A program made the position numbers and the translations under genes. Below the pieces are notes generated by a model that saw only the letters and a program-made list of their open reading frames with translations, did not search any database and was not told where the DNA came from. Below are positions 1 to 55,019 of a DNA stretch of 55,019 bases, one piece after another; positions within the stretch are counted from its first letter, which is position 1, and each line of letters begins with the position of its first letter. The DNA is from an uncultured Clostridia bacterium (GTDB taxonomy: Bacteria; Bacillota; Clostridia; Oscillospirales; Acutalibacteraceae), in contig CANRIZ010000018.1 in assembly GCA_947630835.1 (NCBI GenBank), positions 1 to 55,019 of the forward strand, given 5' to 3'.

Positions 1-14
1 TTTACGTTTTTCAA
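1..14 (-). CDS. Possible 5' end of a minus-strand gene running off the window
   Basis: Reading the minus strand, a strong AAGGAGG ribosome binding site (about positions 24-30) lies nine bases before a TTG codon at 14-12. The frame then stays open for four codons (M-K-N-V) to the window edge. An inverted repeat just upstream (55-86) would sit at its promoter. Nothing can be said about the product, and the call rests only on the ribosome binding site. Confidence 0.3.
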
Positions 15-54
15 TTATCTGTACCTCCTTATTTTCCCTCCACCCCTACGAATT

Positions 55-86
55 TTTTGATACAAAAAATATATTTTGTATCAAAA
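55..86. promoter_or_regulatory. Perfect 13-bp inverted repeat, operator-like
   Basis: Arms TTTTGATACAAAA (55-67) and TTTTGTATCAAAA (74-86) are perfect inverted copies around a 6-base AT spacer. It has no U-tract geometry for a terminator and lies between the putative minus-strand start at 14 and the plus-strand metallophosphoesterase. A dimeric repressor operator is the likeliest reading; the regulator is unknown. Confidence 0.5.
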
Positions 87-196
87 CGGTCGAAAACTGC
101 CGATATTCGCCATATTTGGGAGGCTTAAATACCGATTTTGCAAAATTTTAAAGCGATAAATTTTTTTCTAAACAAAAAATCGGAAGCAATATGCTG

Positions 197-226
197 TTGC
201 TTTTTTGTCCGCTTTTATGCTAAAAT
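197..226 (+). promoter_or_regulatory. SigA-type promoter of the metallophosphoesterase gene
   Basis: A -35 like TTGCTT (197-202), an 18-base spacer and an extended -10, TGCTAAAAT, ending at 226. Transcription would begin near 233, just before the AAGGGGG ribosome binding site of the gene starting at 255. Confidence 0.45.
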
Positions 227-254
227 CAAGTTGGAAACAAAAGGGGGAATTTTT

Positions 255-1769
255 ATGAATAAAAACAAGCAAGTTGTTCAATTATCGGTTGTAACGGCGT
301 TGTCCGTTTTGATTTCGCTGTGCTTCTGCGGTTTTCGCATAGGCTTCGTATTTGTTGACCACGTTGTTTTCGACAGCTTATGCTATACCCTGTGGGCGCT
401 GTTTATTGTCAATTCGGTTTGCCTGATGTTCGAGCTTGGCGGCATATTGCGAAAAGGCGGCGGCTTTAAAAAGAAGTTGTTTATTGTAAACACGGTTTTA
501 ACGGCTTTAAGCATAGCCGCTTCGATAGCCTTTGTAATAATCGGCAAGGACGATATTCTGAACTTTATCTATGTATCAAGGGAAACTCTCCCCTACCTTG
601 CGGGCTTCTTTGCTTTTTTGTTCTTTGCGCTTATTTTCCCCTCGATACGCGTATCGGCGCAGAGAATTATCGCCGGGGTAACCGCCGCCGCAATCTGCGT
701 TACGGCTCTTGCGGGATTGTTCCCGATAGGCGGTTTTGCGTTTGAAAGCAGTCCCGCCGTTTTCGATACGGGCAGCGAATACCATATCGTTTTCGCCACC
801 AACCGTAATTCGCTCGGCTATGTAAAGCTTGAAGCGGACGGCTCGGAACAGCTTATTTGGGACAGCGAGGCGGGCAGAAAGGACTCCTCGCGTATTCACA
901 GCGTAAAAGTGCCTTATGAAGCGCTTAACGGAAAAACATACGCCGTAGGCGCAATTCGGGCGACGGAGGATATTGCCTACGGCGGGCATTTGGGAAAGGA
1001 AATAACGCAGAGCGTGGGAAAATTCACCCCATGCAGGGAAGATGATTTTAACTTAACCTGCGTTACGGACAATCACGGCAGCAGTCCGGACTGGACGGTT
1101 GTGGGCAAGGACTCGGATATGATAGTTTTTCTGGGCGATATTGCAAACGGTCTTTATACAACAAGCAGTATTATTGACAATCTTTTGGTTCCTGCGGGAA
1201 TTATGAGCGAAGGCTCGAAGCCCGTTATATATGCTTTGGGGAACCATGACCACCGAGGGAACGAGGTTCAATATATGCTTGACGCTCTCGATTTCGGAAA
1301 ATACTACTACCGCGTAGGCATAGGCGATTACACCTTCACCGTTTTGGACTCGGGCGAGGACAAGGAGGACGAAAATTACGAATACGCGGGATATAACGAC
1401 TTTTCCTCATATTTCGACGAAGAGACAAACTGGGTTAAGAGCCTTGAAAAGGAAAGCGGCTACAACGTGCTGATAACCCATTCTTCCGAGATTTTCTTTG
1501 AACCCGACGACAAGCCCTCCCCCGTATGCGAAGATTTGCGCTCGCTGGGTATTGATTTTACAATCTGCGGACACAGCCACAAAACGGATTTTGTTTCCGC
1601 CGAGGACAGCAAAACGGGCATAGCATATTATATATGCGGAGTTAAGGACGGCAACAAAGATATAAAATATACAAAGATGCGCTTCTCAAAGGGCGTTGTA
1701 GATATAGTCAGCCGAAATACGGGCGGGCAAGAGCTTTACTCCGAGCAGGTTCGGCTTGTAAAATCATAA
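255..1769 (+). CDS. Membrane-anchored metallophosphoesterase
   Basis: 504 residues starting at the ATG preceded by AAGGGGG; a longer upstream reading lacks a ribosome binding site. Residues 8-155 hold about four hydrophobic membrane segments. Residues 165-255 resemble the beta-sandwich N-domain of purple acid phosphatases. The rest is a calcineurin-like phosphoesterase with all metal-ligand blocks: D272-x-H274, G294-D295, G329-N-H-D332, H409 and G439-H-S-H442. The catalytic domain follows the membrane segments and is probably extracellular; this is inference. The substrate is unknown; phosphate monoesters, nucleotides or wall polymers are all possible. It is a stand-alone gene with its own promoter and a bidirectional terminator shared with the convergent DUF554 gene. 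Confidence 0.85.
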   Translation: MNKNKQVVQLSVVTALSVLISLCFCGFRIGFVFVDHVVFDSLCYTLWALFIVNSVCLMFELGGILRKGGGFKKKLFIVNTVLTALSIAASIAFVIIGKDDILNFIYVSRETLPYLAGFFAFLFFALIFPSIRVSAQRIIAGVTAAAICVTALAGLFPIGGFAFESSPAVFDTGSEYHIVFATNRNSLGYVKLEADGSEQLIWDSEAGRKDSSRIHSVKVPYEALNGKTYAVGAIRATEDIAYGGHLGKEITQSVGKFTPCREDDFNLTCVTDNHGSSPDWTVVGKDSDMIVFLGDIANGLYTTSSIIDNLLVPAGIMSEGSKPVIYALGNHDHRGNEVQYMLDALDFGKYYYRVGIGDYTFTVLDSGEDKEDENYEYAGYNDFSSYFDEETNWVKSLEKESGYNVLITHSSEIFFEPDDKPSPVCEDLRSLGIDFTICGHSHKTDFVSAEDSKTGIAYYICGVKDGNKDIKYTKMRFSKGVVDIVSRNTGGQELYSEQVRLVKS

Positions 1770-1779
1770 AAAGGGCAAA

Positions 1780-1809
1780 AAAAAACGGCGTTTGAAAACG
1801 TCGTTTTTT
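1780..1809. terminator. Bidirectional intrinsic terminator
   Basis: A 13-bp stem AAAAAACGGCGTT / AACGTCGTTTTTT with one G-T wobble and a 4-base loop, with A and T tracts on both sides. It sits between the convergent metallophosphoesterase and DUF554 genes and can serve both. Confidence 0.8.
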
Positions 1810-1824
1810 TATCTTAATTAAAGC

Positions 1825-2511
1825 TTACAGGAAAAGGCAGAGTATAATAGGTATAAACGTAGCCAAAACAAAATTACCGATTTTAAGCTTGGTAATATTC
1901 AGCATATTTAAGCCTATCGCTATAATTATAAGCGAACCGACCGCCGACATCTCGTTTATCATATGGTCCGTCAGCAAAAAGGAAATGTACTTTGCCGCAA
2001 GCGTCATTCCGCCCTGGTACAAAAACAGCGCCGGAGCGGCAAGCAAACAGCCCGCCCCGAAAGCGGTTGTGAATATCATCACGCTCAGGCAGTCAAGGAC
2101 GGATTTCGCATAATACGTAGTAAAATCGCCCTTCATACCCGCCTCGACAGCTCCGACTATCGCCATAGCTCCCGTGCAGATAAAAAGCGTGCAGGTTACA
2201 AAGCCCTCGCCGAAGCTTCCCGTTTTATCCTTTGAAAGCTTTTTTTGCAAAAAGCTCCCGAGCTTATTCATTTTGCCGTCAATGTCTATCCATTCGCCCA
2301 GAGCCGCGCCTATGCAGATGGATATTATCATAATCACGAAATTTTCGGTTTTTAAAGCGCCCTGTACTCCTATAACAACAACGCATAACCCCATTGCCGT
2401 ATTGAGAACGGTTTTGATTTTTTCGGGTATGCCCTTTTTCAAAAACAGACCTACAAAACCGCCCGCCGCCGTGGCGATTGCGTTTACCAGCGCCCCTGTC
2501 AATACTGTCAT
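1825..2511 (-). CDS. DUF554 family integral membrane protein
   Basis: 228 residues, very hydrophobic, with about seven membrane segments and conserved glycine-rich stretches (for example LVNAIATAAGGFVGL near the N-terminus and GALGEWIDI-like residues near 75). This matches the DUF554/YdfK family of uncharacterised Firmicute membrane proteins in length and pattern. Function is unknown; transport is often assumed but nothing here shows a substrate. It lies 21 bases downstream of ahcY on the same strand, so it may be read through from ahcY; a shared role is not demonstrated. Confidence 0.8.
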   Translation of the reverse strand: MTVLTGALVNAIATAAGGFVGLFLKKGIPEKIKTVLNTAMGLCVVVIGVQGALKTENFVIMIISICIGAALGEWIDIDGKMNKLGSFLQKKLSKDKTGSFGEGFVTCTLFICTGAMAIVGAVEAGMKGDFTTYYAKSVLDCLSVMIFTTAFGAGCLLAAPALFLYQGGMTLAAKYISFLLTDHMINEMSAVGSLIIIAIGLNMLNITKLKIGNFVLATFIPIILCLFL

Positions 2512-2532
2512 AATCCTGTGCTTACCTTTCGT

Positions 2533-3777
2533 TTAAACGTTAAAACTGCCGAGATATTCCTCCTGCTCGGCGGTTAATTCGTCTATCGTTATCCCCCAGC
2601 AGGCGAGCTTGCGTTTCGCCACGTTTTTGTCAATCTCCGCAGGCACGCTGTTTACGCCCGTTTTGAGCTTCCCCCGATTTTCCGCTATGTACTTTGCGCT
2701 CAAAGCCTGTATTGCGAAGCTCATATCCATAATCTCGGCGGGATGTCCGTCGCCCGCGGCAAGGTTTACAAGCCTGCCTTGAGCAAGCAGATTTATACAG
2801 CGGCCGTCCGACATAACATAGCCCGTTATATTATCCCGTCTTTCATAAATTTTAATGGCGTTCTTTTCAAGGTCGCCTATGTTTATCTCGACGTTAAAAT
2901 GCCCTGCGTTGCAGAGGATTGCGCCGTCCTTCATATTTTTTATCGACTTTTCCGTTATGACGTCCTTACAGCCGGTAACTGTGATAAAGAAATCCCCGAT
3001 TTTTGCCGCCTGCTCCATAGGCAGAACCGTGAATCCCTCCATTTTTGCCTCCATTGCCTTAATGGGATCTATTTCGGTAACAATTACGTCCGCGCCCAAG
3101 CCCTTTGCCCTCATAGCAACGCCTTTTCCGCACCAGCCGTAACCCGCAACAACCGCTTTTTTGCCCGCAACAACGAGATTTGTGGTTCTGTTTATACCGT
3201 TCCAAACGCTTTGACCTGTTCCGTAGCGGTTGTCGAAAAGATATTTGCACTCGGCGTTGTTGACCGCCATCATGGGGAATTTGAGCTTGCCGCTTTTCTC
3301 CATAGCTTTAAGCCTGATAATTCCCGTTGTGGTTTCCTCGCAGCCGCCGAGGACGTTTTCAATAAGAAACGGATATTCGTTATGTATGATGTTGACAAGG
3401 TCGCCGCCGTCGTCAATAATTATGTTCGGCTTCGCCTCGATTACCGCTTTCAAATGCGAAAAATATTCCTCTTCGCTTGCGCCGTGAAGCGCAAAAACAT
3501 TTATTCCGCCACGCTCGAGAGCCGCCGCAACGTCGTCTTGGGTAGAAAGGGGATTGCTCCCCGTAACGTACATCTCGGCTCCGCCCGCCGCAAGCACCCT
3601 GCAAAGGTACGCCGTTTTTGCCTCAAGATGAACCGACAGCGCAATTCGCAGGCCGCCAAACGGCTTTTGAGCCGCAAACTCCTTTTCAAGCCCGGAAAGC
3701 AGCGGCATATTCGCCTTTACCCACTCTATTTTCCTCTCGCCCGATTGCCATAGGCTTTTATCTCTCACTATGCTCAT
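2533..3777 (-). CDS. ahcY: Adenosylhomocysteinase
   Basis: 414 residues, the length usual for the bacterial short form. It hydrolyses S-adenosylhomocysteine to adenosine and homocysteine, relieving product inhibition of methyltransferases and recycling homocysteine. The NAD-binding block VVAGYGWCGKGVAMRAKGLG is intact, followed by the acidic residue at the strand end (VTEIDP), and the substrate-domain motif with NNAECKYLFDNRYG is present. Start chosen at the ATG preceded by AGGGTG on the minus strand. No metK or luxS is nearby. A promoter with TTGATT and TAAATT boxes lies upstream. It may be cotranscribed with the DUF554 gene downstream. Confidence 0.95.
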   Translation of the reverse strand: MSIVRDKSLWQSGERKIEWVKANMPLLSGLEKEFAAQKPFGGLRIALSVHLEAKTAYLCRVLAAGGAEMYVTGSNPLSTQDDVAAALERGGINVFALHGASEEEYFSHLKAVIEAKPNIIIDDGGDLVNIIHNEYPFLIENVLGGCEETTTGIIRLKAMEKSGKLKFPMMAVNNAECKYLFDNRYGTGQSVWNGINRTTNLVVAGKKAVVAGYGWCGKGVAMRAKGLGADVIVTEIDPIKAMEAKMEGFTVLPMEQAAKIGDFFITVTGCKDVITEKSIKNMKDGAILCNAGHFNVEINIGDLEKNAIKIYERRDNITGYVMSDGRCINLLAQGRLVNLAAGDGHPAEIMDMSFAIQALSAKYIAENRGKLKTGVNSVPAEIDKNVAKRKLACWGITIDELTAEQEEYLGSFNV

Positions 3778-3810
3778 TTTTTCACCCTGCCTATATTTTT
3801 TAACTAAAAT

Positions 3811-3839
3811 AATTTATCACATTATCGGCAAAAAATCAA
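3811..3839 (-). promoter_or_regulatory. Probable ahcY promoter
   Basis: On the minus strand TTGATT (3839-3834), a 17-base spacer and TAAATT (3816-3811). Position fits a short leader for ahcY. I see no SAH riboswitch fold in the roughly 30-base leader. Confidence 0.4.
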
Positions 3840-3861
3840 TACGGACATAGCCCAATATGTA

Positions 3862-3890
3862 TTGACACCGAAAAAATATTATGCGATAAT
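3862..3890 (+). promoter_or_regulatory. SigA-type promoter of the DUF4474-like lipoprotein gene
   Basis: TTGACA (3862-3867), a 17-base spacer and GATAAT (3885-3890), about 30 bases before the start codon at 3921. A perfect -35 and near-perfect -10. Confidence 0.65.
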
Positions 3891-3920
3891 TAATATGTAT
3901 TCTTAAAAGGGGTGTGTAAA

Positions 3921-4934
3921 ATGGAAACAGATAAAAGAAACAGCAGAATAATGAAAGCTTCCGCTGTAATACTTACCCTTGCGTTACTTATCGGCATAGC
4001 CTCCTCCTGCTCCAAGAAACAAACGCAGGACGAGGAAATCACAAGAGGCACAAATACCATAGCCGCTCCCGAAAATCAGGGAGAGAACAATATTTTCGGC
4101 GAGGAATTCCCCGACGACGTAACAAGCGCTCCCGCAAGCACGCAGACAACCGCGGGTTCTACCGCCGCCGCTTCCACCACAACCAAAAAGGCGGCCGCAG
4201 GCAAAGGCACTACCGCAAAGCCTTCCGTAACCGTTACAAATCCGCAGGCAAACCAGCAGATTAACGAGGCGGTTGAAAACGGAAACTCGGGCGGGTTTGA
4301 CGCTGCCGCGCTTGCCGAATTTGTAAACGTAATGGGTTATGATTACGACCCTGCGCAGGGAATTTTCTATACGAGTATGGACAACTGGCAGAGGCAGGGC
4401 AATTTCGTTTCCCACTATGACACCGCAGCAAGCTATTTTAATATGAATTACCGCACCGTTCGTATCGACTTCGGTCAAACCGACGGTATGGACTGGCGTA
4501 TCCAGCTTTGGAAGGGGCTTTACGGTCCGTTCGGGGGCTGTGAAATAGGCGTTTACAACAAGGACCCGGTTGAAAACGAAATGCTTTATCACTGCACCGA
4601 CGACGACCACCTTTTATATATGGAATCCGCGCTTTATCTTAACAAGGCGGATTACGAAGCGGGCAGGGTATTCTTTACAAGAGAATGGCAGGCTCACTGG
4701 TGGCTTACGGGATTTAAGCTCAGAATTGTCGACCCCGCAAAGCTCGTTATGACTATGAGATTGCGTATGAGGTCGGCTGCTATGGCAAACCAGTTCGAGG
4801 AGGGGCTTCTCAACGCGGGCTTCCTCAAGGGCGACGCAAAAACCCAATACGACACATACAGAAGGAGCTTAAACGATTTCTACATCCTTTGGGACGACAT
4901 CGGAGAGATGAATTACATAGCTCAAAGAAGCTGA
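3921..4934 (+). CDS. Lipoprotein with DUF4474-like domain
   Basis: 337 residues. The ATG at 3921 is chosen because AAAAGGGG lies eight bases upstream; an in-frame GTG nine bases earlier would overlap that site. A basic N-terminus, hydrophobic segment and lipobox ASSC (Cys30) mark a lipoprotein. Residues 40-110 are a Thr/Ala-rich low-complexity linker, then a globular domain containing MDWRIQLWKGLYG and CEIGVYNKD, which resembles DUF4474, a domain of unknown function from Clostridia surface proteins. No catalytic motif is evident. It has its own promoter and a terminator at its 3' end, so it is probably monocistronic. The family assignment is from memory of the motif and moderately sure. Confidence 0.7.
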   Translation: METDKRNSRIMKASAVILTLALLIGIASSCSKKQTQDEEITRGTNTIAAPENQGENNIFGEEFPDDVTSAPASTQTTAGSTAAASTTTKKAAAGKGTTAKPSVTVTNPQANQQINEAVENGNSGGFDAAALAEFVNVMGYDYDPAQGIFYTSMDNWQRQGNFVSHYDTAASYFNMNYRTVRIDFGQTDGMDWRIQLWKGLYGPFGGCEIGVYNKDPVENEMLYHCTDDDHLLYMESALYLNKADYEAGRVFFTREWQAHWWLTGFKLRIVDPAKLVMTMRLRMRSAAMANQFEEGLLNAGFLKGDAKTQYDTYRRSLNDFYILWDDIGEMNYIAQRS

Positions 4935-4945
4935 TAAAACAAATA

Positions 4946-4973
4946 AAAGGCCCACCAGAACGTGGGCTTTTTT
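4946..4973 (+). terminator. Intrinsic terminator of the lipoprotein gene
   Basis: Stem GCCCAC (4950-4955) / GTGGGC (4962-4967) followed directly by six Ts. It lies in the 56-base gap before the yfbR-like gene. Confidence 0.8.
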
Positions 4974-4990
4974 AATGAGCGGGTGAAAAA

Positions 4991-5572
4991 ATGAAAAACT
5001 GTTTTTTTGCATTTACAAGCAGAATCAAATACATAAACCGTTGGGCGCTTATGAGAAACACTACCTATGAAACGCTCAGCCAACATTCGCACGAGGTATC
5101 GGTAATAGCCCACGCCCTTGCGGTAATAGGCAACAAACGCCTTAACAAAAGCTACGACAGCTCAAGGGCGGCGCTTTTGGGGCTTTATCACGACGTACCG
5201 GAAATTATCACGGGCGATATGCCTACGCCCGTTAAATATTACAGCAAGGATATGAGAAGCGTTTTTGAAAAGGTGGAAAACAACGCCTGTTCAACGCTTT
5301 TGAATATGCTGCCCGAGGATTTAAGGGAGGAATACTCCCCGCTGTTTTATAAAGAGGAAAAGGACGGAGAGCTTTGGGCGCTTGTGAAGGCGGCGGACAA
5401 AATCAGCGCATACGTTAAATGTATTGAAGAAAGAAAGGCGGGCAACAGCGAATTTGCGGAAGCGGAAAGCTCTACAAAGGATATTATCAAGTCGCTCAAC
5501 TGCGAGGAAGCCGATATTTTTGTAAAAGAGTTTTTGCCCGCATACGAGCTTACGCTCGATAAGCTGAAATGA
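4991..5572 (+). CDS. 5'-deoxynucleotidase YfbR-like HD-domain hydrolase
   Basis: 193 residues, the usual YfbR length. YfbR removes phosphate from 2'-deoxynucleoside 5'-monophosphates. The opening FFAFTSRIKYINRWALMRN is typical of the family, and the HD-domain ligands are visible: H32-S-H34, H67-D68, E71 and the GDMPTPVK block, then ADKISAY later in the chain. Start supported by the GAGCGGGTG upstream. It lies just after a terminator, so it is probably transcribed independently, and is followed by a strong terminator. The plus-strand orientation is head-on to the predicted replication fork. Confidence 0.85.
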   Translation: MKNCFFAFTSRIKYINRWALMRNTTYETLSQHSHEVSVIAHALAVIGNKRLNKSYDSSRAALLGLYHDVPEIITGDMPTPVKYYSKDMRSVFEKVENNACSTLLNMLPEDLREEYSPLFYKEEKDGELWALVKAADKISAYVKCIEERKAGNSEFAEAESSTKDIIKSLNCEEADIFVKEFLPAYELTLDKLK

Positions 5573-5591
5573 TATAAACTTACAAAAAGCA

Positions 5592-5625
5592 AACGCTATG
5601 CCTAAAAAGCATAGCGTTCTTTTTT
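5592..5625. terminator. Bidirectional terminator after the yfbR-like gene
   Basis: 10-bp stem AACGCTATGC (5592-5601) / GCATAGCGTT (5609-5618) with a T-run after it and an A-run before it. Could also act on minus-strand transcripts leaving aspS. Confidence 0.8.
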
Positions 5626-5655
5626 GTAAAGCGGTTTTTAATTAAAGTTTTTGTC

Positions 5656-5877
5656 CGCCTTAAACAAAGCTTTTAAGGCGTTTTAATTCTTAATTCGATT
5701 AAGAAAACTTGCTTTTTTCAAAGCAACGGGAACCCCCGGCAAGGGTTCCCCGCCGCAAAGCAGTCCGGCGGACTGTTTTGCGCCCCTCCTGCGCTTTTGA
5801 AGTAAAAGAATTTCGCAGTCTGCGGACTGCGACGAGGGCGTTGCCCCTCGACCCCACCGACTTTTGTAAAAGTCGGG
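5656..5877. repeat. String of consecutive palindromes in the 349-base yfbR-aspS gap
   Basis: The gap contains no credible gene. After the terminator come eight hairpin-forming palindromes nearly back to back: CGCCTTAA/TTAAGGCG, CTTAAT/ATTAAG, TTGCTT/AAGCAA, GGGAACCC/GGGTTCCC, CAGTCC/GGACTG, GCAGTC/GACTGC, CGAGGGC/GCCCCTCG and CCGACTTTT/AAAAGTCGG. The stretch from 5728 is more GC-rich than the flanks. The look is of a mosaic multicopy intergenic palindrome element as found in other Clostridia; only one copy is seen in this window, so repeat status is inferred. Confidence 0.6.
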
Positions 5878-5921
5878 GAAAACCTTGACCGTTGCGCGCC
5901 AAAAATTTTGAATATAAAATC

Positions 5922-7706
5922 CTATTTTTCCTTCGGCGCCGCCAAGTCTATACCGAGTTCTTCAAGCTGAACGTCGTCAATTTCCGACGGTGCGCCGCTC
6001 ATAAGCTCGCTGGCGTTTTGCACCTTCGGGAACGCCGTTACATCGCGAAGACTCTCTGCGCCGCAGATAAGCATCGCAAGCCTGTCGAGCCCTATGCCCA
6101 TGCCTCCGTGCGGCGGAGACGCATATTTGTACGCCTCGACAAGGAAGCCGAATTTCGCCTCGATTTCTTCCTTTTCCATACCGAGCAGCGAGAACATTTT
6201 GTTCTGAAGCTCGCAGTCGGTTATTCTCATAGAGCCTGAGGACAGCTCGATTCCGTTGAGAACCAAGTCAAACGCCTTTGCTCTGACCTTTGCCTTGTCG
6301 GTATCGAGATACTCTATGCACTCGTCAAGCGGCATTGTGAAGGGATGGTGCATAGCAACCCATTCGCCGCTGTCCTCGTCATACTCGAAAAACGGCATCT
6401 CCGTAATCCAAATGTAATTCCATTTGTTTTCGGGGATTATATTAAGCTCCTTTGCAACGCTCAAACGAAGCGCGCCCATTACCGACAGCGCAAGGCTCGT
6501 TTTATCGCTGACGATAAATACGCAGTCGCCCTTTTCGGCGTTTAAGCCGTCAAGCAGGCTTTTAAGCTCGCCTTCCTTTAAGAATTTCGCAAACGAACAG
6601 CCGGGCTCTTCCTCCGCCCAACGCACATAAGCAAGGCCCTTTGCGCCTATGCCCTTTGCCTGCTCGGTAAGCTTGTCGATTTTCTTTCTCGTATATACGC
6701 AAGCGGCGTTTTTGGCGACTATCGCCTTTACGCTGCCGCCGTTTTCGACTGCGCTCTTAAACACGGCGAAGTCGGTTTTTTGCGCCCAGTCCGATATATC
6801 CTCAATAAGCATATCAAAGCGTGTGTCGGGCTTGTCCGAGCCGTATTTGCTCATAGCGTCGGCAAAGGTAAGCCTCGGCAGAGGAAGCTCGATATCAACA
6901 TCGAGCGTTTCTTTCATAAGCCTTTTTATAAAGCCCTCCGCCATTTCCATAATGTCGTCGGTGTCTGCAAAGCTCATTTCAAGGTCAATCTGCGTAAACT
7001 CCGGCTGACGGTCCGCTCTCAAATCCTCGTCCCTGAAGCAGCGGGCAAGCTGAATGTACCTGTCAAAGCCCGAAACCATCAAAAGCTGTTTGTAAATCTG
7101 CGGACTTTGCGGCAGGGCGTAAAACTTTCCGTTGTGTATTCTGCTGGGAACAACATAGTCCCTTGCGCCCTCGGGCGTGGATTTAATCATCATAGGCGTT
7201 TCTATTTCGATAAATCCGTTTTCGTAAAAATATTCTCTGGTGATTTTTGCGATATTGTGGCGCATTATTATATTTTTAGTTAGCTTTTCGTTTCGCAAAT
7301 TAAGATAACGGTATTTAAGCCTCGTTTCCTCGCCGACCTCATCCGCCTTCGATATTTCAAAAGGAGGCGTTTCGCTTACGGAAAGTATGCGTAAATCCTT
7401 AACCTCAATCTCTATTTCACCTGTGGGAATATCGTAATTTTTTGAGCTTCTCTCCCGCACCGTTCCCTTTGCCGCCAAAACGTATTCGCTTCTTACGGTA
7501 AAAGCTTTTTCAAACACGTCTTTCTGCGTATTTTCGTCAAATGCAAGCTGAGCTATGCCCGTTCTGTCCCTTAAATCAATAAATATAAGAGAACCGAGAT
7601 CGCGGCGGCGCTGCGCCCAACCGCAAAGGGTTACCTCCCTGCCTGCGTCTTTTATTCCGAGCGTACCGCAATAGTCGCTCCTTTTAATGCCTTTCATATT
7701 ATCCAT
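5922..7706 (-). CDS. aspS: Aspartyl-tRNA synthetase
   Basis: 594 residues, the length of bacterial-type AspRS. Class II synthetase charging tRNA-Asp. The N-terminal OB-fold anticodon domain contains GWAQRRRDLGSLIFIDLRDR. Motif 2 is around FRDEDLRADRQPEFTQID, and motif 3 (GMGIGLDRLAML) lies near the C-terminus with the bacterial insertion domain between. Its start overlaps the end of hisS by eight bases, so the two are translationally coupled. Whether it also charges tRNA-Asn cannot be told from this window. Confidence 0.97.
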   Translation of the reverse strand: MDNMKGIKRSDYCGTLGIKDAGREVTLCGWAQRRRDLGSLIFIDLRDRTGIAQLAFDENTQKDVFEKAFTVRSEYVLAAKGTVRERSSKNYDIPTGEIEIEVKDLRILSVSETPPFEISKADEVGEETRLKYRYLNLRNEKLTKNIIMRHNIAKITREYFYENGFIEIETPMMIKSTPEGARDYVVPSRIHNGKFYALPQSPQIYKQLLMVSGFDRYIQLARCFRDEDLRADRQPEFTQIDLEMSFADTDDIMEMAEGFIKRLMKETLDVDIELPLPRLTFADAMSKYGSDKPDTRFDMLIEDISDWAQKTDFAVFKSAVENGGSVKAIVAKNAACVYTRKKIDKLTEQAKGIGAKGLAYVRWAEEEPGCSFAKFLKEGELKSLLDGLNAEKGDCVFIVSDKTSLALSVMGALRLSVAKELNIIPENKWNYIWITEMPFFEYDEDSGEWVAMHHPFTMPLDECIEYLDTDKAKVRAKAFDLVLNGIELSSGSMRITDCELQNKMFSLLGMEKEEIEAKFGFLVEAYKYASPPHGGMGIGLDRLAMLICGAESLRDVTAFPKVQNASELMSGAPSEIDDVQLEELGIDLAAPKEK

Positions 7707-9048
7707 TTACATCGCCTCCCAAAAGCTCTGTTAAATCTACCCCTTGTATCGGCGTGCCGTCAAGCCCGTCCATTGCCTGCTTTATAATCACAGACTGAAA
7801 GCTGTCCGTAAAATTCTCGAGCGATATTTCCGACTGTTCGCCCGTATTCATATTTTTAAGCGAAGCCTTGCCGCTTTCAAGCTCGCTGTCGCCTATAACC
7901 ATGGTGTAGAGAGCGCCGATTTTATCGGCATATTTCATTTGAGCCTTAACGGACCTTCCCACCGTGTCAAACTGCGCCGAAACGCCCTCGTTTCTTAAAT
8001 CGGCGGCGATAACGCTCGCCCTTACGTTTGCGTCCTCGCCCATGGAGCCTATGAACAAATCGCACTTTTTAGGCTCGGGAAATTCCGATTTCTGCGTTTC
8101 CATTAAAAGCAAAAGCCTTTCAAGCCCAAGCCCGAAGCCGCAGGCGGGAGTGGGTTTTCCGCCCATCTCCTCTACAAGACCGTCATATCTGCCTCCGCCG
8201 CAAACCGTACCCTGCGCGCCTATCTCGTTTGAAACGAACTCGAACACCGTTCTTGTGTAATAATCAAGCCCTCTTACTATTGTCGGGTTTACCTTAAATT
8301 CGATATTATTTGCTGTTAGATATTTTTTAACTAACTCGAAATGCTCGCTGCAATCGTCGCAGAGATAATCGAGAATTTTCGGCGCGTCCCTGCCTATTTC
8401 GGAGCAGATAGGACTTTTGCAGTCAAGTATTCGCATAGGATTTTTTTCAAGTCTGCCCTTGCAGGTGTCGCACAGCTCGTCGTAATGAGCTTTAAAGTAA
8501 TCCTTCAACGCTTGCTGAAAATTCTTCCTGCAAGCGGGACAACCTATGGAGTTTATCTCAAGCGTAAGATTGTTTATGCCCAGATAATTAAAAATCTCGT
8601 TGCCAAGCAATATAACCTCTGCGTCCTGCGCCGCCGAGCCCGCGCCGAAACATTCTATGCCGAACTGGTGGAACTCGCGAAGCCTGCCCGCCTGGGGCTT
8701 TTCGTAACGGTAGCACGGTGTGATATAATATATTTTCTGCGGCATAGCTTCATTGAAAAGACCGTGTTCAAGATACGCCCTTACCGCGCCTGCCGTACCC
8801 TCCGGCTTTAAGGTAACAGACCGACCGCCCTTATCCTCGAAGCTGTACATTTCCTTTTGCACAACATCTGTAGTTTCGCCGACGGAACGCTGAAAAAGCT
8901 CCGTATGCTCAAAAACCGGGGTACGCATTTCACGGAAGCCGTAATTCTCCGCAATTTCACGCATTACAGCTTCGATATACTGTATTTTATAACTGCCCGA
9001 CGGTAAAGTGTCGAGCGTTCCCTTAATTGCATTAGTTATAAGCGCCAT
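7699..9048 (-). CDS. hisS: Histidyl-tRNA synthetase
   Basis: 449 residues. Class II synthetase for tRNA-His. The block RYEKPQAGRLREFHQFGIE is motif 2, and GLDYYTRTVFEF is the histidine-A motif. A C-terminal anticodon-binding domain follows. A zinc-ribbon-like CxxC pair (GCPACRKN and DTCKGR) is present in the insertion. Start supported by AGGTGA seven bases upstream. No T-box leader fits in the 63-base gap to mgsA. First gene of a hisS-aspS pair. Confidence 0.97.
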   Translation of the reverse strand: MALITNAIKGTLDTLPSGSYKIQYIEAVMREIAENYGFREMRTPVFEHTELFQRSVGETTDVVQKEMYSFEDKGGRSVTLKPEGTAGAVRAYLEHGLFNEAMPQKIYYITPCYRYEKPQAGRLREFHQFGIECFGAGSAAQDAEVILLGNEIFNYLGINNLTLEINSIGCPACRKNFQQALKDYFKAHYDELCDTCKGRLEKNPMRILDCKSPICSEIGRDAPKILDYLCDDCSEHFELVKKYLTANNIEFKVNPTIVRGLDYYTRTVFEFVSNEIGAQGTVCGGGRYDGLVEEMGGKPTPACGFGLGLERLLLLMETQKSEFPEPKKCDLFIGSMGEDANVRASVIAADLRNEGVSAQFDTVGRSVKAQMKYADKIGALYTMVIGDSELESGKASLKNMNTGEQSEISLENFTDSFQSVIIKQAMDGLDGTPIQGVDLTELLGGDVNG

Positions 9049-9078
9049 TACTCATTCACCTGAATATAAAAAGATTGT

Positions 9079-9098
9079 CCCCTTCCTTTCGGAAGGGG
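9079..9098 (-). terminator. Probable terminator after mgsA
   Basis: Perfect stem CCCCTTCC / GGAAGGGG with a 4-base loop; on the minus strand it is followed after about six bases by a run of Ts. The offset T-run makes it weaker than a textbook terminator, so some read-through into hisS is possible. Confidence 0.5.
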
Positions 9099-9111
9099 CG
9101 GTTTTGTTACA

Positions 9112-9510
9112 TCATTTGGGATTAACAATATCACGCCAGTCAAGATCGCCCCTTTCAAGGCTGTGTATAAGCGCCTCCGCAGTTGCGATATTGGTGGCAA
9201 CCGGAATATTATGCACGTCGCAAAGTCTTAAAAGGCTTGATTCCTTCGGTTCGTTGGGCTTAGGCTCCAACGACCTGAAAACCAGTAATAAATCTATTTC
9301 GTTGCAGGCTATTCTTGCGCCTATCTGCTGATCTCCGCCCTGCGGGCCGCTTAAAAACTGTGAAATTTTAAGCCCCGTCGCCTCCGAAACAAGCTTGCCC
9401 GTAGTTCCGGTGGCGCACAGATTATGCTTGGAAAGAATGCCGCAATATGCAATGCAAAACTGTATCATAAGTTCTTTTTTCTCATCATGAGCCATAAGTG
9501 CAATATTCAT
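9112..9510 (-). CDS. mgsA: Methylglyoxal synthase
   Basis: 132 residues, normal family length. Converts dihydroxyacetone phosphate to methylglyoxal and phosphate, a bypass of lower glycolysis under phosphate limitation. Seen: N-terminal [11 protein letters not shown], the phosphate-binding [21 protein letters not shown] with the catalytic aspartate, and [14 protein letters not shown] near the C-terminus. Start supported by GGAAAGGAG upstream and its own promoter. Position at the end of a mre/min cluster is common in Clostridia. Confidence 0.95.
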
Positions 9511-9562
9511 AAAAGTCTCCTTTCCTCAAACTGAAATAAGCGTATGCTTTTTTGATAAGTGT

Positions 9563-9591
9563 ATAATATCAAAATTTTTTATATTTTTCAA
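9563..9591 (-). promoter_or_regulatory. SigA-type promoter of mgsA
   Basis: On the minus strand TTGAAA (9591-9586), a 17-base spacer and TATTAT (9568-9563). This gives mgsA its own promoter inside the otherwise continuous mre-min-mgsA-hisS-aspS minus-strand run. Confidence 0.6.
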
Positions 9592-9610
9592 CAGTTTTAA
9601 CAAATGTTTT

Positions 9611-10345
9611 TTATAAAGCCTTGGGATTAAAAACGACGTCCTGCCCCGTTATTCTTTTTGAAATTCTGTCAAACGCCGCCTGCGCTTTGAAAGAAAGCAT
9701 ATCGCCTTCCGGCATTTTACCCATTGTTCGGTCCTCGGGTACAACGCCCGTCAAGCCTTCCCTTACGCCGTCCACAACGTCGTCCAATTTAAGCTGACCG
9801 CCTCTGATTGCCTGCGATTTGTCGAAGCGGTTTATTATTAGCTTTATATCAATAAGCGGGTTGCGCTTTCTTAATTTTGAAGCCGCCGTTTCCGCGCTCC
9901 TTACGCAAATATTATCGGCCGTTGTTACCAAAAGCGCTCTGTCGCAAACGTCCGAAAAAATCTCGTGCAGCTCTCCCCAGCCTGCGGGGGAATCTATAAA
10001 AATATAATCGTAACTGCCGTCAAGCTGTTCAAAAAGCTCCTTTAAGTTTTCCGAATTAAAGCCGTCGTCAAGACCGGAGGGCGCAGAAAGAAAATCCGGT
10101 AAGCCTTCGGAAAACGCGGTTGCGCCGGCGCAGTCGCAGCGCTTATTTATAACGTCCAGCCAATTATATACGGCGTTGCCGACGCCGAGCATCAAATCAA
10201 GGCTTTTAAAGCCCGCGTCGGCGTCGATACACAGAACCCTTTTGCCGGCAGAGGAAAGACTTTTGGAAATTGCGGCGGTAACAGTGGATTTTCCCACTCC
10301 GCCCTTACCCGAAAAGACAAGTATTTTTTCCGCCAAACCGCTCAC
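9611..10345 (-). CDS. MinD-like ParA-family ATPase
   Basis: 244 residues. Deviant Walker A SGKGGVGKSTVTA near residue 12, switch region DADAGFKSLDLMLG, and Walker B-like YIFIDSPAGWG. These place it with MinD-type P-loop ATPases that position the division site. MinD normally ends in an amphipathic membrane-binding helix; here the last residues (TGQDVVFNPKAL) show no such basic-hydrophobic helix. No minC or minE is adjacent, although in related genomes this slot (after mrdA) is where minC-minD-minE sit. It starts seven bases after the mrdA stop. Functional equivalence to MinD is therefore inferred from position and is uncertain. Confidence 0.75.
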   Translation of the reverse strand: MSGLAEKILVFSGKGGVGKSTVTAAISKSLSSAGKRVLCIDADAGFKSLDLMLGVGNAVYNWLDVINKRCDCAGATAFSEGLPDFLSAPSGLDDGFNSENLKELFEQLDGSYDYIFIDSPAGWGELHEIFSDVCDRALLVTTADNICVRSAETAASKLRKRNPLIDIKLIINRFDKSQAIRGGQLKLDDVVDGVREGLTGVVPEDRTMGKMPEGDMLSFKAQAAFDRISKRITGQDVVFNPKAL

Positions 10346-10351
10346 CTCTTT

Positions 10352-12448
10352 TTACGGTAAAACCGTATTAATATCCTGACTTTTGTTGATTTCGCTCTTG
10401 GTATTGAAATAAGCCTTGTAAATATTCGCCACAAGCTCCGCCGTCGCGCTGCCGCTGTTAAGGTTTTCTATCGCAACGCATACGGCAATCTCGGGCTTGT
10501 CCGACGGAGCAAACGAAACCATAAAGCCGTTAAGTCCCGATTCTATTCTTCCGTTTACCTTAGCCTTTGACTCCGCTGTACCCGTCTTTGCCGCAACCTT
10601 AACGGGAAGCCCGTCAAACGCGCTGAGCCTTGCGCCGAGCCTGTTCATACCCGCCTTAACAATATCTATGCTTTTCTTTGAAATGCCCGTTTCGTTTAAA
10701 ACAACGGGTTTGTTCTCAACAATGGTCTGCGAATAATCCGCAGATTTTATGCTCTTTACAAAATGCGCCTTATATCTTGTGCCGCCGTTTGCCACGGTTG
10801 CAACGTAATTGCAAAGCTGAATAGGAGTAAACAAATTATCCGACTGACCTATTGCCGCCTGTACCGTATCGCCCGGGTACCATATGCCGCCGTGGGCCTG
10901 CCTGTACTCTATGCTTGCAAGAACGCCTGCGGATTCGTTGATTTCAACGCCCGTTTTCTGCCCGAGTCCGAGCCTTGTGCAGTAGTCGTTCATTTTTTCT
11001 ATTCCGAGCTTCCTGCCCGTTTCGTAAAAGAAAATATTGCACGATTGGTTTAAAGCCTCGGTAACGTCAACGTAGCCGTGCTTGCCAAGGCATTTAAACG
11101 GCGTATCCTTAAAGTAATCGTAAATATGATTGCAGAAAACGGTGGACTTGCTGTCTATTACGCCCTCCTCAAGCCCCGCAAGCGCAACGGCAAGCTTAAA
11201 GGTTGAACCCGGTTCGTAGGTGCTTTGCAAGGCTCTGTTCCAAAGCGGGGAAGCCTTATCCTTTGAAAGCTCGCTGTAATTGTCGTAATAGCTTGTCAAA
11301 TCATAGCTCGGGTAGGTGGCGCAGGCTAAGATTTCGCCTGTGTTTACGTTCGTTACAACCGCCGAACCGACTGCGGGTATCGCCGAATTATCCCTATGGC
11401 TTTGAACAAAGCTTTTCAGCGCGTCCTGCACCTGAAGCTGTAAATCGGCGTTGAGCGTCAATATAACGGTAGAACCCTGAACGGGCGCCGTTATAACCTC
11501 CGTCGTTTTATTGCCCTCGGAGTCCGTTATCGTTCTCTCAACTCCGTTCGTGCCCCTCAAATATTCCTCCATAGCGCTTTCAAGCCCGAATTTGCCTATG
11601 GTATCGTTTAAAGAGTAAGCCCTTAAATCCAAAACGCTCTGCTGTTGTGAGCTTAAAGTTTCGTCCTGCTTCGCCTGCTCGTATTTTTTGGTTTCCCTCT
11701 CGTACTCCTCTGCGTTGAGCGGACCGGTTATACCTATAATATGCGGAGCTATTGTGCCGTTTAAATACTGCCTTGCCGTGGTAACGACTATTTCGACGCC
11801 CGCATAAAACCTGCTGTTTTCCTTTATTGCGGAAGCAAGCTCAACCGGTATATCCTCCGCAAAGGTATAGGGGTTGGTGGTCGAAAAAACAAGCCTTTTG
11901 AGCGAACAGCATACAGAGGCGATTTTCAAAGCGTCCGCGTCCGAATAATCTTGAAGCTCGAATTTCGCCTTAATTTCGTCAAGGCAGTTTTGAGCCGTGG
12001 CGTAATCGTTAAGGCTTAATATGCTCTTTGATTTTAACAGCTTTATGTCCTCATCCCTGTCGGGTTCAAACTCCGGCTTGCCGTCCGTCGACAGCTTCAG
12101 GGGAAGCCAATCGTTCCACTCCGCTTTGTATTTTTCAAACAGCCTGATAAGCGAAATAATAATTTCGTTCCTCTGCTTCTGCTCGGAGGTTCTCGGAAAA
12201 TACGAGCCGTTAAAAACGACCGTATTTATCTGCTTGTTTGTAACAAGCTTTTTTCCGTTGCAGTCAAGTATCTCTCCTCTTGAAGCGACGATAGTGGTGT
12301 CGCTTTGCTTATAGGCAACCCTCTCGCTTTTGTATTCGTCGCCGTGGATAATCTGTATCCTGAAAAGGTCGGCGGCAAATATTGAAAAAACAAGCGTAAC
12401 CGCAACGGTAAACGCGCTTATTCTGAAATGCAGGGTTCTGTTGTTCAT
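10352..12448 (-). CDS. mrdA: Penicillin-binding protein 2, elongasome transpeptidase
   Basis: 698 residues. N-terminal membrane anchor (about 10-28), a dimerisation/pedestal domain, then a transpeptidase domain with S415-T-F-K418 (active serine), S469-C-N471 and K621-T-G623. Class B PBPs crosslink side-wall peptidoglycan with RodA. Its place after mreB-mreC-mreD is the classical elongasome arrangement. No rodA is in this window. It is followed within seven bases by the MinD-like gene. Confidence 0.93.
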   Translation of the reverse strand: MNNRTLHFRISAFTVAVTLVFSIFAADLFRIQIIHGDEYKSERVAYKQSDTTIVASRGEILDCNGKKLVTNKQINTVVFNGSYFPRTSEQKQRNEIIISLIRLFEKYKAEWNDWLPLKLSTDGKPEFEPDRDEDIKLLKSKSILSLNDYATAQNCLDEIKAKFELQDYSDADALKIASVCCSLKRLVFSTTNPYTFAEDIPVELASAIKENSRFYAGVEIVVTTARQYLNGTIAPHIIGITGPLNAEEYERETKKYEQAKQDETLSSQQQSVLDLRAYSLNDTIGKFGLESAMEEYLRGTNGVERTITDSEGNKTTEVITAPVQGSTVILTLNADLQLQVQDALKSFVQSHRDNSAIPAVGSAVVTNVNTGEILACATYPSYDLTSYYDNYSELSKDKASPLWNRALQSTYEPGSTFKLAVALAGLEEGVIDSKSTVFCNHIYDYFKDTPFKCLGKHGYVDVTEALNQSCNIFFYETGRKLGIEKMNDYCTRLGLGQKTGVEINESAGVLASIEYRQAHGGIWYPGDTVQAAIGQSDNLFTPIQLCNYVATVANGGTRYKAHFVKSIKSADYSQTIVENKPVVLNETGISKKSIDIVKAGMNRLGARLSAFDGLPVKVAAKTGTAESKAKVNGRIESGLNGFMVSFAPSDKPEIAVCVAIENLNSGSATAELVANIYKAYFNTKSEINKSQDINTVLP

Positions 12449-12480
12449 TACTGCTCGCCTCCTTCAATCGCAAATAAAAA

Positions 12481-13020
12481 TCAATCCTCGTCCTCGACGG
12501 CGGTTCTTCTCATAATTTCCCTTACAAACAAATAATAAAGCGGTACAAAAAGCAGCGTATAAACGCAGGAGGGCAGATAATACCTCAAAAACAGGTAGCC
12601 TCCCGAATCCACGCCCTGCGCGGTTATAAAAAATACCGTGTACATTCCCGAAAACGTAAGCGCCGAAAACGCGCACAATATGATTGCGGTAAGCAAATGA
12701 TTTCGCATAAGCACGTTTATCAAAAAACCGCATATCGCCCCGACTGCCATAAAAAACAGAGCGTAATATCCGTCGCCCGTACCCGAAACGCCGTCCCAAA
12801 GCGCTCCCGCAAACAGCCCGAGCAATGCGCCCGCAAGCTCCCTTTCAAACATCGCTATGCACACTACAAGCGGAATAATCAAAAAAGCTCTTGCGCCGAA
12901 AACAGTCGGCACAAGGCCCGAGGAATTTTGCAAAACGTGAGTTATCAATATCACAAGCGCAAATATCAAGCGCCTTACTATCAAAAGTTTTGTGTTCCTA
13001 CGCATCGCCCTTACCCTCAA
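12481..13020 (-). CDS. mreD: Rod shape-determining protein MreD
   Basis: 179 residues, nearly all membrane: about five hydrophobic segments, basic N-terminus MRVRAMRRNTK. MreD bridges MreC and the elongasome. Identified by length, topology and position between mreC and mrdA, since the family has few fixed motifs. Its start lies inside the last codons of mreC (23-base overlap). A second start (MRRNTK) 12 bases further in is possible. Confidence 0.85.
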   Translation of the reverse strand: MRVRAMRRNTKLLIVRRLIFALVILITHVLQNSSGLVPTVFGARAFLIIPLVVCIAMFERELAGALLGLFAGALWDGVSGTGDGYYALFFMAVGAICGFLINVLMRNHLLTAIILCAFSALTFSGMYTVFFITAQGVDSGGYLFLRYYLPSCVYTLLFVPLYYLFVREIMRRTAVEDED

Positions 13021-13843
13021 AATCAGTTATTACAAATGCGTCCTGAATTTCGTTAAAGTCAATCTGCGGTTTAACCTCCGCATAGTAGGAAACGTCGCTT
13101 TCCTCCGGCTTTACCGAAGTTACCGTGCCTATTATAAGCCCCCTCGGGAAAATGCCGCCGACTCCCGAGGTGCATACTATGCCGCCCTCGGCTATTGCGG
13201 TATCCTTGGTAAGCCCGGAAAATTTTATTACCGATTCCGTGCCTGATTTTGCGTTTGTATCGGTGTAGCCCAATTCGCCCGTTTTGATTTCGTATGCGGC
13301 GGTGTTCACCTTGGGGTCGATTACCGTTAATACGGTGCAGGTGGTGGGCGTAGTTTTGCTTACAAGCCCCACAAGGTATTCCCCGCTTATTACGGGATCG
13401 TTTACGCTTACCCCGTCCTTTGCTCCGCAGTTTAATTCAAACGAATAAAACAAATCGGCGGAATCCCTGCCTATAACGGAACCCGAGGTAAATTTATAAT
13501 CGGGATTTTTCTCCTTTATGTCAAGGAATTTTTCGTAAGACTCGACCTGCTTTTTCAGCTTTTCGTAATCGACAAGCTTGCTTTGATAGTCCGCAACCTG
13601 CTTTTCAAGCTCCGAAACCCTCTGCATATATGAGCTTGAAGATATAAAGCCGCCCCGGATATTGCTCAGCTTGTCCGTTATGTAGGTTGAAACCCTCGAA
13701 AGGGGCGAAAATATTGTCGAAACCGCCTTTGTGACGGGCGAAGTGCGGCTTCCAAGCGAGGCTGCGGCAATAATGCCCGCAAGCAGCACAACCGCAAGCG
13801 CGAACAGTATTTTAAATATTCTGCTTTTAAAAAAGCTTTTCAC
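12998..13843 (-). CDS. mreC: Rod shape-determining protein MreC
   Basis: 281 residues. One N-terminal membrane segment (about 11-29), a coiled coil (about 70-110), then the beta-rich extracytoplasmic domain with the family block GEYLVGLVSKTTPTTCTVLTV and a VCTSGVGGIFPRGL motif. MreC links MreB filaments to PBP2 outside the membrane. It lies between mreB and mreD, overlapping mreD. Confidence 0.92.
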   Translation of the reverse strand: MKSFFKSRIFKILFALAVVLLAGIIAAASLGSRTSPVTKAVSTIFSPLSRVSTYITDKLSNIRGGFISSSSYMQRVSELEKQVADYQSKLVDYEKLKKQVESYEKFLDIKEKNPDYKFTSGSVIGRDSADLFYSFELNCGAKDGVSVNDPVISGEYLVGLVSKTTPTTCTVLTVIDPKVNTAAYEIKTGELGYTDTNAKSGTESVIKFSGLTKDTAIAEGGIVCTSGVGGIFPRGLIIGTVTSVKPEESDVSYYAEVKPQIDFNEIQDAFVITDFEGKGDA

Positions 13844-13885
13844 AACCGCACCCCCCTTACAAGTTTATAAAAAAGGCTAATTAAT

Positions 13886-14896
13886 TTAATCGTAATTTCT
13901 GCCCGACATAAGCCCCGAATTTTCAAGGCATATACCCGTGCCCTCAACAACGCAGTCAAGGGGATTTTCCGCAACATGGACGGGCATTTTCGTTTCCTCG
14001 GAAATGAGCTTGTCAAGCCCTCTCAGCAGCGCTCCGCCGCCCGTCAGCATAATGCCTCTGTCGATTATATCCGCCGAAAGCTCGGGAGGCGTTCTCTCAA
14101 GCGTGACGCGAATAGTATCGAGTATCTGGCTTATGCAATCGGACAGCGCTTCCCTAACCTCCTCCGAGGTTATCTCAATGTTTTTGGGAAGCCCGTCGAG
14201 CAGATTTCTGCCCTTAACGTCAACCGCGCCCTCGCCGTCGTATGGCGAAGCAGAGCCTATTTTAATTTTAATATCCTCGGCGGTTCTCTCGCCTATTAAA
14301 AGATTGTGCTTCCTTCTTATGTAAGCTATAATCGCCTCGTCAAAATCGTCGCCCGCAACCCTTGCCGACTGCGCCGTTACAATATCGCCGTAAGAGATAA
14401 CGGCAACCTCCGTTGTGCCGCCGCCTATATCGACAACCATACTGCCCGTAGCCTCCGCAACGGGAAGCCCCGCTCCTACCGCCGCCGCCATGGGTTCTTC
14501 AATAAGGCTTACATACTTTGCGCCCGCCGAACGGGCAGCGTCGTGAACGGCTTTTCTCTCTACCTCGGTTACGCCCGAGGGAATACATATCAGCACCCTC
14601 GCCCTTGAAAAAGGCGACGAGCTTATAGCCATTCTGATAAATTCCTTAAGCATATCCGACGTTATATCAAAATCGGCGATAACGCCGTCTTTAAGCGGTC
14701 TTACCGCGGTTATCGAGCCGGGCGTTCTGCCTATCATCTGCTTTGCCTTGTTGCCGACCGCAACCACCCTTTGCGGATAAGAGCTTACGTCCACCGCAAC
14801 TACCGAGGGTTCTCTGATAACTATTCCCTTTCCCTTAACAAAAACCAAAGTGTTCGCCGTGCCGAGATCTATACCTATGTCCTGGGAAAACAACAT
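13886..14896 (-). CDS. mreB: Actin-like rod shape protein MreB
   Basis: 336 residues. Phosphate-1 motif [36 protein letters not shown], phosphate-2 [16 protein letters not shown] and adenosine motif [13 protein letters not shown] are all present. Filament protein that directs side-wall synthesis. First gene of the mreB-mreC-mreD-mrdA-minD cluster, with a clear promoter upstream. The N-terminus [12 protein letters not shown] lacks a long membrane-binding extension but starts with hydrophobic residues, as in Gram-positive homologues. Confidence 0.96.
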
Positions 14897-14981
14897 CTTT
14901 TTTTCTGCATCCTTTCATAAAGCTTACTTATTTTTTCACACCGTTTAAGCGATAAATTAAAATCACAGTTAATCAGTTTAT

Positions 14982-15010
14982 ATTATACCCTTTAGAGGTC
15001 AAATTCTCAA
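14982..15010 (-). promoter_or_regulatory. SigA-type promoter of the mreB cluster
   Basis: On the minus strand TTGAGA (15010-15005), a 17-base spacer and a perfect TATAAT (14987-14982), about 85 bases before the mreB start. Confidence 0.65.
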
Positions 15011-15084
15011 CCCTAAATTAAGCAAAAAATTATTAATTAAATGTAAATTTCATCTTTTTAAAAGTTAATGCTTTAAAAAGCAAA

Positions 15085-15909
15085 TCAACCGAACTCTTTT
15101 CCGTTTCTTCTCCAGTGAAAAAGATATTGCTGCGCAACGCCGTCATAGCCTTTGATACATTCGGGAAGCCCGTCGGGGTACATTTCGGAAACTATCCTTT
15201 TTACCCAAACGTCTTCGGGAAACGCCTCAAGCTTTCCGAAGCCGTAAAGCAGGGTGCATTCCGCAACCTTTTTCCCGACTCCCTTTATTTTAATAAGCTC
15301 CTCGCGTCCCGTTTCTATCGGCGAAGACTCGATTTTATCAAAATCCACCTCGCCGTCGGCAACCTTTTCGGCGGCGTCAAGTATGTACTTTGCCCTGAAG
15401 CCCGAACGCAGTACCGCCAAATCCTCAATTTTTAAATTTTTAAGCCTTTCCGCTTCGGGAAAAGAAAAACAGCCCTCCTCGATTTCCTCGCCGAAGGATT
15501 GACAAAGCCTTTCTATAATCCCCTTAATACTGGGTATGTTGTTGTTTTGCGAAATAATAAACGAACAAAGCGTTTCCCAAGGCTGTTGGCGCAGTATTCT
15601 TATGCCCGAAAACTCCCGAGTCGCTTTTTTCAGGTATTTGTCGGCGGAAAAGATGTTGACAAGCGCCTTGTAATCCCTGTCAAAATCAAGGTAACGCCTC
15701 AAAACCCCGTTAAACTCCTCGCGAGAGCAGCTGCATATGAGCTTACCGTCCTTTTGCAGCAAGCTGAAAACTCTGTCGCCGACAATGCCGCGCATACTCC
15801 CGTCCGCTTCTTTTTTCCATCTGAACGCCTGCCCGCAGTCAAGCATAAGCCCAAGATTAAAAACCTCGGGCAAATCTATTTCAAATTTTTCTTCCTTCAA
15901 TTTCTTCAC
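15085..15909 (-). CDS. OGG-type DNA glycosylase (8-oxoguanine repair, HhH-GPD)
   Basis: 274 residues. N-terminal DNA-glycosylase domain as in OGG1/AlkA, then a helix-hairpin-helix GPD domain with ILRQQPWETLCSFIISQNNN. The hairpin K-G-V-G-K-K214-V-A-E-C provides the lysine nucleophile, and PED233VW the catalytic aspartate, matching OGG1 Lys249 and Asp268. It should excise 8-oxoguanine with lyase activity; an AlkA-like specificity is the alternative but would lack the lysine. Monocistronic on the minus strand; the gap upstream carries a motif cluster. Confidence 0.88.
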   Translation of the reverse strand: MKKLKEEKFEIDLPEVFNLGLMLDCGQAFRWKKEADGSMRGIVGDRVFSLLQKDGKLICSCSREEFNGVLRRYLDFDRDYKALVNIFSADKYLKKATREFSGIRILRQQPWETLCSFIISQNNNIPSIKGIIERLCQSFGEEIEEGCFSFPEAERLKNLKIEDLAVLRSGFRAKYILDAAEKVADGEVDFDKIESSPIETGREELIKIKGVGKKVAECTLLYGFGKLEAFPEDVWVKRIVSEMYPDGLPECIKGYDGVAQQYLFHWRRNGKEFG

Positions 15910-16313
15910 TCCGCAATATTAGACAATTTTTTCTTACTTTTTTAGTCAAATCAGACAAGGTTATTTTGCACAAAAATCCGAACATCCGTTACTTAAAAAA
16001 TTACTACATCTTGTATAAAAACCGAGCTTTTTTTCAACTTTCGGTAAATGTTTAAAACTTCAAAAAAGTTATAAACATTTTGAAAAAAACGGTTCAAAGT
16101 ACGGGTTTTATGCCAATTTTGGCTCACTTATCTACATTTTGAACAGTGTTTTGAACATTTTTTGGGTAAAAATCATTATACTTTCCGTATAATTTTCGGG
16201 ATAAAAATTTTGTGTAAAATCCCATATTGACACAAAAATCCGACCGCTTCGGAATATTTTTGCTCCTGTCTTTAATACTAAAACATATACATTGAAAACG
16301 AGGAAAGCAAGAT
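15910..16313. other. 404-base AT-rich divergent gap with a TGTTYAAAA cluster
   Basis: No gene seen. The central 110 bases carry three exact copies of TGTTYAAAA: one forward (16049-16057) and two as TTTTGAACA (16137-16145 and 16149-16157). A near-consensus DnaA box TTATCTACA lies at 16128-16136, and TTATAAACA at 16069-16077. The same 9-mer recurs in the dnaN-dnaA gap. The gap must also hold the promoters of the OGG gene (-) and the small ORF (+); a TTGACA at 16227-16232 has no convincing -10. Confidence 0.6.
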
Positions 16314-16580
16314 ATGATTAAAGGCGTAAACAGGCAGGTACTTGAAATTCACGATACGGGCAGCAAATACTTTGAAAAAGCCATACTCTTTGTAAAGCCG
16401 GAATACTCAACCCTCAGCGAAAAACGCTTGAGAAACGCCGCGCAAAAAACCTTTGCCGGCTGTGATAAAATCCCGAATTGCAAAAGGCAAAAGGCGCTCG
16501 GCATTCTGCTTAAAGCGCTCGGTCTTTTTGCCTCGGCGGGTACGGGCGCCGTTATCACCTTTTTTCTGGTGAATCAATAA
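16314..16580 (+). CDS. Small putative membrane protein, unknown function
   Basis: 88 residues preceded by GAGGAAAG. The N-terminal two thirds is polar and basic, with a pattern (YFEKAILFVKPEY, then KRLRNAAQ) suggesting alpha helices. Residues 66-86 form one hydrophobic segment ending three residues from the C-terminus, as in a tail-anchored protein. I do not recognise a family. Its 3' end overlaps the last seven bases of the convergent amylase gene, with no terminator visible between them. Confidence 0.65.
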   Translation: MIKGVNRQVLEIHDTGSKYFEKAILFVKPEYSTLSEKRLRNAAQKTFAGCDKIPNCKRQKALGILLKALGLFASAGTGAVITFFLVNQ

Positions 16581-18451
16581 ATTCTCTTTAAAATTACCGC
16601 GCTCCTTTTCGGCACGCTCACGCCGTCGCTTACCGGAATATTCTTTGTAAGCTCCTTAGCGTAACGCCATCTTTCGGGAAGATAGTACGTTATATCGTCG
16701 TCGTTTCTGTTTGCGATAACCAGCAGGGCGGATTTTGCGCCGTTTCGTTCATAAGCCGCGCATCCGAGAACCGCGGAAAGGAAATTGATTGAGCCCTCTT
16801 TCAGACATTCGTTGCTCTCTCTTATTATTCCCAATTTTTTGTAATATGCCTGAAGCTCTTTGTTTATGCCGTTCCAAGAAAAATACGCCCTGTTAAACGG
16901 GTCTTTGTAACCCTGCATACCTATTTCGTCGCCGTAATACACCGAAGGGACGCCGGGAAGCGTATATTGAATTGCGGCGGCAAGCTTCAAAAGCCCGACG
17001 CCCTGTTCGTATTTGTCCTCGGGAAGCTTATTGTGCTTTTCCTGCCAATCGCGGTCGGTAAACTCGCAGCTCTCGCCCGCTATTTTTGTAATTGCCCTTT
17101 CGGTATCATGCGTTCCTATGTGATTCATCATTACGTTTAAAGCGGGGGCGGGATAGTTTTCCGCTATCGACATAACGCGCCTTTCAAAATCCTCGGCTAT
17201 GCCGTACTTTGCAAAATCCAAAACAGCGTTTGCAAGGGGATAATTCATAATGCTGTCAAACTGTCTTCCCAAAAGGAAACGTCTGCGTTCGCCGTAGGAA
17301 AACTTGGTTGTCGCGTCCTCCCATACCTCGCCCAAAAGAACGGCGTCGGGGTTTTCCGCTTTTACCGCTTTACGCACCGCGTCAATAAAGCCGTCGGGCA
17401 ATTCGTCGGCAACGTCAAGCCTCCAGCCGTCTGCGCCGAGCCTTATCCATTTTCTTACTATTCCGTCCTTGCCGGTCATAAATTCGAGGTATTCCTCGCC
17501 GTCCTCCACAACCTCGGGCAAGGTTTCAAAACCCCACCAGCTTTTGTACCTGTCGGGGTATTCCTCAAACTTGAACCATTTATAATAGGGAGAATTTTTG
17601 TCGTTATACGCTCCGCCGTTCCCGTAGCGGCGGTACTTGTTAAAATAAACGCTGTCGTCGCCCGTATGGGAAAACACGCCGTCAAGTATAATTTTTATAC
17701 CTCTTTTGTGCGCCGCATTGCAAAGGCTTTCAAAATCCTTTTGCGTACCGAGCAGCGGGTCGATTTTGGAATAATCGGCGGTGTTGTACCTGTGATTGGA
17801 ATGAGCCTCAAAAATAGGATTGAGATAAATACAGCTTACCCCCAAATCCTCAAGATACGGAAGCTTCTGCTCTATTCCCTTTAAATCCCCCGCAAAATAA
17901 TCGTTGTTAAGCACCCTGCCCTCGTCGTCGGGACGCCAATACGGCAGGTTCTCAACGTCCGTTCTTATAATCCTGTCCTTGGGGACGTTTCTCTTGACTT
18001 TGCCGGAATTGTAAAACCTGTCGGGGAAAATCTGATATATAACCCCGCCCTTTAACCAGTCGGGCGTTGTAAAATCGTCCGAGTAAACAGTAAGCTGCCA
18101 CTCGATATGCCGCGAGTTCGCCGTATTGATAACGCCTTTTGAAGTTCCGTCGTTATAAACGCTACATTCTCCCCAGGGTGAATACACGTTAAAATGATAC
18201 CAGTAAAGCCCCGCTTCGGGAGCGGTAAATTCCAAATCCCAAATTTCGCTGTCGTCGGAATACATACCCGCCCAGTACATAGGAAAGCTCTTAAAATCGC
18301 CCTGCGAATCGTCTCGAATTTCAAAAGAAGCGCCGTTTGCCATAAACGAACGGGCAACTACAATCCTGAGCTTAACGCTCTCGCCCGACCTTAAAGCGCC
18401 GAATTTGCTTTTGTAAAAGCCGTCGAGCGAATTATAGGGAACAATATCCAT
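16574..18451 (-). CDS. GH13 alpha-glycosidase (neopullulanase/maltogenic amylase type)
   Basis: 625 residues. An N-terminal beta-sandwich (about 1-125) of the CBM34 type, then the GH13 barrel. The four conserved regions are intact: DGVFSHTG (257-264), DGWRLD346VADE with the nucleophile, LLGE375VWED with the acid/base, and NHIGTHD449TE with the transition-state stabiliser; C-terminal domain from about 550. There is no signal peptide, so it should act in the cytoplasm on maltodextrins, cyclodextrins or pullulan fragments. It stands alone, without transporter or LacI regulator nearby. Confidence 0.9.
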   Translation of the reverse strand: MDIVPYNSLDGFYKSKFGALRSGESVKLRIVVARSFMANGASFEIRDDSQGDFKSFPMYWAGMYSDDSEIWDLEFTAPEAGLYWYHFNVYSPWGECSVYNDGTSKGVINTANSRHIEWQLTVYSDDFTTPDWLKGGVIYQIFPDRFYNSGKVKRNVPKDRIIRTDVENLPYWRPDDEGRVLNNDYFAGDLKGIEQKLPYLEDLGVSCIYLNPIFEAHSNHRYNTADYSKIDPLLGTQKDFESLCNAAHKRGIKIILDGVFSHTGDDSVYFNKYRRYGNGGAYNDKNSPYYKWFKFEEYPDRYKSWWGFETLPEVVEDGEEYLEFMTGKDGIVRKWIRLGADGWRLDVADELPDGFIDAVRKAVKAENPDAVLLGEVWEDATTKFSYGERRRFLLGRQFDSIMNYPLANAVLDFAKYGIAEDFERRVMSIAENYPAPALNVMMNHIGTHDTERAITKIAGESCEFTDRDWQEKHNKLPEDKYEQGVGLLKLAAAIQYTLPGVPSVYYGDEIGMQGYKDPFNRAYFSWNGINKELQAYYKKLGIIRESNECLKEGSINFLSAVLGCAAYERNGAKSALLVIANRNDDDITYYLPERWRYAKELTKNIPVSDGVSVPKRSAVILKRIY

Positions 18452-18577
18452 AAATCAATCCTCTTTTTGTAACTTTTATGTGTATTAAAACGCATTTTTG
18501 CTTAAAAACTTTTGTAAGCGAATCCGCGTCGGTTTTCGGCGACCGATTTTGTCCGAGCCGCGTCGCCGCTTTTGACA

Positions 18578-18594
18578 ATACTTATATGAAGTAT
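18578..18594. promoter_or_regulatory. Palindrome in the amylase/DUF1836 divergent gap
   Basis: ATACTT-5 bases-AAGTAT, a perfect 6-bp inverted repeat directly after a TTGACA (18572-18577) and overlapping a TATAAC. It looks like an operator over a weak promoter. The 287-base gap otherwise shows only the DUF1836 promoter. Confidence 0.3.
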
Positions 18595-18700
18595 AACACA
18601 GTTTTGTAAATAAATAAAGAATTTAAGGGCTTAAATTATTTATTTTGTTGCAAAACGAAATATGACGGGCAAAAATCCGTCCGAATTGTCAAAAACAAGG

Positions 18701-18729
18701 TTGAAGTTCCTCTGAACCTGTAGTATAAT
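18701..18729 (+). promoter_or_regulatory. SigA-type promoter of the DUF1836 gene
   Basis: TTGAAG (18701-18706), a 17-base spacer and a perfect TATAAT (18724-18729). A second TATAAT lies at 18735-18740. Transcription from the first would start at about 18736, only a few bases before the possible start codons. Confidence 0.65.
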
Positions 18730-18738
18730 CATTGTATA

Positions 18739-19323
18739 ATGCAAAAAGGAGTGATGATTACGCTTAAAAATATACCGGGAACGGCGCTCGAATGGACCGA
18801 GGGACTCAGCAAAAACGCTTTTGCGGTTCTGTCGCCCGTTATATCCGTAACCAAGGGCCTTACGCTCAGTCAATTAAAGGAGTTAACGGGGCTGGAGGGC
18901 TATACCATTCAGAATTGGGTAAAACGAGGCTGGGTAGAAAGCCCGTCGGGCAAACGCTACGCAGAACAGCAAATTGTAAGGATAATACTGATAAATATGC
19001 TGAGAAACGCTATGCAGCTTGAAAAAATAGTCGCGCTTATGGGTTACATAAACGGCAAGGTTGACGACCGAAGCGACGATATTATTCCCGACAGGGAGCT
19101 TTTTAATCTTCTGTGCTGCGTTATTTCGCAGATAAGCGAAAAAAACACAACGGACAAGTCGCAGATTATGGAAATAATCGAACTGGAGCTTCGGGATTAC
19201 AAGGGTCCCAATCCCGATTCAAAGCAACGGCTTGAAAGCGCTTTGCTTTGTATGACTTTGGGCTTTATCGCGTCGGAGGTTAAGAAAGAATCCGACATGG
19301 AATTTTCAAAATTATTGGGTTAA
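18739..19323 (+). CDS. DUF1836 family protein, putative HTH regulator
   Basis: 194 residues from the first ATG. The region LTLSQLKELTGLEGYTIQNWVKRGW (about residues 40-65) reads as a MerR-like helix-turn-helix, and the remainder is helical; this matches DUF1836, a Firmicute family of unknown role. The true start is uncertain: ATG at 18739, or GTG 18751 / ATG 18754 with AAAAAGGA immediately before them. The promoter places the transcript start within a few bases of 18739, so the message is leaderless or nearly so. Possibly followed by a 33-codon ORF before a terminator. Confidence 0.8.
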   Translation: MQKGVMITLKNIPGTALEWTEGLSKNAFAVLSPVISVTKGLTLSQLKELTGLEGYTIQNWVKRGWVESPSGKRYAEQQIVRIILINMLRNAMQLEKIVALMGYINGKVDDRSDDIIPDRELFNLLCCVISQISEKNTTDKSQIMEIIELELRDYKGPNPDSKQRLESALLCMTLGFIASEVKKESDMEFSKLLG

Positions 19324-19331
19324 GGCAAATT

Positions 19332-19433
19332 ATGAAACGAAAAAAATCCGAATATGACGATAAAAACGCGATATGTCTGCGTAACGACCACAGGAACGGC
19401 AGTTATAATTTGACCGCCCGAAAAGCTTTTTAA
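19332..19433 (+). CDS. Possible 33-residue peptide
   Basis: ATG at 19332, eight bases after the DUF1836 stop, reading MKRKKSEYDDKNA and ending ...TARKAF. Very hydrophilic and basic. The AAGGCAAAT before it is a mediocre ribosome binding site. It ends just before the terminator and so would be the last cistron. No homology recognised; it may be chance. Confidence 0.3.
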   Translation: MKRKKSEYDDKNAICLRNDHRNGSYNLTARKAF

Positions 19434-19438
19434 CGCTT

Positions 19439-19480
19439 CCCCGCTCCGTTAAAAACGGATACGGGGTAGTTTTATTTTTA
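19439..19480 (+). terminator. Intrinsic terminator after DUF1836
   Basis: Two-part stem CCCCG...TCCGTT / AACGGA...CGGGG with small internal bulges, followed by a T-rich run. Confidence 0.7.
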
Positions 19481-19581
19481 CAAAAAAGCGGACAAAACGC
19501 CAAAACGCAAAAATTTTTGTTAGGTTTATGTGATTTTCGACACTACACGGCAGAAGGAAAAAACAGCAAAGGAGAGATATG

Positions 19582-20100
19582 ATGACGAACAGCGCGGAAA
19601 AAGACGCGGTCGATTTTTTTCGACAATGCTATGAAAAATATGCCGAAAGTCTCGTAAACTTTGCCCGTGCAAGGCTTATAGAAAAAAGCGATTGCTCGGA
19701 GGACTGCGTGCAGGAAGCGTTTATGGTGTTTTACAACAGGCTGAAAAAAGGTGAACAATTTGAATATCCGAGGGCGTTTTTATACAGAACGCTTGACCGT
19801 ATTATACAAAATCAACGGTCGAAAATTTTTGCAAGGCAAAGAGACACGCTCTCGCTCGATGACCCGAACGTTCATATCGAATTAACGGCGCAAGAGGAAA
19901 TTGATTACGAAAAATACATACGGCTTTTGGAAAACAGCCTTGACGAAGACGAAGCTTATTTATATACGGAAAAATATGTGAACGGCAAAAAGATTGAACA
20001 GATAGCAAACGAAGCAAATCTTTCCGTGGGCGCTGTGACCATGCGGCTGTCAAGACTGCGAAAGAAGCTGAAAAAAGCTCTTGAGGACATTATAGTTTAG
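19582..20100 (+). CDS. ECF-type RNA polymerase sigma factor
   Basis: 172 residues from the ATG at 19582, which is seven bases after GGAG; an ATG one codon earlier is also possible. Region 2 (about 12-85) includes EDCVQEAFMVFYNRL and YPRAFLYRTLDRIIQNQ. Region 4 (about 110-168) carries the helix-turn-helix GKKIEQIANEANLSVGAVTM. There is no region 3, so it is an ECF-group sigma-70 factor. It is followed after 16 bases by a membrane protein with anti-sigma topology and then a giant surface protein, suggesting that it controls this operon. It is likely autoregulated, but I could not define its promoter. Confidence 0.88.
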   Translation: MTNSAEKDAVDFFRQCYEKYAESLVNFARARLIEKSDCSEDCVQEAFMVFYNRLKKGEQFEYPRAFLYRTLDRIIQNQRSKIFARQRDTLSLDDPNVHIELTAQEEIDYEKYIRLLENSLDEDEAYLYTEKYVNGKKIEQIANEANLSVGAVTMRLSRLRKKLKKALEDIIV

Positions 20101-20116
20101 AAAGGCGGGAAAAAAG

Positions 20117-21268
20117 ATGAACACAATTACTTTAAACAGGGAAATTGCGCAAAGCATATTTAACGACGGCGCCCTCAGAGAAGAACTTGCGCTCTTGCTT
20201 CAAGCGCTTATCGACGAAGAGCTTGCAAAGCCGGACGAAGAAGCGAATTTTGATTTAATCGACGAATACTGCGATATGATAAACGAGCTTTACGAGGACG
20301 GCGGCGCGCTGCACGTCGTCGGCAGACTGCAAACCTCGGATGAATTCTTGAAATATATCGGCGACAGCCGAAAACAGAGATTGCTCGCAACTGCGGCAAA
20401 AACGGCCGTAGTCGCCTGCGCCGCGCTGGCGGTTATATTCACGGCAAACACGGTAACGGAAAAAGCCACGGGTATAGACGTGCTTGCAAACGTGGCGAGG
20501 GCGGTACGGAATATTTTGACGGGAGATACCGAAGCTCTCGGCTTTGACGGGGCGGCAAACAAAACTGCGACCGAAAAGGACGTAAAAACCGACAAATCCG
20601 AAGCAAGCGAAAAAGAGGAGGACTATACGACGCAACACGTTTATAAAGACGGTGGGGAAAAACCCGTTTACGTCCCCGGAAACGGACTTTTTGAAACAAC
20701 AACCTCCGCCGTTACCCGTCAGGCGGGCGCAGACCTTACCGAAACGACCGAAAGGACGTATTTTGACGAAAAAGCGCCCGAAAATTCGGCTCAAACGCAA
20801 AGCGCAAAAAGCCCCGCCGTGACCCAAAGCATACCTCCGCGCACCCGTCCGGGGTCGGAAACGCAAACCGCCGCCCCGAGCAAAGCGCCGCAAACCACGT
20901 TAAGCCCCAAGAACCCGAATTTGGAGCAGGTTCTTACGCCCGAAAACCCGCCCGCTTCAAAGCCCGCCGAAACCACTACGAAAAAGACCTTTATAAGAGA
21001 GGACGAGGACGAAACGGCGGCGCCGCAAATAATCAGGCTTACCCCGACTTACGATTCTGATTTTAAGCGGGATTACAAGGTCGGCGAGGCGGCGGATTTC
21101 AGCGGCCTTACCATAACGGCAAGCTATGATAACGGCAGTCAAAAGCAAATCCCCGTATCCTCCTGCGACGTTCGGGGCTTTTCAACCGAAAGCCCGGCAA
21201 ACAGGATAGTAACGGTAACTTACGAGGGCTGTTCGTTCAGCTTTCTTATAAGAGTAGAGGAGGCATAA
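20117..21268 (+). CDS. Putative membrane anti-sigma factor with extracellular Ig-like domain
   Basis: 383 residues. Residues 1-90 are acidic and helical and presumably cytosolic; no zinc-binding HxxxCxxC motif is seen. One membrane segment lies at about 91-111. A long Thr/Pro/Lys-rich spacer (about 150-300) follows, then a beta-rich Ig-like domain (about 305-383) with KVGEAADFSGLTITASYDNG typical of bacterial Ig-like modules. The order cytosolic domain, membrane segment, disordered spacer, outer sensor is that of RsgI-like anti-sigma factors. It lies 16 bases after the sigma gene and two bases before the LRR gene. The anti-sigma role is inferred from topology and position, not from a recognised motif. 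Confidence 0.65.
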   Translation: MNTITLNREIAQSIFNDGALREELALLLQALIDEELAKPDEEANFDLIDEYCDMINELYEDGGALHVVGRLQTSDEFLKYIGDSRKQRLLATAAKTAVVACAALAVIFTANTVTEKATGIDVLANVARAVRNILTGDTEALGFDGAANKTATEKDVKTDKSEASEKEEDYTTQHVYKDGGEKPVYVPGNGLFETTTSAVTRQAGADLTETTERTYFDEKAPENSAQTQSAKSPAVTQSIPPRTRPGSETQTAAPSKAPQTTLSPKNPNLEQVLTPENPPASKPAETTTKKTFIREDEDETAAPQIIRLTPTYDSDFKRDYKVGEAADFSGLTITASYDNGSQKQIPVSSCDVRGFSTESPANRIVTVTYEGCSFSFLIRVEEA

Positions 21269-21270
21269 TT

Positions 21271-24200
21271 ATGAAAAAAGCTTTAAAGCATACGCTTACG
21301 GTAATATTTATAACCTTGACAATATCTGTTTTCACTCTTGTCTGCTTCGGCGAGGATTTAACCTATACCGATAAAGACGCAAATACATATAAATACACAA
21401 ATTCGGGCTCGGAAATTACGATAACGGGTTTTTCCTCAAAAAATTCGGACATCGACCTTGTTATCCCGGACGTTATAGACGAAACGCCGGTAGTGAAAAT
21501 CAATTCTTCGGCATTCGGAGGACAGCCTCTTAAATCCGTGTTTATTCCAAAAAGCGTTACTCAAATTCGGGAAAACGCCTTTGCGTATAATCCTACGCTT
21601 GAGAAAATTACCTTTGCCGACGGCATAAGCTGCGAATTATACAATTACGCCTTTGCCGGGTGCGGTATCAGGGATTTATACGTTCCCGAGGGAGTTTCTC
21701 TTAAATCAAACGTATTCTACGGCTGCGACAAGCTCGTAACGGCCGTTCTCGACACCCAAAAAGGGCGGCAGGATTACGCCTTTAACGCCTGTACGGCTCT
21801 TAAAGAGGCGAGCGTAAAGCTTTTGGCAACAGGTATGTTCTCCGGTTGTGAAAGCCTTGAAACGGTCAACAGTTCGGTTCGGTTCAGGAGCTTGCCCTCA
21901 TATGTGTTCAACGGCTGTAAAAAGCTTACAAACGAAATGCTTGACAAGCTTGTAGACTATGCTCATCTCGATAAAATCGGCGGCAGGGCGCTTCAGGGCT
22001 GCGCTTCGCTTACATATTTTGATTTCGGCAGTATTCAAAGCAATTATTATTACATCGAAAGCTATGCTTTTGCCGACTGTACGGGACTTTCAGAAATTAT
22101 GCTGCCCGACAGGTTGAAAACCTTTGACGACGTACCTTATACGGAAAACGTATTCGGCGGCTGTACGGGCTTGAAGCGTTTGTATCTCGGCTCGGGCTTT
22201 GCGGATACGCCCGCGTCGATAGGGCTTGAAAATCTCCCGTCGCTCGAAGCTGTGGAGGTTTCGCCCGATAACCAAAAATATTTTTCCGATAACGGCGTGC
22301 TTTATTACCGTGATACCGACGGTATTGCGTTGCTTAAATACCCCGCCCAAAAAAAGGGAAGCGCGTACTCTACGGGAAAGGTAATCGAAAGCCCGAACGG
22401 TGTTCTAAAGCTTTTCGACTGCGCCTTCTCGGGCGTTAAGGAGCTTAAAGAGCTGGAGCTTACGGGCGCCGTAACGCTCGATTCTTTGAGCGCGGAGTCG
22501 TCAAAGTACAGGGGCGTTAAAGCGTTTGAAAATTCCTCGGTTGAAAAAATCACTTTCCGTGACAGCGATTTCAACCATATTGCCGACAACATGTTCAGCG
22601 GCAGTCAAATTCGGGAAATCGACCTGCGTAACATCGTTTCAATAGGCGATTTTGCCTTTGCAAACTGCCGAAAGCTTGAAAAAATCAATCTGTTAAAATG
22701 TAAATTTTTAGGCGACGGAGCGTTTGCCGGCTGCGCCAATTTGAAAATAGCTATCTTCGGCTACGACAGTCTGTTTATTTCCGACGGGGTGTTTGAAAAC
22801 GACGGAAAAATCACCTTCTATTGCAGCGAACGCTCCGTACCGTACGCCTTTGCGACAGAGAACAACATTCCCTTAAACGTGATTAATATAGATATTCCGA
22901 ATAACGCGCAATTCCCCTACACGGGCAAGGCGGTTTGCCCGGGCATAATAGTAAGCATAAGCGGTATGACGCTCGTCCCCGAAAAGGATTATACCGTCGA
23001 ATACCGTGACAACAAGGCGATTGGAACGGCGCTTGTAACGGTTAATTTTATCGGCGATTTCGAGGGTCTGCCCGAAATGGGTAAACCGTTTACGATAACT
23101 AAGCGGGATATATCGGAGCTGACGGTTGAATATGTTGAGGATAACCTGTATTCCGGCGAAGAGATAAGACCCGCCGTCACGGTCAAAAACGGCGATATAC
23201 TGCTTGTCGAGGGCGTTGATTACCTGATTAAATACAGCTCAAAAACAAACGCCGAAACCCTGTTCTTCACCTTAACGGGAATAGGCAATTACACGGGTTC
23301 AAACAAATACTATTACAACATTGTGCGCCGCGACATCTCGGAGGCAAAGGTCTTCGAGCTTCCCGACAGCGTATATACGGGCGGGGAAATTTGCCCCGTT
23401 CCCACGCTTAGCTGGAACGGCTTTACGCTTGTCTACGGCGAAGATTACGAGGTGCAATGGTTTGATAATGTAAATTCGGGATTCGGTACTGCGGTAATTT
23501 ACGGCTTGGGCAATTTTAAAGGTACGGTTACAGCGCGGTTTAAAATCTTCGGAAAGGACATTTCCTGCGCCGAGATTGCGGAAATTGCCGACAGCGCCTA
23601 TACCGGCAAGGAAATCAGACCCGAGGTAAGCGTTACTTTGGACGGCAAACCTCTCAAGGAAAATACGGATTATACGGTGGAATATCTCAACAATACGGAA
23701 GCGGGCACGGCAACCGTAATAATCCGCGGGACAGGCAACTACAGCGGTATGGCGGAAAAGACGTTTACCGTTTACAAAAACAACGTTTATTCATTTACAG
23801 TGTTCTCCGAAACGCAGATGACCGCCACCTACAACGGCGCGCCGCTGAAGCCCGAAATGGAGGTCTATTTCGGCTCGGAGCTTTTAAAAGAGGGCGTCGA
23901 TTACACGGTTCGTCTCGAAAACAACGTAAACGCGGGCACTGCAACCGTAACCGTATGCGGTATGGGTCGTTTTGAAGGCGAACGCTCCTACAGCTTCACC
24001 ATACTGCCCTGTCCGTTCGGCGCGGAGGATATTACCGTTGAAGGCGCGTCCGAATTTGACGGCTCGGCGGTTGAACCGCAGGTTAAAATTTATAAAAACA
24101 ACGCCTTTCTCGAAAACGGCAAAGACTACACGGTAAAATATTTCAACAATACCGAGGTCGGCACGGCGTACTTAACGGTTGAGGGTATAGGTAATTACAG

Positions 24201-24705
24201 CGGCAACGTCAAGCTGGAATATGAGATTTATCCGCCGCAAAACGGCGAAACCGATGATAATCCGCCGACAGAACCGGAGGAAACCCACCCGTCGGAACCC
24301 GACAACAATCAACCTACGGAACCCGACAACAATCAACCTACGGAACCGGACGATAATCGGCAGACAGGCTCCGAAGCAAACGGCGAAAACCCGAACAACG
24401 CGGAAGCTTCCGAAGCGGGCGAAGCGCAGAACGGCAGCGTCGGGCAAAACAGCGCCGAGCAGGAAAACGTCCCGACGGCAAGCGGCAAACCCGCCGCATC
24501 CGTAGAGGTTAAAACAAATCCCGCCAAAAAAGCCGCTATACCCAAAACAGGCGGCGACGAAAACGCCCTTGAAACGGCTCTTTGGATATGCGTCACCGTT
24601 CCCGCGCTGATAATACTTAACGTCTTAGACGGCAAACGGCGTAAAAAGCGCGGTAAAAAGACCTTCGCCCAAAGAATCGAGGACGCGGCAAACGACAGAT
24701 TTTAA
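21271..24705 (+). CDS. Large leucine-rich-repeat cell-wall surface protein
   Basis: 1,144 residues. Signal peptide 1-27. Residues 60-535 are BspA-type (LRR_5) leucine-rich repeats with recurring AF..C..L..I units. Six repeats of about 75 residues follow (starting near 548, 626, 700, 776, 853 and 928), with a YTGKEIRP...DYTVEY.NN..AGTA...G.GNYSG consensus. Then come a Pro/Glu/Asp linker (990-1085) and a sortase signal IPKTG (1090-1094) with membrane segment 1102-1119 and basic cluster. An extra 20-residue polar tail after the membrane segment is unusual. Adhesion or polymer binding is likely. Ribosome binding site GAGGAGG lies inside the preceding gene, so the three genes form one operon, closed by a terminator. 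Confidence 0.88.
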   Translation: MKKALKHTLTVIFITLTISVFTLVCFGEDLTYTDKDANTYKYTNSGSEITITGFSSKNSDIDLVIPDVIDETPVVKINSSAFGGQPLKSVFIPKSVTQIRENAFAYNPTLEKITFADGISCELYNYAFAGCGIRDLYVPEGVSLKSNVFYGCDKLVTAVLDTQKGRQDYAFNACTALKEASVKLLATGMFSGCESLETVNSSVRFRSLPSYVFNGCKKLTNEMLDKLVDYAHLDKIGGRALQGCASLTYFDFGSIQSNYYYIESYAFADCTGLSEIMLPDRLKTFDDVPYTENVFGGCTGLKRLYLGSGFADTPASIGLENLPSLEAVEVSPDNQKYFSDNGVLYYRDTDGIALLKYPAQKKGSAYSTGKVIESPNGVLKLFDCAFSGVKELKELELTGAVTLDSLSAESSKYRGVKAFENSSVEKITFRDSDFNHIADNMFSGSQIREIDLRNIVSIGDFAFANCRKLEKINLLKCKFLGDGAFAGCANLKIAIFGYDSLFISDGVFENDGKITFYCSERSVPYAFATENNIPLNVINIDIPNNAQFPYTGKAVCPGIIVSISGMTLVPEKDYTVEYRDNKAIGTALVTVNFIGDFEGLPEMGKPFTITKRDISELTVEYVEDNLYSGEEIRPAVTVKNGDILLVEGVDYLIKYSSKTNAETLFFTLTGIGNYTGSNKYYYNIVRRDISEAKVFELPDSVYTGGEICPVPTLSWNGFTLVYGEDYEVQWFDNVNSGFGTAVIYGLGNFKGTVTARFKIFGKDISCAEIAEIADSAYTGKEIRPEVSVTLDGKPLKENTDYTVEYLNNTEAGTATVIIRGTGNYSGMAEKTFTVYKNNVYSFTVFSETQMTATYNGAPLKPEMEVYFGSELLKEGVDYTVRLENNVNAGTATVTVCGMGRFEGERSYSFTILPCPFGAEDITVEGASEFDGSAVEPQVKIYKNNAFLENGKDYTVKYFNNTEVGTAYLTVEGIGNYSGNVKLEYEIYPPQNGETDDNPPTEPEETHPSEPDNNQPTEPDNNQPTEPDDNRQTGSEANGENPNNAEASEAGEAQNGSVGQNSAEQENVPTASGKPAASVEVKTNPAKKAAIPKTGGDENALETALWICVTVPALIILNVLDGKRRKKRGKKTFAQRIEDAANDRF
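24293..24360 (+). repeat. 24-base coding tandem repeat in the Pro/Glu linker
   Basis: Two exact 24-base units (24293-24316, 24317-24340) and a partial third encode the linker repeat EPDNNQPT. A site for length variation by slipped-strand pairing. Confidence 0.75.
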
Positions 24706-24745
24706 AGTCTCGGTTTTTATTTAAATTATACGAAAACTTTTATAC

Positions 24746-24782
24746 AAAAAATGTGCGCCCTGCTTGAGCGCACATTTTTTTA
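24746..24782. terminator. Bidirectional terminator between the LRR gene and galU
   Basis: Stem ATGTGCGC / GCGCACAT with a 9-base loop, A-run on the left and T-run on the right. Serves the sigma-LRR operon on the plus strand and the galU operon on the minus strand. Confidence 0.85.
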
Positions 24783-24821
24783 ATAATGAAAATAAATTAA
24801 ATCGAATATCCGTAAATCTTA

Positions 24822-25706
24822 TCAATCAAAATCCTTTACCAAACGCTTCAAATACTCTTTGAAATCCTCGCCTATTTCATCGTGGTTTAATGCGAATTCG
24901 CAATTGGCTTTCATAATTCCGAGCTTATTGCCCATATCGTAACGCTTGCCGTCAAAATCAACGGCATTCAAGCCGCCGTCCTTTGCGAGCATTACCATAG
25001 AATCGGTAAATATAACCTCGCCGAGTCTTTCATCGGACGGAGTGCGCCTGATATAGTCAAAAATCGAAGGCGGCATAACCACCCTGCCGAGTATCGAATA
25101 GCAGGACACAATCTGCTCGGGCGCAGGCTTTTCGATAATATTGTGAACGCTCATAATATTATCCTCAATCGGCGTTATATCAAGCGAACAATACTTGGGC
25201 ACGTCCTTCCTCGGTACTTCCTTTACGCCCACGCAGCCGACTCCGTATTTTTCGTAAGCGTCGATAAGCTGGCCGATTACGGGCTTCCCCTCGGGCGAAG
25301 CTATTACGTCGTCGCCGTAGAGTATCGCAAAGGGTTCGCCGCCTATGAATTTTTCGGCGCAGGATATGGCGTTCGCCAGACCTTTTGTCTCTTTCTGTCT
25401 GATAAAATAGATATTCGCAAGGTTTGACGGATAAACCACGTCGTCGTAAATCTTCTTTTTGGAGGCGTTGCCCCTAAGATTTGCTTCCAGTTCAAAGGAA
25501 TGGTCAAAGTGATCCTCAATAGCGCCCTTTCCCCTGTTCGTTATAATCAAAATATCCGTAATACCCGCTTCGACCGCTTCTTCTACTATATATTGAATTG
25601 CGGGCTTGTCTACTATATTGAGCATTTCCTTGGGAACGGATTTTGACGCGGGAAGCACCCTCGTTCCGAGCCCCGCGGCGGGGATAATTGCCTTTGTGAT
25701 TTTCAT
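24822..25706 (-). CDS. galU: UTP-glucose-1-phosphate uridylyltransferase
   Basis: 294 residues from the ATG that follows GGAGAGG; an upstream in-frame reading would run into the neighbouring gene and is rejected. It makes UDP-glucose for wall polymers and glycolipids. The nucleotide-binding opening IPAAGLGTRVLPASKSVPKEM is intact, as are GDDVIASPEG and the later catalytic-lysine block. Last gene of the glyA-to-galU minus-strand run. Confidence 0.95.
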   Translation of the reverse strand: MKITKAIIPAAGLGTRVLPASKSVPKEMLNIVDKPAIQYIVEEAVEAGITDILIITNRGKGAIEDHFDHSFELEANLRGNASKKKIYDDVVYPSNLANIYFIRQKETKGLANAISCAEKFIGGEPFAILYGDDVIASPEGKPVIGQLIDAYEKYGVGCVGVKEVPRKDVPKYCSLDITPIEDNIMSVHNIIEKPAPEQIVSCYSILGRVVMPPSIFDYIRRTPSDERLGEVIFTDSMVMLAKDGGLNAVDFDGKRYDMGNKLGIMKANCEFALNHDEIGEDFKEYLKRLVKDFD

Positions 25707-25720
25707 TTTTTCCTCTCCTT

Positions 25721-26686
25721 TTACCTTGATAAAAGCATGGTTAAAATCTGTTCGGCGCAATAATAACCGATAAGCGAAAGTCCGCACATAAGCCCCGATA
25801 TACCGCCGCGCTTAAAAAGCATAAGCCTGTATTCTTCGTCGCCCTGCGCCTTTTGGCGGCAATCGTCAATATCCTTTTTTACCTTGTTTTTGTATAGATA
25901 ATTGCCGAAAAATCCGCTTAAAACCCTTATTGCAACGTTTGAAACAGACATAATCGCAACCTCGGGCAGACGTACAATTTTGTTGGAAATCTCGGCAAAT
26001 TCCTCCGCGCTTAATTCGCCGCTGTAATACTGTTCGGCGGCCTCGACATAGTTTTTGGTGTAATTAACCACCCTGTCGGTTGTGCATGCGCCGGTTATCA
26101 AAAGCATTACAAGCATTATTGCAAAGCCTATAACGTGCATTTTCCTGAAGAAAAACCAATACGGTGAAAAGAAGAACGAAGCCCAGTTAAAGCTGATTTT
26201 TTTGCCGAGCTTTTCCATTTTATAAAACTTGGGAATATAGCGGTTAGCGTTTAGCTGAACGTACTCGGCAACGTCCGATACCTTGTTGCCGTCTATTGTA
26301 TCGTCGGGCGAAATTCTGATTACATAGTCCGCAAACCCTCCGGGCTGCATATTCGGCGGCATAGCCGAACGCTCACCCGCGCCGTTCGGATTGTTGTAAA
26401 GTCTTTCGCCGCAGTTTAGGCACACGGGCTCGCTTGCGGGGTTCTCCCTGCCGCAATTCGGACAAAAGACAATCTCATGGCCGTTGTTTGCCGCCCGTAC
26501 CGGCTCGTTTGTATGAGAAGGCGTCCACTCAAAGCCCTGCGAATGAAGCGCCTCGTTTTTGCACTTGCCGAGACTTTCGTAACATTCCCTGTGACAAGGC
26601 GTTCCGCAAACGGGGCAAACCACAATATCGTCCGCCTGTGTGAATTGCTTTTCGCAAACGGGACATTTTTCGTTTAAATAGTTCAT
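25721..26686 (-). CDS. RING-like and zinc-ribbon membrane protein (DUF2628-type)
   Basis: 321 residues. Residues 5-45 form a prokaryotic RING-finger-like zinc module (C8, C11, C24, C27, C31, H32, C35, C42). A second zinc ribbon follows (C75, C78, C89, C92). After a proline-rich spacer, FNWASFFFSPYWFFFRKM opens a membrane part with about three segments, typical of DUF2628. Function is unknown. It ends 14 bases before galU, and lies 26 bases after purB. The two zinc modules are probably cytosolic, for protein contacts. Confidence 0.8.
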   Translation of the reverse strand: MNYLNEKCPVCEKQFTQADDIVVCPVCGTPCHRECYESLGKCKNEALHSQGFEWTPSHTNEPVRAANNGHEIVFCPNCGRENPASEPVCLNCGERLYNNPNGAGERSAMPPNMQPGGFADYVIRISPDDTIDGNKVSDVAEYVQLNANRYIPKFYKMEKLGKKISFNWASFFFSPYWFFFRKMHVIGFAIMLVMLLITGACTTDRVVNYTKNYVEAAEQYYSGELSAEEFAEISNKIVRLPEVAIMSVSNVAIRVLSGFFGNYLYKNKVKKDIDDCRQKAQGDEEYRLMLFKRGGISGLMCGLSLIGYYCAEQILTMLLSR

Positions 26687-26712
26687 AACATCAACTTCTG
26701 TTTAAAAATTTT

Positions 26713-28143
26713 TCAGACCTTTATCTCTACGTTTAATCCCAGTTCATCCCTGTATTTTTCGATTATCGGCTTAACCTCCGCCTCGATAAACTCCTCAACC
26801 TGCTCGGGCGCTCTGCCGACAAAATCGGAAGGCTTCATATGCTCGAGGATTTCCTCCTTGGTAAGCGGGAACATATCGTCCGCGGCAATCCTGTCGATTA
26901 AATCGTTGGGCTTGCCCTCGACCTTTACGACCCTGCCCGCGTCCATGGAATGTACCCTTATTCTCTCGTGCAATTCCTGCCTGTCGCCGCCCTTTTTAAC
27001 GGCCGCCATCATAATGTTTTCCGTCGCCATAAACGGAAGCTCCGCCAAAAGATGCTTTTCAATCATTTTCGGGTAAACAACAATTCCGTCGACGACGTTA
27101 ATATAAAGCTCCAGCACGGCGTCAATGGCGAGAAACGCCTCGGGTACGCTTATTCTCTTGTTTGCGGAGTCGTCAAGCGTTCTCTCAAACCACTGGGTGG
27201 AAGCGGTAATTGCGGGGTTTACCGCGTCGGCGATTACATACCTTGCAAGCGACGCTATTCTCTCGCTTCTCATAGGATTTCTCTTGTAAGCCATAGCCGA
27301 CGAGCCTATCTGGTTTTTTTCAAACGGTTCTTCGATTTCCTTTTCGTGCTGCAACATTCTCAAGTCGCCCGAAAATTTATACGCCGACTGCGCTATCTGC
27401 GAAAGCACGGAAAGCACGTTGTAGTCAAGCTTCCTCGAATAAGTTTGACCGGAAACGGCAAAACAGCTCTCAAAGCCCATTTTACCGGCAATTTTTTTGT
27501 CAAGCTCCTTTATTTTTTCACAATCCCCGTTGAAAAGCTCAACGAACGAAGCCTGAGTTCCCGTTGTTCCCTTTGAGCCGAGCAAACGCATACGGGAAAG
27601 CTGAAATTCAAGCGAACCCATATCCATAACAAGGTCCGAAAGCCAAAGCGAAGCGCGTTTGCCTACCGTTGTAGGCTGGGCGGGCTGATAATGCGTATAT
27701 GCAAGGCAGGGCATATCCTTATATTTAAGCGCAAATTCCGAAAGCTCGTTTATAAGGTTTACAAGCTTTTTACGGACAATTTTCAAGGCCGTCGTCATAA
27801 TAATTACATCTGTGTTGTCGCCGACATAGCAAGAGGTTGCGCCCAAGTGAATAATTCCCTTTGCCTTGGGGCATTGCACGCCGTAAGCGTAAACATGGCT
27901 CATAACGTCGTGGCGAACAAGCTTTTCGCGCTCCTCGGCAACCTCGTAATTAATATCGTCCGCATGCGCCTTTAATTCGGCAATCTGTTCGTCCGTAATA
28001 TCGAGCCCCAGCTCCTTTTCGCTTTCGGCAAGCGCTATCCAGAGCTTTCTCCAGGTTCTGAACTTAAAATCGGGAGAAAAAACATATTTCATCTCGGCGC
28101 TCGAATACCTTGAATTTAAGGGGCTTTCGTAAATATCCTTCAT
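26713..28143 (-). CDS. purB: Adenylosuccinate lyase
   Basis: 476 residues starting at the second of two adjacent ATGs, which has the better distance (six bases) to AAAGGAG. Catalyses two purine steps: SAICAR to AICAR, and adenylosuccinate to AMP. The fumarase/aspartase signature GSSAMAYKRNP is present, as are HLGATSCYVGDN and TQASFVELFNGD. Near full family length. Between dapL and the RING protein in one minus-strand run. Confidence 0.95.
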   Translation of the reverse strand: MKDIYESPLNSRYSSAEMKYVFSPDFKFRTWRKLWIALAESEKELGLDITDEQIAELKAHADDINYEVAEEREKLVRHDVMSHVYAYGVQCPKAKGIIHLGATSCYVGDNTDVIIMTTALKIVRKKLVNLINELSEFALKYKDMPCLAYTHYQPAQPTTVGKRASLWLSDLVMDMGSLEFQLSRMRLLGSKGTTGTQASFVELFNGDCEKIKELDKKIAGKMGFESCFAVSGQTYSRKLDYNVLSVLSQIAQSAYKFSGDLRMLQHEKEIEEPFEKNQIGSSAMAYKRNPMRSERIASLARYVIADAVNPAITASTQWFERTLDDSANKRISVPEAFLAIDAVLELYINVVDGIVVYPKMIEKHLLAELPFMATENIMMAAVKKGGDRQELHERIRVHSMDAGRVVKVEGKPNDLIDRIAADDMFPLTKEEILEHMKPSDFVGRAPEQVEEFIEAEVKPIIEKYRDELGLNVEIKV

Positions 28144-28181
28144 CATATACTCCTTTAATTTAAGTCTTTGCGCAAACAAAA

Positions 28182-29405
28182 TTATTTTGCAAAATAATTT
28201 TTAATCCTCTCGACCGCTTTCTCGGTGTTTTCCTTGGAGCCGAATGCGGTGAGCCTGAAATACCCCTCGCCGTTCGGTCCGAAGCCCTCGCCGGGAGTGC
28301 CTACAACCTGCAATTTGTCAAGCAGCATATCGAAAAATTCCCAGCTTCCCATATTTTCGGGCGTTTTAAGCCATACATAGGGGGAATTTTTTGCGCCGTA
28401 AACCTCGAAGCCGCAAGCCTTGAGTCCCTCGTAAATAGTCTTGGCGTTATGCCTGTAATACTCAATTATTTCCCTTACCTGCTGTTTGCCCTGCGGCGAA
28501 TAAACAGCTTCGGCGGCTCTCTGCGTGATATAGGAAACGCCGTTGAACTTTGTCGCCTGACGCCTTGCCCAAAGCTTGTTAAGCTCCGTGCCGTCCGCCG
28601 TTTTTAACTCGTGCGGAACTACCGTATAACCGCAGCGCACACCCGTAAAGCCGGCGGTTTTTGAAAAGGATTTAAACTCGACGGCGCAGGTTTTTGCGCC
28701 CTCTATTTCATATATGGTATGCGGTACGTCATCCTCCGTTATAAACGCTTCGTACGCCGCGTCGTAGAGTATAACCGCCCCGTTTTCGTTTGCGTAGTCA
28801 ACCCACTTTTTAAGCTCCGCCTTGGTAATCGCCATACCAGTGGGATTGTTGGGGAAGCAAAGGTAAATCAAATCTACCTTTTCTTTCGGAAGCTGCGGAA
28901 GAAATTTGTTTTCCGCAATGCAAGGCATATAATATATGTTTGACCATTTTCCGTCCGCTTTATCCCCCGAACGTCCGGACATTACGTTTGTGTCGACGTA
29001 AACGGGGTAAACGGGGTCGCAGATGGCAACCTTGTTTTGAAGCGAGAAAATATCGCCGATATTTCCCGTGTCGCTCTTTGCGCCGTCGGAAACGAATATC
29101 TCGGAAATATCAAGCTCAACGCCCCTCGACTTGTAGTCGTTATCCCTTATCGCTTCAAGCAGAAAATCATAGCCGTACTCGGGCGGATAGCCTCTGAAGG
29201 TCTCGCCCTTTGACATTTCGTCAACCGCCTTGTGCATAGCCTCTATGCATGCGGGCGCAAGCGGACGGGTAACGTCGCCTATTCCGAGCCTTATGATGTC
29301 CTTTGCCTTTTCGGGGTTTGCCAGAGAATACTCCTTAACCTTTTTTGCTATGTTTGAAAAAAGATAACTGCTTTCGATTTTTAAAAAGTTTTCGTTAATT
29401 TTCAT
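28182..29405 (-). CDS. dapL: LL-diaminopimelate aminotransferase
   Basis: 407 residues from the ATG preceded by GGAGACAGG. A class I PLP aminotransferase converting tetrahydrodipicolinate directly to LL-diaminopimelate, which bypasses the succinylase/acetylase steps. PLP lysine in [28 protein letters not shown] is the substrate block; N-terminal [12 protein letters not shown] is typical of DapL. It lies directly downstream of dapF, which acts on its product, so pathway and operon agree. Confidence 0.93.
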
Positions 29406-29425
29406 AATCCTGTCTCCGTTATATT

Positions 29426-30262
29426 TTATTCTTCTGTTTCGCCGTCGCAAATTTTTTCGGCGGGGCCCGTCATATAAACGTCGCCGTCCGCGCTCCAGTT
29501 TATATAAAGCGTTCCGCCCCGCAAATTAACCTTAATATCCCTGTCCCTGCCGCAGTAACCGTTAAGCGCCGAAGCAACCGCCGAAGCGCACGCGCCCGTT
29601 CCGCAGGCGAGAGTTTCTCCCGAGCCGCGTTCCCAAACCCGCATATCAATTTCGTTGTCGCTTACAATGCGGACAAACTCCGTGTTTATCCTTTCGGGGA
29701 ACATTTCGTTGTTCTCAAAAAGCGGGCCGATTTTTTCAAGCGCCAAATCGTTTACGTCCTCAACGAAAACCACGCAATGGGGATTTCCCATGGAAACGCA
29801 GGTGACCTCGTACTCTTTTTCGCCGATAGTCAATTTTTGTCTAACGACCGTATCGCCGTCAAATTTTGTCGGAATATCCACGCCTTTTAATACGGGCTTT
29901 CCCATATTCACCTTTGCGCCCACGGCAACGGAATTTTCCGTTTTAATCTCTATATACTTAATTCCGCTTAGGGTTTCGAGTGAAATATTTTTCTTATCCG
30001 TCATTTTGTTGTCGTAAACATATTTTGCAACGCAGCGGGCGGCGTTTCCGCACATTTTGCCCTGCGAACCGTCGGCATTGTACATAGCCATTTTAAAATC
30101 GGCGACCTCGCTCGGGCAAATAAGCACAAGGCCGTCCGAACCTACGCCGAAATGCCTGTCGCTTATTTTTACGGAAAATTTTTCGGGATTTTTTACGCTT
30201 TCCTCAAAGCAGTTGACGTAAATATAATCGTTGCCTGCGCCGTGCATCTTCGTAAACTTCAT
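29426..30262 (-). CDS. dapF: Diaminopimelate epimerase
   Basis: 278 residues from the ATG preceded by AGGGAGG. Converts LL- to meso-diaminopimelate for peptidoglycan and lysine. Both catalytic cysteines are in place: [12 protein letters not shown] and [13 protein letters not shown]. The N-terminal [15 protein letters not shown] is typical. It lies 20 bases upstream of dapL. Confidence 0.96.
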
Positions 30263-30293
30263 AACGAAACCTCCCTTTACCGCGGTACAGCCG

Positions 30294-30320
30294 TTTTGCG
30301 GCAAACCTAAAGCCGCAAAA
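30294..30320. other. Hairpin in the glyA-dapF gap
   Basis: TTTTGCGGC (30294-30302) and GCCGCAAAA (30312-30320) form a perfect 9-bp stem. On the minus strand no T-run follows, so it is not a standard terminator; it may stabilise or attenuate the message between glyA and dapF. Confidence 0.4.
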
Positions 30321-30328
30321 AACCGGTA

Positions 30329-31579
30329 TTAATAAAGAGTAAACTTGTTGCAGATTTCCGTAACGCCGCCTCGTATGTAATCCGCCTTTGCTTCAAAATC
30401 CGTTGCGGCAAGAGAAATATACTCTGCGATTTTAACCATTTCCTCCTTGCCGAAGCCCCTCGTTGTAACGGCGGGCGTTCCGAGCCTTAAACCGCTTGTA
30501 ACGAACGGCTTTTCGGGGTCGTTGGGAACGGCGTTTTTGTTTGCGGTGATAAACACCTTGTCAAGCCTCTGCTCAAGCTCCTTACCAGTAATGTGCTTTG
30601 AACGCAAATCGACAAGCATAAGATGATTGTCGCTGCCGCCGGAAACGAGGTCAAAGCCGTTGTCGAGCATAGCCTTTGCAAGCGCTTGGCAGTTGTCGAT
30701 AACCCTCTGCTGATATTCCTTGAATTCGGGTTTAAGCGCTTCGCCGAAGCAAACCGCCTTGCCGGCAATAACATGCATAAGCGGGCCGCCCTGTGTTCCC
30801 GGGAAAATCGCCTTGTTGAATTTTTTGCCCAATTCCTCGTCGTTTGTAAGGATAAGACCGCCCCTCGGACCTCTGAGGGTTTTGTGCGTTGTCGAGGTGA
30901 CGACGTCGGCATACGGTACGGGCGACGGATGAAGCCCTGCGGCGATAAGGCCGGCAATATGGGCCATATCTACCATAAGATATGCGCCGACCTGCTTGGC
31001 TATTTCGGAAATTCTCTTAAAATCAATAATTCTCGGATACGCCGAAGCGCCCGCAACTATAAGCTTGGGCTTACATTCCTTTGCCTTTTTCTCCATTTCG
31101 TCATAGTCCAAAAAGCCCTCGCCGTTTACGCCGTAGGGAACAAAGTTAAAGTATTTGCCCGACATATTTACGGGACTGCCGTGAGTCAAGTGACCGCCCT
31201 CGTTAAGGTTCATACCCATTACCGTGTCGCCCGGTTCAAGCAGCGCAAAGTAAACCGCAATGTTTGCCTGCGCGCCGGAGTGGGGCTGAACATTCGCATA
31301 GTTTGCCGAAAACAGCTTTTTAACCCTGTCAACGGCGATATTTTCCACCTCGTCAACACATTCGCAACCGCCGTAGTAACGGTGAGCCGGATAACCCTCG
31401 GCGTACTTGTTTGTAAGCACGCTTCCCATTGCCGCCATAACCGCCGGAGAAACAATATTTTCGCTCGCTATAAGCTCGATATTTCTTTTCTGCCTTGCAA
31501 GCTCCTTTCCCATTGCTTCGCCGACCTCGGCGTCAAAGCGTGAAACAAATTCCGCCGAATCAAAGACCTCGTTATACAT
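30329..31579 (-). CDS. glyA: Serine hydroxymethyltransferase
   Basis: 416 residues, normal length. Interconverts serine and glycine, feeding one-carbon units to tetrahydrofolate. PLP lysine in [26 protein letters not shown] and [10 protein letters not shown] near the N-terminus. Start after GAAAGGA and a clear promoter upstream. Probable first gene of glyA-dapF-dapL-purB-RING-galU. Confidence 0.97.
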
Positions 31580-31629
31580 TTTATAAAAAATCCTTTCTCA
31601 TAATATACTTATCCATATTAATACAGTAG

Positions 31630-31659
31630 ATTATAACATTTTACGGACGGATAATTCAA
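31630..31659 (-). promoter_or_regulatory. SigA-type promoter of glyA
   Basis: On the minus strand TTGAAT (31659-31654), an 18-base spacer and a perfect TATAAT (31635-31630). Confidence 0.6.
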
Positions 31660-31667
31660 TAGATATT

Positions 31668-31699
31668 TAAAAAACACCCGTAAATATATTACAGGTGTT
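31668..31699 (-). terminator. Terminator of the CPBP-tadA-mrp operon
   Basis: 11-bp stem AACACCTGTAA / TTACGGGTGTT on the minus strand (one T-G wobble), 5-base loop, then six Ts. Separates mrp from the glyA promoter. Confidence 0.85.
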
Positions 31700-31715
31700 T
31701 ATCTTAAATTTTTAT

Positions 31716-32531
31716 TTAATCTGCCAATTTATCTATAAGAGCGTTTAAAACATCGGTATTTACAAGCTCCGCCGCGCCCTTGTCCGTAAGGTCTGCGGTT
31801 TTGGAATCTATGGGCAGACGGGCAAGAACGGGAACGCCGAGCTCCCGCGCGATTTCTTCTATTTTGCTTTCACCGAAAATATTATGCCTTTTGCCGCAGT
31901 CGGGACATTCAAAATAACTCATATTTTCGATAACGCCCAAAACGGGTATATTCATAAGCTTAGCCATATTGTACGCCTTTTTGACTATCATCGTTACAAG
32001 GTCCTGCGGGGTTGTAACGATAATTATGCCGTCAAGCGGAAGCCCCTGAAAAACGGTTAAGGGAACGTCGCCGGTACCGGGAGGCATATCGACAAACATA
32101 TAATCTACGTCGCCCCAGATAACCTCCTGCCAAAACTGATTGATAACGCCGGAAATTACGGGTCCCCTCCAAACAACGGGAGCGTCCTCCTTTTCAAGCA
32201 AAAGATTAACGCTCATAATCCTGATACCGAGCTTGCTCTCCGCCGGGAAAAGCCCCTGCTCGTCTCCCTGCGCCCTTTGATGAATACCGAACGCCTTGGG
32301 AATGGACGGGCCTGTTACGTCGGCGTCAAGTATAGCCGCCTGAAAGCCCTTTGACTGCGCCGCAACCGCAAGCATGGACGTTACCGTGCTTTTGCCGACG
32401 CCGCCCTTGCCGCTTACAACGCCTATTACCTTTTTTATGCTGCTGTACTCGTTTGCCGGCAGCCTCATATCCTGCTTTTCTTCGCCGCATTTTGAAGAAC
32501 AGCTTGAACAATCGTGATTACACTCGCTCAT
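31716..32531 (-). CDS. Mrp/NBP35-family iron-sulfur carrier P-loop ATPase
   Basis: 271 residues. N-terminal cysteine cluster C4, C8, C11, C15; deviant Walker A SGKGGVGKSTVTS at about 40-52; DADVTGPSIPKAFG; and a CPDC pair near residue 210 that in this family binds a bridging Fe-S cluster in the dimer. Acts as a scaffold or carrier in Fe-S protein assembly. The ATG overlaps the 3' end of tadA by 14 bases. The extra N-terminal cysteine motif recalls eukaryotic NBP35, though the spacing differs. Confidence 0.88.
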   Translation of the reverse strand: MSECNHDCSSCSSKCGEEKQDMRLPANEYSSIKKVIGVVSGKGGVGKSTVTSMLAVAAQSKGFQAAILDADVTGPSIPKAFGIHQRAQGDEQGLFPAESKLGIRIMSVNLLLEKEDAPVVWRGPVISGVINQFWQEVIWGDVDYMFVDMPPGTGDVPLTVFQGLPLDGIIIVTTPQDLVTMIVKKAYNMAKLMNIPVLGVIENMSYFECPDCGKRHNIFGESKIEEIARELGVPVLARLPIDSKTADLTDKGAAELVNTDVLNALIDKLAD

Positions 32532-32988
32532 CTTTAAAATCCCCTTGTCTCAATTTTTTAAAAAAGTCGGAAAGTATACCGGCACATTCGTCCTCCAGCA
32601 CTCCGCCCTCAAATTCGGGCTTGTGCGTAAACGGCAGGTTAAACATTTCGGCAACCGAATCAACAGCGCCGTTTTTCTTATCCCTTGCGCCGTATGTAAG
32701 CTTTATAAGCCTTGAATTTATAACGGCTCCCGCGCACATGGGACACGGCTCGAGGGTAACGTACATTTCACATTCCCAAAGCCGCCAGCCGCCGAGTTTT
32801 TTGCAGGCGGAATTTATAGCCTCCAGCTCGGCGTGGCACAGAGCGTTTTTTTCTCTTTCCCTGCGGTTTCTGCCCACGGAAACGACCTCGCCGTTTTTCA
32901 CTATTACAGCTCCCACGGGAACCTCGCCCTCGTCATATGCTTTTTTTGCCTGTTCGAGGGCAAGCCTCATAAAATCGAATTTATCCAT
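32518..32988 (-). CDS. tadA: tRNA-specific adenosine deaminase
   Basis: 156 residues from the ATG that overlaps the stop of the upstream gene (ATGGATAA), indicating coupled translation; a start two codons earlier is possible. It deaminates the wobble A34 of tRNA-Arg(ACG) to inosine. Zinc site H52-A-E54 and P-C82-P-M-C85 are intact, as is PVGAVIV near residue 24. Second gene of CPBP-tadA-mrp. Confidence 0.93.
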   Translation of the reverse strand: MDKFDFMRLALEQAKKAYDEGEVPVGAVIVKNGEVVSVGRNRREREKNALCHAELEAINSACKKLGGWRLWECEMYVTLEPCPMCAGAVINSRLIKLTYGARDKKNGAVDSVAEMFNLPFTHKPEFEGGVLEDECAGILSDFFKKLRQGDFKDERV

Positions 32989-33982
32989 TTGCATTAACAA
33001 AAGTCGCGGTTTCAATAACAAGCGCCGCTATCGCAATCATCATAGGAACGTTGCACAAAAAGCCCGATATCTTTTCGCCCGTACTCAAACAGCCGATTTT
33101 TCCCCGATAAAGATATTTTAAAGCGTTTCCGTTTTTTTTGTAAAACAGCAGACAGCAAAATATCCCCAAAGCGACAATGCCCGTGTACAGCGCAATAACA
33201 AATTTTATATAAGCTTTTTCCGAAAAATTTTCGGATACGCTTAGCATCGTTACCGCAATACCGTTATTTAAAAAATGCGCCAATATTCCGGGCCAAATGC
33301 TTCGCGTTTTAATCGCCGTATAACCGAGCCCTATGCCCGCGCAAAACGCAAACGGTATCTGAATCATATTACCGTGCATAAGCGCAAACACAAACGACGA
33401 CATAATAATCGCAAAAACATCGCCGTATCTTCTAAGCGACTGCAGCACAACGCCCCTTATGGCAAACTCCTCGACAAAGGCGGGTATAACCGCGCTTGAA
33501 AAAAGCGAAATTAAAATTCCCGCGGGGGAGGAATAATCCGAAGGGTCTTCGGGCGCAATAAACTCGATTCCGAACAGGGAATCCACCGCCGCAGAGAGAT
33601 TGCTTGTCAAAAACTCGCCAATAAGGCAAATTAAAATCACTATCGGAACAAGGAGCAGAAAATCCGCCGTATCCCGAGGCTTTTCAAAGGGAATATCGCC
33701 CAACAAGCGCTTTTTTTTAAGCGCCCGACAGGCAATCGCAAACGGTATAAACAGCGTTATTACGGAGAGCAGACCCTCGAATAACGTAACAAAATCGGGA
33801 TTGTCGGAATAAAGCGATACAAAACCCTTGAATTTAAAAAGTATAAAGCCGAGCAAAAATCCCGAAAGCAAAAATGCAATTACTGCCGCGCCGCATTTTT
33901 TCCCTATTTCGGAAAGTCTCCTTTTTTCGTTTTGCTTATAAGCCAAAAACCGCTGATAATCATAGTTTTGCTGATAATACAT
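32981..33982 (-). CDS. CPBP-family intramembrane protease
   Basis: 333 residues with about eight membrane segments. The three catalytic motifs of the CPBP (Rce1/Abi) family are seen: E171-E172-F-A-I-R176, FALMH203GN and ILAH236FLNN. Such proteins cleave within membranes or process prenylated or bacteriocin-type peptides; the substrate here is unknown. Ribosome binding site AAAGGGAAAG. First gene of a three-gene operon; nothing bacteriocin-like is nearby. Confidence 0.85.
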   Translation of the reverse strand: MYYQQNYDYQRFLAYKQNEKRRLSEIGKKCGAAVIAFLLSGFLLGFILFKFKGFVSLYSDNPDFVTLFEGLLSVITLFIPFAIACRALKKKRLLGDIPFEKPRDTADFLLLVPIVILICLIGEFLTSNLSAAVDSLFGIEFIAPEDPSDYSSPAGILISLFSSAVIPAFVEEFAIRGVVLQSLRRYGDVFAIIMSSFVFALMHGNMIQIPFAFCAGIGLGYTAIKTRSIWPGILAHFLNNGIAVTMLSVSENFSEKAYIKFVIALYTGIVALGIFCCLLFYKKNGNALKYLYRGKIGCLSTGEKISGFLCNVPMMIAIAALVIETATFVNANG

Positions 33983-34068
33983 ATATCTTTCCCTTTTTAA
34001 ACGTTTTGAAAAAATATATCATCTTAAAATTAACAATTTGTTACAAAAGAAAGAACAAAGCGGAAACA

Positions 34069-36606
34069 TTATTCCCCGATTTCCGGATTTTCTTCGGTCG
34101 GAGCGGCGTTCTCCCCTTCGGAAAGCTCTTCTTCCTCGTGGTCAACTATTGAAAATGCCGCGACCTTTTCTCCCGGAGAAACCCTCATAACCCTGACGCC
34201 CTTAGACGTTCTTGAGAAGGTGCTTATATCCGTAGCCTTTATTCTTATTATAATACCGTCCGAGGAAATTATAATAATATCCTGGTCGTCGTCAATCATA
34301 GAAACGGCGGTAACGTCGCCGTAAAGCTCCGTTTTGTAGTTAGTAATACCCTTGCCGCCTCTGTTTTGAACACGGTAATTGTCAATGGCGCTTCTTCTGC
34401 CGTATCCCGTTTCGGAAACGGTGAGAACCTTTTTGTCGGGGTCAAGGATACACATACCCGTAACCCTGTCGCCGCTTCTGAGAGCTATCGCCTTAACTCC
34501 CCTTGCGGTTCTGCCGATTACCCTGGCGTCCGCTTCGTTAAAGGTAATTGCAAAGCCGTGCTTTGTGGCTACCATAATATCCTTTGTGCCGTCGGTAAGC
34601 GAAACCCAACGAAGCTCGTCGCCCTCGTCAAGATTAATTGCCAAAATGCCCGTTTTGCGTATGTTTTTGTAGGCGTTGAGAGGAGTCCTCTTGATAATGC
34701 CGTTCAGAGTCAGCATACAAAGATAATAATTTTCCTCATCGTTAAAGTCGGGAACTCTAATCATCGCCGTAATTTTTTCGTTTGCCTCTATAGGCAAAAT
34801 ATTTACCACGTTCATACCCTTGCTTGAACGGCTGCCCTCGGGAATTTCATAACCTTTAAGCCTGTAAACCTTACCCAGGGAGGTAAAGAACATAATATAA
34901 TCGTGCGAGGAGCAGGTGAACATAGTTTCGGCGTAATCCTCCTCACGCCTTGACATACCCTTGATACCCTTGCCGCCTCTGCGCTGGCTCTGATAAGCGG
35001 AAGCCGACTGGCGCTTGATATATCCCATTTTGGTAAGGGTATAAACGCAGTCCTCCTCGGGAATAAGATCCTCTATATCAACCTCGCCGGCAACGCTTGA
35101 AATTTCGGTTTTTCTCTCGTCGGCAAATTTCTGCCCGATAGCGGAAAGCTCCGTTTTAACAATTTCCTTAACCCTGGTTTCGGAAGCAAGAATTTCAAGG
35201 TATTCGTTTATTTTTTGCCTTAATTCGTCCCGCTCGCTTATTATTTTGTTAATTTCAAGACCTGCAAGCTGTCCCAACTGGAAATTGACTATAGCCGTCG
35301 CCTGCGGGTCGTCAAAATCGAATTTTTCCATAATCGCCGCCTTTGCCTCGGGCTTTCCGCCTTTGCAGGCACGGATCGTGGCAATTATATCGTCAACAAT
35401 ATCTATAGCCCTGGCAAGACCCTCAAGGATATGCTCTCTCGCCTGAGCCTTTTTGAGATCGTAACTGGTTCTCCTTGTAATGACCTCGCACTGGAATTTG
35501 ATATACTGCTCGATAATTTCTTTAAGGGTAAGGATTTTCGGCTCGCCGTTTACAAGGGCAAGCTGAATTATACCGTAGGAAATCTGGAGCTGCGTCATCT
35601 GATAAAGCTGATTTAAAATAACCTGCGGGTTTGCGTCGCGCTTTAAATCAATAACTATTCTTATGCCGCCGCCCCGCTGAGAGGAATAATCGTTTATATC
35701 CGACATTCCCTCGATTTTCTTTTCCTTATGAAGCTCCGCCATAGACTCGATAAGGCGGGCTTTGTTTACCTGATAGGGAAGCTCCGTTATAATTATCTGA
35801 AATCTGCCGTTTTTCTCGTTTTCGACTATTTCCGCCCTGCCTCTGAGGGTGATTTTTCCCCTGCCGGTGGCGTACGCGGCTCTGATTCCCGCTTTACCCA
35901 TAATTATACCCCGAGTCGGGAAATCGGGTCCCTTAATATGCTCCATAATTTCCTCAAGCGTGGCGTCGGGATTGTCAATTACACAGCAGATGCCGTCTAT
36001 AACCTCGCCCATATTGTGGGGAGGAATATTCGTCGCCATACCGACCGCAATACCCGTTGAGCCGTTTACAAGAAGATTGGGGTATCTTGACGGCAAAACC
36101 GTGGGCTCTTTAAGACGATCGTCGTAGTTTGTCGTAAAATCTACGGTATCCTTGTCGATGTTTGTAAGCATTTCGAGAGCGATTTTGCTCATTCTCGATT
36201 CCGTATAACGGTAGGCGGCGGGCGGGTCTCCGTCAATAGAGCCGAAGTTTCCGTGACCGTCAACGAGTATATATCTCATGGAAAAAGTCTGTGCCAAACG
36301 AACCATAGCGTCGTAAACCGAAGCGTCGCCGTGCGGATGGTACCTGCCCAAAACCGAACCGACGGTATCGGCGCATTTACGGTAGGGTTTATCGGGATAA
36401 AGACTGTTTTCATACATCGTGTAGAGTATTCTTCTGTGAACGGGCTTTAAACCGTCGCGAACGTCCGGCAGAGCCCTCGACGTAATAACGGACATCGAAT
36501 AATCAAGGAAAGAATTTCGCATTTCCCTGTTTATTTCAACGTTTACTATATTTTGCGCTTCAAGCGGTATATATTCGCCCAAAGAATGATTGTGTTTATC
36601 AGCCAT
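34069..36606 (-). CDS. gyrA: DNA gyrase subunit A
   Basis: 845 residues. Breakage-reunion domain with catalytic Tyr134 (AAYR133Y134TE), then six C-terminal beta-pinwheel blades, and an acidic tail. The gyrase-defining QRRGGKG box is visible as [12 protein letters not shown]. In the quinolone-resistance region the sequence is HPHGDA95SVYD99: the position of E. coli Ser83 is alanine, as in Mycobacterium tuberculosis. 16 bases downstream of gyrB; last gene of the dnaA-side cluster. Confidence 0.97.
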
Positions 36607-36622
36607 TTTTTTACCTCTTTAA

Positions 36623-38617
<1,995 letters not shown>

Positions 38618-38875
38618 TTAAAATCCCTTTACGTCTGTCCTTTTGAATAAGGTTGTTGTGGAATATGGGGAAATATATACGTTTTTCTTTCCGTTTTCCA
38701 ACGTGACTATAAAAGATTTCGGCAAATCATACGAAACGGTAAACGTCTCGCCGTTTTTTTCCGAATTGTTAAGATATTCCCTTGTTTTGATTGATACCGT
38801 TGTGTTGTCAAGGTCAAAAATTCCGAGTATATCGGAATCCTTTATAAATTTTTCCGTGCCTATTTGAAGATACAT
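38618..38875 (-). CDS. remB: RemB-like (DUF370) regulator
   Basis: 85 residues starting MYLQIGTEKFI at the ATG that shares its A with the recF stop (TGATG); a start four codons earlier would overlap the ribosome binding site. Matches RemB/YaaB in length, N-terminal pattern and its fixed place between recF and gyrB in Firmicutes. B. subtilis RemA/RemB influence extracellular matrix genes. No classical DNA-binding motif is visible. Confidence 0.82.
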   Translation of the reverse strand: MYLQIGTEKFIKDSDILGIFDLDNTTVSIKTREYLNNSEKNGETFTVSYDLPKSFIVTLENGKKNVYISPYSTTTLFKRTDVKGF

Positions 38876-39963
38876 CAGATAAGACATCCTTTTTCGATAT
38901 GAAATGCTTTAGCTCCGCTTAAATTTAAAACGGACGGCTCGCAGCAGGTAATAAAAACCTGCCTGTTTTCAAGATGATTGAGTATGTAATCCTGACGGCT
39001 TAAATCAAGCTCGCTCATAACGTCGTCAAGCAATATAACCGGTTCTTCGCCGGTAATTTCCCTTATTATGTTTGCTTCGCTCAATTTAAGGGCAAGAGCG
39101 CAAGACCTCTGCTGACCTTGAGAACCGAATTTTCTTGCGGATATTCCTTTTATTTTAATGTTCAAATCGTCTCTTTGAGGGCCGACTCCCGTTATTTTGT
39201 TGTAAATATCGTCACGGCGGGTTTCTCTCAGCCTTTTTAAAAGAAAATCCTTTATTTCGTAAGCGTCTTCGCTGTAAAGACCGGTGTTGTTGATATATTC
39301 TACGCTGAAATCCTCCCTGCCCGACGAAAGACCGTAATAAATTTCCCTTGCGTTTTCCGACAAAAGCTTAACATATTTTATTCTTTCGCTTACGACCGCC
39401 GCGCCGTAAGAAGAAAGTTTATCGTCCCAAACGTCGAGAGTATCGTACAGTTCGGAATGAAATTGAATATCCTTTAACAAAGCGTTGCGCTGTTCCAAAG
39501 TATGGGCGTATTTTGCAAGCCCTTTAGCATAAAAGGGCTTTAACTGACACAGAGCCGTGTCTAAAAATTTTCTCCTGTTTACGGGGCCTTCCTGAATTAA
39601 GGATAAATGAGAGGGCGAAAAAATTACCGCATAAAATTCGCCTATCAGCTGCGACGGACTTTTTAATTCAATTCCGTTTTTCTTTGCATGCCTTTTTTTG
39701 TCAATAATAATTTCCGCGTTCTGTTCTCTGCCGAAGGCAAAATATTCTATCCCGTTTTTTGCGTATTCAGTTTCAAAGCGTACAAGCTCGCTGTCCCTTT
39801 TGGAACGAAAGCTTTTACAGCCGGTAAAAAGCCATACGCTTTCTATCAGGTTTGTTTTACCCTGCGCGTTTTCACCGAAAATGATATTAACATTTTCGGA
39901 CGGCGATATTTGAATGTAATCGATATTTCTGAAATCCGAAATTGAAAGGCTGTTAATAATCAT
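38875..39963 (-). CDS. recF: DNA replication and repair protein RecF
   Basis: 362 residues. SMC-like ATPase loading RecA at gaps. Walker A GENAQGKTNLIES near residue 31, signature motif FGSQGQQRSCALALKLSE, and Walker B VILLDDVMSELD. Translation is coupled to remB at the 3' end and it starts 11 bases after yaaA. Confidence 0.97.
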   Translation of the reverse strand: MIINSLSISDFRNIDYIQISPSENVNIIFGENAQGKTNLIESVWLFTGCKSFRSKRDSELVRFETEYAKNGIEYFAFGREQNAEIIIDKKRHAKKNGIELKSPSQLIGEFYAVIFSPSHLSLIQEGPVNRRKFLDTALCQLKPFYAKGLAKYAHTLEQRNALLKDIQFHSELYDTLDVWDDKLSSYGAAVVSERIKYVKLLSENAREIYYGLSSGREDFSVEYINNTGLYSEDAYEIKDFLLKRLRETRRDDIYNKITGVGPQRDDLNIKIKGISARKFGSQGQQRSCALALKLSEANIIREITGEEPVILLDDVMSELDLSRQDYILNHLENRQVFITCCEPSVLNLSGAKAFHIEKGCLI

Positions 39964-39974
39964 TTTTTCCTCTG

Positions 39975-40223
39975 TTAAACCATTTCGTAAACTACGCCGT
40001 TATATTCAAAGCTGTCTCCCCGCCTCAATTTTTTACCTCTCATAACGCAGGGTTCGCCGTTTGTTTTTATCAACCCGTCTGCTATTAACATTTTCGCCTG
40101 CCCGCCCGTTGAAACTATACCCGCATATTTCAAAGCGGAATCAAGCCTGATAAAATCCGTATCAAGTTTAAGCTCTTTTTTCTTTTTTTCGGCAACCCGC
40201 GCCGTAATTCTTATTTTTTTCAT
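39975..40223 (-). CDS. yaaA: S4-domain RNA-binding protein YaaA
   Basis: 82 residues; S4-type RNA-binding motif with FIRLDSALKYAGIVSTGGQAKMLI and NGEPCVMRGKKLRRGD. The four-base ATGA overlap with the dnaN stop gives coupled translation. Conserved dnaN-yaaA-recF order; role probably in ribosome assembly. Confidence 0.9.
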   Translation of the reverse strand: MKKIRITARVAEKKKKELKLDTDFIRLDSALKYAGIVSTGGQAKMLIADGLIKTNGEPCVMRGKKLRRGDSFEYNGVVYEMV

Positions 40224-41320
40224 TTGAGCTTAACGGGAAGAACAAGGAACAGGAAATTGTCGCCCTGTTTAGGTAAAATAATTATAGGCAAAACGGGGCT
40301 TCCGAGCTTAATAATAACCTCGTCCGTTTCGCACACCCTTAATGCGTCGAGCAAAAACCTGTTGTTAAAACCGATTTCTATTTTGTTTCCCTCAATTTTT
40401 GCGGGCAGCTTGTCGTTTGCGTTTCCCAAAGTCGTGGAAGAAGAAATTTTAATAAAATCGTCGTCAAAAATACATTTTATGGGACTTTTTGCCCTGTCGG
40501 TAATAATAAGCGAGGTTCTCTCTATACTGCTTATCAACATTCTTGTATTTACAAGGGCCTTTGTGGTTTCGTTTATCGCTATTGCGGATTTATAATTTAA
40601 AAATTCGCCGTCAAGCAGTCTTGAAACCAAAATATAATCGTCTATTTCAAAAACTATATGCCTTTTTCCAATATTTAACGAAACGGGTTTTTCATTGTCC
40701 GTAATAAGCTTTACTACCTCGTTGAGAGCCTTTTTCGGAACAACAAAAATTTGCTCCTCCCCGCTGTAATCTATTGTTTCGTTCCTTATTGCAAGCCTGA
40801 AGCCGTCAACCGCAACGAGCCTTACCGAATTTTCGCCTATTTCAAATCTTACCCCGGTATGAACCACCTTTGTATCGTTCTCGGCGGCGGCAAAAATTGT
40901 TTTTCTTATCATATCCTTTAAAATTTCGCCCTTTATAACTATAGGAAAGCTGCTGTTTACGGACGGAAGCTCGGGATATTCCTGAGCGTTTATGCCTTTA
41001 AGCGAAAATTCGGCGTCACCGCTCTTGATTTTTGCGGACATCCTTTCGTCAACCTCAATTTTTACGGTACTGGCGGGAAGACTTCTTAAAATATCGCAAA
41101 GCACTTTTGCGTTTAAAATTATACTGCCCTGTTCTTCAACCTTTGCCTGCGTGGAAGTTATAACGCCTACCTCGAGGTCGTAACCCGTTACGGTAATCGT
41201 ATTTTCCGTGGTGGTAAGCAAAATACCTTCTATTGCCGGTATTGTTGATTTGTTCGAAACCGCCCTTTGGACATTTGAACATATTTCCGAAAATTTTTGA
41301 CAGTCACAGATGAATTTCAT
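40220..41320 (-). CDS. dnaN: DNA polymerase III beta sliding clamp
   Basis: 366 residues, three-fold clamp architecture. Recognised from the N-terminal MKFICDCQKFSEICSNVQRAV, RFEIGENSVRLVAVDGFRLA in the second domain, and the C-terminal partner-binding end VLPVKLK (usually MPMRL, here diverged). Separated from dnaA by 229 bases that carry the motif cluster. Confidence 0.97.
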   Translation of the reverse strand: MKFICDCQKFSEICSNVQRAVSNKSTIPAIEGILLTTTENTITVTGYDLEVGVITSTQAKVEEQGSIILNAKVLCDILRSLPASTVKIEVDERMSAKIKSGDAEFSLKGINAQEYPELPSVNSSFPIVIKGEILKDMIRKTIFAAAENDTKVVHTGVRFEIGENSVRLVAVDGFRLAIRNETIDYSGEEQIFVVPKKALNEVVKLITDNEKPVSLNIGKRHIVFEIDDYILVSRLLDGEFLNYKSAIAINETTKALVNTRMLISSIERTSLIITDRAKSPIKCIFDDDFIKISSSTTLGNANDKLPAKIEGNKIEIGFNNRFLLDALRVCETDEVIIKLGSPVLPIIILPKQGDNFLFLVLPVKLK

Positions 41321-41388
41321 AATTTTTTCCTTTCCGAAGATAAATAAATATAATTTAAATAAAGTATTAGAATTAGGGAACGGCGAAA

Positions 41389-41544
41389 ATGTTTAAATCT
41401 TTTAAAACCCTTTTAAGTTCCGCGCTTTTTTGAAAAATAAATATGTTTAATAAATGTTCAAAATAAAATATTTTTAAACATAAAATTTAAGATAATTTTT
41501 AACTGTTCAAAACCGACGTGTTTAAAACAAAAACTTGTTTAAAA
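41389..41544. other. Cluster of TGTTYAAA motifs between dnaN and dnaA, probable oriC component
   Basis: Within 156 bases of the 229-base gap there are TGTTTAAAT (41390), TGTTTAATA (41444), TGTTCAAAA (41455), TTTAAACA (41473, reverse), TGTTCAAAA (41504), TGTTTAAAA (41519) and TGTTTAAAA (41536). Four are exact TGTTYAAAA. The 9-mer keeps six of nine bases of the classical DnaA box TGTGGATAA. The remainder of the gap is AT-rich. By position it could be the DnaA-box array or a dnaA/dnaN autoregulatory site. Confidence 0.6.
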
Positions 41545-41549
41545 CTTTT

Positions 41550-42869
41550 TTAATATTCCTGAACGTTCTTTATAATATCCTCGACCGTTTTTCTGAAAAG
41601 AAAATCCTCGTCCATTTTTTTTCTTGTCATATCAATGGAATGTTTAACGGTCGAATGTTGCTTGCCGCCGAAATAATTTCCGATTTCAACCAGGGAAAGA
41701 CCGGTTATTTCCCTCATAATATACATGGCGACCTGCCTTGCGTCTTTAATATTTTTATCTCTTTTTTCGGACATAATGTTTTCGGCGGAAATTCCGAAGG
41801 TATTTGCAATGTTATCGATAATTTTTGAATTTATTACGGTAACGGGCTGGCTGTTGTTGGTAAGCTCTTTAATAGCCTTTTTTGCAATTTCGAGCGACGG
41901 CGAAACGTTTGTAAGCGAGCAAAGAGACTTGATTTTTTTAACCGCGCTTTCAAGCTGACGCACGTTGTTTTTTAACTCGGAAGCAAAAAATTCAACAATT
42001 TCGTCCGAAAGCTTAAAATCAAACTGCTCGGCTTTGTTTTTGATAATCGCCATTCTCGTTTCAAAATCCGGAGGCTGAATATCCGCCATCAAGCCCCATT
42101 CAAATCTGGTTTTAAGCCTTTCCTGCAAAATTTGAATTTCGTTCGGCGGCCTGTCCGAAGTCAAAACAATCTGCTTGCCGTATTCGGTCAAAGCGTTAAA
42201 GGTATGGAAAAATTCCTCCTCCGTCTGTTCCTTTTTAGCTATAAACTGAATGTCGTCCATTAAAAGGGCGTCGGCGTTTCTGTATTTTTCGTGAAATTCA
42301 TAGGTGGTTTTGTTCCTGATATGGTAAACCAAATCGTTTGTAAAATTTTCGCTCGTTGTGTAAATGATGTTCGCCCGTGGATTTCTTTTTTTCATCTCGT
42401 TTTCAATAGCTTTTAAAAGGTGGGTTTTTCCGAGACCGGATTTTCCGTAAATATAAAGCGGATTGTATGATTTACCGGGATCCTCCGCAACCTTTTTTGC
42501 TGCTGCGTAGGCATAGTTATTGGATTTGCCGACAACGAAGTTTTCAAAATTATCGCCTATGGTTCTTTCGGAAACCTTTGTATTCTCGTTCGCCTGTTCA
42601 AATTCGCCGTCCTTGAGCTGCTCATAAATAAATTCAATTTCCACTTCAAAGCCGAGAACCTCGTTAAAAGCGTTGTTTATGGTTTCCGAATGTCTTTTTA
42701 TTATCAAAGGGAAAAGAAATTCGTTATTAACGGAAAGCACGGCCTTTTGACCGTCGAAGGATTTTAAAGTGATGGGCGAAAACCAAAGATTAAACGCACT
42801 GTCGGTTACGTTGAGATTTTCTTTTGCATATTCGCAAACGGTTTTCCACATATCGTTAAGAGATTCCAT
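41550..42869 (-). CDS. dnaA: Chromosomal replication initiator DnaA
   Basis: 439 residues. Domain I 1-80, short linker, AAA+ domain with Walker A GKSGLGKTH (142-150), Walker B LLMDDIQF and the arginine-finger region; domain IV from about 340. The DNA-binding helix reads FGGK403Q404HSTVKHS, where most DnaA proteins have GGRDHTTV. The E. coli equivalent of Gln404 is Asp433, a base-contacting residue. The basic loop reads KNIKDARQ instead of the usual ..PRQ. A start without a strong ribosome binding site (GGAG 11 bases upstream) fits low expression. Confidence 0.97.
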   Translation of the reverse strand: MESLNDMWKTVCEYAKENLNVTDSAFNLWFSPITLKSFDGQKAVLSVNNEFLFPLIIKRHSETINNAFNEVLGFEVEIEFIYEQLKDGEFEQANENTKVSERTIGDNFENFVVGKSNNYAYAAAKKVAEDPGKSYNPLYIYGKSGLGKTHLLKAIENEMKKRNPRANIIYTTSENFTNDLVYHIRNKTTYEFHEKYRNADALLMDDIQFIAKKEQTEEEFFHTFNALTEYGKQIVLTSDRPPNEIQILQERLKTRFEWGLMADIQPPDFETRMAIIKNKAEQFDFKLSDEIVEFFASELKNNVRQLESAVKKIKSLCSLTNVSPSLEIAKKAIKELTNNSQPVTVINSKIIDNIANTFGISAENIMSEKRDKNIKDARQVAMYIMREITGLSLVEIGNYFGGKQHSTVKHSIDMTRKKMDEDFLFRKTVEDIIKNVQEY

Positions 42870-43369
42870 AACAATGCTCCAATCAAAAAATAGAATGTTG
42901 GTTAAAAGTACGTTTTTATACTGATTTTTAAAAATAATTTGAAATTGTATGCTAAAATCAATTATTGAAAAATCGGCTTTAATTACCGTAAAAACATAAA
43001 AAGGCGATATAACGCCAAAATAATTAAAATTATAACGATTACCATTTTAGCACAGTTTTTATTAAATATCAATATTTATATTGGTAAAATATTTAATATT
43101 ATATAATAAGTAATATATTTAAATAAGGCAGCAAGAAAAAATTTTTATTTTTTTATGAAATTTTTAAAGAAATATTTACGGAAATTTTTGAAAAAATTTA
43201 AAAAGAGAGAAAAAAAGCACAACATTTTGTTTTAAGGAAAAAATTTTTACTATAAATAGTTGAAATTTTCAAAAGAGCTTAAAATAGTGAAAAATCTTGA
43301 CTTTTTAAGTGATTTTAGTATATAATATCTTTCCGCAGATTATTTTTGTAATGAAACGGAGGTAGAGCA
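42870..43369. other. 500-base AT-rich dnaA-rpmH gap, candidate unwinding region of oriC
   Basis: No gene. Very AT-rich, especially 43020-43260, with long A- and T-runs suited to strand opening. I find no TTATCCACA or TGTTYAAAA in it. It also holds the rpmH promoter (43297-43326) and presumably the dnaA promoter, which I could not place. Gene context (dnaA and rpmH diverging) is the classical Firmicute oriC site. Confidence 0.55.
43297..43326 (+). promoter_or_regulatory. SigA-type promoter of rpmH
   Basis: TTGACT (43297-43302), an 18-base spacer and a perfect TATAAT (43321-43326), about 44 bases before the rpmH start. Confidence 0.7.
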
Positions 43370-43504
43370 ATGAAAAGAACATATCAGCCTAAAAAGCGCC
43401 ATCGCAAGATGGAACACGGTTTTCGTAAAAGAATGTCTACAAGAAACGGAAGAAAAGTGCTTGCCCGCCGCAGGGCTAAAGGCAGAAAGCAGTTGTCCTA
43501 TTAA
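43370..43504 (+). CDS. rpmH: 50S ribosomal protein L34
   Basis: 44 residues, highly basic: [20 protein letters not shown] start and ...AKGRKQLSY end are those of L34. Preceded by GGAGG seven bases upstream. Founder gene of the rpmH-rnpA-yidD-yidC-jag run. Confidence 0.97.
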
Positions 43505-43516
43505 AATCTTTACTGA

Positions 43517-43846
43517 ATGAAAACGGTAACTTTAAATCGTAATTGTGATTTCAGACGCCTTTATTATAAAGGCAAGTCCTATACAAATCCTGCACTGGTT
43601 GTTTATTTAAAGCCTAACGGTGCGGGAATTTGTCGTATAGGTATAACCGTGAGTAAAAAAATCGGCAATGCGGTGGAAAGAAACAGATGCAAAAGGATTA
43701 TCAGAGCCGCATACAGAAATTTATCGCCGAAAATTAAAGGAAATTGGGATTTTATTTTTGTTTCAAGAACCAGGACTAAATTTTTGAAAAGTACGGATAT
43801 TGAAAAAATTTTATTTGAAATACTCCAAAAAGCGGGTGCCGTTTAA
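43517..43846 (+). CDS. rnpA: Ribonuclease P protein component
   Basis: 109 residues. Protein cofactor of RNase P, which matures tRNA 5' ends. Basic signature helix AVERNRCKRIIRAAYR is present. Starts 12 bases after rpmH, with no strong ribosome binding site, and abuts yidD with no gap. Confidence 0.95.
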   Translation: MKTVTLNRNCDFRRLYYKGKSYTNPALVVYLKPNGAGICRIGITVSKKIGNAVERNRCKRIIRAAYRNLSPKIKGNWDFIFVSRTRTKFLKSTDIEKILFEILQKAGAV

Positions 43847-44071
43847 ATGAAAGAATATGCTATTAAAATGATAAAATTTTATCAGCGTAAAATTTCCCCG
43901 CTTTTTCCGCCGAGATGCAGGTATTATCCGACCTGTTCTCAATATGCGCTTACAGCTATAGAAAGGTTCGGCATATTAAAAGGCGGTTTACTTGCAGTAC
44001 GGCGTTTGTTAAGGTGCAATCCTCTTTTCCCCGGAGGGGTGGATTTGGTACCCGAAAAGAAGAAAAAATAA
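43847..44071 (+). CDS. yidD: Membrane protein insertion efficiency factor YidD
   Basis: 74 residues. Family block [18 protein letters not shown] and [18 protein letters not shown] are clear. Assists YidC. Its ATG follows the rnpA stop directly. A weak hairpin (AAAATGC/GCATTTT, about 44076-44094) lies between it and yidC. Confidence 0.95.
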
Positions 44072-44109
44072 AAATAAAATGCGAGTGCATTTTGTTCGGA
44101 GGAACATAA

Positions 44110-45054
44110 ATGACAAAAATTTATGAAATATTGGGAATCCCTTTCGGATTTGTTATTTCACTGTTCTATGTGCTGACGGGCAATTATATTTTTTCAATAT
44201 TTTGCCTGCTTCTGGTTGTCAGAATATGTTTGCTTCCCTCGGCAATCAAACAGCAAAAAAGCGTCGCTATGCAGCAGCGCCTTCAGCCTAAGCTTAGAAG
44301 AATTAGGGAAAGATACGGCAACGACCAGCAAAAAATTCAGCAGGAAACTCAGGAGCTGTACCAAAGAGAAGGCTTTTCGCCTATGGGCGGCGGCTGTTTG
44401 CCGATGCTTATACAGTTACCGGTTATGCTCGGTCTTTACCAGGTAAATCTTCATCCTTTTTCTTGGATTTTAAAAATACCCTCTTCGGTTGTCGAGCAGC
44501 TTAAAACGATGGGTATGGCTTTGGGGACGAATGTTTACGAAAAAAACATGTACAGAGCCGAGCTTACCGCGTTAATGAACTGGAACAAGCTTGATTTGGC
44601 TTCGGTTTCGGGTCTTACTCAGGAGCATATAGCAAAGATTGAGCTTTTTATAAGCAAGTTTAATTTATTCGGTTTGGATCTTGCCAAAACTCCTGAATTT
44701 AAGCATTTTGATATTTTATGGGTAATTCCCATAGTTTCCGGGCTTATAGCCTTTGCGACAAGCTTTTATTCGATGTACCGTCAGAAAAAAACCAATCCCG
44801 AAATGGCAAAAAATCCGTCTATGGGCTGTATGATGATTTTTTCGCCGGTTATGCAGATTTACTTTGCATTCCTTTTCCCTATAAGCATAGGCATTTATAT
44901 TATAATGTCCTCTGTTTTATCGTTTGTTCAGATGATAGTTTTGAACCATATTTACGAGCCTAAAAAGGTTCTGGCAAGGACTATGATAGACGAAACGGTT
45001 TATCGCCGTTCAAAAGAGGAAAACACTAAAAAAATCAACGAATTTAAAAAATAA
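44110..45054 (+). CDS. yidC: Membrane protein insertase YidC
   Basis: 314 residues, Gram-positive short form with five membrane segments. The groove arginine is in LLLVVRICLLPSA; the cytosolic coiled-coil loop (KLRRIRERYGNDQQKIQQET) and GGGCLPMLIQLPVMLGLYQV are typical. No lipobox is seen at the N-terminus. Ribosome binding site CGGAGGA. Followed by jag. Confidence 0.93.
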   Translation: MTKIYEILGIPFGFVISLFYVLTGNYIFSIFCLLLVVRICLLPSAIKQQKSVAMQQRLQPKLRRIRERYGNDQQKIQQETQELYQREGFSPMGGGCLPMLIQLPVMLGLYQVNLHPFSWILKIPSSVVEQLKTMGMALGTNVYEKNMYRAELTALMNWNKLDLASVSGLTQEHIAKIELFISKFNLFGLDLAKTPEFKHFDILWVIPIVSGLIAFATSFYSMYRQKKTNPEMAKNPSMGCMMIFSPVMQIYFAFLFPISIGIYIIMSSVLSFVQMIVLNHIYEPKKVLARTMIDETVYRRSKEENTKKINEFKK

Positions 45055-45075
45055 GCTTAACGACAGGTGTTAATT

Positions 45076-45999
45076 ATGATTAAAGAATGTATCAAAACGG
45101 CTCCTACCATTGAGGAAGCTAAAAATGCCGCTCTTCTTGAGCTGGGTCTCAGCGAAATGGACTTATATAATCTTGAGGTTTTAAAAGTACCCGAAAAAAA
45201 GAAATTCGGCCTTTTCGGCGGCTGTCCCGCAGAGGTAAAGGTAACGGTTGAAATTCCCGACGAAAAGCCGGCTAAGACGGAGGCTGTCGGGGAAAAGGAA
45301 AAAAAGCCCGCTCAGCGCCGCGCAAGGCAGGAGGTTGAGGAGTTTATCCCCGCCGAGAAAAAGGAAAGCTTAAAGCCTACCGACAAATACGACGCTACGG
45401 CGGAGTATATAAAAAAGATTGTTTTGGGCTTGGGCATAGAGCATTGTAACGTAAAAACGCTTGCCGACGACGAAGAAATTTATTTTGAGCTTGAATGCGG
45501 CGAGGATTACGGCATAGTAATAGGCAGGCGAGGGGAAACGCTCGACGCCGTTCAGTATCTTGCGAGAATGTCGGCAAACAAAGGCGGCGAAGGCTATAAG
45601 AGAGTTTTCATTGACGTTGGAAATTACCGTGAAAAAAGAGTCGGCGTTTTGGAAAACCTTGCAAAAAAGACCGCCGCAAGGGCAGTTAAAACGGGCAGGA
45701 ACATCGCTCTTGAGCCTATGAATCCTTATGAGAGAAGAATTATCCATACCGCGGTGCAGGAGTTTAAGGGCGCAACCTCGTTTTCAACGGGCGTTGACCT
45801 TGAAAGACGCGTTATAATCGCTCCCGAAAACGGCGGAAAGGGAAATTACGGCTACAGGGAAAGGAACAGAGCCCCAAGGGATAGAAGACCTAAGAGAGAG
45901 GCTTATGTACCCGAAGTTTCAGAAAACCGCGAAAAGAAAAGCGATTACTCGTCGGCTTCTCTTTACGGAAAAATAGAAGTTAAAAAAGACGAAGAATAA
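45076..45999 (+). CDS. jag: RNA-binding protein Jag (KhpB)
   Basis: 307 residues from the ATG preceded by AGGTG; a GTG nine bases earlier overlaps that site. Jag_N domain 1-55 with KKFGLFGG, an acidic/basic linker, a KH domain with GEDYGIVIGRRGETLDAVQYL and an R3H domain with NPYERRIIHTAVQEF. A basic tail follows. KhpB binds RNA and influences cell elongation. Next to yidC as usual. Confidence 0.93.
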   Translation: MIKECIKTAPTIEEAKNAALLELGLSEMDLYNLEVLKVPEKKKFGLFGGCPAEVKVTVEIPDEKPAKTEAVGEKEKKPAQRRARQEVEEFIPAEKKESLKPTDKYDATAEYIKKIVLGLGIEHCNVKTLADDEEIYFELECGEDYGIVIGRRGETLDAVQYLARMSANKGGEGYKRVFIDVGNYREKRVGVLENLAKKTAARAVKTGRNIALEPMNPYERRIIHTAVQEFKGATSFSTGVDLERRVIIAPENGGKGNYGYRERNRAPRDRRPKREAYVPEVSENREKKSDYSSASLYGKIEVKKDEE

Positions 46000-46020
46000 G
46001 AGGGTAATCCCTCTGGTGTA

Positions 46021-46053
46021 AATCGGGTGGGCTTACCGCCCGATTTTATTTTG
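46021..46053 (+). terminator. Terminator after jag
   Basis: 10-bp stem AATCGGGTGG / CCGCCCGATT with one wobble, then TTTATTTT. A smaller hairpin AGAGGG/CCCTCT lies just upstream at 45999-46014. Confidence 0.75.
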
Positions 46054-46071
46054 CTTTAAAGAGGTGGAAAA

Positions 46072-47433
46072 ATGAGTACTGTAGCCGCTATTTCTACCGG
46101 TCAGGCCGCCGGCGGCATAGGTATAGTCAGAATTTCCGGCGAGGACGCGCTGTCCGTAGCGGACAGGATTTTTAAAAGCGTTTCAGGCAAAAAATTAAAG
46201 GATTTAAAAGGTTATACCGCGGCATACGGCAAGGTATATGCGGACGGCAACGAAATAGACGAGGCGGTTGCGCTTGTTTTCAAAGCTCCGAAAAGCTATA
46301 CGGGCGAGGACGTGGTGGAAATTTCCTGCCACGGCGGTCTGCTCGTGACAAAGCAAACGCTCAGAGCGGCGCTGTCGGCAGGGGCTGCTGCTGCCGAGCC
46401 GGGTGAGTTTACCAAACGCGCTTTTCTCAACGGCAAAATGGATCTTACAAGCGCAGAAGCGGTTATGAGCATAATCGGCGCAAAATCCGAAAACGCAAAA
46501 TCGGCGGCGCTCAATGCGCTTGACGGCGCTTTGTACAGAAAAATAAACGCCGTTTCAAGCTCTCTGAAAAAAACGGCGGCGCAAATGGCGGCGTGGGTGG
46601 ATTATCCCGACGACGAAATAGAGGATTTAAGCGATGAAAATTTGTCGGGCGTTTTGCTTGGCTGTAAAAAAGAGCTGGGGGAATTGATTTCCCGGTTCGA
46701 TATAGGTCAGGCGGTAATCGAGGGCGTCGATACCGTCATAATAGGCAGGCCAAACGTGGGAAAATCCGCTCTGATGAATATGCTGACGGGCTGTGAAAAA
46801 TCAATAGTTACCTCGGTCGCCGGCACAACCAGGGACATAGTTGAGGAGACCGTTTCACTCGGCGGCGCGGTTTTGCGCCTTGCGGATACGGCGGGGCTTC
46901 ACGAAACCGGTGACGCCGTGGAAAAAATCGGCGTCGACAGAACCAAAAAGAAAGCGGAAAGGGCCGCCCTGATACTTGCCGTCTTTGATTATTCCGAGAA
47001 ATTAACGCAAGAGGACGAGGCAATTATTGAGATTTGCAAGGGTAAAAACGCCGTCGCGGTAATCAATAAAACTGACCTTAAACGAAAAATAGAGACGGAA
47101 AAAATCACCTCCCGATTTAACGGGACGGTTTTTATAAGCGCAAAGGAGCAAGCGGGTTTGACGGAGCTTGAAAAGGAGCTCGAAAGGGCGCTCGGTACCG
47201 CCGAATTCGATACTTCCGCCGCGTCCCTGATGAATGAAAGGCAGTATTCTTGCTGTAAGCTTGCCGAGGAAAGCGTAAACGAGGCTTTGGAGGCTTTGCG
47301 CTCCGGAGTTACAAGGGACGCCGTAAACGTAAGCATAGACTGCGCTATAGAAAAACTTGACGTTTTAACCGGCGAAAGGGCAACCGAAAGCGTGGTAAAC
47401 GAGATTTTTTCTCGGTTTTGCGTCGGTAAATAA
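46072..47433 (+). CDS. mnmE: tRNA modification GTPase MnmE
   Basis: 453 residues. N-terminal folate-binding domain (AISTGQAAGGIGIVRISG), helical domain, inserted G-domain with GRPNVGKSALMN, GTTRD, DTAGLHE and NKTD, and C-terminal FCVGK with the catalytic cysteine. With MnmG it modifies wobble U34 (cmnm5). Ribosome binding site GAGGTGG. mnmG follows across a 33-base gap that contains parS. Confidence 0.97.
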   Translation: MSTVAAISTGQAAGGIGIVRISGEDALSVADRIFKSVSGKKLKDLKGYTAAYGKVYADGNEIDEAVALVFKAPKSYTGEDVVEISCHGGLLVTKQTLRAALSAGAAAAEPGEFTKRAFLNGKMDLTSAEAVMSIIGAKSENAKSAALNALDGALYRKINAVSSSLKKTAAQMAAWVDYPDDEIEDLSDENLSGVLLGCKKELGELISRFDIGQAVIEGVDTVIIGRPNVGKSALMNMLTGCEKSIVTSVAGTTRDIVEETVSLGGAVLRLADTAGLHETGDAVEKIGVDRTKKKAERAALILAVFDYSEKLTQEDEAIIEICKGKNAVAVINKTDLKRKIETEKITSRFNGTVFISAKEQAGLTELEKELERALGTAEFDTSAASLMNERQYSCCKLAEESVNEALEALRSGVTRDAVNVSIDCAIEKLDVLTGERATESVVNEIFSRFCVGK

Positions 47434-47436
47434 TTT

Positions 47437-47452
47437 TGTTTCACGTGAAACA
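47437..47452. other. parS centromere site
   Basis: TGTTTCACGTGAAACA, a perfect 16-base palindrome equal to the bacterial parS consensus. It lies in the 33-base gap between mnmE and mnmG and is the loading site for ParB encoded about 5 kb away. Confidence 0.95.
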
Positions 47453-47466
47453 TTTGGAGTAAGGAT

Positions 47467-49338
47467 ATGGAATATTTTGCAAAGGAATATGACGTAGCGG
47501 TAATCGGCGCCGGTCACGCCGGGGTTGAAGCGGCTCTTGCTTCGGCGAGGTTGGGAGTCAAGACCGTTGTTTTTGCAATAAATCTTGATTCCGTCGGCAA
47601 TATGCCCTGCAACCCGTCCATAGGCGGCACGTCCAAGGGTCATCTTGTCAGAGAGGTTGACGCTCTCGGCGGCGAAATGGGAAAGGCCGCCGACAAAACT
47701 CAAATTCAAACAAGAATGCTCAACAGGGGAAAAGGCCCTGCCGTTCACTCGTTGAGGGCTCAAATAGACAGGCGGGAATATTCCAAATACATCAAGCATG
47801 TTCTTGAATTGCAGGAAAATCTTGACTTGAAACAGGCGGAAATAGTCGATATACGGAAAACGGCGGACGGTAAATGGCAGCTTAAAACAATGCTTGAAGC
47901 CGTTTACACCGCGCAATGCGTCGTCCTTGCCACGGGTACTTTTTTGGGCGGAAGGATATATATCGGCGAGACGTCGTTTGAAAGCGGGCCGGACGGTATG
48001 TTCCCGGCGACAAAGCTTTCCGAAAGCCTTAAAAAGCTGAATATACCGCTGAGAAGATTTAAAACAGGCACTCCGCCGAGGGTAAACAGAAGGAGCATAG
48101 ATTTTTCCGTACTTGAAAAGCAGGTGGGCGACGAAACCGAAACCTCGTTTTCATTTGAAAGCGAAGCTCCGCCGGAAAACAAGTCGTTTTGCTATATAGC
48201 CTATACGAACGACGAAACGAAAAAGGTCATACTTGAAAATCTTGACAGGTCGCCGATGTACAGCGGCAAAATCGAAGGCATAGGACCTCGCTACTGTCCG
48301 AGCTTCGAGGATAAAATAGTCCGTTTCCCCGATAAGCCGAGGCATCAGTTTTTTATAGAACCCTGCGGGCTTGATACGGAGGAAATGTATTTGCAGGGTA
48401 TGTCGTCGTCGCTGCCCGAGGAGGTACAGTTAAAATTCCTTAAAACCATCAAGGGCTTTGAAAACGCAGAGGTTATGAGAACGGCTTACGCTATCGAATA
48501 CGATTGCGTCGATCCGCTGGCGCTGAAGCCGAGCTTGGAGTTCCTTGATCTCGAGGGGCTTTTCGGCGCAGGGCAGTTTAACGGCTCATCGGGTTATGAG
48601 GAGGCTGCGGCGCAGGGAATTATCGCGGGCATTAACGCCGCTTTGAAGGTCAAGGGAGAGGAAGCGTTTATACTTGACAGGGCTTCCTCTTATATAGGCA
48701 CGCTTATCGACGACCTTGTTACAAAGGGCTGTATGGACCCTTACAGAATGATGACCTCAAGAAGCGAATACAGGCTTTTGCTGAGACAGGATAACGCCGA
48801 TTTGAGGCTTACGCCTTACGGCTATAAGCTCGGGCTTATTTCCGAAAAAAGGTACGGGGCTTTTCTCGACAAAGTAAATAAAATAGACGCGGAAAAGCGC
48901 AGAGCCGAAGAAACCACAATCCATATGAGCGACGAATTGCAAAATTTGCTCGTTTCGCTCGGAACAACTCCGCTTGAAAAGGGCGTTAAGCTTGCGGAGC
49001 TTTTAAAAAGGCCTCAATTAAGCTATGCGGATTTGGCTCCTTTTGACAGCGAAAGACCCGATTTGCCCGCAGAGATATTCGAGCAGGTGGAAACCGAGCT
49101 TAAATACGAGGGCTATATCAAACGCCAGCAGGCGCAGATTAACGAAATGAGAAGGCTCGAAGTGAAAACTCTGCCCGAGGATATAGATTACAACGGTATT
49201 GACGGGCTTCGTCTTGAAGCGAGGGAAAAGCTTACAAAAATAAGACCGCACAGCGTGGGGCAGGCTTCAAGAATTTCGGGCGTTTCTCCGTCCGACATCT
49301 CCGTGCTGCTCATCTATTTGAGCAAAACGGGCAGGTAA
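47467..49338 (+). CDS. mnmG: tRNA uridine-5-carboxymethylaminomethyl synthesis enzyme MnmG
   Basis: 623 residues. FAD-binding VIGAGHAGVEAALASARLG at the N-terminus, CNPSIGGTSKGHLVREVDALGG, TGTFLGG and a C-terminal helical MnmE-binding domain. Full length. Partner of MnmE. Confidence 0.97.
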   Translation: MEYFAKEYDVAVIGAGHAGVEAALASARLGVKTVVFAINLDSVGNMPCNPSIGGTSKGHLVREVDALGGEMGKAADKTQIQTRMLNRGKGPAVHSLRAQIDRREYSKYIKHVLELQENLDLKQAEIVDIRKTADGKWQLKTMLEAVYTAQCVVLATGTFLGGRIYIGETSFESGPDGMFPATKLSESLKKLNIPLRRFKTGTPPRVNRRSIDFSVLEKQVGDETETSFSFESEAPPENKSFCYIAYTNDETKKVILENLDRSPMYSGKIEGIGPRYCPSFEDKIVRFPDKPRHQFFIEPCGLDTEEMYLQGMSSSLPEEVQLKFLKTIKGFENAEVMRTAYAIEYDCVDPLALKPSLEFLDLEGLFGAGQFNGSSGYEEAAAQGIIAGINAALKVKGEEAFILDRASSYIGTLIDDLVTKGCMDPYRMMTSRSEYRLLLRQDNADLRLTPYGYKLGLISEKRYGAFLDKVNKIDAEKRRAEETTIHMSDELQNLLVSLGTTPLEKGVKLAELLKRPQLSYADLAPFDSERPDLPAEIFEQVETELKYEGYIKRQQAQINEMRRLEVKTLPEDIDYNGIDGLRLEAREKLTKIRPHSVGQASRISGVSPSDISVLLIYLSKTGR

Positions 49339-49348
49339 AGGGGTAAAT

Positions 49349-50062
49349 ATGCTTAACAGAGAACTGCTTTGCAGGGTAACGAAAAATTTTAATACGGAGC
49401 TTGACGAAAATGCGCTTGAACGGCTTGACGTCTTTGCCGAAATGCTTGTCGAAACGAACAAAAGCTTCAATCTGACGGCAATTACACAGCCCGACGAGGT
49501 GAGTTTAAAGCATTTTGCCGATTGCCTTGCGATTTTTAAATTTGTCGATTTTCCCGAAAATTCTTCCGTTATCGACGTGGGAACGGGCGCGGGCTTCCCG
49601 GGGCTTGTTTTGCTGATGGCAAGACCGGATTTAAAAGTTACGCTCCTTGATTCAACAAAAAAGAAGCTCGGCTTTATCGAAAACGTGTTGAAAGAAACCG
49701 GTTTAAACGCTCAACTCCTCCACGCAAGGGCGGAGGAGGCGGGGAAAATGCCCGAATACAGGGAAAAATTTGATTTTGCGGCGGCGAGGGCGGTTGCAAA
49801 CCTTTGCAGTCTTTCGGAATACTGTCTGCCCTTTGTTAAAGTCGGCGGCAAGTTTGTTTCAATGAAATCCGCTTCGTCGGACGAGGAATTTTTACAGGCA
49901 AAAAAAGCGGTCGGGCTTTTGGGCGGGGAATTTTGCGGCGATTATCTGTTCGATTTGGCGGAAAATCTCCCCCGCAGGATTTTTACCGTAAAAAAGATTT
50001 CGCAAACTCCGACAAAATATCCGAGGCCCTCCGCCAAGATTGCAAAAAGCCCTATAAAATAA
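49349..50062 (+). CDS. rsmG: 16S rRNA (guanine-527-N7) methyltransferase RsmG
   Basis: 237 residues. SAM motif VIDVGTGAGFPGLVL near residue 73, LDSTKKKLGFIE, AEEAGKM, AARAVANL, and a C-terminal TPTKYPRPSAKIAKSPI resembling the family's RKxGTPxKxPL end. Starts ten bases after mnmG. Loss of RsmG gives low-level streptomycin resistance in other bacteria. Confidence 0.95.
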   Translation: MLNRELLCRVTKNFNTELDENALERLDVFAEMLVETNKSFNLTAITQPDEVSLKHFADCLAIFKFVDFPENSSVIDVGTGAGFPGLVLLMARPDLKVTLLDSTKKKLGFIENVLKETGLNAQLLHARAEEAGKMPEYREKFDFAAARAVANLCSLSEYCLPFVKVGGKFVSMKSASSDEEFLQAKKAVGLLGGEFCGDYLFDLAENLPRRIFTVKKISQTPTKYPRPSAKIAKSPIK

Positions 50063-50108
50063 TCCCGAAAGCCGCAAAACAGCGTCGTTTTCGGGCGAAC
50101 GAAAATTC

Positions 50109-50138
50109 TTTACAAAACCGCCTTTTCGGTGTTATCCT
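50109..50138 (+). promoter_or_regulatory. Probable noc promoter
   Basis: TTTACA (50109-50114), an 18-base spacer and TATCCT (50133-50138), before the noc start at 50173. A palindrome CCCGAAA/TTTCGGG (50064-50096) precedes it but lacks a T-run. Confidence 0.35.
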
Positions 50139-50172
50139 ATGTTCAGAGGACAAGCACTGAGGAGGTGTTTTT

Positions 50173-51009
50173 TTGAAGTCGGAAAAAATAAAATGCGCCG
50201 CTGAGGTCTACAATATTCCGCAGGATTTAATAGACCCCAATCCCGAACAGCCGAGAAGAAGATTTGACTTCGACGAGCTTGAAGGTTTGGCGCAGTCAAT
50301 AAGGGAAAACGGAATTTTACAGCCGATTACGGTTAAACGCTCGGGCGAAAAGCGTTTTGAGCTTGTGTCGGGAGAAAGAAGACTCAGGGCGGCGCGGCTT
50401 GTCGGCTTTTCAAAAATACCCGCCATAGTCGTTGACATCGACGAAAAGGATTCGGCGGTATTTTCCCTGCTTGAAAACCTGCAAAGGCAGGGGCTTGACT
50501 TTTTTGAAGAGGCGGAGGCAATAGAACGGCTCATAAACGATTTTTCCATGAGCCGCGAGGACGTTGCGAGGCGTTTGGGCTTGGCGCAGTCAACAATTTC
50601 AAACAAATTGAGAATACTGAAGCTGCCCGAGGAAATGAGATTCAAGCTTTCAAGGGCGGGATTAAGCGAAAGACACGCAAGGGCGCTTTTGACGCTGCCC
50701 GACGACATTCAGCGTGCGAGAGCGCTTTCCATAATAATTGACAGGCGGCTGAACGTAGCCGAGACCGAAAGACTCATAGAGCAGATGATTTCAAGAAGCC
50801 AAAAGCCCAAAAGCGCAATAAAGGGCATAAGGGACATAAGGCTTTTCATAAACACGTTAAACCATGCCGTTGATACCATAAGGCGGGCGGGCGTAGACGC
50901 GGACACCGCCAAGAGCGAAACGGCGGAATATATAGAATATATTGTCAGAATACCGAAGCTCGAGCAGCTTCGCATAAGCCTTCCCGGAGATTCGGGCGAG
51001 GCTGTCTAA
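50173..51009 (+). CDS. noc: ParB-family nucleoid occlusion protein (Noc-like)
   Basis: 278 residues with a TTG start, supported by GAGGAGGTG seven bases upstream. CTP-binding SGERRLRAAR (GERR 67-70) and ENLQRQ, then the helix-turn-helix LGLAQ139STISNK145LR with R167 in SERHARALL. The Q/K/R pattern is that of Noc rather than ParB. Position after rsmG and before parA is as in Bacillus. Noc normally carries an N-terminal amphipathic membrane helix; here the chain begins directly with the CTP-binding domain and no such helix is seen. Confidence 0.82.
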   Translation: MKSEKIKCAAEVYNIPQDLIDPNPEQPRRRFDFDELEGLAQSIRENGILQPITVKRSGEKRFELVSGERRLRAARLVGFSKIPAIVVDIDEKDSAVFSLLENLQRQGLDFFEEAEAIERLINDFSMSREDVARRLGLAQSTISNKLRILKLPEEMRFKLSRAGLSERHARALLTLPDDIQRARALSIIIDRRLNVAETERLIEQMISRSQKPKSAIKGIRDIRLFINTLNHAVDTIRRAGVDADTAKSETAEYIEYIVRIPKLEQLRISLPGDSGEAV

Positions 51010-51103
51010 ACAAGTTAAAACAGGTGCGCTTTAAAACCCCTGTTGAAGCGTACCGTTTTAAATACCCATATCCTTCTCTTTCACACCCCACATCCACAGC
51101 AAG

Positions 51104-51140
51104 ACGACGGTTATCGGAATTTCACCGATGCCGTCGTTTT
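51104..51140 (+). terminator. Terminator after noc
   Basis: Outer stem ACGACGG / CCGTCGT plus inner ATCGG / CCGAT, then four Ts. The parS site begins four bases later. Confidence 0.65.
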
Positions 51141-51144
51141 GCGT

Positions 51145-51160
51145 TGTTCCACGTGAAACA
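51145..51160. other. parS centromere site (second)
   Basis: TGTTCCACGTGAAACA, one base off the perfect palindrome and a known form of parS in Bacillus-type chromosomes. It lies in the 255-base noc-parA gap. Confidence 0.92.
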
Positions 51161-51264
51161 TTATTGTATATATCCCGTAAAATTTGACAAAAGGTATTTT
51201 ATTTTGCTTTTATTTGTGCTATACTCTTATTAATACGCTGATAATATTAACGGAGTGACTTAAT

Positions 51265-52026
51265 TTGGCAAAAACCATTTCTGTAATAAATCAAAAGGGC
51301 GGGGTAGGCAAAACCACCACCGCAGTCAACCTATCCGCGGCGGTCGGGGCTATGGGCAAAAAGGTTTTGCTTGTAGATATAGACCCGCAGGGGAATTCCA
51401 CAAGCGGTTACGGGATTAATAAAAGGGAAATTCAAAATTCAACCTACGATATGCTTATAAATTCCGTTAAAGCGTCGCAAGCCGTTATTAAAACAAAGTT
51501 TAAAAATGTTGATTTACTGCCGTCCGACATTAATCTTGCGGGCGCAGAGGTTGAGATGATAGGCATTAACAGGCGCGAAAGCCTCGTTAAAATGGCGTTG
51601 GCGGAAATTTGGGACGCTTATGATTTTATTTTTCTTGACTGTCCGCCGTCGCTGGGGCTTATTACGATAAACGCCCTTTGTGCGAGCGACACTTTTTTGG
51701 TTCCCATTCAGTGCGAATATTACGCGCTGGAGGGTTTGGCTCAGCTTATGGCGACCGTAAGGCAGATAAAGCGGCTTTACAACCCGCAGTTGGAGCTTGA
51801 GGGCGTTTTGCTGACGATGTACGACGGCAGGCTCAATCTTACGGCGCAGGTTGCCGACGAGGTTAAACGCTTTTTTCCAAAAAAGGTTTATTCTTCCGCA
51901 ATCCCGAGAAACGTCAGGCTTTCGGAGGCGCCGAGCTTCGGCGAGCCCGTAATGTATTATGACAGAAGCTCCAAGGGCGCTGTCGCATATGAGAATTTTG
52001 CAAAGGAGTTTTTAAAAAAGCAGTAA
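51265..52026 (+). CDS. parA: Chromosome partitioning ATPase ParA (Soj)
   Basis: 253 residues with a TTG start, nine bases after GGAG. Deviant Walker A NQKGGVGKTTTAVNL near residue 8, VDIDPQGNSTSG, FIFLDCPPSLGL, and the C-terminal DNA-binding block with IPRNVRLSEAPSFGEPV. It drives origin segregation with ParB and, in Bacillus, regulates DnaA. An unrelated lipoprotein gene lies between it and parB. Confidence 0.96.
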   Translation: MAKTISVINQKGGVGKTTTAVNLSAAVGAMGKKVLLVDIDPQGNSTSGYGINKREIQNSTYDMLINSVKASQAVIKTKFKNVDLLPSDINLAGAEVEMIGINRRESLVKMALAEIWDAYDFIFLDCPPSLGLITINALCASDTFLVPIQCEYYALEGLAQLMATVRQIKRLYNPQLELEGVLLTMYDGRLNLTAQVADEVKRFFPKKVYSSAIPRNVRLSEAPSFGEPVMYYDRSSKGAVAYENFAKEFLKKQ

Positions 52027-52041
52027 AGGAGATTTTCAAGT

Positions 52042-52635
52042 ATGAAAAGCCTAAAGCTTATACCGATTATACTTATTGTTTTGAGCGTTGCGTTGACGGC
52101 TTGCCGGCAGAGGAGAACATTTGAGCCCGCGCCGATTATCACAACCACCCGCAAGGTTACGGAGCGGCAAACAGTGGCTATGAGCGAATTTAAGGTTTTC
52201 GGCACTCAAATGGGAATGAGTATTGAACAGGTGCAGAAAATTATAGGTGAAAACGCCGGGCTTTTGTTAAGCGAAAACGGGCAATGTTACTTTGCCATTG
52301 AAAAGGATAACCTTGAGTTTGTCAATAAAGGCGTCAAGTCCACCGTATATTTTATATTCGATTTGTATGCAAATTTATGCGAAATTCAGTACGAAACGAG
52401 CGAGGGAACGGGCTTTAATCTGGAGCAGGCGATAAAACGCTTTGACGGTTTGTACGGCAGGCATGTGAAATCGGAAAGCGGCGAGAACGACAATTATATT
52501 TGGTATTCCAAAGGCGATTATATTTTGATAACCTTAACGTCGGACGGAAAAGACGCAATTACATATTTCGGCGAGGATTATTTTAAGCAAAACTATCCCG
52601 AGGAATACAAGGCGTTTAATAAGAAGGGAGCATGA
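52042..52635 (+). CDS. Lipoprotein of unknown function between parA and parB
   Basis: 197 residues. Basic start, hydrophobic segment and lipobox ALTAC (Cys21). After a Thr-rich spacer, the mature part opens with MGMSIEQVQKIIGENAG, a pattern like the SmpA/BamE/BLIP fold (small helix then sheet); the rest is beta-rich with FDLYANLCEIQY and FNLEQAIKRFDGLYG. Ribosome binding site AAAGGAG. It starts 15 bases after parA and its stop codon lies three bases before the parB ATG, so all three should be cotranscribed. A membrane-surface protein inside the segregation operon is unexpected. Fold suggestion is tentative. Confidence 0.75.
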   Translation: MKSLKLIPIILIVLSVALTACRQRRTFEPAPIITTTRKVTERQTVAMSEFKVFGTQMGMSIEQVQKIIGENAGLLLSENGQCYFAIEKDNLEFVNKGVKSTVYFIFDLYANLCEIQYETSEGTGFNLEQAIKRFDGLYGRHVKSESGENDNYIWYSKGDYILITLTSDGKDAITYFGEDYFKQNYPEEYKAFNKKGA

Positions 52636-52637
52636 TA

Positions 52638-53501
52638 ATGGCGGCAAAAAAAGGCGGGCTCGGAAAGGGCATAGACGCGTTAATTTACGACAATTCCGTA
52701 GACAGCGGCTTGGGAGAGAGCGTTAAGCTTTCCATAAACGAAATTGAACCCAATCACGAACAGCCGAGAAAAAGCTTCCGGCCGGAGGCGCTTTCGGAGC
52801 TTGCAAAATCAATAGGTGAGAACGGCGTTTTACAGCCGTTGCTTGTAAGGCCGATGGCGGACGGCAGCTACAGGATTGTCGCTGGCGAAAGAAGATACCG
52901 CGCGGCAAGAATGGCGGGTTTAACCGAGGTTCCCGTCACAATCAGGGAAATGACGGACGAGGAGGAGAGCCTGTTCGCTCTTATCGAAAATCTGCACAGG
53001 GAAGATTTAAACGTAATTGAGGAAGCGGAGGGCATAAAGGCTCTTATCGACAAATTCGGTTTAACCCAGGAGGAAGCGGCGCAAAGGGTCGGCAAGTCAA
53101 GGGAAGCGGTTGCGAATATTTTAAGGCTTTTGAAGCTTCCCGATGAAATTGCCGAATATGTAAAGCAGGGCGATATTTCAATGGGTCATGCAAGGGCGCT
53201 GCTGTCGTTTGAGGACAGGAACGAGGCGCTCAAAGCTGCGAAGATGATTGTTGAGGGCGGCATTTCCGTTCGGGATACCGAACGCCTTGCAAAAAGCGCC
53301 CAAAAGGAAAAGAAAAGTCCCGAAAGACGTCAAAAAAGGCGGGACAGCTTTTACGACGAGGCGGAGCTTGCGCTTACGCAGACGCTCGGCAGAAGGACAA
53401 AGGTTTTCGTTTCCAAGGGCGGGAGCGGAACGCTTGAAATAGAGTTTTTCTCAAAATCCGACCTTGAAAAGCTGACGAAACAGCTTGAAGAGCTTGAATA
53501 A
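52638..53501 (+). CDS. parB: Chromosome partitioning protein ParB (Spo0J)
   Basis: 287 residues from the ATG seven bases after AAGGGAG; an ATG six bases earlier is too close to that site. ParA-stimulating start KKGGLGKGIDALI, CTP-binding AGERRYRAAR and ENLHREDLN, helix-turn-helix GKSREAVANILRLLKLP with MGHARALL (Gly where Noc has Arg), C-terminal dimer domain with GSGTLEIEFFS. Binds the two parS sites upstream. Confidence 0.95.
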   Translation: MAAKKGGLGKGIDALIYDNSVDSGLGESVKLSINEIEPNHEQPRKSFRPEALSELAKSIGENGVLQPLLVRPMADGSYRIVAGERRYRAARMAGLTEVPVTIREMTDEEESLFALIENLHREDLNVIEEAEGIKALIDKFGLTQEEAAQRVGKSREAVANILRLLKLPDEIAEYVKQGDISMGHARALLSFEDRNEALKAAKMIVEGGISVRDTERLAKSAQKEKKSPERRQKRRDSFYDEAELALTQTLGRRTKVFVSKGGSGTLEIEFFSKSDLEKLTKQLEELE

Positions 53502-53525
53502 CAAATAAATTCGGAGGAAACAAAA

Positions 53526-54806
53526 ATGCTTGATATAAAATTTGTAAGGGAAAATCCCGAAGCGGTAAAAGAAAACATAAAAAAGAAATTTCAGGACGAA
53601 AAGCTTGCGCTTGTTGACGAGGTAATTGAAATCGACAGGCAATTCAGGGAGTCCAAGAACAAGGCGGATACTCTCAGGGGCGACCGCAACCGTATAAGCA
53701 AGCAAATCGGTATGTTTATGGCAAAGGGTCAAAAGGACGACGCCGAGGCGGCAAAAGCCAAGGTGAAGGAAATCAACGACGAACTGGTTTCGCTTGAGGC
53801 GAAGGAAACGGAGCTTGAAGCGGAGCTTAAAAAGAGAATGATGGTTATTCCGCAGATGATAGGCAAGGACGTGCCTATCGGCAGGGACGACAGCGAAAAC
53901 GTCGAGCTTCAAAAGTTCGGCGAGCCGACGGTACCGGAGTTTGAAGTGCCGTACCATGTGGATATAATGGAAAATCTTAACGGTATCGACCTTGACAGCG
54001 CAAGGAAAACAAGCGGCAACGGCTTTTATTATCTTTGCGGCGACATTGCGAGATTACATTCTTCAATCCTTTCATACGCAAGGGATTTTATGATAGACAG
54101 GGGCTTTACCTATTACATCCCTCCGTTTATGATAAGGGGCGAGGTTGTAACGGGCGTTATGAGCTTTGCCGAAATGGAAAATATGATGTATAAGATTGAG
54201 GGCGAGGACCTTTATCTTATAGGCACAAGCGAACATTCTATGATAGGCAAATTCATTGATACCATTGTTCCCGAGGCCGAGCTTCCCAAGGCGCTCACCT
54301 CTTATTCCCCGTGCTTCCGCAAGGAGGTAGGCGCGCACGGCATCGAGGAGAGGGGCGTTTACAGGATACATCAGTTTGAAAAGCAGGAAATGGTAGTTGT
54401 CTGCAAACCCGAGGAGAGCGATATTTGGTACGACAGGCTTTGGAACAACACGGTCGATTTCTTCCGCAGTCTTGACATACCCGTAAGAACGCTTGAATGT
54501 TGCTCCGGCGACCTTGCGGATTTAAAGGTAAAGAGCCTTGACGTTGAAGCGTGGAGTCCGCGACAGAAGAAATATTTTGAAGTAGGCTCTTGTTCAAATC
54601 TCGGCGACGCCCAGGCGAGAAGGCTCGGCATAAGAATTAAGGGCAAGGACGGAAATTACTTCGCGCACACGCTTAACAATACCGTTGTTGCGCCCCCGAG
54701 AATGTTAATAGCTTTCCTTGAAAACAATCTCAACGAGGACGGCTCTGTAAACATTCCCGAACCGCTTAGAATGTATATGGGCGGAAAAAGCAAAATTGAA
54801 AAATAA
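53526..54806 (+). CDS. serS: Seryl-tRNA synthetase
   Basis: 426 residues. N-terminal long coiled-coil arm (about 30-105), then class II core: TSEHSMIGKF, CFRKEVGAHGIEERGVYRIHQFEKQEM (motif 2) and NNTVVAPPRMLIAFLEN (motif 3). Ribosome binding site GGAGGA. 24 bases after parB; no T-box leader, so it may be read with the par operon. Confidence 0.97.
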   Translation: MLDIKFVRENPEAVKENIKKKFQDEKLALVDEVIEIDRQFRESKNKADTLRGDRNRISKQIGMFMAKGQKDDAEAAKAKVKEINDELVSLEAKETELEAELKKRMMVIPQMIGKDVPIGRDDSENVELQKFGEPTVPEFEVPYHVDIMENLNGIDLDSARKTSGNGFYYLCGDIARLHSSILSYARDFMIDRGFTYYIPPFMIRGEVVTGVMSFAEMENMMYKIEGEDLYLIGTSEHSMIGKFIDTIVPEAELPKALTSYSPCFRKEVGAHGIEERGVYRIHQFEKQEMVVVCKPEESDIWYDRLWNNTVDFFRSLDIPVRTLECCSGDLADLKVKSLDVEAWSPRQKKYFEVGSCSNLGDAQARRLGIRIKGKDGNYFAHTLNNTVVAPPRMLIAFLENNLNEDGSVNIPEPLRMYMGGKSKIEK

Positions 54807-54854
54807 TATCGGCTTTTGATTCGGCATTTTCGGAGTGGACAAGCGGATAAACAC

Positions 54855-54894
54855 AAAACGGCTTCTCTTGCAATCGGAGAAGCCGTTTTTATTT
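54855..54894 (+). terminator. Intrinsic terminator after serS
   Basis: 13-bp perfect stem AAAACGGCTTCTC / GAGAAGCCGTTTT with a 9-base loop and a T-rich tail. Confidence 0.88.
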
Positions 54895-54985
54895 GCGCCG
54901 AGGGCGTTTTAACTCGATTTTTGTCTGCAAAAAATCGAAATTCAAGTTTTATACCCTGATCTCTCGGTCATTCACCCTGATTGTA

Positions 54986-55015
54986 TTGACAAAATATAGT
55001 AAAATATTGTATTTT
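54986..55015 (+). promoter_or_regulatory. Probable promoter of a gene beyond the window
   Basis: TTGACA (54986-54991) with an 18-base spacer and TATTTT (55010-55015) at the right edge. The gene it serves is outside the window. Confidence 0.4.
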
Positions 55016-55019
55016 AGAA

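Follow-up and report, generated by a model that had tools for sequence, protein, structure and literature searches.

We analyzed the gap between dnaN and dnaA in a 55,019-nucleotide contig from an uncultured member of the Clostridia (the window) and found an array of 9-mers that we read, with a probability of roughly 0.86, as the DnaA-binding half of the replication origin (oriC), written in a shifted box, TTTTRAACA; a change of DnaA residue 433 (E. coli numbering) would have driven the shift, and the set of boxes would have moved along with it. The array and its context, the covariation of residue and box among relatives and a parallel change at a second locus are direct observations (Table 1). 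The results point to a natural recoding of a highly conserved recognition step in a gut Clostridia group, in which the origin box changed, apparently together with the DnaA residue.

The gap spans 229 bases (41321–41549) with a GC content of 0.21. TTTTRAACA is TGTTYAAAA read on the opposite strand, and the orientation of the boxes follows the direction of dnaA. TGTTYAAAA occurs on the + strand at 41455, 41504, 41519 and 41536 and on the − strand at 41472–41480; with the copy at 41390, the gap contains six TGTTYAAA. An earlier sequence-only reading had counted seven motifs of this type, which holds once the one-mismatch TGTTTAATA (41444–41452) is added, and four exact ones, where there are five. 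Dinucleotide shuffling of the gap gave a mean of 0.083 exact copies, and five or more were reached in none of the 5,000 shuffles. A scan free of any motif returned TTTTAAACA as the 9-mer with the most near-copies, eight at no more than one mismatch. All five exact boxes retain TTWT at positions 1–4 and ACA at positions 7–9 of the canonical box TTWTNCACA and have A in place of C at position 6. The suggestion that the motif had lost the GG of TTATCCACA thus stands for position 6 (C to A) and falls for position 5, where the E. coli consensus allows any letter.

The surroundings are those expected of a DnaA-dependent origin. If the TTTTRAACA 9-mers are boxes, the 229 bases hold five DnaA-type sites, where at least three are expected; the array lies at dnaA and dnaN, and the sign of the GC skew flips at about 42–43 kb, at the array, a turn that had been proposed as a check on the origin. 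DnaA-trios are expected 10–13 bases from a box, and the spacing is 13 bases in the window and 12–13 in most relatives shown.

Table 1. Positions of candidate boxes, genes and associated features in the window
Feature	Position	Strand	Basis
Box TTTTAAACA	41536..41544	−	exact motif match
Box TTTTAAACA	41519..41527	−	exact motif match
Box TTTTGAACA	41504..41512	−	exact motif match
Box TTTTAAACA, reversed orientation	41472..41480	+	exact motif match
Box TTTTGAACA	41455..41463	−	exact motif match
Possible weak box TATTAAACA (TGTTTAATA as TGTTYAAA-type)	41444..41452	−	one mismatch
Trio-proximal box ATTTAAACA, end 13 bases ahead of trios	41390..41398	−	equal position in relatives
DnaA-trio-like run CTAATTCTAATACTT, behind a GC-richer 13-base spacer	41362..41376	−	
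dnaN	40220..41320	−	Pfam beta-clamp domains
dnaA, 439 aa	41550..42869	−	Pfam DnaA_N, Bac_DnaA, Bac_DnaA_C above cut-off; translation
Codons for KQHSTVKH (domain IV recognition helix), equal to E. coli RDHTTVLH 432–439	41640..41663	−	alignment to E. coli DnaA and solved DnaA structures
Q433 codon	41658..41660	−	
Box TTTTGAACA, partner in 3-bp-spaced pair	16149..16157	+	exact motif match
Box TTTTGAACA, partner in 3-bp-spaced pair	16137..16145	+	exact motif match
Third box-like 9-mer TTATCTACA, adjoining the pair	16128..16136	+	
Box TTTTAAACA, second array	16049..16057	−	exact motif match
Box-like TTATAAACA, second array	16069..16077	+	
OGG-type DNA glycosylase gene, downstream of second array	15085..15909	−	Pfam OGG_N, HhH-GPD
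Small ORF, 88 aa, other flank of second array	16314..16580	+	

Across the whole window, TGTTYAAAA occurs 11 times against an expectation of 3.4 ± 1.6, a number reached in 0 of 100 shuffles. Outside the array there are three scattered copies (10026, 26699 and 34364), as had been read by eye, and three more within 16049–16157. The enrichment extends to the genome (G000; 2.10 Mb in 39 contigs), where the proposed count gave 163 copies against 87 for the reversed control. The alternative that canonical boxes elsewhere serve the origin could appeal to the 12 exact copies of TTATCCACA in the genome, but the reversed control has 11, so that the motif shows no enrichment, and the window, which includes dnaA, the trios and the turn of the skew, contains no exact TTATCCACA at all, let alone a canonical array, in line with the sequence-only reading; we consider this alternative extremely improbable. 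Same-strand pairs of exact boxes no more than 30 bases apart were found at three places in the 2.10 Mb: the dnaA–dnaN gap, the 16-kb cluster and contig C2 at 18754–18783. Among opposite-strand pairs, searched only in the arrangement TTTTRAACA then TGTTYAAAA, the dnaA–dnaN gap was the one place. The C2 pair (locus L182, G000:C2:16800–20800, positions 1955–1984), the genome's third TTTTRAACA pair, has an extra ATTTGAACA in between and is flanked by ORFs resembling a thymidylate kinase and a MacB-like ABC permease, names given from reading the translations.

The protein encoded next to the array has DnaA domains I, III and IV above the Pfam cut-offs and keeps Arg399 of the E. coli protein. Its recognition helix departs from the family at residue 433, where Asp, a contact to the bases in E. 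coli, is replaced by Gln; residue 438 is Lys. The residue equal to D433 is described as highly conserved among all classes, and the same source assigns D433 and L438 to box position 7, not 6 (PMC8235120).

We collected 180 dnaA loci, consisting of 55 from the first 59 genomes (G008, G013, G038 and G039 had no dnaA match), 25 and 99 loci among the matches listed, and G061. In the wider set of relatives, 184 of 197 genomes had a dnaA match, and loci were taken from among the matches listed. Omitted were the near-duplicates G112, G156, G208 and G150, G207 with an internal stop, and some low-scoring loci; the locus equal to contig C8 of G001 in match position and identity was left out of all counts, and 25 family-level dnaA loci stand outside the 180-locus counts. 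In G025, the contig ends shortly past dnaA. Residue 433 in the 180 proteins, window included, was Asp in 110, Asn in 27, His in 23, Thr in 17, Gln in 2 and Ser in 1, and parsimony placed about nine changes between D/H and N/T/Q/S within the order. The 35 loci of the window's genus grouped into a single clade in the tree of domain III, with 19 T/Q genomes (17 T, 2 Q) and 16 N genomes. In the relatives' dnaA–dnaN gaps, a check proposed by the sequence-only reading, the motif was either kept or swapped for a clade-specific variant. Five genomes of the genus (L009–L013) had dnaA–dnaN gaps of about 390–1120 bases, with GC-richer stretches beside dnaA and the box-plus-trio part retained.

Box position 6 follows residue 433. 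Searching the dnaA–dnaN gaps for TTWTNNACA, with positions 5 and 6 free, we found C at position 6 (C6) in 189/302 boxes of Asp genomes and 43/68 of His genomes, against 9/100 with Asn, 3/71 with Thr, 0/10 with Gln and 0/2 with Ser. The box adjacent to the trios was located in 126 of the 180 loci (D 65/110, H 19/23, N 23/27, T 16/17, Q 2/2, S 1/1) by requiring a gap no shorter than 120 bases, a trio score of at least 10.5 and six of the seven fixed letters; it had C6 in 53/65 Asp, 11/19 His, 1/23 Asn, 0/16 Thr, 0/2 Gln and 0/1 Ser genomes. Locating it by TTWT and spacing only (trio score of at least 11; 84/180 loci) gave C6 in 35/39 Asp, 6/10 His, 0/18 Asn and 0/17 T/Q/S genomes, with a preference for G6 in the Asn (13/18) and A6 in the T/Q/S genomes (13/17). 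Positions 7–9 of the trio box were mostly A, C and A in the N and T/Q/S genomes, with some variation at 7 and 9 in Asp genomes, and the change thus affects position 6 only, apart from position 5 in T/Q/S genomes.

Using corrected mutual information over DnaA columns 130–467 of the E. coli protein, we found column 433 to be the most informative about box position 6 (0.513, n = 126), followed by 438 (0.441). In a thinned set (n = 78), column 433 remained first, narrowly (0.173 vs. 0.163). Another column ranked first for box position 5. The second rank of residue 438 raises the alternative that the change from L to K or N there, or several residues together, determines the box and that 433 is a passenger. 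Within the genus, 18 of the 19 T/Q genomes have K at 438 and all 16 N genomes have N there, and position 5 is unlike between the K and N groups; as 438 has also changed there, the two residues are confounded in the genus. Outside it, lines with N or S at 433 have V, I, L, H or T at 438 and are mostly without C6, and column 438 falls outside the top eight of the thinned set. A determining role of 438, or of several residues together, appears unlikely, and we retain residue 433 as the probable leading one.

The association is not limited to the genus. Outside it, C6 was found at the trio box in 53/65 Asp against 1/8 N and S genomes (p = 2e-4) and in 189/302 against 8/39 gap boxes (p = 6e-7). A tree-based test of correlated evolution preferred the dependent over the independent model for the trio box (LR 20.6, 4 df, p = 4e-4) and for the majority of gap boxes (LR 18.7, p = 9e-4), and with His counted as changed gave LR 14.4 for both box measures (p = 0.006). 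The tree was built from domain III only and some fitted rates were at their bounds; the test supports a linked change of residue 433 and box.

Mutational drift in AT-rich DNA would offer a simpler account, with TTTTRAACA a decayed TTATCCACA or a chance word: AT pairs make up 79% of the gap, and AT-rich gaps are the rule among N/T/Q genomes. The shuffled gaps already argue against this, and the rpmH–dnaA gap (501 bases, GC 0.20), equally AT-rich, contains zero TGTTYAAAA; on the density check that had been proposed, this second AT-rich gap beside dnaA thus falls short of the array. Asp genomes of equal AT content show no comparable loss of C6 in the sample: at a gap GC below 0.36, the trio box had C6 in 16/25 Asp genomes and 4/10 His genomes, against 1/20 with Asn, 0/10 with Thr and 0/2 with Gln (1/32 for N/T/Q). 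The parallel change at the second array also speaks against drift. On the shuffles, the rpmH–dnaA gap and the retention of C6 in low-GC Asp genomes, we rejected drift, to which we give next to no credence. The claim that this lineage uses a shifted DnaA box is supported by the array, the relatives and a covarying residue that probably contacts the base.

The correspondence has exceptions. The Asn genome G124 (family f14, RNH) retains TTTTCCACA at the trio box, some f14 Asn genomes within the order keep CC at positions 5–6, and, among Asn genomes with C6, a single CC box occurs in G202 and GC boxes occur in G231. In the 23 of 180 loci with His at 433, the trio box has C6 in 11/15 outside the window's family and 0/4 inside; Lys at 433 was seen in G277, G302 and G360, whose examined regions contained no CC box. 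His and Lys at 433 are further natural variants of the code.

As a small held-out test with a rule fixed beforehand, we studied 69 genomes of the class from outside the order, 29 plus 40 chosen by family from 125 of 128 genomes with a match, mostly low-scoring. Residues other than Asp were present in only 10 (H 3, K 2, N 4, S 1). C6 occurred in 118/223 gap boxes for Asp against 4/22 for N, S and K (p = 0.003; seven N/S/K genomes), with K absent from the rule set. For N alone the count was 3/8, which does not set it apart from Asp (p = 0.48), and the trio box had C6 in 1/3 N genomes and in only 30/50 Asp genomes. The Ser genome G363 had AA at positions 5–6 in 4/5 boxes. The test points in the right direction for S and K, and Asn at 433 looks permissive, not strict.

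A second array of the same 9-mers lies at 15910–16313, with an ogg-like gene on one side and a small ORF on the other, about 25 kb from the dnaA–dnaN gap. Its three exact copies compare with 0.14 expected and were reached in 3 of 5,000 dinucleotide shuffles. The small ORF has a similar reading frame in at least one relative, G004. The box pair with 3-bp spacing is found ahead of ogg at 26 of the genus's 28 loci; in the two others, the contig ends inside ogg (G010) or a single TGTTCAAAA is found (G029). In K[TQ]H genomes with the pair, both boxes are TGTTCAAAA (9/9), and in RNH genomes the second box is TGT[TC]GA[AT]AA (15/15) and the first TGTTGAAAA in 10 and TGTTCAAAA in 5; residue 433 is unassigned for two genomes with the pair, G060 and G008, where the DnaA match is absent. 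In other genera of the family, 9/16 Asp genomes have CC boxes upstream of ogg (TGTGGAAAA, TGTGGATAA or the reverse). Within 520 bases upstream of ogg at 57 loci, CC boxes made up 12/25 of the boxes with Asp and 6/20 with His, and 0/178 with N/T/Q/S/K; for any C6 the counts were 16/25, 9/20 and 19/178. These counts lack a residue for G060, G008 and G247 (DnaA cut off), and G010 added zero boxes. The 19 C6 boxes of the N/T/Q/S/K genomes are GC, TC or AC, never CC; those of T genomes (10/50 boxes) and Q genomes (5/18) count against the reading. G268 (KSH), from another genus, has GA in 2/4 boxes upstream of ogg, as in the window. E. coli DnaA prefers box pairs 2–3 bp apart (PMC11317965), and by this analogy the 3-bp pair upstream of ogg appears to be a conserved double box for DnaA located away from oriC.

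Binding of the array by Spo0A or another regulator in place of DnaA would be another explanation. Spo0A boxes have the core TGTCGAA. Of the 39 genomes of the genus, 37 have the Spo0A_C domain, among them all 27 good ones, and the trio-proximal TTTTCGACA/TTATCGACA of most RNH genomes holds TGTCGAA in reverse, resembling a Spo0A box. All five exact boxes of the array are TTTTRAACA (TTTTAAACA/TTTTGAACA), not TGTCGAA; in addition, the link between box change and DnaA residue 433 also holds in lines beyond the genus, and the DnaA-trio spacing is retained. We regard a regulator in place of DnaA as very unlikely. Given the Spo0A-like core in the trio box and Spo0A in the genus, the RNH trio-proximal box may be a site common to DnaA and Spo0A. 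This TTTTCGACA/TTATCGACA form was seen in 12/16 RNH genomes of the genus (L021–L037), and the other gap boxes were often CA or TA.

With DnaA as the probable binder, we infer the binding, the base contact and the order of the changes as follows. Domain IV of DnaA would bind the TTTTRAACA 9-mers between dnaA and dnaN, and the box 13 bases ahead of the DnaA-trios would nucleate a filament melting the adjoining AT-rich DNA, as in the basal unwinding system of B. subtilis. Residue 433 would read base 6: Asp would accept C, and Gln, Thr and Ser, and mostly Asn too, would refuse it and favor A, or, with Asn, G at the trio-proximal box. Pairing of Asp with C and of Gln or Asn with A would fit ordinary side-chain chemistry. 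We propose that the position-6 preference changed because residue 433 of the recognition helix changed, with 433 leading and 438 adjusting position 5. A6 is found in 97/302 gap boxes of Asp genomes and is thus possible without loss of Asp; it may have been the bridge that let boxes and protein change without a lethal step. The box set, including the extra-origin array upstream of the ogg-like gene, would have changed along with residue 433. A broader version, in which a simple code from residue 433 to base 6 was rewritten repeatedly within one order, with oriC and extra-origin DnaA sites following each time and the species' origins becoming mutually unreadable, strikes us as slightly better than an even bet.

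The DnaA box is regarded as almost universal, and the natural series from Asp to Asn, Thr, Gln and Ser, with matching boxes at two loci, makes the DnaA recognition code directly testable and illustrates how many sites can change along with an essential protein. If the broader version is true, one essential initiator and a genome-wide set of sites were switched together several times. Origin-finding programs that depend on TTATCCACA and allow few mismatches may give a wrong reading of such genomes.

A literature search, with most subscription papers outside its scope, gave no match for the 9-mers TGTTCAAAA, TTTTGAACA, TGTTTAAAA, TTTTAAACA or TTTTCGACA as whole words or for D433N with the DnaA box, and no description of a position-6 shift in work on DnaA-box specificity or coevolution. 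All 9-mers that a review tabulates as high-affinity boxes have C6 (PMC4285127), and the known departures from the canonical box keep it. The Helicobacter or epsilonproteobacterial box TCATTCACA, with the core TTCAC and an altered DnaA helix (PMC5043019, PMC4285127), is likewise lineage specific and attributed to changes in the DNA-binding motif of DnaA; the H. pylori box differs at positions 2 and 5 and, unlike the window, retains C6 and the Asp–His pair. The Thermotoga maritima box AAACCTACCACC (PMC4285127) also departs from the canonical one, but is a 12-mer of a different layout. A survey of the basal unwinding system (DnaA box, spacer and DnaA-trios), in which the better box was allowed up to two mismatches to the standard motif, reported a peak of box–trio spacers at 10–13 bp (PMC8287927); the window likewise has CTA-type trios at a distance of 13 bases from a box, next to dnaN, and differs in the box sequence. 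The ogg-upstream pair, known here from its letters only, shares the spacing of the E. coli double DnaA box (2–3 bp; PMC11317965) and departs from it in sequence. The canonical box of E. coli and B. subtilis (TTATCCACA; TTWTNCACA) is matched in its 9-mer length, orientation, TTWT....ACA frame and clustering between dnaA and dnaN, whereas the window has A for C6 and Gln for D433.
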